Source of the DNA: Microbacteriaceae bacterium PS02332
GTDB taxonomy: Bacteria > Actinomycetota > Actinomycetes > Actinomycetales > Microbacteriaceae
Length of the DNA stretch: 32,977 nt
Assembly (NCBI GenBank): GCA_029959645.1
Contig: JASCOJ010000015.1
Span: 1-32,977, forward strand
Direction: 5' to 3'
Both the position numbers and the translations under genes were made by a program. The first letter of the stretch is position 1; every line of letters starts with the position of its first letter. Shown one piece after another: positions 1-32,977 of this stretch. The notes under the pieces were generated by a model, which worked only from the letters and a program-made list of their open reading frames with translations, was not told the origin of the DNA and searched no databases.

Positions 1-497
1 CCCGCGAGGGCCCGGTCCGGCGGCAGGCGCAGCACGGAGCTGTGGTCGTGCCGGACGCGGAAGGCGTCGAGGTCGCGACGCGGCACCTCGGTGCCGGACG
101 CGGCGTCGACCACCACCATCGTGCGCGTCGACGACGACCGGCCGTGGCGTGCGGCGGCGGCCCCGAGGACGGCGTCGGCGTCCTCGAGCCCGAGGACCGT
201 CGACGCGGTGACCACCACCAGGAGGTCCCACGGCGACGCCAACGCCTCGACGCCGCCGCGCAGCGCGTGCGCCCCGACGTCGTGGACGGCGACCGAGTCG
301 TCGATCGCGGACACGTCGTCGCCGTTCGGGAGCCGGAGGCCGAGGTCGCCCCCGGAGTGGTCGTAGAGCACCGGGGCGCCGACGGTGGAGGCCCGGCGCA
401 GCGCCTCGAACGCGAGTGCGGCGACCGTCGTGGTGCCGACGCCGCCGGCCGTGCCGGCGACGACGAGACGGACCGGTCGCGTGTCCAGCCCGGTCAC
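1..497 (-). CDS. MinD/ParA-like P-loop protein of type VII locus, partial (C-terminus beyond left edge)
   Basis: The first 165 or so residues of a protein that runs off the window. It opens with a beta strand and a P-loop-like stretch, VVAGTAGGVGTTTVAALAF (about residues 12-30), which matches the MinD/ParA deviant Walker A pattern KGGVGKTT except that both lysines are replaced. It then has YDHSGGDLG, where a MinD protein has its switch region, and the strand LLVVVTAS. The GTG start at 497 overlaps the eccC stop by 4 bases (GTGA), so it is translationally coupled to eccC. MinD-like proteins such as EspI accompany ESX systems in mycobacteria, so a regulatory or localising role in secretion is an inference. 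ATP binding is doubtful without the lysines. The family call rests on the N-terminal pattern and context only. Confidence 0.7.
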   Translation of the reverse strand, partial: MTGLDTRPVRLVVAGTAGGVGTTTVAALAFEALRRASTVGAPVLYDHSGGDLGLRLPNGDDVSAIDDSVAVHDVGAHALRGGVEALASPWDLLVVVTASTVLGLEDADAVLGAAAARHGRSSSTRTMVVVDAASGTEVPRRDLDAFRVRHDHSSVLRLPPDRALA

Positions 498-3400
498 GGG
501 GCCACCGCCGTGCCCGGGGCGGTCGTCCCGGCTCCGGTCCCGGCCCCGGTCGCGTCCGCGGCCGACGCGCCGTCGTGTCCGCGGAAGTGCGCCACCTGCA
601 CGACGAACGACCGCTCGCCGCGGCGGAGCAGGCGCCCGCGACCCGCGGTCATCGGCTCGGCGTACACCTGGGGTGCGATCGGGCCCTCGCTCCGCTCGCC
701 GGACATCAGGAACGTGCTGCCCCCGGTGTCCCGGACGGCCTGCAGGGTGAGGTCGAACAACGCCCGCTGGAGCCCGGCGACCGGCCGCGCGAGCAGCACG
801 TGCAGGCGCAGGTCCCGCGCCGACGGCAGGTAGGGCAGCAGGGGTTCCAACGGTTGTGTCCCGCCGCTGGCGAGGATGTCGAAGTCGTCCACCACCACGA
901 CGATCCGCGGCCCGGTCGTCCGGTCCGCCGACGCCTGGCGTTTGCCGAGTTCGTCCGCGATGGCCGCGGCGAGCGACCGTGCTGCGACGGCGCTCGTCGC
1001 GTAGCCGCCGAGGTAGTCCTCGGGGCACACCTCGGCGAGGGCGCCGCGGCTGTCCATGACCGCGACCACGAGCTCGTCGGGGGTGTTCCGGTCGACGAGG
1101 CCCTCCACGACGCCGCGGAGCAGGGTCGTCTTGCCGGAGCGTGCGTCGCCGAAGACGAGCAGGTGCTGGTCGCGGCCGCCGAGCTCGAGTGACACCGGCT
1201 GCATCGTGTCCTGCCGGAGGCCGAACGGCACCCGGTCCGGTTCCTCGAACGGGTCGGGGAGCTCGGACGGCTCGTAGTCGCTCGGCAGCAGCCGGATCGG
1301 GGCGGCGCCGGCTCCGCTCCAGCTCGTCGACACCCGGCGTGCCAGGTCCTCCAGCGCCTCGGCGACGTCGTCGTCGTCGACGTCGTCCAACACCGGGAGG
1401 GCGATCTGCACGAAGCGACGCTCCTCCGTGATGGCGCGACCGCGGTGCTCGGCCCGGATGGTCTGCGACAGCTTGCGGTCCACGACGGAGTCCGCCGGGT
1501 CGTTGAGCCGGAGCTCGACGCGCGTGCCGACGAGGGGCTGCACGGCCATCCGCAGCTCGTTCCACCGCGTCAGCGTCATGACGACGTGGACGCCGAGCCC
1601 GGACCCCCGCTGCAGGAGCTCGGCGAGCACCGGCTCGAAGCGCTCGTACTCCTCGCGGACGGCTCCGTACCCGTCGACGAGCAGCACGACCTCCGCGCTC
1701 GGCAACGCCGGGAGACGGCCGGCCGCGTGTCGGGCGCGGAGGTCGGCGAGGGAGTCGACACCCTGCTCGCGGAACACGCGCTCGCGGGCGGCGAGCATGA
1801 GCTGCAGTTCCTCGAGGAGGCGCTGCATGCGGGCCGGGTCGGACCGGGTCGCGACGCCGCCGACGTGCGGGAAGCCCTCGATCCGGGCCAGTCCGCTCCC
1901 GGTCAGGTCGAGACCGTAGATGCTGACCTGCTGTGGTGTCGCGGTGAGCGCGGTCGCGGCGGCGAGGGAGCGGAGCACCGTCGACCGGCCGGACTGCGGC
2001 GCACCGATGACCGCCGCGTGGCCGCCGGCGCGGGTGAGGTCGAGGTGCCAGGTGCGTTGGCTCTGCTCGGCCGGGTCGTCGAGCACCCCGAGCGGCACGC
2101 GGAGCGCTTCGGCCCCGGGGACGTGTTCGGTGACCACCCGCGACAGGGCGAGCCGCGGGGGCAGCGGCGGCAGCCAGATCGGCCGGGTGGTGCGGTCGGC
2201 GTCGAGCAGCCGGTCGACCGCCTCGTCGACGAGGGCCCGCCCCGTCTCCGGGCGGCGGAGCTCCGGCTCCTCGGAGCCGTCGGTCACCGCGGCCAGCGTG
2301 TTGTACAGGGGGAGCAGGAGCGGTTCGGCGTGCTCGTCGGTCTCCCGGGTGGTGCTCGTCGCCTCGGACGGGCCGGAGACGTAGCCGGCCCGGAACCGGC
2401 GGTACACCGAGGTGTCGACCTTCAGGTAGCCGTACCCGGGGACGGCCGGCAGGTGGAAGGCGTCCGGTCGGTCGAGGATCGTGGAGCTCTCCGCCTCCGA
2501 GAAGGTGCGCAGGCCCAGCCGGTACGACAGGTAGGTGTCGAGGCCGCGGAGCCGTCCGGCCTCGATGCGCTGACTCGAGAGCAGCAGGTGCACGCCGATG
2601 GACCGACCGATGCGGCCGATGGTCATGAGCAACTCGATGAACTCCGGCTCGGCGGTGAGCAGCTCACCGAACTCGTCGATCACGAGGAGCAGGTGCGGCA
2701 GCGGCGGCAGGTCCGGGCGCTCGGTCCGCAACTGGCGGTAGTGCGTGATGGACGGTGCGTTGTCCGCGTCCCGGAGCACGCGCTGACGTCGGACCACCTC
2801 ACCGGCGACGGAGGCCCGAGCCCGCTCGATGAGACCGGCGTCGTCCTCGAGGTTGTCGATGATCCCGGCGACGTGCGGGAGGCCCGCGAACGGTGCGAAG
2901 GCCGCGCCGCCCTTGTAGTCGACGAGCACCATGCTGAGGTCCTCGGGCGCGTGGGACAGCGCCAGCCCGAGGACGAGCGTCCGGAGCATCTCGGACTTGC
3001 CCGACCCGGTGGCGCCGATACAGATGCCGTGCGGCCCCATGCCGAGCTGCGCCGACTCCTTGAGGTCGAGGAGCACGGGCGCACCGAAGTCGTCGAGCCC
3101 GATCGGCACACGCAGGAAGTCGCGTGCCGAGCGCGGGGTCCAGGCCTGCTCGGTGGTCAGGGTCGTCACGTCGTCGATGCCGAGGAGTTCGGTGACGCCG
3201 ATCCCCTCGACGGACTCGGCGGCGTCCTGCGCCGTCAGGCTCAGGCGGAGCGGAGCGAGCTCGCGGGTGAGGGTCTCGAACGTGGACGGCGGGACGTGGT
3301 CGGGGCGGAACGCGACCACGGGCACGGCGCCGGCCTCCTCGCGGCGGGCGTCCGTGACGGTCGCCCGCCCGTCCTCGACCACGATGCGGACCGTCACGTC

Positions 3401-4489
3401 GGACGGCTCGTGCAGTCGGTCGGCGAGCAGGTGCACGGTCGTGACCTGCAGGTCCGCGAGCCCCAGGTCGGCGTCCGGGACCGGCAGGTCGGAGGCGATG
3501 CGGCCGTGGTCGTCGACGAACACGACGAGTCGGGAGTTCTCCGCGGCCTCGCTCCCGGCGCTCCGCTTGGCGGTCGCGGCGAAGCGGGCCCGGTCCGCGA
3601 GCTCGCCGCCGATCACCCCGAGCAGACCGCGGACGTCCGGGGCGACGCGGCGCGCGGGGACGTCGCCGTCGAGCAGCTCCTCGTCGACCGCGTGCGGGAG
3701 CAGGTCGAACCCGCGCCAGTCGTCGGCGTGCTCGCCGTCGTGGACGAGCGCCAGGTGCAGGTCGTCGGGGGAGTGCAGGGTGGCGAGCGCCGCGATCATC
3801 CCGCGGGCCACCTGGAGCACCTCGTCCCGGGCGCCGATGACGGCGACGTGTCCGGCACGGTCGAGGTCGACGGTGACGGGCATCCCGGCCACCGTCGCGT
3901 AGTGCTCGACGACGGTCCGGGCCTCCTCGAGCATGATCGGGTCGAAGGGCTGCACGGGGTTCTCGTCGTCGGGCAGCACGAGGTCGAACCAACGAACGTC
4001 GCCGACGCCGACCCGGACCTCGAGGAAGTCGTCGTGCCCCCGGCGGCGCTCCCACAGCCGGGCGGGGTCGCGGACCACCTCGACGAGGGCGTCCGGCTCC
4101 GGGTCGAGGACGGCGGCCTCCGCGCGGACCTCGCGCGCGCGGGTGCGCAGGGCTGAGCGGGTGCGCTCGAGGAAGTCGAGGTACCGCTCGCGCTGCGCAC
4201 GGCGGGTACGGGCCTGGTTGCCACGCTGGGACACGGCCATGCCGACGCCGCCGACGAGCGCGACCACGAGCACCACGGCACCGATCACCATGAACACCGG
4301 GTTGGCGTTCCGCAGCACCACGATCATGACGATCGAGGACAGCGACCCGACCACGGGCAGGAGGGTCTGGACCGGCAGACCACCGACCGGGCCCTCCGGC
4401 AGGGCGGGCGGCGGCGCGAGCGGCTCCCGGTCCTCCCGGTGCAGCGGACGGCTGACCCGCGTCGGCCGGTGGACGAGTCGACGGGTCAC
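494..4489 (-). CDS. eccC: Type VII secretion FtsK/SpoIIIE ATPase EccC (three ATPase domains)
   Basis: Motor ATPase of the ESX inner-membrane complex; it recognises WXG100 substrates and drives export. The 1331-residue protein has a proline-rich N-terminus (PPPALPEG), two membrane helices (about residues 40-85), then three FtsK-like domains. Domain 1 has a full Walker A, GATGSGKSEM (about 490), and a Walker B with glutamate, LLLVIDEFGEL. Domain 2 has GAPQSGRST (about 828), with the lysine changed to arginine, and a weak Walker B (VVLLVDGYG). Domain 3 has GDARSGKTT (about 1113) and VVVVDDFD without the catalytic glutamate. Only domain 1 therefore looks fully catalytic, as is known for the EccC family. 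The GTG start at 4489 is preceded by GGAGG six bases upstream and overlaps the previous stop by 4 bases; the reading frame stays open further upstream, but the family N-terminus fits this start. Single-chain, as in EccC or EssC, not split. Confidence 0.95.
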   Translation of the reverse strand: MTRRLVHRPTRVSRPLHREDREPLAPPPALPEGPVGGLPVQTLLPVVGSLSSIVMIVVLRNANPVFMVIGAVVLVVALVGGVGMAVSQRGNQARTRRAQRERYLDFLERTRSALRTRAREVRAEAAVLDPEPDALVEVVRDPARLWERRRGHDDFLEVRVGVGDVRWFDLVLPDDENPVQPFDPIMLEEARTVVEHYATVAGMPVTVDLDRAGHVAVIGARDEVLQVARGMIAALATLHSPDDLHLALVHDGEHADDWRGFDLLPHAVDEELLDGDVPARRVAPDVRGLLGVIGGELADRARFAATAKRSAGSEAAENSRLVVFVDDHGRIASDLPVPDADLGLADLQVTTVHLLADRLHEPSDVTVRIVVEDGRATVTDARREEAGAVPVVAFRPDHVPPSTFETLTRELAPLRLSLTAQDAAESVEGIGVTELLGIDDVTTLTTEQAWTPRSARDFLRVPIGLDDFGAPVLLDLKESAQLGMGPHGICIGATGSGKSEMLRTLVLGLALSHAPEDLSMVLVDYKGGAAFAPFAGLPHVAGIIDNLEDDAGLIERARASVAGEVVRRQRVLRDADNAPSITHYRQLRTERPDLPPLPHLLLVIDEFGELLTAEPEFIELLMTIGRIGRSIGVHLLLSSQRIEAGRLRGLDTYLSYRLGLRTFSEAESSTILDRPDAFHLPAVPGYGYLKVDTSVYRRFRAGYVSGPSEATSTTRETDEHAEPLLLPLYNTLAAVTDGSEEPELRRPETGRALVDEAVDRLLDADRTTRPIWLPPLPPRLALSRVVTEHVPGAEALRVPLGVLDDPAEQSQRTWHLDLTRAGGHAAVIGAPQSGRSTVLRSLAAATALTATPQQVSIYGLDLTGSGLARIEGFPHVGGVATRSDPARMQRLLEELQLMLAARERVFREQGVDSLADLRARHAAGRLPALPSAEVVLLVDGYGAVREEYERFEPVLAELLQRGSGLGVHVVMTLTRWNELRMAVQPLVGTRVELRLNDPADSVVDRKLSQTIRAEHRGRAITEERRFVQIALPVLDDVDDDDVAEALEDLARRVSTSWSGAGAAPIRLLPSDYEPSELPDPFEEPDRVPFGLRQDTMQPVSLELGGRDQHLLVFGDARSGKTTLLRGVVEGLVDRNTPDELVVAVMDSRGALAEVCPEDYLGGYATSAVAARSLAAAIADELGKRQASADRTTGPRIVVVVDDFDILASGGTQPLEPLLPYLPSARDLRLHVLLARPVAGLQRALFDLTLQAVRDTGGSTFLMSGERSEGPIAPQVYAEPMTAGRGRLLRRGERSFVVQVAHFRGHDGASAADATGAGTGAGTTAPGTAVAP

Positions 4490-5328
4490 GGTGCGCCTCC
4501 GGTGACGAGTGCCGCGGCGAGCCGGGCGTGGGCGGTCCTGGTCGCGATCGTGAGGTCGCGCGTCGACCGGGGTGCCCCGACGGCGCGGGCCGGCTCGTGC
4601 GGGATGCGGAGCAGGGGCACGTCCGGCCACCGCACCGCCTGCACCGCCCGGGACCCGGCGTCGCCCACGTCGACCGCTGCGACGACGACCGCGGGCCGGT
4701 GGTCGAGCGCACGCACCGCCTCCACCACCGACATCGCCCGTTCGAGCGACACCCGGTCGGTCCGGGCGACCAGGCAGACGGCGTGGCTCGCGAACGCGAC
4801 CGCGGTGAGGTCGACACCCGGTGCCCGGACACCCCAGTCCGTGCACACCACGTCGAAGAACCGCGTCACGGGTGCCACGTGCGCGGCCCAGCGCGTCTCC
4901 GTCGCCTGGCGCGGCGGCGCACCCGGAGCGTCGTCGGCAGGCTCACGGACGTCGAGCGCGAACAGCCCGGAGGCGGTCCTCGCGAGTCCGTCGGTCGCGT
5001 CGGCCGTGCGCACCGGCGCCCGTCGCGCCGTGTCGTCGAGCGGCGGCGTCCCGGTCAGCCCGGTCTGCCAGAGCATCGAGCGCTCGCCCGCGGCGGCGTC
5101 GACGCCGAGCACGGGCCCGTTCCGCCGGTGGGCGACGAGGTCGGCGACGAGCGCGGCGGTCGTGGAGGCGCCGACACCGCCGACGAGCTGCACGAAACCG
5201 ATCCGTCGGCTCAGCGAGAGCGGACTCCGGACGGCGCGGTCGGCGCGCTCGAGCACGCCGGTCCCCGCGGCGGTCGACCCGAGCACGGCGGACGGCACGG
5301 CACGGAGGAGGGAGGCGATCGCCGGCAT
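4486..5328 (-). CDS. MinD-like P-loop protein of type VII locus, degenerate Walker A
   Basis: A 280-residue protein between eccD and eccC. After a basic, helical N-terminus it has FVQLVGGVGASTTAALVADL (from about residue 45), the MinD/ParA nucleotide-binding pattern with alanine where the signature lysine should be. VLGVDAAAGERS follows, then a region ending in VVCTDWGVRAPGVD, and VVVAAVDVGD, all compatible with the SIMIBI-class fold. There is no signal peptide or convincing membrane helix. Its ATG overlaps the eccD stop by one base and its TGA overlaps the eccC GTG, so the three are translated as a block. Known relatives in ESX loci include EspI. Because the lysine is missing here and in the gene after eccC, the two may work as non-hydrolysing scaffolds or as a heterodimer; that is inference. 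Confidence 0.75.
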   Translation of the reverse strand: MPAIASLLRAVPSAVLGSTAAGTGVLERADRAVRSPLSLSRRIGFVQLVGGVGASTTAALVADLVAHRRNGPVLGVDAAAGERSMLWQTGLTGTPPLDDTARRAPVRTADATDGLARTASGLFALDVREPADDAPGAPPRQATETRWAAHVAPVTRFFDVVCTDWGVRAPGVDLTAVAFASHAVCLVARTDRVSLERAMSVVEAVRALDHRPAVVVAAVDVGDAGSRAVQAVRWPDVPLLRIPHEPARAVGAPRSTRDLTIATRTAHARLAAALVTGGAP

Positions 5329-6656
5329 CAGAACGACCCGAGCAGTTGTGCGTAGACGTCGAAGGAGCCGATGAGCAGCGGCACGAGCGCGACGACGCCG
5401 AGGGTCTCGAGCACGTTCCCCGCGCGCCGCAGGGACGCCCGCTGGTGCCGGGCCGGCCGCACGAGCACGAGCAGCGCGACGACGACGGCGAGCGCGCCGA
5501 GCGCGAGCGGTGCGGTCCCGGCGTCCTGGCCGCCGAGTTGCGCCCCGACACCGACGAGCACCACGGGCACGACCGCGCCCCACAGCGCCCCGACCTGCGC
5601 CGCGAGCGGGAAGGCCCGGGTCCGGAGCGCCGTGACGACGACGACCGCGACCCCGAGCCACCGGGCCCACGGGTTCGCCGTGTCGGCCAGCCCGAGGAGC
5701 GCCACCGCGAGCGTCGTCGCCACCCCGAAGGTCGCCCAGGTCAGGGTCCGGTAGGCGCGGTCGACGGTGGTGAGCACGACCTCGCGCCGGGCCAGGCGAC
5801 CGGTGATGACCTGGTCGTCGAGCCCCGTGAGGCCGGAGAGCGACATCGCGTACCAGGGGACCAGCCCGACGACGACGACCGCGACGGCGGCGAGGACGCC
5901 GGACGCCTCGGCGCCGGTCATCGGGGTCAGGTCGAGGACGGTCGCCAGCAGGGCGCCGAGCAGCCCGACCGCGGACCCGAGCGCGGCGGGCGCGGACCGG
6001 CGGCCGAGCCCCGCGACGAGGAGCAGGGCCGTCCACACGGCGACGGCCGTGGGTGCCGCGACGCTCCACGGGCCGGACGCACCCGACGCGGACGTGGGGA
6101 CCAGGGCCTCCACGGCGAGCGCCGCGGGCAGCGCCGCACCGAGGGCCGCGGCGAGCAGGGCCCACGCGACGCGGTGGGCGCCGGCGAGGCCGAGGCCGAG
6201 ACCGAGGACGGAGCAGGCCGCCCAGGTGATGAGCGGCGCCGGTCCGGCGCCCGGGACGTCGAGCGCGGTGAGCCCCGCGGCGAGCACGAGGGCACCGATG
6301 CCGACACCGCCGACCAGGAGGCGCGGGGTCGCCCCCCAGAGACCGGACCGCGTGTCCAGCGAGTCGCTGACGACGTCGGTGACGTCGCTGACCTCGGGTG
6401 GTGGTGGCGCCTCGTCGAGGCGGAGCAACCGGAGCACCTCGCCGTCGGCGAGCCCCTGGTCGGCCGCGGTCGCCGTGGTGTCGAGTTGCTCCCCGGTCAC
6501 GCGGAGCAGCGTGAGCGGTCGGGCGACCGGGGCGACCGGCTCGTCGAGCAGTTCGACCAGGCGGGGGATGAGGGAGCCCAGCGTCTCGTCGCTCGGGACC
6601 ACCAGCGTCGCCCGTCGGGTCGCGCCGACGACCGTCACCCGTGTGAAGTCGGTCAC
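5328..6656 (-). CDS. eccD: Type VII secretion integral membrane protein EccD
   Basis: Channel-forming membrane subunit of ESX systems. The 442-residue protein starts with an 80-residue YukD/ubiquitin-like domain (VTVVGATRRATLVVPSDETL, then LLRVTGEQLD and LADGEVLRLL). A linker (EAPPPPEVSDVTD) leads into about eleven hydrophobic helices, from LLVGGVGIGALVLAAGLTAL to VVALVPLLIGSFDVY at the C-terminus. Length and layout match EccD. The start is a GTG at 6656 overlapping the upstream stop by 4 bases (GTGA), and the stop shares one base with the next ATG. EccD dimers line the pore around EccB, EccC and EccE in the mycobacterial complex; of those partners only EccC and a short EccB-like protein are visible here. 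Confidence 0.9.
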   Translation of the reverse strand: MTDFTRVTVVGATRRATLVVPSDETLGSLIPRLVELLDEPVAPVARPLTLLRVTGEQLDTTATAADQGLADGEVLRLLRLDEAPPPPEVSDVTDVVSDSLDTRSGLWGATPRLLVGGVGIGALVLAAGLTALDVPGAGPAPLITWAACSVLGLGLGLAGAHRVAWALLAAALGAALPAALAVEALVPTSASGASGPWSVAAPTAVAVWTALLLVAGLGRRSAPAALGSAVGLLGALLATVLDLTPMTGAEASGVLAAVAVVVVGLVPWYAMSLSGLTGLDDQVITGRLARREVVLTTVDRAYRTLTWATFGVATTLAVALLGLADTANPWARWLGVAVVVVTALRTRAFPLAAQVGALWGAVVPVVLVGVGAQLGGQDAGTAPLALGALAVVVALLVLVRPARHQRASLRRAGNVLETLGVVALVPLLIGSFDVYAQLLGSF

Positions 6657-7012
6657 CGGGACCCTCCGTCCGTCGTCGCCGGGCCGGAGGTGCCCGCCGT
6701 CCCGGTCGTGCCCGTCGTGCCGGAGGTGCCCGCCGTCCCGGTCGTGCCCGTCGAGCCGGTCGTCCCGGTCGTGCCCGTCGGGACGGACCCGCCGAACCCG
6801 GTCTGGCCGTTCTCGATCGCCGTGAGCACGATCGCCGTCCCGACGCAGCCCGCGCAGACCACGGCGGCGAGCACCATGCTGCCCACCAGTCGCCGGACGT
6901 TGTCGTTGACCACGCGCCGCTCGGCGAGGGCGCCGATGAGGAAGGCGCCGCGCAGGCGGACGCGGTGCGTGCGCACCGACTCGAGCAGGATCGTGTCGTG
7001 GTTCTCAGGCAC
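6653..7012 (-). CDS. Small single-pass membrane protein, EccB N-terminus-like, with Gly/Thr repeat tail
   Basis: A 119-residue protein just before eccD. The cytosolic part has THRVRLRGAFLIGALAERR, which resembles the pattern at the N-terminus of EccB (HRF..RR...AL...D...PLRR). One hydrophobic helix follows (MVLAAVVCAGCVGTAIVLTA, about residues 46-65), then an outside tail of about 50 residues made almost only of Gly, Thr, Ser, Ala and Pro in a 12-residue period. The whole periplasmic repeat domain of EccB (several hundred residues) is missing. GTG start at 7012 with GAGGAG seven bases upstream; 4-base overlap with eccD. The EccB relation is a pattern-level inference. It could instead be an unrelated small accessory protein. 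The reading frame itself is secure from the overlap, the ribosome site and the membrane segment. Confidence 0.75.
   Translation of the reverse strand: MPENHDTILLESVRTHRVRLRGAFLIGALAERRVVNDNVRRLVGSMVLAAVVCAGCVGTAIVLTAIENGQTGFGGSVPTGTTGTTGSTGTTGTAGTSGTTGTTGTAGTSGPATTDGGSR
6683..6785 (-). repeat. 36-bp in-frame tandem repeat encoding Gly/Thr-rich tail
   Basis: A 36-bp unit starts at 6683 and recurs at 6719 with identical sequence, followed by a degenerate partial copy to about 6785. The period is 12 codons, so copy number can change without a frameshift. It encodes the extracytoplasmic TGTTGTAGTSG-type tail of the small membrane protein and is a likely length polymorphism. Confidence 0.85.
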
Positions 7013-7081
7013 GGGGTGCTCCTCGGGGTTGGTCGACGGCCGGGGCCTGCGGACGGCGCGCCGGCAGCGCGGCGCGGGGGG

Positions 7082-8080
7082 TCATGCCGGGTCCCCGGCG
7101 GTCACGGTGTAGTCGCGTTCGCCGAGCTCGACGTGCCAGCCGATCGCCGTGGCCGTGCGCTGCCCGGGCACGAGTGGTTGCACGGCGCCGTCCGGGGCGG
7201 TGACCGTGGTGCCGTTCGTGGTGTGCAGGTCGGTGACCCAGAGCAGGCCGTCGGCCCACTCGAGCACTGCGTGGTTGCGGGACAGCGTCCGGGCGATGTC
7301 GGGCAGGGCGTGCACCACGACTCCCGGGTCCGGGGTCTCCGGCTTCCGCCCGACGAGCACGGTGCCGCCCACGACCACGACGTCGCCCGTGGTCGGGACC
7401 AGACGGACGTCGGCGAGCGGCGTCCGGTCGCCGTCCGCACCGCTCCCCGGTGCGGCGCGTCGGGCGGCCCGCGCGGCGCGGCGGCCCTCGGGGGCTCCCG
7501 GCGGGGACGCGGGGGCCCGCGGCACCACGACGGGCCCGAGGTCCTCCGGGCCGAGGGGGTGCAGCGCGGGGTCGAGCGGGTCCCGTCCACGGCGCAGGTC
7601 CGCGGTGAGGGTCGCGTGCGGGGACCACGGGGCGAGGGCTCCGCGGAGGGCCGTGCCGAGGTGCGGGGGCAGTGCGGTGAGCAGGTCGACCCGGCGGCAC
7701 CGGGTGACGAGGAGGCCGACCGACCGGCCGCGTCGGGTCACCGCGACGAACAGCGCGGCGCCCACCAGGACGACGACGCCGACCCCTGCCAGGACGGCAC
7801 CGACCGTCGTGGCCGTGCCCCCGTCGGCGGCGGTCACGGAGGCCGCCACCACGGCGACGGCCGGGAGGACCGCCACGGCCACGTCGACGAGGGCGGCGGT
7901 CCGGCGTCGGGTCGCGGTGGCCTGCGCGACGCCCGCGAGCAGGCCGGCACCGGTGACGAGGGCACCGCCCGCGGCCGCGGGCACCTGCGGAGCGCCGCAG
8001 CGTGTGCAGAAGCGTTCGGAGGCGGTCAGCAGGAGGGAACACCTGGCACAGCTCAGCGACCCGGCGATGGCGCTCGGCAT
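7082..8080 (-). CDS. Zinc-ribbon / RDD-like membrane / FHA-domain protein of type VII locus
   Basis: A 332-residue protein at the head of the secretion operon. It has an N-terminal zinc ribbon of two CxxC pairs (C11, C14, C25, C28) and a membrane region of about three helices (residues 36-125) that opens with the RDD-like pattern RRRTAALVD. A proline/arginine-rich linker follows, then a C-terminal FHA domain (about 230-325) with the phosphothreonine-binding signatures GRKPE, SRNHAVLEW and TTNGTTV. FHA domains read Ser/Thr-kinase phosphorylation, so it probably couples kinase signalling to secretion; FHA proteins are frequent in ESX loci. ATG at 8080 with GGGGAGG directly upstream. The following 69 bases (7013-7081) before the next gene hold only that gene's ribosome site. 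Domain calls are from motifs; the role is inferred. Confidence 0.88.
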   Translation of the reverse strand: MPSAIAGSLSCARCSLLLTASERFCTRCGAPQVPAAAGGALVTGAGLLAGVAQATATRRRTAALVDVAVAVLPAVAVVAASVTAADGGTATTVGAVLAGVGVVVLVGAALFVAVTRRGRSVGLLVTRCRRVDLLTALPPHLGTALRGALAPWSPHATLTADLRRGRDPLDPALHPLGPEDLGPVVVPRAPASPPGAPEGRRAARAARRAAPGSGADGDRTPLADVRLVPTTGDVVVVGGTVLVGRKPETPDPGVVVHALPDIARTLSRNHAVLEWADGLLWVTDLHTTNGTTVTAPDGAVQPLVPGQRTATAIGWHVELGERDYTVTAGDPA

Positions 8081-8148
8081 CCGACCTCCCCGTGGTGTGC
8101 CCGACGTACCCCCGGCCGGTCGTGCGGCTGCGCGTCCGGCGGGCTCCG

Positions 8149-8154
8149 ACGCTA
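8149..8154 (-). promoter_or_regulatory. Candidate -10 box for the type VII operon
   Basis: On the minus strand this reads TAGCGT, the actinobacterial TANNNT -10 form, giving a start near 8142 and a leader of about 60 bases before the FHA gene. I see no clear -35 element. It lies back to back with the promoter of the two WXG100-like genes. Confidence 0.4.
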
Positions 8155-8197
8155 CCAGGGACGCGTCCGGCGCAGGGCTGCCGGACCGGGACGCACC

Positions 8198-8226
8198 TTG
8201 CGACCGCGACCACCGTGGCGGAGAAT
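8198..8226 (+). promoter_or_regulatory. Candidate promoter of the WXG100-like pair (TTGCGA-N17-GAGAAT)
   Basis: TTGCGA at 8198-8203 and GAGAAT at 8221-8226 are separated by exactly 17 bases, a sigma-70-like arrangement with four of six matches in each box. The expected transcript starts near 8233. It would begin with a hairpin GCCCCC/GGGGGC (8235-8251), about 33 bases before the first start codon. Confidence 0.55.
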
Positions 8227-8284
8227 GGTGCCGTGCCCCCCGTCCGGGGGCGCGACGACGTCATCGACTCGAGGGGAATCTGAC

Positions 8285-8620
8285 GTGAAGTTCGCAATGG
8301 GTGCCGACACGCTCGGCCAACTCAGCAAGAAGACCGGGAGCGCCTCGCAGGACCTCGGTTCGCAGGTCAAGGCACTGCTCGCGGCGGCCGAGCCGCTGCA
8401 GGGCAAGTTCAACGGTGCCGGCCGCGCCGCGTTCGACCGCTTCAAGACGCAGTCCGACGAGGTCGCGAACGAACTCGACGGCGCCCTCGCCGCGGTCCTC
8501 GGCGGCATCGGCGGGATGAACGTCGCGTTCGGCCAGGGTGACGAGCAGATGGCGGACGACGCCACGCAGGCTTCGGGCACCGTCGACTTCGACGCCGCGC
8601 GCTTCGGCGCCGGCCGCTGA
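8285..8620 (+). CDS. WXG100/ESAT-6-like protein, FNG variant
   Basis: A 111-residue, alanine-rich, all-helical protein without cysteine, tryptophan or tyrosine. Two helices flank a turn, KFNGAGRAAFDRF (residues 41-53), which matches the WXG100 turn WxGxAxxxF with phenylalanine in place of tryptophan (F42-N43-G44). The GTG start at 8285 has GAGGGG eight bases upstream. The size, the hairpin layout, the paired second gene and the divergent EccC/EccD operon support a type VII substrate or co-substrate. The usual export motif YxxxD/E after the second helix is absent since there is no tyrosine; the tail ends VDFDAARFGAGR. The fold assignment is an inference from pattern and context. Confidence 0.75.
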   Translation: MKFAMGADTLGQLSKKTGSASQDLGSQVKALLAAAEPLQGKFNGAGRAAFDRFKTQSDEVANELDGALAAVLGGIGGMNVAFGQGDEQMADDATQASGTVDFDAARFGAGR

Positions 8621-8636
8621 GACCAGGGGGAGCACC

Positions 8637-8951
8637 ATGACCGGCAACCAGGCCGACCGCCGCGACTACGACGTCGCCGCGTCGCAGAGCGCACAGGACA
8701 ACTTCAACCGCATCGCCGCGCAGCTCGAGGCGCTCATCGACCAGCGTGACGGTGACGTCCGCGCCGCGATGTCCGACTACCAGGCCGACGGCGTCTCCGA
8801 CGAGTACCAGTCGAAGGAACTCCGCTGGAAGAACGCGGCCGCCGAGGTGCGCACGATCATCTCGACGCTGCGCACGTCGCTGCAGACGACCGACCAGACT
8901 GCGCAGCAGACGCTGCAGAAGGCCAAGAGCGCGGTCGACGGCATCGGCTGA
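8637..8951 (+). CDS. WXG100/ESAT-6-like protein, WKN variant
   Basis: A 104-residue helical protein 16 bases after the first, starting at ATG 8637 with GGGGGAG five bases upstream. Helix 1 covers about residues 16-45 and helix 2 about 66-98. The turn has ELRWKNAAAEV (W64-K65-N66), a WXG motif with asparagine in place of glycine. A YxxxE string, YQSKE, sits at 57-61, before the tryptophan instead of after helix 2. The two proteins probably form a heterodimer, as CFP-10/ESAT-6 do, but here neither partner has both canonical signals. A strong terminator follows at once, so the pair is a two-gene unit. Confidence 0.75.
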   Translation: MTGNQADRRDYDVAASQSAQDNFNRIAAQLEALIDQRDGDVRAAMSDYQADGVSDEYQSKELRWKNAAAEVRTIISTLRTSLQTTDQTAQQTLQKAKSAVDGIG

Positions 8952-8962
8952 CGGACCGCTCG

Positions 8963-8998
8963 CCGACGGCCCTCGTCCTCCGGGACGGGGGCCGTCGG
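8963..8998 (+). terminator. Intrinsic terminator hairpin after the WXG100-like pair
   Basis: A 16-bp stem (8963-8978 with 8983-8998, one T-G pair) closed by the tetraloop TCCG, 11 bases after the stop codon. There is no T-tract, as is common in high-G+C actinobacteria. Confidence 0.85.
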
Positions 8999-9013
8999 TC
9001 GTCGCCGGGCTGC

Positions 9014-9019
9014 TAGCCT
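9014..9019 (+). promoter_or_regulatory. Candidate -10 box of the tRNA-Leu gene
   Basis: TAGCCT ends nine bases before the mature tRNA 5' end, so the transcript would start about three bases upstream of it. No recognisable -35 element is present at the expected distance. Confidence 0.5.
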
Positions 9020-9028
9020 GGTGGCCTC

Positions 9029-9109
9029 GCGAGTGTGGTGGAACGGTAGACACGGGGCACTCAAAATGCTCTGCCTCACGGCGTGCGGGTTCGATTCCCG
9101 CCACTCGTA
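9029..9109 (+). tRNA. tRNA-Leu(CAA)
   Basis: An 81-base class II tRNA. The acceptor stem is GCGAGTG (9029-9035) with CACTCGT (9102-9108), with a G-T first pair and discriminator A at 9109. The D-arm has GTG/CAC. The anticodon stem is 9055-9059 with 9067-9071, around loop CTCAAAA, with anticodon CAA at 9062-9064. The long variable arm (TGCC/GGCG) is typical of Leu, Ser and Tyr tRNAs. The T-arm is GCGGG TTCGATT CCCGC. CCA is not encoded. CAA reads the UUG leucine codon, a rare codon in such a G+C-rich genome. Confidence 0.95.
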
Positions 9110-9228
9110 CAAGGACGGCTCACGGCGTGCGGGGCTCCGCACACCGAGGTTCCCGCCACTCGTACAAGGACGGCTCACGGCGTGCGGGGCTCTGCACACC
9201 GAGGTTCCCGCCACTCGTACAAGGACGG
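9075..9228 (+). repeat. Tandem repeats of the tRNA-Leu 3' end (one partial, two 55-bp units)
   Basis: The tRNA 3' end plus nine following bases (9075-9118) is followed directly by two 55-bp units, 9119-9173 and 9174-9228. Each repeats the variable-arm/T-stem sequence CTCACGGCGTGCGGG and the 3' block TTCCCGCCACTCGTACAAGG plus ACGG. In both units the T-loop is replaced by an 18-base segment that starts a small hairpin, TGCGG-GGCT-CCGCA. The two units differ at a single base (C 9138, T 9193); the change turns a G-C pair into G-T and so keeps the hairpin. The layout resembles the rtT repeats behind E. coli tyrT. Confidence 0.92.
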
Positions 9229-9253
9229 CTCGGCACGCGGAACGTCGGTCTAG

Positions 9254-9259
9254 TAGGCT
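9254..9259 (+). promoter_or_regulatory. -10 box of the response regulator, leaderless type
   Basis: TAGGCT lies seven bases before the GTG start, so transcription should begin at or next to the start codon. There is no ribosome-binding site, which fits a leaderless mRNA. Confidence 0.6.
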
Positions 9260-9266
9260 CTCCGTC

Positions 9267-9872
9267 GTGAGTGACACAGAAGCAACTGCAACAGCACCGC
9301 GTCGCGTCGTCGTGGCCGAGGACGAGTCGCTCATCCGTCTCGACATCGTCGAGATCCTCCGCGACAACGGGTTCGACGTCGTCGGTGAGGCCGGTGACGG
9401 CGAGACCGCCGTGGCCCTCGCCACCGACCTGCGTCCCGACCTCGTCATCATGGACGTCAAAATGCCCCAGCTCGACGGCATCTCCGCGGCCGAGAAGCTG
9501 TCGAAGAACCACATCGCCCCCGTCGTGCTCCTCACCGCGTTCAGCCAGAAGGAACTCGTCGAGCGGGCGACCGAGGCCGGCGCACTCGCCTACGTCGTGA
9601 AGCCCTTCACCCCGAACGACCTGCTCCCCGCGATCGAGATCGCCCTCTCGCGGTACCAGCAGATCATCACGCTCGAGACCGAGGTCGCCGACCTCGTCGA
9701 GCGCTTCGAGACCCGCAAGCTCGTCGACCGCGCCAAGGGCCTGCTCAACGAGAAGATGGGCCTCACCGAGCCCGAGGCGTTCCGCTGGATCCAGAAGGCG
9801 TCGATGGACCGCCGCCTCACGATGCACGACGTCGCCAAGGCGATCATCGAGCAGCTCAGCGCGAAGAAGTAG
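9267..9872 (+). CDS. pdtaR: PdtaR-type response regulator with ANTAR RNA-binding domain
   Basis: A 201-residue two-component regulator that acts on RNA. The receiver domain (about 12-125) has the acidic pocket AEDE (17-20), phosphoacceptor D63 in VIMDVKMPQLDG, the conserved T90 in LLTAF and K112 in VVKPF. A coiled linker leads to an ANTAR domain (about 130-195: RKLVDRAKGLL, then LTEPEAFRWIQKASM). ANTAR domains bind paired hexaloop hairpins and prevent termination. The orthologue in M. tuberculosis (Rv1626, PdtaR) also lies near polA and is phosphorylated by the sensor PdtaS, which is not in this window. The start at GTG 9267 gives the family N-terminus and suits the leaderless promoter; frames upstream read into the tRNA repeats and are rejected. 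Confidence 0.92.
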   Translation: MSDTEATATAPRRVVVAEDESLIRLDIVEILRDNGFDVVGEAGDGETAVALATDLRPDLVIMDVKMPQLDGISAAEKLSKNHIAPVVLLTAFSQKELVERATEAGALAYVVKPFTPNDLLPAIEIALSRYQQIITLETEVADLVERFETRKLVDRAKGLLNEKMGLTEPEAFRWIQKASMDRRLTMHDVAKAIIEQLSAKK

Positions 9873-9889
9873 TCGACTCCTCGACCGAC

Positions 9890-9928
9890 ACGGAAGGCGT
9901 CGCCCCGCACCGGGGCGGCGCCTTCCGT
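9890..9928 (+). terminator. Intrinsic terminator after the response regulator
   Basis: An 18-bp stem (9890-9907 with 9911-9928, one T-G pair) with loop CAC, starting 17 bases past the stop. Part of the right arm is repeated just downstream (CCTTCCGTC...CGGC at about 9920-9955), so a second pairing is possible. Confidence 0.88.
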
Positions 9929-9976
9929 CGTCCGGCCGCCTTCCGTCCGGCCCCGACCACCTGGCAGGGTGGGGGG

Positions 9977-10444
9977 ATGGACGACGTGGTGATCCGGGCC
10001 TCCCGGACGGAGGACCTGCCGACGGTGGCCGACCTGCGGTGGCGGTGGAGCGTGGACGAGGACGGCGCTGCGCCGGCCGGCACGCCCGAGGCCTTCCGGC
10101 GGGCGATGACGGCCTTCGCGCTCGACCACGCCGAGACGCACCGGTGTGTCGTGGCCGAGCAGGACGGCGTCGTGGTCGGCATGGCGTGGCTGGCGATCGT
10201 GGCCCGGCCGCCGACGCCGGACCGGCCGGAGCGGACCACCGCCGACGTCCAGACCGTCTACGTCGCGCCGGAGGCCCGGGGACGCGGCGTCGCGCAGCGG
10301 CTCGTCGCGGCGCTGCTCGAGGGCGCGGTGGAGGCCGGGGTGGAGCGCACGACGGTGCACTCGAGCGTGGTCGGCGAGCCGCTCTACCGGCGGCTCGGGT
10401 TCGGCGACGCGCGTCGCCTCCTGCAGCTGCCGCCGGAGGACTGA
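9977..10444 (+). CDS. GNAT family N-acetyltransferase
   Basis: A 155-residue protein that by family moves an acetyl group from acetyl-CoA to an unknown amine. Motif A, VYVAPEARGRGVAQRLV (about residues 94-110), includes the acetyl-CoA pyrophosphate-binding RGRGVA loop. The preceding strand CVVAEQDGVVVGMAWLAI and the C-terminal LYRRLGFG are also typical of the fold. The ATG at 9977 follows CAGGGT-GGGGGG, a weak leaderless-type -10 with C in place of the first T. It runs towards the thioesterase gene with 24 bases between the stops. The substrate cannot be told from sequence. Confidence 0.85.
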   Translation: MDDVVIRASRTEDLPTVADLRWRWSVDEDGAAPAGTPEAFRRAMTAFALDHAETHRCVVAEQDGVVVGMAWLAIVARPPTPDRPERTTADVQTVYVAPEARGRGVAQRLVAALLEGAVEAGVERTTVHSSVVGEPLYRRLGFGDARRLLQLPPED

Positions 10445-10468
10445 GCGCCCGGCGCCGTACCGCGGTCG

Positions 10469-10915
10469 TCAGCGGGCGTCGCGGATGATGTTCGTGATGC
10501 GCACGGTCGAGCAGCGTCGACCCTCGTCGTCGGTGAGGACGATCTCGTGCGTGGTGAGCGTCCCGCCCAGGTGGATCGCCGTGCAGGTGCCGGTCACTCG
10601 CCCGCTCGTCGCACTGCGGGAGTGCGATGCGCTCAGCTCGATGCCCATGGCGTAGCGGCCGGGACCGGCGTGGATGTTCGCCGCCATCGATCCGAGGCTC
10701 TCGGCGAGGACGACGTAGGCACCACCGTGCAGCAGTCCGACGGGCTGCCGGTTGCCCTCCACCGGGATGCTCGCGACGGCACGCTCGGCGGAGAGCTCGG
10801 TGAAGACCATGCCCATCTTCTCCGCGAGCTCGCCCATGCCGCGCTCGGCGTACTCGCCGAGGCCCTCGGGGGAGCCGGTCACCACGGCGGCGTCGGCGGG
10901 GGTGGCGTCGGTCAT
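10469..10915 (-). CDS. PaaI-type hotdog-fold acyl-CoA thioesterase
   Basis: A 148-residue hotdog protein. The catalytic segment is NRQPVGLLHGGAYVVLAESL (about residues 55-74), matching the PaaI/YbgC-like pattern in which Asn and His-Gly-Gly hold the thioester and the acidic residue on the following helix is catalytic. The C-terminal strands GIELSASHSR and TTHEIVLTDDEGR complete the fold. It hydrolyses acyl- or aryl-CoA esters; the substrate is unknown. ATG 10915 has GAGGAG five bases upstream. The frame extends further upstream but without a better site. The gene is divergent from polA with 101 bases between. Confidence 0.88.
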   Translation of the reverse strand: MTDATPADAAVVTGSPEGLGEYAERGMGELAEKMGMVFTELSAERAVASIPVEGNRQPVGLLHGGAYVVLAESLGSMAANIHAGPGRYAMGIELSASHSRSATSGRVTGTCTAIHLGGTLTTHEIVLTDDEGRRCSTVRITNIIRDAR

Positions 10916-11004
10916 GCGGGCTCCTCGGGCGGTGGTCCGGCCCGGGACCCGTCCCGTGACCCCGGCCCTCGGCCGGAGCCCGGCGCGCCGTCGGGGGCCG
11001 TCGG

Positions 11005-11010
11005 TAGGCT
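11005..11010 (+). promoter_or_regulatory. -10 box of polA, leaderless type
   Basis: TAGGCT six bases before the GTG start, the same hexamer as for the response regulator. No ribosome site lies between them, so a leaderless transcript is likely. Confidence 0.6.
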
Positions 11011-11016
11011 GTCCGG

Positions 11017-13689
11017 GTGTCGGACTCCGCAAAGCCTACCCTCATGGTCATCGACGGCCACTCGCTCGCGTTCCGGGCGTTCTACGCCCTGCCGGTCGAC
11101 AGTTTCGTGAACCGCGAGGGGCAGCACACGAACGCCATCCACGGCTTCATCTCGATGCTGCTCATGCTCCTGCAGCGCGAGAAGCCGACGCACCTGGCGG
11201 TCGCGTTCGACATCTCCCGCTTCTCGTTCCGCACGCGGGAGTACGAGGACTACAAGGGCACGCGCTCCGAGACCCCGGCCGAGTTCAAGGGCCAGATCCC
11301 GCTCCTGCAGCAGGCGCTCGAGGCGATGGGCATCACCACCGTCACGAAGGAGGACTTCGAGGCGGACGACATCCTCGCGACCCTCTCGAAGCAGGGCTCC
11401 GACCAGGGTTTCCAGGTCTACGTGGTCTCCGGCGACCGCGACTCGATCCAACTCGTGAACGACGACGTCACACTGCTGTACCCGTCCGTCCGCGGCGTCT
11501 CCGAGCTCACCCGCTACGACCGCGACAAGGTGTACGAGCGCTACGGCATCGAACCCCACCAGTACCCGGACGTCGCCGCGCTCGTCGGCGAGACCAGCGA
11601 CAACCTCATCGGCATCGACAAGGTCGGCGAGAAGACGGCCGTGAAGTGGGTCACGCAGTACGGCTCGCTCGAGGGTGTCCTCGAGCACGCCGACGAGATC
11701 AAGGGCGTCGTCGGGAACAACCTCCGCGAGCAGCGGGACCGCGCCGTCCGGAACCGCAAGCTGAACCGGCTCGTCACCGACGTCGAGCTCCCGGTCGGCC
11801 CCGCCGACGTGGCACTGCGTCCGATCGACGAGGAGGCCGTGCGGGAGCTCTTCGCGAAGCTCCAGTTCCGGACGCTGCTCGACCGCGTGTTCAAGGTCGC
11901 CGGGAACGGTGAGCCGGCCGCAGCGGGTGACGCCGAGGGCGTCGTCGAGGCCGGTGGCCCGACCCCGCCGCCGGTCGCCACGCTCATCGACGAGGAGCTC
12001 GGGCACTGGCTCGCACGGAAGGACGCGGCGTCGTCGGAGAACGGCTACGGCGTCGCGGTCGAGGTGATCGACGGCCGACTCAGCGCGATCGGCATCGCCA
12101 CGCACGACGAGGCCGTGCTGGTGCCCGGCGGGAGCGGCGCGAAGGACTACGAGCAGCTCGCGGCCTGGTTCGCGTCGGACGCGCCGAAGCACTTCCACGA
12201 CGCCAAGGCGGCGATCAAGGCGCTCGGCACGGCGGACATCACCGTCGGTGGCGTCGCCGGTGACGCCCGGATCATGGGGTGGCTCGCGAACCCCGGCAAG
12301 CAGGGGCAGCCGCTCGGCGACCTCGTCTACCAGGAGCTCGGCGAGGAGCTGCCGACCGGCGACCCGAACCAGCTCGTGCCCGAGACCGAACCGGTGAACG
12401 TCGGCGTGCACGCCTGGTACGTCCTCCGGGTTGCGACGGCCCTCCGCGCCCGGATCGACGCTGGCTCGCTCGGTGTCCTCGACGACATCGAGCTGCCGCT
12501 CACCGCGGTGCTCGCGCGGATGGAGACCACGGGCGTCGGCATCGACCGGCCCGTGCTCACCGGGCTCTCGCACGAGCTCGGGGAGCGCGCCGCCGAGCTC
12601 GCGCAGCAGGCCTTCGCCGAGATCGGGCACGAGGTGAACCTCGGGTCGCCGAAGCAGCTGCAGGAGGTCCTCTTCACCGAGTTGGCGATGCCGAAGACCC
12701 GCAAGACGAAGACGGGCTTCTCGACCGACGCCGCGAGCCTGGCCGACCTGCAGGACCAGCACCCGCACCCGTTCCTCGGACTTCTGCTGCAGCACCGCGA
12801 CGCCACGAAGCTCCGCCAGATCGTCGACACGCTCGACGCCGCGGTCGTCGACGGCCGCATCCACACCCGGTACGAGCAGACCGGCACGAGCACCGGGCGG
12901 GTCTCCTCGACCGACCCGAACCTCCAGAACATCCCGGTCAAGACCGCCGTCGGGCGGCGCATCCGCTCGGCGTTCGCGGTCGCGGAGCCGTACACGACGC
13001 TCCTCACGGCCGACTACTCGCAGATCGAGATGCGCATCATGGCGCACCTCTCCGGTGACCCGGGGCTCATCCAGGCCTTCAACGAGGGCGAGGACCTGCA
13101 CCGCTTCGTCGGCGCCCGCGTCTTCGGTGTCGAGCCGGCGGACGTGAGCCCGGAGATGCGCACGAAGGTGAAGGCGATGTCGTACGGGCTCGCGTACGGC
13201 CTCAGCGCGTTCGGCCTGTCGAAGCAGCTGCGCATCGAGCAGAGCGAGGCCCGGACGCTCATGGGCGAGTACTTCGCCCGGTTCGGCGCCGTGCGCGACT
13301 ACCTGCGGAACGTCGTCGAGCAGGCGCGGGAGGCCGGGTACACCGAGACGATCTTCGGGCGTCGTCGGCCGTTCCCCGACCTGAAGAGCCCGAACCGCGT
13401 GCTGCGCGAGAACGCCGAGCGCGCCGCCCTGAACGCGCCCATCCAGGGCTCCGCCGCCGACATCATGAAGATCGCGATGCTCGGGGTGGACGCCGACCTG
13501 CGCGACGGTGCGATGGGGTCCCGGCTGCTCCTGCAGGTGCACGACGAGCTCATCCTCGAGGTCGCACCGGGGGAGCAGGACCGGGTCGAGGAGATCCTGC
13601 GCACCCGGATGGGCGGGGCCGCGGAACTCACCGTGCCGCTGGACGTGTCGGTGGGCGTCGGGTCGAACTGGGAGTCCGCCGCGCACTGA
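11017..13689 (+). CDS. polA: DNA polymerase I (5' nuclease active, 3'-5' exonuclease site degenerate)
   Basis: An 890-residue family A polymerase for Okazaki-fragment maturation and gap filling after excision repair. The N-terminal 5' nuclease/flap domain (1 to about 300) has LMVIDGHSLAFRAFYAL, FEADDILATL and SGDRDSIQL. The middle domain (about 320-490) lacks the metal-binding D and E: where E. coli has DTET the sequence reads GVAVEVIDG, and the later Asp positions are also lost, so proofreading is probably absent, as in M. tuberculosis Pol I. The polymerase motifs are intact: A, TADYSQIEMR (about 665); B, RTKVKAMSYGLAYG (about 715); C, QVHDELILE (about 839). The position equivalent to E. coli F762 is tyrosine (Y723). 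It lies near uvrB, uvrA and uvrC, its partners in repair. Confidence 0.97.
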   Translation: MSDSAKPTLMVIDGHSLAFRAFYALPVDSFVNREGQHTNAIHGFISMLLMLLQREKPTHLAVAFDISRFSFRTREYEDYKGTRSETPAEFKGQIPLLQQALEAMGITTVTKEDFEADDILATLSKQGSDQGFQVYVVSGDRDSIQLVNDDVTLLYPSVRGVSELTRYDRDKVYERYGIEPHQYPDVAALVGETSDNLIGIDKVGEKTAVKWVTQYGSLEGVLEHADEIKGVVGNNLREQRDRAVRNRKLNRLVTDVELPVGPADVALRPIDEEAVRELFAKLQFRTLLDRVFKVAGNGEPAAAGDAEGVVEAGGPTPPPVATLIDEELGHWLARKDAASSENGYGVAVEVIDGRLSAIGIATHDEAVLVPGGSGAKDYEQLAAWFASDAPKHFHDAKAAIKALGTADITVGGVAGDARIMGWLANPGKQGQPLGDLVYQELGEELPTGDPNQLVPETEPVNVGVHAWYVLRVATALRARIDAGSLGVLDDIELPLTAVLARMETTGVGIDRPVLTGLSHELGERAAELAQQAFAEIGHEVNLGSPKQLQEVLFTELAMPKTRKTKTGFSTDAASLADLQDQHPHPFLGLLLQHRDATKLRQIVDTLDAAVVDGRIHTRYEQTGTSTGRVSSTDPNLQNIPVKTAVGRRIRSAFAVAEPYTTLLTADYSQIEMRIMAHLSGDPGLIQAFNEGEDLHRFVGARVFGVEPADVSPEMRTKVKAMSYGLAYGLSAFGLSKQLRIEQSEARTLMGEYFARFGAVRDYLRNVVEQAREAGYTETIFGRRRPFPDLKSPNRVLRENAERAALNAPIQGSAADIMKIAMLGVDADLRDGAMGSRLLLQVHDELILEVAPGEQDRVEEILRTRMGGAAELTVPLDVSVGVGSNWESAAH

Positions 13690-13746
13690 CCCGCACGCGT
13701 GCGCGCCGCGGACCGACGGCTGCTGCGGCCCCTCGGGACGGCTCGG

Positions 13747-13752
13747 TAGGGT
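13747..13752 (+). promoter_or_regulatory. -10 box of the DUF885 gene, leaderless type
   Basis: TAGGGT seven bases before the ATG at 13760, with no ribosome site. No clear terminator separates this gene from polA, whose stop is 70 bases upstream; only a short GC-rich palindrome (GCACGCGTGC) is seen. Confidence 0.55.
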
Positions 13753-13759
13753 CGAGGGC

Positions 13760-15439
13760 ATGACCGATGACCGCCCCGTCCGCCAGCCCTCCGCCGTCGA
13801 CCGGGTCGCCGAGGAGTGGGTGACCACCCTCGTCGACCTCGACCCGACCGTCGCGACGTACATCGGTGCGCCCGGCCGGACCGACGCGTACGGCGACACC
13901 TCGCCCGCCGGTGCCGCCGCGCAGGCCGACGCCGCCCGGGCCGCCCGCCGCGCCCTCGACGCCGCCGAGACCACCGACGACGTCGACCGCGTCACCCGCA
14001 CCGACCTGGGGGCCGAGCTCGACCTGGTCGTCGAGTCGTACGAGCGGAAGCTGCACCTGCGCGACCTCAACGTCATCCAGAGCCCGGCGCAGTCGCTCCG
14101 TGACGTGCTCGACCTCATGCCGACGGCGACGGCGGACGACTGGCAGGACATCGCCGGCCGCCTGCACGCGCTCCCGGACGCGCTCGAGGGACACCGCGAG
14201 ACCCTGCTCGAGGGCACCCGCGAGGGCGTCACCCCGGCGAAGCGCCAGGTCGAGCTCGTCGCCGAGCAGGCCGGGCGCAACGGGGACCCGGACGGCTTCT
14301 TCCGGCAGTTCACCGAGGGCGCGGTGCTCGAGGGCGGGGCTCCCGTCCCGGAGTCCCTGCGGGCCGAGCTGGCGCGTGGGGCCGAGGTCGCCGCGGCGGC
14401 GTACCGGTCGCTCGGGCAGTTCCTCCAGCACGAGCTCCTGCCGCTCGCCACCCCGGTGGACGCCGTCGGACGTGAGGACTACGAGCTGCACTCCCGCCGC
14501 TTCCTCGGCGCGGTCGTCGACCTCGACGAGACGTACGAGTGGGGCATCGAGGAGCTCGCCCGCATGCGGGACGAGCAGGAGCGCATCGCCGACCGCATCG
14601 AGTCCGGTGCGAGCGTCGCCCGCGCGATCGAGCTCCTCGACGCCGACCCGGCGCGGACCCTGCACGGTACCGACGCCCTCCAGCGGTGGATGCAGGAGAC
14701 GAGCGACGCGTCGATCCGCGCGATGGACGGCGTCTACTTCGACATCGCCGACCCGATCAAGCGCCTGGAGTGCCGGATCGCGCCGACGCAGGAGGGCGGG
14801 ATCTACTACACCGGCCCGTCCGACGACTTCTCCCGCGCCGGACGCATGTGGTGGTCCGTCCCGAAGGGCGTGACGGAGTTCGGCACGTGGCGTGAGAAGA
14901 CCACGGTGTACCACGAGGGCGTCCCGGGGCACCACCTGCAGATCAGCCAGGCGGTGCACAACCGCGGGCAGCTGAACACGTGGCGCCGCCAGCTCGCCGG
15001 ACCCTCGGGCCACGTGGAGGGCTGGGCGCTGTACGCCGAGCGCCTCATGGAGCAGCTCGGGTTCCTCGACGACGACGGCGACCGCCTCGGCATGCTCGAC
15101 GGACAGCGGATGCGTGCGGCCCGTGTCGTGCTGGACATCGGCGTGCACCTGCAGAAGACGAACCCCGACGGCGGTGGCTGGACGTGGGAGTACGCGCTCG
15201 ACTTCATGGGCCAGAACGTCAACATGGACCCCGCCTTCGTGCAGTTCGAGGTCGCCCGGTACTTCGGGTGGCCCGGACAGGCGCCGTCGTACAAGGTCGG
15301 TCAGCGCGTGTGGGAGTCGATCCGCGACGAGGTGCGTGCCCGCGAGGGTGCGGACTTCGACCTCAAGGCGTTCCACCACCGCGCGCTCGCGCTCGGCGGG
15401 GTCGGCCTCGACACGCTGCGGTCGGCCCTGCTCGGTTAG
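13760..15439 (+). CDS. DUF885 family metallopeptidase-like protein
   Basis: A 559-residue cytosolic protein without signal peptide. It carries YHEGVPGHHLQ (about residues 383-393), the HExxPGHH zinc-site motif of DUF885, and about 35 residues later GHVEGWALYAERL, whose glutamate is the likely third ligand. WTWEYALDFMGQ and QAPSYKVGQ near the C-terminus are also typical of the family. DUF885 belongs to the peptidase MA (gluzincin) clan; substrates are poorly known, so peptidase activity is inferred from the motif. The gene sits between polA and rpsA and ends on the -35 element of rpsA. Confidence 0.88.
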   Translation: MTDDRPVRQPSAVDRVAEEWVTTLVDLDPTVATYIGAPGRTDAYGDTSPAGAAAQADAARAARRALDAAETTDDVDRVTRTDLGAELDLVVESYERKLHLRDLNVIQSPAQSLRDVLDLMPTATADDWQDIAGRLHALPDALEGHRETLLEGTREGVTPAKRQVELVAEQAGRNGDPDGFFRQFTEGAVLEGGAPVPESLRAELARGAEVAAAAYRSLGQFLQHELLPLATPVDAVGREDYELHSRRFLGAVVDLDETYEWGIEELARMRDEQERIADRIESGASVARAIELLDADPARTLHGTDALQRWMQETSDASIRAMDGVYFDIADPIKRLECRIAPTQEGGIYYTGPSDDFSRAGRMWWSVPKGVTEFGTWREKTTVYHEGVPGHHLQISQAVHNRGQLNTWRRQLAGPSGHVEGWALYAERLMEQLGFLDDDGDRLGMLDGQRMRAARVVLDIGVHLQKTNPDGGGWTWEYALDFMGQNVNMDPAFVQFEVARYFGWPGQAPSYKVGQRVWESIRDEVRAREGADFDLKAFHHRALALGGVGLDTLRSALLG

Positions 15440-15468
15440 TTGTGGGCCCAGCCACGGCCCGATAGACT
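15440..15468 (+). promoter_or_regulatory. rpsA promoter (TTGTGG-N17-TAGACT)
   Basis: TTGTGG at 15440-15445, directly after the preceding stop codon, and TAGACT at 15463-15468 with an exact 17-base spacer. This is one of the best two-box promoters in the window, as expected for a ribosomal protein gene. Start expected near 15475. Confidence 0.7.
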
Positions 15469-15474
15469 CGAGCG

Positions 15475-15619
15475 GCGCAAACCGCGCCAACAACACTCAC
15501 CGCCATGGTGGCTCGCACCGGTACTCCGAGGGATTCGTCCTGACGGGTCCGGCTCGCGGACCGGGGGTCGCTCCCTCGCCGCCACGGCCCGACATCTGTC
15601 CGTTCGGAGCAATCTCTAC
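15475..15619 (+). promoter_or_regulatory. Long 5' leader of rpsA
   Basis: About 145 untranslated bases where neighbouring genes are leaderless. It contains a hairpin 15546-15551/15557-15562 (GGTCCG with CGGACC), an internal ATG at 15505 and a GGAG ten bases before the rpsA start. S1 represses its own translation through its leader in E. coli; a similar control here is a plausible but unproven inference. Confidence 0.5.
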
Positions 15620-17077
15620 ATGACAACCACCACGACCAAGGCTCCCAAGCAGGTCGCCATCAACGACATCGGCTCGGCTGATGACTTCCTGGCCGAGGTC
15701 GAGAAGACCCTGAAGTTCTTCAACGACGGAGACCTCATCTCCGGCACCGTCGTGAAGATCGACCGCGACGAGGTCCTCCTCGACGTCGGGTACAAGACCG
15801 AGGGTGTCATCCCCTCGCGCGAGCTCTCGATCAAGCACGACGTGGACCCCAACGAGGTCGTCCAGGTCGGCGACGAGGTCGAGGCCCTGGTCCTCCAGAA
15901 GGAGGACAAGGAAGGCCGCCTGATCCTGTCGAAGAAGCGCGCACAGTACGAGCGTGCGTGGGGCGACGTCGAGAAGATCAAGGAGTCCGACGGCGTCGTG
16001 ACCGGCACGGTCATCGAGGTCGTCAAGGGCGGCCTGATCGTCGACATCGGCCTCCGTGGCTTCCTCCCGGCCTCGCTCATCGAGCTGCGCCGCGTGCGCG
16101 ACCTGACCCCGTACCTGGGCCAGGAGCTCGAGGCGAAGATCCTCGAGCTCGACAAGAACCGCAACAACGTCGTGCTCTCGCGCCGCGCCCTGCTCGAGCA
16201 GACGCAGTCCGAGTCGCGCACGACCTTCCTCAACAACCTCCACAAGGGCCAGGTCCGCAAGGGCGTCGTCTCGTCGATCGTCAACTTCGGTGCGTTCGTC
16301 GACCTCGGCGGCGTCGACGGTCTCGTCCACGTCTCCGAGCTCAGCTGGAAGCACATCGAGCACGCCAGCGAGGTCGTCGAGGTCGGTCAGGAAGTCACCG
16401 TCGAGATCCTCGAGGTGGACCTGGACCGCGAGCGCGTGTCGCTCTCGCTCAAGGCCACGCAGGAAGACCCGTGGCAGGTCTTCGCCCGCACCCACGCGAT
16501 CGGTCAGATCGCGCCGGGCAAGGTCACGAAGCTCGTGCCGTTCGGTGCGTTCGTCCGCGTGGCGGACGGCATCGAGGGCCTCGTGCACATCTCGGAGCTC
16601 TCGAACAAGCACGTCGAGCTCGCCGAGCAGGTCGTGTCCGTGGGCGACGAGGTGTTCGTCAAGATCATCGACATCGACCTCGACCGTCGCCGCATCTCGC
16701 TCAGCCTCAAGCAGGCGAACGAGGGCGTGGACCCGGAGGGCACCGAGTTCGACCCGGCGCTCTACGGCATGCCGACCGAGTACGACGACCAGGGCAACTA
16801 CAAGTACCCGGACGGCTTCGACCCGGAGACGAACGAGTGGCTCGACGGCTACGACACCCAGCGCACCGAGTGGGAGGGCCAGTACGCGGCCGCCCAGGCG
16901 CGTTGGGAGGCCCACAAGGCCCAGGTCGCGAAGTCGCTCACCGAGGAGGCGCAGGGTGGTTTCGACCTCCCCGCCACCGCCACCTCGACGTTCACGAGCG
17001 AGGCCACCGGCGCCGGCACCCTCGCCGACGACGCGTCGCTCGCGGCGCTCCGCGAGAAGCTCAGCTCCAGCAACTGA
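15620..17077 (+). CDS. rpsA: 30S ribosomal protein S1
   Basis: A 485-residue RNA-binding protein with four S1 (OB-fold) repeats: about 36-105 (GDLISGTVVKIDRDEVLLDV), 123-188 (GVVTGTVIEVVKGGLIVDI), 209-277 (GVVSSIVNFGAFVDLGGVDG) and 294-363 (GKVTKLVPFGAFVRVADGIE). The actinobacterial protein has four repeats, not six as in E. coli. An acidic, aromatic tail (YGMPTEYDDQGNYKYPDGF) and a helical Ala-rich end follow. It brings mRNA to the ribosome; in an organism with many leaderless mRNAs its role may be narrower. ATG 15620 gives the usual N-terminus; GGAG lies ten bases upstream. Codon use is strongly biased, as for a highly expressed gene. Confidence 0.97.
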   Translation: MTTTTTKAPKQVAINDIGSADDFLAEVEKTLKFFNDGDLISGTVVKIDRDEVLLDVGYKTEGVIPSRELSIKHDVDPNEVVQVGDEVEALVLQKEDKEGRLILSKKRAQYERAWGDVEKIKESDGVVTGTVIEVVKGGLIVDIGLRGFLPASLIELRRVRDLTPYLGQELEAKILELDKNRNNVVLSRRALLEQTQSESRTTFLNNLHKGQVRKGVVSSIVNFGAFVDLGGVDGLVHVSELSWKHIEHASEVVEVGQEVTVEILEVDLDRERVSLSLKATQEDPWQVFARTHAIGQIAPGKVTKLVPFGAFVRVADGIEGLVHISELSNKHVELAEQVVSVGDEVFVKIIDIDLDRRRISLSLKQANEGVDPEGTEFDPALYGMPTEYDDQGNYKYPDGFDPETNEWLDGYDTQRTEWEGQYAAAQARWEAHKAQVAKSLTEEAQGGFDLPATATSTFTSEATGAGTLADDASLAALREKLSSSN

Positions 17078-17108
17078 GCTGATCCTCCCGGGGGTCGACC
17101 ACCCCTGA

Positions 17109-17159
17109 CCGAGAGCCCGGTCCCCTCGTCCTGATGGACGGCGGGGGCCGGGCTCTCGG
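17109..17159 (+). terminator. Intrinsic terminator after rpsA
   Basis: A 17-bp stem (17109-17125 with 17143-17159, one T-G pair) with a 17-base loop, 31 bases after the rpsA stop. No T-tract follows. Confidence 0.85.
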
Positions 17160-17204
17160 CGTTCCCGCGTCCTCCGCGCGAGGACACGGGGCTGAGCGAG
17201 GCGG

Positions 17205-17210
17205 TAGCGT
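17205..17210 (+). promoter_or_regulatory. -10 box of the methyltransferase gene, leaderless type
   Basis: TAGCGT six bases before the ATG at 17217, with no ribosome site. Confidence 0.5.
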
Positions 17211-17216
17211 CCCGTC

Positions 17217-17939
17217 ATGCCCGACCTCGACCCGCGACTCGTCGCCCTCTACGACGCCGACAACCCGGACGGCCCCGACCACGACTTCTTCCGCGCCGTG
17301 GCCGCCGAGACCGGAGCGCGGTCCGTCATCGACCTCGGGTGCGGCACGGGTCTCCTGACCGTCACCCTCGCCGGTACCGGACGCTCGGTGGTCGGCGTCG
17401 ATCCGTCCCGCACCATGCTCGCCGCCGCTCGCGCTCGACCGGGAGCGGAGGCGGTGACCTGGCTGCTCGGCGACAGCAGCGTGCTTCCCCCGGGTTCTGC
17501 GGATCTCGCGGTGATGAGCGGGAACGTGGCGCAGCACATCGGCGACCCCGACTGGAGCCGCACCCTCGCGGACCTGCACCGGGCCCTCCGCCGTGGTGGG
17601 ACGCTGGTGTTCGAGAGCCGCAACCCCGCCGCGCGGGCCTGGCGCGCATGGTCTGCTCCCGAGCGCACCACGCGGTCGACCGCTGACGGACCGCTCGAGG
17701 AGTGGACGGAGGCGGAGGAGGTCGCGCCGGGCGTGGTGGAGCTGACGGCGTACAACCACTTCGTCAGGACGGGCGAGCGCATCGTCGAGACGCAGCTGCT
17801 GCACTTCCGCGACCGAGCGGCACTGGAGCGGGACCTCGGCACGGCCGGGTTCACGGTGACGGCGGTGCACGGCGACTGGCAGCGCGGCCCGGTGACCGAC
17901 GCGTCCGCCGTGCTGGTCGTCCTGGCGGTCGCTCGGTAG
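17217..17939 (+). CDS. Class I SAM-dependent methyltransferase
   Basis: A 240-residue Rossmann-fold methyltransferase. Motif I is VIDLGCGTGLL (about residues 39-49), the acidic end of strand 2 is VVGVDPS, motif II-like AEAVTWLLGDSSVLP follows, and motif post-I/IV reads LAVMSGNVAQHI. These bind S-adenosylmethionine; the C-terminal half, which sets the substrate, gives no hint (small molecule most likely). It has its own leaderless promoter behind the rpsA terminator and sits between rpsA and coaE, which are usually near neighbours in actinobacteria, so it looks like a later insertion. Confidence 0.85.
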   Translation: MPDLDPRLVALYDADNPDGPDHDFFRAVAAETGARSVIDLGCGTGLLTVTLAGTGRSVVGVDPSRTMLAAARARPGAEAVTWLLGDSSVLPPGSADLAVMSGNVAQHIGDPDWSRTLADLHRALRRGGTLVFESRNPAARAWRAWSAPERTTRSTADGPLEEWTEAEEVAPGVVELTAYNHFVRTGERIVETQLLHFRDRAALERDLGTAGFTVTAVHGDWQRGPVTDASAVLVVLAVAR

Positions 17940-17996
17940 GTGGCCGGTGCGTGCGTGTGCGCACACAGCGGCATCCGGTTCTGGCACGCTGGGGCG

Positions 17997-18599
17997 GTGC
18001 GCATCATCGGACTCACGGGCGGCATCGCCGCGGGCAAGTCGACGGTCTCCGGCCGGTTCGCGGAGCACGGCGCGGTCGTCGTGGACGCCGACCTGCTCGC
18101 CCGGGAGGCCGTGGCACCGGGCAGCCCCGGGCTCACCGCCGTCAGGGAACGGTTCGGGCCGGCGGTGATCGCGGCGGACGGGTCGCTCGACCGGCCGGCC
18201 CTCGGTGCCGTCGTCTTCGCCGACACCGCGGCGCGGAAGGACCTCGAGGCGATCACGCACCCGGAGGTCTGGCGGCTCGCCCGGGAGCGTTTCGACGCCG
18301 CGGCGGCGGCCGACCCGGACGCGCTGGTCGTCTACGACGTGCCGCTGCTCGCCGAGGCGCGCGGGTCGCGTCCGATCCGCTTCGACGCCGTCGTGGTGGT
18401 CGACGCACCCGCGGCGACGCGGGTGCAGCGGCTCGTCGAGCACCGCGGGATGACGGTCGAGGAGGCGCGGCGTCGCGTCGACGCCCAGGCCAGCGACGCC
18501 GAGCGCCTCGCCCTGGCGGACCACGTCGTCGACGCGACCGGCAGCCTCCAGGACACGCTCCGCTCCGCCGACGCCGTCTGGGCAGCCCTCACCAGCTGA
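17997..18599 (+). CDS. coaE: Dephospho-CoA kinase
   Basis: A 200-residue kinase for the last step of coenzyme A synthesis (ATP + dephospho-CoA). The P-loop is GLTGGIAAGKST (residues 5-16), followed by VVDADLLAREAV with the conserved Asp, the strand LVVYDVPLLAE, and the lid helix VQRLVEHRGMTVEEARRRV. Mycobacterial CoaE has an extra C-terminal domain; this one is the short bacterial form. The start is set to GTG 17997 because the protein should begin RIIGLTGG; upstream in-frame starts add a cysteine-rich stretch without homology. CACGCT six bases upstream is a weak leaderless -10. The order rpsA-coaE-uvrB is conserved in actinobacteria. Confidence 0.95.
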   Translation: MRIIGLTGGIAAGKSTVSGRFAEHGAVVVDADLLAREAVAPGSPGLTAVRERFGPAVIAADGSLDRPALGAVVFADTAARKDLEAITHPEVWRLARERFDAAAAADPDALVVYDVPLLAEARGSRPIRFDAVVVVDAPAATRVQRLVEHRGMTVEEARRRVDAQASDAERLALADHVVDATGSLQDTLRSADAVWAALTS

Positions 18600-18661
18600 C
18601 ACCCCGCCGGACCAGGCGTACGCCCTCGGCGAGCACGCGTCCGGGTGTCAGCGGCCGCGCC

Positions 18662-18667
18662 TACTGT
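18662..18667 (+). promoter_or_regulatory. -10 box of uvrB, leaderless type
   Basis: TACTGT seven bases before the ATG at 18675. It supports that start over the in-frame ATG at 18645, which lies upstream of the box. Confidence 0.55.
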
Positions 18668-18674
18668 TGAGCGC

Positions 18675-20765
18675 ATGGGAGTTGCCATCGAACCGACGCG
18701 TGCCATCCGACCGTTCGAGGTGATCAGCGAGTACTCGCCGAGTGGTGACCAACCGGCCGCGATCGCGGAGCTCGCCGGCCGCATCAACGCCGGCGAGACC
18801 GACGTCGTGCTGCTCGGTGCGACCGGTACCGGCAAGTCGGCGACGACGGCGTGGCTCATCGAACAGGTGCAGCGCCCCACCCTCGTCCTCGCGCACAACA
18901 AGACGCTCGCGGCGCAGCTGGCGAACGAGTTCCGCGGCCTGATGCCGAACAACGCGATCGAGTACTTCGTCTCGTACTACGACTACTACCAGCCCGAGGC
19001 GTACGTCCCGCAGACCGACACCTTCATCGAGAAGGACTCCTCGGTGAACGCCGAGGTCGAGCGGCTCCGGCACTCGACGACGAACTCCCTCCTGAGCCGG
19101 CGCGACGTGGTCGTGGTGTCGACGGTGTCGTGCATCTACGGCCTCGGCACGCCGGAGCAGTACATGAACGCCTCGGTGGCGCTCTACGTCGGGCAGACGA
19201 TCTCCCGCGACCAGCTCGTGCGCAAGTTCGTCGGCATGCAGTACCAGCGCAACGACGTCGACTTCGCGCGCGGCACCTTCCGGGTGCGCGGCGACACGAT
19301 CGAGATCATCCCGATGTACGAGGAGCACGCGATCCGCATCGAGATGTTCGGTGACGAGATCGAGGCGCTGTCCTCCCTGCACCCGCTCACCGGCTCCGTC
19401 ATCGACGACCTGCCCGCAGTGTCGATCTTCCCCGCGTCGCACTACGTCGCCGACACCGACGTGATGCACAGCGCCATCAACCGCATCAAGGCCGAACTGG
19501 CCGAGCGGCTCGCCGAACTCGAGGGGCAGGGCAAGCTGCTCGAAGCCCAGCGGCTCCGGATGCGCACGACGTTCGACATCGAGATGATGGAGCAGATCGG
19601 CTTCTGCTCGGGCATCGAGAACTACTCCCGACACATGGAGGGGCGCGGCCCCGGCGAGGCGCCGCACTGCCTCATCGACTACTTCCCGGACGACTTCCTC
19701 ATCGTCATCGACGAGTCGCACGTCACCGTGCCGCAGATCGGTGCGATGTACGAAGGCGACGCCTCCCGCAAGCGCACGCTCGTGGAGCACGGTTTCCGAC
19801 TGCCGAGCGCGCTCGACAACCGCCCGCTGACGTGGGAGGAGTTCCTCGAGCGCGTCGGCCAGAAGGTGTACCTGTCGGCCACACCGGGCAAGTACGAGCT
19901 CGGGATCACCGACAGCGTCGTGGAGCAGATCATCCGCCCGACCGGCCTGGTCGACCCGGAGATCGTGGTGAAGCCGAGTGACGGCCAGATCGACGACCTG
20001 CTCGAGGAGATCAAGCAGCGCGTCGAGAAGGACGAGCGCGTGCTGGTCACCACCCTGACGAAGCGCATGGCCGAGGAGCTCACCGACTTCCTCGGCAACG
20101 CCGGGGTCCGCGTCCGCTACCTGCACTCCGACGTCGACACCCTCAAGCGCGTCGAACTCCTCACCGAGCTGCGCCAGGGCGTCTACGACGTGCTCATCGG
20201 CATCAACCTCCTCCGCGAAGGGCTCGACCTGCCGGAGGTCTCCCTGGTCGCCATCCTCGACGCCGACAAGGAGGGCTTCCTCCGTTCGTCGACGTCGCTC
20301 ATCCAGACCATCGGTCGTGCCGCCCGCAACGTCTCCGGCCAGGTGCTCATGTACGCCGACCGGATCACCGACTCGATGCGGCAGGCCATCGACGAGACCG
20401 ACCGCCGTCGTGAGCGGCAGGTGGCGTACAACACCGAGCACGGCATCGACCCGCAGCCGCTCCGCAAGAAGATCGCCGACATCACCGAGGTGCTGAACCG
20501 CGAGAGCGACGACACCCGCGAGCTCCTCGAGCGCCGGGGTGGTGGCGTGCGGGACGGCCGTCGGGCTCCTACGCCGTCGCTCCGTCGGGAGGGCATCGCC
20601 GGGGAGGGCGCGACCCAGCTCGAGGCGACGATCGCGGACCTCAACGACCAGATGCTGCAGGCCGCGGCGGAGCTGAAGTTCGAGCTCGCCGGGCGCCTCC
20701 GCGACGAGGTCCAGGACCTCAAGAAGGCCCTGCGCCAGATGGAGTCCGCCGGCCATGTCAAGTGA
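18675..20765 (+). CDS. uvrB: Excinuclease ABC subunit B
   Basis: A 696-residue damage-verifying helicase of nucleotide excision repair. It has the Walker [17 protein letters not shown] (about 50-65), the beta-hairpin region [18 protein letters not shown] that clamps DNA, Walker B VIDESH with downstream [11 protein letters not shown], and helicase motifs [18 protein letters not shown] and [10 protein letters not shown] Gly/Arg-rich linker leads to the C-terminal UVR domain ([20 protein letters not shown]) that contacts UvrC. The start at 18675 gives [16 protein letters not shown], the usual actinobacterial N-terminus. The last 11 bases overlap the next gene. UvrA and UvrC are encoded 1 and 4 kb downstream. 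Confidence 0.97.
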
Positions 20766-21681
20766 GGCAGGGGGCGCTCCGGGTCGTCGGACCGTCGTGG
20801 TGACGGGCGCGAGCGCCGGTCTCGGGTACCACGCCGCAGAACAGCTGGCCGCGGCCGGACACCGGGTCGTGCTCGCCACCCGGAACCCGGAGAAGGCGGC
20901 CGCCGCCGAGCGCAGCATCCGCCGGTACGTCGCCGACGCCGACCTCGGACACCTGCACCTCGACCTGGCCGACCTCGACAGCGTCCGAGCCGCCGCCGAC
21001 ACGCTGGCGGAGTCGGGGCCGGTCGACGCCGTGCTCAACAACGCGGGCGTGGTCGGGTCCAGCACGCGGCAGTCCACCGCGCAGGGGCACGAGCTGCAGG
21101 TCGGCACGAACCACCTCGGGCACTTCGCGTGGACGGCGCTCGTGCTGCCGCTGCTGGAGCCGGTCGCCGGTCGGGTCGTCCACCTCGGCTCGATCGCCCA
21201 CCGCTTCACCTCGCTCGACCGGCGCGACCCGCTCGCGACCGGTCGGTACGAGGGGCACCGGCAGTACGCGCGGAGCAAGCTCGCCGTGATGCTGTTCGGC
21301 TTCGAACTCGCGCAGCGCCTGGCCGCCAGCGGCTCCGCGGTGAGCAGTGTCGTCGCCCACCCGGGCCTCGCCGTCGACTCGTTGGCGCCGGCTCGTCCCG
21401 AGGTCACCCCGGCCCGCTCGGAGCCGTCCTGGTGGCGTCTCGGCAACGGCTGGGTCGACCAGGGCAAGGACGCCGGCGCCACGCCGCTCGTGCACGCCGC
21501 GGTCGGAGCGGACGTCCGCTCGGGGGAGTACTGGGGGCCGGACGGCGCGCTGCAGCTGCGGGGCGCCCCGGCGGTCGTCGCCGCGCAGCCGCGTGCGCAC
21601 GACCGGACCGAGGCCGCGCGGCTCTGGCGGGCGAGTGAGCGTGCGACGGGCGTCTCGTTCGCTCTCGACGCACTCGACTGA
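20755..21681 (+). CDS. Short-chain dehydrogenase/reductase, retinol-dehydrogenase-like
   Basis: A 308-residue classical SDR. The N-terminal cofactor loop is TGASAGLG (about 18-25), with R43 in LATRNPEK suggesting NADP(H). NNAG follows at about residues 97-100, then the catalytic Ser in HLGSIAH and YARSK with catalytic Tyr and Lys. The length and the long C-terminal part match the WW-oxidoreductase/retinol-dehydrogenase-like group; the substrate is unknown. The ATG at 20755 lies inside uvrB (11-base overlap in another frame), so it is probably expressed from the uvrB transcript although it has no known link to repair. Confidence 0.88.
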
Positions 21682-21691
21682 CACCCGCGGG

Positions 21692-21705
21692 CGCACGTTT
21701 GTCGG
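21692..21705 (+). promoter_or_regulatory. Possible LexA (SOS) operator of uvrA
   Basis: CGCAC-GTTT-GTCGG, compared with the Gram-positive LexA consensus CGAAC-N4-GTTCG, matches seven of the ten half-site bases. It sits ten bases before the uvrA -10 box, where a repressor would block polymerase. The match is imperfect, and the uvrB promoter shows nothing similar. Confidence 0.25.
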
Positions 21706-21715
21706 AGTGGCTTCG

Positions 21716-21721
21716 TAGAAT
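21716..21721 (+). promoter_or_regulatory. -10 box of uvrA, leaderless type
   Basis: TAGAAT eight bases before the ATG at 21730, the closest match to TATAAT among the leaderless genes of this window. Confidence 0.6.
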
Positions 21722-21729
21722 CGTCTGCG

Positions 21730-24700
21730 ATGACCATCACCTCTGACCGCGGTACCCCCTCCTCCGGCCCGGACGCGTTCGGCGTCGACCCGCTCGGCGC
21801 GGACTCCGTCGCCGAGCCGAGCGACCTGCACATCCCCGGCGGGACCGCGCCGCACGACACCTCGACGCTCAGCGTCCGTGGTGCCCGCGTCCACAACCTC
21901 CGCGACGTCGACCTCGAGATCCCGCGTGACGCGCTCGTCGTCTTCACGGGCCTGTCCGGCTCCGGCAAGTCGTCGCTCGCGTTCGACACGATCTTCGCCG
22001 AGGGGCAGCGCCGCTACGTCGAGTCGCTCTCGGCGTACGCGCGGCAGTTCCTCGGTCAGGTGGACCGTCCCGACGTCGACTTCATCGAGGGCCTGTCCCC
22101 GGCGGTCTCGATCGACCAGAAGTCGACGAACCGCAACCCGCGCTCGACCGTCGGTACGATCACCGAGGTCTACGACTACATGCGCCTGCTCTGGGCGCGC
22201 ATCGGCATCCCGCACTGCCCGGTCTGCGGTGAGGTCATCAGCAAGCAGACGGTGCAGCAGATCGCCGACCAGCTCATGACGCAGGAGTCCGGCACGCGCT
22301 TCCAGGTGCTCGCGCCGATCGTCTCGAAGAAGAAGGGCGAGTTCGTCGACCTCTTCCAGGAGCTCGCGGCCTCTGGGTACGCGCGCGCCATCGTCGACGG
22401 TGAGCGGATCCAGCTGAGCAGCCCGCCGACGCTGAAGAAGCAGGTCAAGCACGACATCTCGGTGATCGTCGACCGCCTCGTGGCGAGCGAAGACGTCCTC
22501 GGGCGTCTCACCGACTCCCTCGAGACCGCGCTGCGGCTGTCCGGCGGCACCGTCGCGATCGACCTCGTCGACCACGAGGGGCCGGGCGCCGTCCGCACGT
22601 ACTCCGAGAACCTCTCCTGCCCGAACAACCACCCGCTCGCGCTCACCGAGATCGAGCCGCGGACGTTCTCGTTCAACGCCCCGTTCGGCGCCTGCCCGGA
22701 GTGCTCGGGCCTCGGCACCCGGATGTCGGTCGACCCGGACCTCGTCCTCGGCGACCCCGAGGCGTCGCTCGCCGACGGTGTGCTCCTGCCGTGGACCGGC
22801 ACGAGCGGGCTGTACTCGTACTTCGAGAAGCTCCTCGCCGGTCTGGGCAAGGAGCTCGGTTTCCGGATGGACACCCCGTGGAGCCAGCTCGACCCGACGG
22901 TGCAGGCCGCCATCCTCACCGGCAAGGACTTCGAGGTCTCGGTCTCGTGGCGCAACCGGTTCGGCCGCGAGATGCGGTACACGAGCGGCTTCGAGGGCGT
23001 CATGCCGTACATCGAGCGGAAGTTCGCCGAGGCGGAGACCGACGCGCAGCGGCAGCGCTTCCAGGGCTACCTGCGCGAGGTGCCGTGCCCGGTCTGCGAC
23101 GGCACCCGGCTCAAGCCCGAGGTGCTCGCGGTGACCGTCGACGACCGCAGCATCGCCGACGTCACGAGCATGTCGCTCGACCAGGCGTACGGCTTCATGG
23201 AGCACCTGACGCTCACCGACCGCGAGGCGCACATCGCCGCCGCGGTCCTCCGCGAGATCCGCGCCCGCCTCGAGTTCCTGCTCGAGGTCGGCCTGAACTA
23301 CCTCACGCTGGCGCGCGGCGCCGGCGGCCTCTCCGGTGGCGAGGCGCAGCGCATCCGGCTCGCGACCCAGATCGGCTCCGGCCTGACCGGGGTGCTCTAC
23401 GTCCTCGACGAGCCGAGCATCGGGCTGCACCAGCGCGACAACCGCCGGCTCATCGACACCCTGGTGAAGCTGAAGAACCTCGGCAACACGCTCATCGTCG
23501 TCGAGCACGACGAGGACACCATCCGCACCGCCGACTGGGTCGTCGACATCGGCCCCGGCGCGGGCGTCAACGGTGGTCGCGTCGTGCACTCCGGCTCGTA
23601 CGAGGGCATCATCGAGAACCGCGAGTCGGTCACGGGGGACTACCTCGCCGGCCGTCGGTCGATCGAGATGCCCGCCGAGCGCCGGAAGGTGAACCGCAAG
23701 CGGGTCATCAGCGTGCAGGGCGCCCGGGCGAACAACCTGAAGAACGTGGACGTCGACTTCCCGCTCGGGGTCTTCACCGCGGTCACCGGCGTGAGCGGGT
23801 CCGGGAAGTCCACGCTCGTCAACGACATCCTGTACAAGGTGCTCGCGAACCAGCTCAACGGGGCGCGGCACATCGCCGGCAAGCACACCCGCGTCAAGGG
23901 GCTCGACCAGCTCGACAAGGTCGTGCACGTCGACCAGGCGCCGATCGGTCGCACCCCGCGGTCGAACCCGGCGACGTACACGGGTGTCTTCGACCGCATC
24001 CGGCAGCTGTTCGCCGAGACGCAGGAGGCGAAGACCCGCGGCTACCAGCCCGGACGCTTCAGCTTCAACGTCAAGGGCGGCCGGTGCGAGAACTGCTCCG
24101 GTGACGGCACGATCAAGATCGAGATGAACTTCCTGCCGGACGTCTACGTCGCCTGCGAGGTCTGCGGCGGTGCGCGCTACAACCGCGAGACGCTGCAGGT
24201 GCACTACAAGGGCAAGAGCATCTCCGAGGTGCTCGACATGCCGATCAGCGAGGCCGCCGAGTTCTTCGAGCCGATCTCCGCGATCCACCGCTACATGGCG
24301 ACCCTCGTCGACGTGGGCCTCGGCTACGTCCGGCTCGGGCAGAGCGCGACGACCCTGTCCGGTGGTGAGGCTCAGCGCGTCAAGCTCGCGACCGAGCTCC
24401 AGCGGCGCTCGAACGGCCGCACGGTCTACGTGCTCGACGAGCCGACGACCGGCCTCCACTTCGAGGACGTGCGCAAGCTCCTCCTCGTGCTGCAGAGCCT
24501 CGTGGAGAAGGGCAACACCGTCATCACGATCGAGCACAACCTCGACGTCATCAAGTCGGCGGACTGGCTCATCGACATGGGGCCGGAGGGTGGCTCCGGC
24601 GGTGGGACGGTGCTCGCGACCGGGACCCCTGAGCACGTCGCGGACGTCCCGGAGAGCCACACCGGCGTCTTCCTGCGGGAGATCCTCGACGCCCAGGACG

Positions 24701-24783
24701 CCCGCGTCGGCAAGGAGCGGTCCGTCCAGGGCCGGCAGGGCGAGGTGCGTGGCGCCGCGGCGGCGAAGGCGGGTGCTCGGTAG
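21730..24783 (+). CDS. uvrA: Excinuclease ABC subunit A
   Basis: A 1017-residue damage-sensing ABC ATPase of excision repair. Two ABC units are seen: Walker [14 protein letters not shown] (about 75) with signature [14 protein letters not shown] and Walker [14 protein letters not shown]; then [13 protein letters not shown] (about 688) with [13 protein letters not shown] and [13 protein letters not shown]. The zinc-finger cysteines CPVCG, CPECSG and CENCSG...CEVCGG are present. The protein carries about 45 extra residues before [11 protein letters not shown], where most UvrA proteins begin; the leaderless promoter supports this longer start. A basic, alanine-rich tail ends the protein. Its stop codon is followed without a gap by the uvrC start. 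Confidence 0.97.
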
Positions 24784-26805
24784 GTGGCGGACACCGTCGC
24801 ATGGCGTCCCAAGGCGGGGGAGATCCCGACCGACCCGGGCGTGTACCGGTGGCGTGACGAGAACGGCCGGGTGCTCTACGTCGGCAAGGCGAAGAACCTC
24901 CGCGCCCGCCTGAGCAACTACTTCGCACCGCTGCCGACGCTCCACGAGCGCACGCGGCGCATGGTCCTCACGGCGCGCAGCGTCGAGTGGACCACGGTCG
25001 GCTCCGAGATCGAGGCGCTCCAGCTCGAGTACACGTGGATCAAGGAGTTCGACCCGCCGTTCAACGTCAAGTTCCGGGACGACAAGTCGTACCCGTACAT
25101 GGCGATCACCCTCGGTGACGAAGCGCCGCGGGTGATGGTGACGCGGAACCGGAAGATCAAGGGCGCGAAGTACTTCGGGCCGTACCCGAAGATCTGGGCG
25201 GTGCACGACACCATCGACCTGATGATCAAGGTGTTCCCGATCCGCACGTGCTCGGACTCCTCGTACAAGCGCGCCATGCAGACCGGCAAGCCCTGCTTCC
25301 CCGGGCAGATCGGCAAGTGCGGGGGCCCGTGCTCGCAGCGCGTCACCGTCGCCGAGCACCGCGCGCTCGTCGAGGAGTTCGTCCGCTTCATGGCGAGCTA
25401 CGACCGTCGCGTGATCACCCAGCTCAAGCAGCGGATGGCCGCGTCGTCGGACGCCATGCAGTACGAGCAGGCCGCGCGTTTCCGCGACCAGGTCGAGGCG
25501 CTCGAGGCGGTGCTCGAGAAGTCCGCCGTGGTGCTCCGCGACTCGGTCGACCTCGACCTCTTCGGCATCGCCGAGGACGAGCTCGCCGCAGCGGTGCAGC
25601 TGTTCTCGGTCCGCGGCGGCCGCATCCGCGGTGTCCGCGGGTGGGTCGTCGACAAGGAACTCGACATCAGCACCGGCGACCTCGTCGAGCAGATCGTGCA
25701 GGGCGTCTACGCCGAGGGCGGCCCCCGGTCGTCCGGCGACGAGCCGCCGCGCGAGGTCGTGGTGCCCGAACTCCCCGAGGACGCCGAGGCGCTCGAGCAG
25801 TGGCTCAGCGCCCGACGGAGCGGCCGCGGGACGAAGCTCAGCACGGCCCAGCGCGGCGACCGGGCCGGCCTGGCGCGGACGGCGTCGCAGAACGCCCAGC
25901 AGGCGCTCATGCTCTACAAGACGAAGCGGTCCGCCGACTACACGACCCGTGCCGCCGCCCTCGCCGACATCCAGGAGGCCCTCGGCATGACCGAGGCGCC
26001 GCTGCGGATGGAGTGCTACGACATCTCGCACCTGCAGGGCACGAACGTCGTGGCCTCCATGGTGGTCTTCGAGGACGGGCTGCCGCGGAAGGACCAGTAC
26101 CGCCGGTACACGATCGCCGAGACCACCGACGACACCGACAGCATGTACCAGGTGCTGACCCGGCGACTCGCCCGGCTCGACGAGGACGCGGCGGTCCCGG
26201 ACGTGCCGGACGCCACGAGCGACGCCGTCGTCGAGGGCACGAAGCCCACCAAGCGGTTCGCCTACCGCCCGCAGCTGCTCGTCGTCGACGGGGGACAGCC
26301 GCAGGTCGCGGCGGCGAAGCGTGCCCTCGACGAGGCCGGGGTGCGGGACATCGCGCTCGTCGGCATCGCGAAGCGGCTCGAGGAGCTCTGGCTGCCGGAC
26401 GACGACTTCCCGGTGATCCTGCCCCGCAACTCGGAGGCGCTGTTCCTCATCCAGCGCCTCCGCGACGAGGCCCACCGGTTCGCGATCACGCACCAGCGGA
26501 CGCGGCGGAAGCGCGACGTGCGGTCGCAGCTCTCCGAGATCCCGGGTCTCGGCCCGAACCGCGTCGCCGCCCTGCTGAAGCACTTCGGTTCGGTGGCCCG
26601 GCTCCGCCAGGCCACGCCCGAGGAGGTCGCCGAGGTGCCGGGTGTCGGTCCGGCCACCGCCGCGGCCGTCGTCCGGAAGCTCACCACGGTGCCGGTCGAC
26701 GCCCCGGAGTCGGCCAGCGCGCCGACGCCGACCAGTCCGCCGACGCCGACCAGCGCGCCCGACCCGGAGGACGCGACCGCCGACGGACCGCAGCTGACGG
26801 CGTGA
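24784..26805 (+). CDS. uvrC: Excinuclease ABC subunit C
   Basis: The 673-residue nuclease that cuts on both sides of a lesion. The N-terminal GIY-YIG domain is [20 protein letters not shown] (about 18-37) with catalytic R43 region [10 protein letters not shown] cysteine cluster ([17 protein letters not shown], about 155-183) may bind an Fe-S cluster. The UVR motif ([19 protein letters not shown]) binds UvrB. The RNase H-like domain has [20 protein letters not shown] and [11 protein letters not shown] and a conserved [12 protein letters not shown]. Two helix-hairpin-helix motifs ([26 protein letters not shown]) bind DNA. A Pro/Thr tail ([12 protein letters not shown]) closes it. The GTG start directly abuts the uvrA stop, so the two are coupled. 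Confidence 0.97.
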
Positions 26806-26806
26806 A

Positions 26807-26831
26807 CCCGGCCGCGGGCCTCCAGGCCGGG
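26807..26831 (+). terminator. Terminator hairpin after uvrC
   Basis: CCCGGCC (26807-26813) pairs with GGCCGGG (26825-26831) around an 11-base loop, starting one base after the uvrC stop and ending four bases before the rapZ -10 box. No T-tract. Confidence 0.6.
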
Positions 26832-26834
26832 AGA

Positions 26835-26840
26835 TACCCT
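26835..26840 (+). promoter_or_regulatory. Candidate -10 box of rapZ, with structured leader to 26944
   Basis: TACCCT predicts a start near 26847. The leader of about 98 bases would begin with a hairpin: GGACG (26847-26851) pairs with CGTCC (26870-26874), with an inner GC stem. There is no clear ribosome site before the rapZ ATG. Confidence 0.5.
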
Positions 26841-26944
26841 GGACGCGGACGTCGGGCGGCTCCGCCGGGCGTCCCGATCCGCCACCATCTGTGCGCCCCG
26901 ACGGGGCGACGCACCCGGGCACACCACGACGAAAGCCCTCGCCG

Positions 26945-27832
26945 ATGACCGAGACCACCGCGCAGCAGCAACACGACGTCCTGATCGTCACGGGCATGTC
27001 CGGGGCAGGTCGTTCGACCGTCGGGAAGGCGCTCGAGGACCTCGGGTGGTACGTCGTCGACAACCTGCCGACCCAGATGCTCGGTCCGCTCACCGACCTC
27101 GCGGACCGGGCGGGGGAGTCCATCCCGAAGATCGCGACCGTCGTCGACGTCCGCGGCGGGCGCTTCTTCACCGACCCCGAGCACGCCGTGCAGCAGCTCC
27201 GCGAGAGCACGAGCGCCCGCGTCCGCGTGCTCTTCCTCGAGGCGACCGACCAGGTCCTGGTGCGACGCTTCGAGCAGGTGCGTCGACCGCACCCGCTCCA
27301 GGGCGAGGACACCCTGCTCGACGGCATCGCCCGGGAGCGCGCCCGACTGCTCGGGCTGCGCGAGGCCTCGGACATGATCATCGACACGTCGGACCTGAAC
27401 ATCCACCAACTCGCGAACGCCGTCACCGAGCGCTTCGCGGAGGACCGGTTCGTCGGCGTCCAGGTCACCGTGATGAGCTTCGGGTTCAAGTACGGACTGC
27501 CCGCCGACGCCGACATGGTGGCCGACGTCCGGTTCATCCCGAACCCCTACTGGGTGCCGGAACTCCGTCAGCAGACCGGGCTCGACGCGCCCGTGTCCGA
27601 GTACGTCCTCGGGCAGTCCGGAGCCCGCTCGTTCGTCGACCGGTACGCCGCCGTGCTCGAGCCGGTCTTCGAGGGGTACCAGCGCGAGAACAAAAGACAC
27701 GCTACGATCGCCATCGGCTGTACCGGCGGGAAGCACCGCTCGGTCGCCATCGTCGCCGAGTTGGCGAACGTCCTCCGCGGGATGCCCGACGTCGCCGTGC
27801 GTGTGAAGAACCGAGACCTCGGCCGGGAGTGA
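26945..27832 (+). CDS. rapZ: RapZ/YvcJ family nucleotide-binding protein
   Basis: A 295-residue P-loop protein. The Walker A is [14 protein letters not shown] (17-30); arginine in place of lysine is usual in actinobacterial members. [22 protein letters not shown] and the C-terminal domain with [21 protein letters not shown] and [13 protein letters not shown] are family hallmarks. In E. coli RapZ controls GlmS through small RNAs; B. subtilis YvcJ hydrolyses GTP. The actinobacterial role is not well defined, but co-localisation with whiA is strongly conserved. ATG 26945 gives the expected N-terminus. The usual partner gene yvcK is not found between this gene and whiA. Confidence 0.95.
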
Positions 27833-27910
27833 GCGTCCCTCCGGTCGCCTTCCACGTGTGCGCCACCGGTCCCCGCCACCACCTCCCCGAAGAACGTTAG
27901 GAATGATGCT

Positions 27911-30095
<2,185 letters not shown>

Positions 30096-30099
30096 CCTG

Positions 30100-31317
30100 A
30101 TGGCTCTCCGCACCCTCGAGGACCTCGGCGACCTCGCCGGCAAGCGTGTCGTCGTCCGCTGTGACCTGAACGTCCCGCTCAAGGACGGCACGATCACCGA
30201 CGACGGCCGCGTGCGGGCGTCGCTCACCACCCTGAACACCCTGATCACCGCCGGCGCGCGCGTGATCGTGGTGTCCCACCTCGGTCGGCCGGACGGCGAA
30301 CGGAAGCCCGAGTACTCGCTCGCGCCCGTCGCCCAGCGGCTGTCCGAGCTGCTCGGCAAGCCGGTCGCCTTCGTCGACGAGACCGTCGGCGACGCGGCGA
30401 CCGCGGCTGCCGAGGCCCTCGAGGACGGCGACGTCCTGCTGCTCGAGAACCTCCGGTTCAACCCGGAGGAGACCTCGAAGGACGCCGCCGAGCGGCAGGC
30501 GTTCGCCGACCGGATCGCCGCGCTCGGCGACGCCTTCGTGTCCGACGGGTTCGGCGTCGTCCACCGCAAGCAGGCCTCCGTGTACGAGCTGGCGTCGGCG
30601 CTCCCGAGTGCCGCCGGTCAGCTCATCGAGCAGGAACTGACCGTGCTCGAGCGGCTGACGAAGGACCCGGAGCGCCCCTACACGGTGGTGCTCGGTGGGT
30701 CGAAGGTCAGCGACAAGCTCGGTGTCATCGACCACATCCTGCCGAAGGTCGACACGCTCTGCATCGGCGGCGGCATGCTCTTCACGTTCCTCGCGGCCCA
30801 GGGCCACGGGGTCGCGAAGTCGCTGCTCGAGCAGGACCAGCTCGACGTCGTCCGCGAGTACCTCTCGCGGGCCGAGCAGCTCGGCGTGACGATCGACCTG
30901 CCGACCGACGTCGTGGTCGCCTCCGGCTTCGCGGCCGACGCGGAGCACGAGACGGTCGCGGCCGACGCCATCGAGTCGTCGTCCTTCGGTGCCGACGGCA
31001 TCGGGCTCGACATCGGCCCGGAGACGGCCGAACGGTTCGCCCGCGCGGTCGCCGGCTCGAAGACGGTGTTCTGGAACGGCCCGATGGGCGTGTTCGAGTT
31101 CCCGGCCTTCGCCGCCGGCACGAAGACCGTCGCGCAGGCGCTCACCGAGGTCGACGGCCTCGGCGTCGTCGGTGGTGGCGACTCCGCCGCCGCCGTCCGC
31201 TCGCTCGGGTTCACCGACGACCAGTTCGGGCACATCTCCACGGGTGGCGGTGCGAGCCTCGAGTTCCTCGAGGGCAAGTCCCTGCCCGGCCTCGAGGCCC
31301 TGGGGTGGTCGGCATGA
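30100..31317 (+). CDS. pgk: Phosphoglycerate kinase
   Basis: A 405-residue kinase moving the phosphate of 1,3-bisphosphoglycerate to ADP. The N-terminal substrate domain has [23 protein letters not shown] and [11 protein letters not shown]. The hinge and nucleotide domain have [36 protein letters not shown] and [12 protein letters not shown] 30100 lies four bases after the gap stop, and its own stop overlaps tpiA, so the three glycolytic genes are translated together. Confidence 0.97.
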
Positions 31318-32093
31318 CGCGCACGCCGCTCATCGCCGGTAACTGGAAGATGAACCTGGACCACCTCCAGGCCATCGCCACCGTGCAGAAGCTCGCCTGG
31401 ACGCTCAAGGACGCCCGGCACGACCACGCCGACGTCGAGGTCGCGGTGTTCCCGCCCTTCACGGACCTGCGGAGCGTGCAGACGCTCATCGCCGCGGACA
31501 AGCTGCCGCTCGCGTTCGGCGCCCAGGACCTCTCCCAGTACGACTCCGGCGCGTACACCGGTGACGTGTCCGGAGCGTTCCTCGCGGCGCTCGACGCGGC
31601 GTACGTCATCGTCGGCCACTCCGAGCGACGCACGATGCACGGCGAGACCGACGAGGTGGTCGCCGCGAAGACGGCCGCCGCGGTCAAGCACGGCCTCGTC
31701 CCGATCGTCTGCGTCGGCGAGACCGGCGAGCAGCGGGAGCAGCGCGGCGCCGGCGTGGTGCCCGTCGAGCAGCTCCAGGTCGTCCTCGACGCCGTGCAGC
31801 CGTCCGAGATCGTCGTCGCGTACGAGCCGGTCTGGGCCATCGGCTCCGGCCAGGCCGCCACCGCCGAGCAGGCCCAGGAGGAGTGCGCCGCGCTCCGCCG
31901 GGGGATCGCCGCCGCCTGGGGCGACCAGGCGGCAGCGGACACGCGTGTCCTCTACGGCGGCTCGGTCAAGTCGGGCAACATCGCGGGGTTCCTCCGTGAG
32001 CCCGACGTCGACGGTGCCCTCGTCGGGGGTGCGTCGCTCGACGTGCAGGAGTTCGCGGCGATCGCGCGCTTCCAACAGCACGTCGGTCTCTAG
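31314..32093 (+). CDS. tpiA: Triosephosphate isomerase
   Basis: A 259-residue TIM barrel that interconverts dihydroxyacetone phosphate and glyceraldehyde 3-phosphate. It shows AGNWKMN with the active-site Asn and Lys (about 9-15), IVGHSERR with the catalytic His, [11 protein letters not shown] with the catalytic Glu and start of loop 6, and [10 protein letters not shown] for phosphate binding. The ATG at 31314 overlaps the pgk stop by four bases (ATGA); the earlier in-frame ATG at 31305 is less likely. A strong terminator follows. Confidence 0.97.
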
Positions 32094-32101
32094 ACCAGCA
32101 C

Positions 32102-32138
32102 CGGGAGGCGCGACGGACGGTGTCCGCCGCGCCTCCCG
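32102..32138 (+). terminator. Intrinsic terminator of the gap-pgk-tpiA operon
   Basis: Perfect 11-bp stem CGGGAGGCGCG/CGCGCCTCCCG (32102-32112 with 32128-32138), one A/C mismatch, then a five-pair stem CGGAC/GTCCG with loop GGT. It starts nine bases after the tpiA stop. Confidence 0.88.
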
Positions 32139-32186
32139 CCGTGCACCACACCCCGTCCGGGTCCCGAGCGCGCTCCGCGCGACCGG

Positions 32187-32192
32187 TATACT
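32187..32192 (+). promoter_or_regulatory. -10 box of secG-rbpA
   Basis: TATACT, one of the two boxes in the window closest to the sigma-70 consensus (five of six), with a start near 32199 and a leader of about 24 bases that contains the ribosome site GAAAGG. Confidence 0.6.
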
Positions 32193-32222
32193 CGGATGGC
32201 TGACTGACACGAAAGGTACGTC

Positions 32223-32474
32223 GTGGCGATACTCTCCGTCGTGCTGCAGGTCCTGCTCGCGATCACGAGCCTCCTGCTCACGCTCCTCATCCTGCTGCAC
32301 AAGGGCCGCGGTGGCGGCCTCTCCGACATGTTCGGCGGTGGCGTGACGAGCAACCTCGGGGCGTCCGGTGTCGCCGAGCGCAACCTGAACCGCATCACGA
32401 TCATCCTCGGGCTCCTCTGGATCTCGAGCATCATCGTGCTCGGTCTCATCAACAAGTTCACGGCAGGGAGCTGA
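32223..32474 (+). CDS. secG: Preprotein translocase subunit SecG
   Basis: An 83-residue membrane protein that assists SecYE in export. Two hydrophobic helices, VVLQVLLAITSLLLTLLILL (about 5-24) and ITIILGLLWISSIIVLGLI (about 59-77), flank the cytosolic loop HKGRGGGLSDMFGGG, the SecG signature. GTG 32223 with GAAAGG upstream. It lies behind tpiA as in most actinobacteria but has its own promoter beyond the tpiA terminator. Confidence 0.95.
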   Translation: MAILSVVLQVLLAITSLLLTLLILLHKGRGGGLSDMFGGGVTSNLGASGVAERNLNRITIILGLLWISSIIVLGLINKFTAGS

Positions 32475-32475
32475 C

Positions 32476-32835
32476 ATGGCATCCGGTGGAAGCGCCATCC
32501 GGGGGTCGCGCGTCGGCGCTGGCCCGATGGGCGAACAGGACCGCGGGGTCCAGGCCGAGCGCGTCGCGATCTCCTACTGGGACGCGATGGGCAACGAGGT
32601 CGTGCGGTACTTCTCCGCGACCCTCCCCGACGACGAGATCCCGGAGACGGTCGATTCGCCGTCGACCGGTCTCCCGGCCGGGCGTGACAAGGAGAACCCG
32701 CCGCAGGTCACCAAGACCGAGCCCTACAAGACGCACCTCGCGTACGTGAAGGAGCGCCGCACCGAGGAAGAGGCAGCGCAGCTCCTCGAGGACGCGCTGC
32801 AGCAGCTCCGGCAGCGTCGCGGCACCGCGAAGTAG
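32476..32835 (+). CDS. rbpA: RNA polymerase-binding protein RbpA
   Basis: A 119-residue actinobacteria-specific factor that binds the principal sigma factor and core RNA polymerase and helps open promoters. The N-terminal tail has IRGSRVGAG, the RbpA core signature; a beta-rich core follows (VAISYWDAMGNEVVRYFS), then PYKTHLAYVKERRTEEEAAQLLEDAL, the basic linker and sigma-interaction helix. No cysteine is present, so the zinc site known from Streptomyces RbpA is missing. The ATG is one base after the secG stop, with GGGAG inside the secG end, so both are coupled. Confidence 0.93.
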   Translation: MASGGSAIRGSRVGAGPMGEQDRGVQAERVAISYWDAMGNEVVRYFSATLPDDEIPETVDSPSTGLPAGRDKENPPQVTKTEPYKTHLAYVKERRTEEEAAQLLEDALQQLRQRRGTAK

Positions 32836-32848
32836 CACCGCGTCTATC

Positions 32849-32885
32849 CGAAGGCCCCCGCACCGATCCGGTGCGGGGGCCTTCG
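32849..32885 (+). terminator. Intrinsic terminator after rbpA
   Basis: A perfect 17-bp stem (32849-32865 with 32869-32885) with loop ATC, 13 bases after the rbpA stop. Confidence 0.92.
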
Positions 32886-32977
32886 TCGTACCGCCCGGCC
32901 GGGGCGGAGCAGTCCCGACAGACGGACGGGCGGGCCCGGGCCCGCGGGGTCCCGGGCGCCCCGCCCGGGGGGGGGGG
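32886..32977. other. Gene-free G+C-only end of window, closing in a G homopolymer
   Basis: No gene or signal is seen. From about 32927 the sequence is almost only G and C, and it ends in 11 G (32967-32977). This looks like an assembly or sequencing end, not biology. Confidence 0.6.

Follow-up and report, generated by a model that had tools for sequence, protein, structure and literature searches.

Single and tandem copies of tRNA 3' ends behind tRNA genes in Curtobacterium and other Microbacteriaceae genomes

The window, that is the whole stretch of DNA analysed, comprises 32,977 nt of Microbacteriaceae bacterium PS02332 (contig JASCOJ010000015.1, forward strand). It contains a tRNA-Leu(CAA) gene followed by two complete units built from the 3' part of that gene and by the start of a third, ahead of a gene for a response regulator with an ANTAR domain, with the following features in window coordinates.

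9029-9110, + strand: tRNA-Leu(CAA) gene, source of the copied tail (ARAGORN and Rfam, 9029-9110 / 9029-9109)
9110-9164, + strand: unit 1, 55 nt, with the count starting past the discriminator base (sequence comparison)
9110-9118, + strand: spacer of unit 1
9119-9133, + strand: tRNA-identical block of unit 1, 15 nt, variable arm and 5' strand of the T-stem
about 9134-9149, + strand: foreign middle of unit 1, replacing the T-loop
about 9150-9164, + strand: second tRNA-identical block of unit 1, from T-loop base 59 to the discriminator
9165-9219, + strand: unit 2, 55 nt, differing from unit 1 solely at 9193
9220-9231, + strand: start of a third unit, CAAGGACGGCTC, which breaks off
9251-9259, + strand: TAGTAGGCT, promoter-like box before the ANTAR gene, outside the units (putative promoter role)
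9267-9872, + strand: response regulator gene with ANTAR domain, the next gene, used as anchor for locus comparison

The earlier note, made from the letters of this DNA, had described two tandem 55-bp copies of the tRNA-Leu 3' end with the T-loop replaced, and the repeat search, ARAGORN and Rfam agree on this arrangement. Direct repeats were detected at 9095-9149 and 9150-9204 (98% identity, period 55 nt), and a third, partial repeat starts at 9205 (60% over 55 nt), with the match extending to about 9231. CTCACGGCGTGCGGG is present three times in the window, at 9075, 9119 and 9174. The single difference between the units that the note had reported, C at 9138 and T at 9193, is seen in the repeat alignment. 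Elsewhere in the same genome (G000) no units were found, the sole other match being 37 nt of a tRNA-Gly gene. At 8963-8998, 3' of the gene upstream of the tRNA, lies a terminator-like inverted repeat (16-nt arms, 94% complementary, 4-nt loop).

Named loci place the genome in the genus Curtobacterium. For comparison of the locus, 67 Curtobacterium genomes were searched and tRNA-Leu(CAA) was found in 66, all but G066 (73% complete), and the loci of all 65 relatives were collected and inspected. Counting as a 3'-end copy any match with at most 2 mismatches in 13 bases, at least one tail copy was found in 27/66 genomes, with a range of 1-7 and a total of 56 copies (39 genomes with 0, 14 with 1, 6 with 2, 3 with 3, 1 with 4, 2 with 5 and 1 with 7), so the copy-number change among relatives for which the note had proposed to look is present. 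The count of 1 for G003 is an underestimate, since its contig ends inside the array and a second contig end bears more units. The native T-loop occurs in none of the 56 copies. Truncated copies of 40-46 nt were found in G024, G025, G026 and G052, the last also with one 17-nt piece, and just the 5' block of a unit is left in G006, G009, G019 and G064. The stretch from the tRNA to the ANTAR gene measures at most 511 nt wherever it is unbroken, and a mobile element between the two genes was seen in none of the inspected loci (G003 being broken in the array). Since TAGTAGGCT is exact in 58/66 genomes overall and in 24/27 of those with units, this box is, judging by its distribution, independent of the units; a sigma-70 scan detected no promoter-like site.

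Folding of the 31-nt segment 9119-9149 yielded the small hairpin that the note had placed in the replaced T-loop segment (GTGCGG/CCGCAC around GGCT, z -2.69), and the full 55-nt units fold unremarkably (z -1.45 and -0.72). The note had also read the C/T difference as a hint of selection on RNA structure, and this reading is not supported by the comparison: the hairpin is not common to the units of the other species folded, no shared fold of the unit middle was found among units of 25 genomes, and the single-unit species G038, G047 and G065 carry uncompensated changes in the first T-stem pair. The same observations bear on a reading of the units as functional RNA, transcribed as the tRNA 3' trailer and yielding small RNAs or sponges like rtT RNA or 3'ETS-leuZ, which we consider improbable. 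The units do lie on the same strand directly behind the tRNA gene, their tRNA-identical blocks are retained while the middle diverges, and one compensatory-looking T-stem change was found in the tRNA-Leu(UAA) copies of G036 and a changed pair in a tRNA-Thr copy (both described below). The block conservation can also be explained by exchange with the tRNA, however, 39/66 genomes have no 3'-end copy at this locus, and Rfam found no match in the window except the tRNA. As judged from these comparisons, a functional RNA is unsupported as a role for the units, and a cell function is not needed to explain the data.

In Escherichia coli, tandem repeats of about 178 bp containing 19 bp of tRNA follow tyrT and are transcribed, giving rise to rtT RNA. 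The likeness is that repeats in tandem follow a tRNA gene and include a portion of its 3' end, whereas the units described here measure 46-65 bp and contain most of the tRNA tail. The 3'ETS-leuZ trailer sponge likewise derives from sequence directly behind a leucine tRNA gene, but it is not known to be a tandem tRNA-tail copy, and no sRNA partner is known for the units here.

Within a genome the Leu(CAA) units are 95.6% identical on average (44 pairs), compared with 78.4% between genomes (300 pairs, representatives of 25 genomes), and by this comparison the units are homogenised within genomes. G029 (0 units) and G062 (1 unit) have the flank after the last tail in common and are exactly one unit apart, and G056 and G015 form a second, less clean case of a unit difference. 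A single-gene tree, built from the first 900 nt or less of sequence counted from the ANTAR gene start and lacking branch support values, shows a patchy distribution of units and was used solely for that judgement. In being tandem, variable in copy number and homogeneous within a genome, the units resemble a minisatellite or VNTR; they differ in that the arrays are seeded by, and exchange with, a tRNA gene and that similar arrays lie behind several tRNA genes. T-loop base 59 is changed alike in tRNA-Leu(CAA) and in units, to T in G000 (both units) and to A in G039 (first of two units), and units of G040 and G065 have A at base 59 although their own tRNA is unchanged there. These sequence comparisons suggest that exchange is possible between a tRNA gene and the truncated tandem copies derived from it.

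The window array is not a one-off, since related copies lie at the same locus in other genomes and behind other tRNA genes. Tail copies of tRNA-Leu(UAA) were found in 12/67 Curtobacterium genomes, 17 copies in total; for both tRNA-Leu(UAA) and tRNA-Arg(CCT), sequences were inspected for 30/67 genomes each, and BLAST extents were used for the others. In G000 itself, tRNA-Leu(UAA) is also trailed by a copy that covers its 3' part starting with the anticodon arm and has an altered anticodon loop. The Leu(UAA) copies differ from their own tRNA by 1.12 mismatches on average and from shuffled partners by 2.06 (36 nt, p 0.0054), with the copies of G036 and G021 diverging from their own tRNA. One T-stem variant is found in tRNA-Leu(UAA) itself in G046 and is confined to the copies in G036, so on sequence grounds the T-stem of the G046 tRNA perhaps came from such an array by transfer from array to gene. 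tRNA-Arg(CCT) copies were found in at least 5/67 genomes, a lower bound, as the Arg query missed the junction-type units of G051. One copy lies in G024, one in G021 and two in G001, and G036 has 14 tandem 64-nt units (L619), all with C at base 37. The two Arg units of G051 are built differently, an insert of 11 nt separating the T-stem from the acceptor strand. Isolated tail copies were found at tRNA-Lys, -Gln, -Met, -Gly, -Thr and -Ala genes, and in G024 as many as six tRNA genes are trailed by copies (Leu(CAA), Leu(UAA), Lys, Gln, Met and Arg). Tandem unit sizes range over 46-65 bp, and gaps between tRNA and copy are about 10-140 nt.

Leucine tRNAs belong to class II. The tRNA-Leu(UAA) of the genus, as read here (L132, at G000:C106:4338-4411, - strand; L166-L195), is about 75 nt long with a variable region of 5 nt, and L132 is the sole UAA tRNA found in its genome; a literature search found nothing on a short tRNA-Leu(UAA) of Curtobacterium. 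Separately, tRNA-Glu(CTC) forms a whole-gene tandem pair in two Curtobacterium genomes (L124, L346).

A family-wide search with the window locus matched 374/398 genomes, a search that copies of other tRNAs would escape. Among the matches listed, those outside the genus all stop by base 104 of 212, and hence none of them is a close relative of the units. In a comparison of the kind that the note had proposed for other Microbacteriaceae, 65 named Leu(CAA) loci of other genera included 5 with a tail copy that is 14 nt or longer and lies no more than 400 nt away (three Plantibacter, Microbacterium yannicii and Naasia). As a further observation, strongly folding elements of about 120-140 nt are flanked by a tRNA gene on one side and by a copy of the final 19-24 nt of that gene on the other at L255 and L420 (M. 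yannicii), L256 and L546 (Naasia) and L152 (G353), and at L420 the hairpin after the tRNA recurs after the copy. A strand complementary to the copy is present above shuffled sequences in just 2/5 of these elements (p about 0.01 and 0.007; a third 0.08; two with none), and because of this no tRNA-like RNA is claimed for them. An msiK RNA match lies at 279-338 of the M. yannicii locus L407.

The polarity of copying was assessed in a survey of seven genomes (Curtobacterium G000, G024, G051 and G059; Plantibacter G455; M. yannicii G456; Naasia G457), comprising 310 distinct ARAGORN tRNA genes of 325 Rfam matches, the remainder having been not fetched or merged as duplicates. With a criterion of at least 14 nt of the tRNA 3' half within 200 nt downstream, a copy was found at 18/310 genes, and each of four controls (3' half upstream, 5' half downstream, 5' half upstream, antisense 3' half downstream) gave 0/310. 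The genomes were partly picked for carrying Leu(CAA) copies, and G024 also for its Leu(UAA) copy, and the fairer figure, leaving out the seven Leu(CAA) genes used in the choice, is 11/303 versus 0. An assembly artefact, which the note had held out as an alternative, is disfavoured by the related genomes that carry units, including arrays equivalent to that of the window in the single-contig genomes G051, G010, G005, G023 and G039; since, in addition, the units are unique in their own genome and the survey separates 18/310 from 0/310, both chance and artefact are unlikely as their origin.

For 15 copy families the breakpoints were read by eye. The start falls within the anticodon loop or the T loop in 13 of them, loops that make up 14 of 47 positions (P 8e-6); in one family it falls at the T/acceptor junction, and in the last one it precedes the T-loop by three bases. 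Copies of the anticodon type number 41 (Leu(UAA) 17, Arg 18, Lys, Met, Thr and three Plantibacter Leu(CAA)), and C is present in 40 of them, at base 37 or, for some Leu(UAA) copies, at base 36, the sole exception being in P. flavus; six loops (Lys, Met, Thr and the three Plantibacter) were read by eye and 35 by script. In the Arg copy of G024 the change to C at base 37 is the single difference in 50 nt. T-type copies are altered in the T-loop or in the strand that precedes it, with TTCGA intact in the Gln, Naasia Leu and junction-type G051 Arg copies. Base A58 in actinobacterial tRNAs is methylated and acts as a strong stop. A retrocopy of tRNA RNA with a modified base 37 misread was set aside, with A58 intact in the anticodon-type copies (except in one G036 Arg unit); it is further disfavoured by several units that repeat flank from outside the tRNA.

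Neutral tandem duplication, in which slippage or unequal exchange doubled the tail with a few flanking bases and drift and repeated slippage did the rest without any integrase, would account for much of this. It fits the copy numbers (0-7 at Leu(CAA), up to 14 at Arg), the homogeneity within genomes and the exact unit differences between them, the spacer that is repeated after several copies, and the copy-free Arg locus of G045, where the flank after the tRNA resembles the unit spacer and left arm of relatives. By itself, however, it leaves unexplained why only 3' parts are copied (0/310 for the 5' half upstream), why 13/15 families start in a loop, and why C stands at base 36 or 37 in 40/41 anticodon-type copies, and as a full account we regard it as unlikely, though deserving of weight.

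A tRNA with a displaced fragment is the signature of tRNA-targeting elements used by Islander, for which crossover subsites are given as the anticodon loop, the T loop and the T/acceptor junction, with 3760 islands bearing 3' fragments and 159 bearing 5' fragments, in the available portion of that source (PMC4383910). The tail copies resemble such islands in the prevalence of 3' fragments, in the placement of the fragment downstream in the same orientation, and in the breakpoints, which coincide with one of the three subsites in 14/15 families. They differ from the islands as portrayed there, in which 2-200 kb separate tRNA and fragment and 2 kb are required: here no integrase gene or cargo was found in the gaps of about 10-140 nt, tandem units go down to 46 bp, and the loop is altered in the copy. 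The length and integrase filters, as far as that portion describes them, would reject tail copies and so leave them unlisted.

Integration at one of the tRNA genes concerned is illustrated by the prophage-like viral contig IMGVR_UViG_3300042934_000878 (L497, L505), whose insertion site is a tRNA-Leu(UAA) of Curtobacterium-like sequence. One end of the contig bears the intact tRNA and the opposite end a fragment that matches it exactly from base 39 onward; a Phage_integrase gene lies about 450 nt away from this fragment, and the contig has a second integrase-like gene. Because intact tRNA, displaced fragment and nearby Phage_integrase occur together, tRNA-Leu(UAA) is, on this sequence evidence, evidently a real integration target. 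The sequence to the left of the fragment in this prophage bears no relation to the tRNA, whereas tail copies keep an anticodon-arm-like left side. No units were found in viral contigs, phages or plasmids; the one pattern match was the intact tRNA of the prophage, as the pattern also fits the native loop. Behind tRNA-Leu(UAA) genes with a differing neighbour gene, no island with a second tRNA fragment was found within about 20 kb (L336, L337, L338, L340); L339 carries a tRNA that departs from the query, and the stretches L341 and L342, which surround weak matches elsewhere, gave no match. In one further viral contig (L434), a phage-borne tRNA has behind it another T-arm and acceptor strand, in which the T-stem changes are paired. 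An actinobacterial precedent for crossover in the T-loop is phage Ms6, whose att site lies in the T-loop of a tRNA-Ala, with a core from the T-stem to the tRNA 3' end; Ms6 is a phage with an integrase, and no tandem tail copies are described in the available part of the source (PMC1762012).

The reading we favour, with about an even chance of being right, is that the units are attachment-site-like recombination relics at the tRNA 3' end, devoid of cargo and integrase. It is favoured because of the 3' polarity, the loop breakpoints, the real integration target in tRNA-Leu(UAA), the homogenisation, the G029/G062 pair and the similarity of copies to their tRNA. A copy of the tRNA tail would have been placed just downstream of the gene, broken at the T-loop, a tyrosine-integrase subsite (the breakpoint being observed, the enzyme putative), and we infer that an integrase made or shaped this first copy. 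Sequence comparison shows that units were then gained and lost in tandem, in this reading by unequal recombination or slippage, and it shows homogenisation and signs of the exchange with the tRNA that keeps the copies similar to its tail. Exchange inside the shared tail would leave the tRNA intact, so that an array could be gained or lost at little cost, and copies whose loop matches the tRNA may be excised by site-specific recombination, leaving the loop-altered ones. Of the three origins that the note had suggested, repeated integration leaving scars at the 3' end of the tRNA comes closest; the part that stands is that copies within the survey are only of the 3' side and start at known integrase crossover subsites, and the part that does not is a history of integration alone, since neither integrase nor cargo is present and the array is also minisatellite-like and exchanges with the tRNA. 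Several findings count against the relic reading: left of the breakpoint the copies are still tRNA-like (15 identical bases in the Leu(CAA) units), those units hold 15-20 nt in the place of an integrase overlap, which would measure 7, and flank repeats after the Lys, Arg, several Leu(UAA) and M. yannicii Met copies fit tandem duplication equally well. Against it stand also the copies that do not follow their own tRNA (G036, G021, G040, G065), the gaps free of integrase and cargo, and the lack of units in viral contigs, phages and plasmids.

Loop-altered tails might instead act as decoy attachment sites that keep the integrase-binding arms, cannot recombine and titrate integrases off the tRNA. 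In agreement with this, all 56 Leu(CAA) copies lack the native T-loop, base 36 or 37 is changed in 40/41 copies of the anticodon type, tRNA-Leu(UAA) is used by a phage, and the arrays are amplified and patchy. In Ms6, a one-base difference between the attP core and a tRNA T-loop prevented integration there, as stated in the part of the source at hand (PMC1762012), and because of this effect loop-altered copies would be poor integration sites. Integrase binding is putative, however, the 15-20 nt between the arms of the Leu(CAA) units are unlike a paired 7-bp site, and plain loss of matching copies would give an identical pattern; we consider the decoy reading highly improbable. The wider proposal that Microbacteriaceae keep amplified loop-altered tails as integrase-capturing decoys, or that one micro-element family moved in trans at many tRNA genes, is a long shot.

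A literature search found no description of such tRNA-tail arrays, with most subscription journals outside its coverage. In the seven surveyed Microbacteriaceae genomes (4 Curtobacterium, 1 Plantibacter, 1 Microbacterium, 1 Naasia), tail copies recur at tRNA genes and do so on one side only. Were the decoy reading true, they would protect passively against integrative elements, through nothing but the sequence of DNA sites. Part of a tRNA may, moreover, derive from an array of its own truncated copies.
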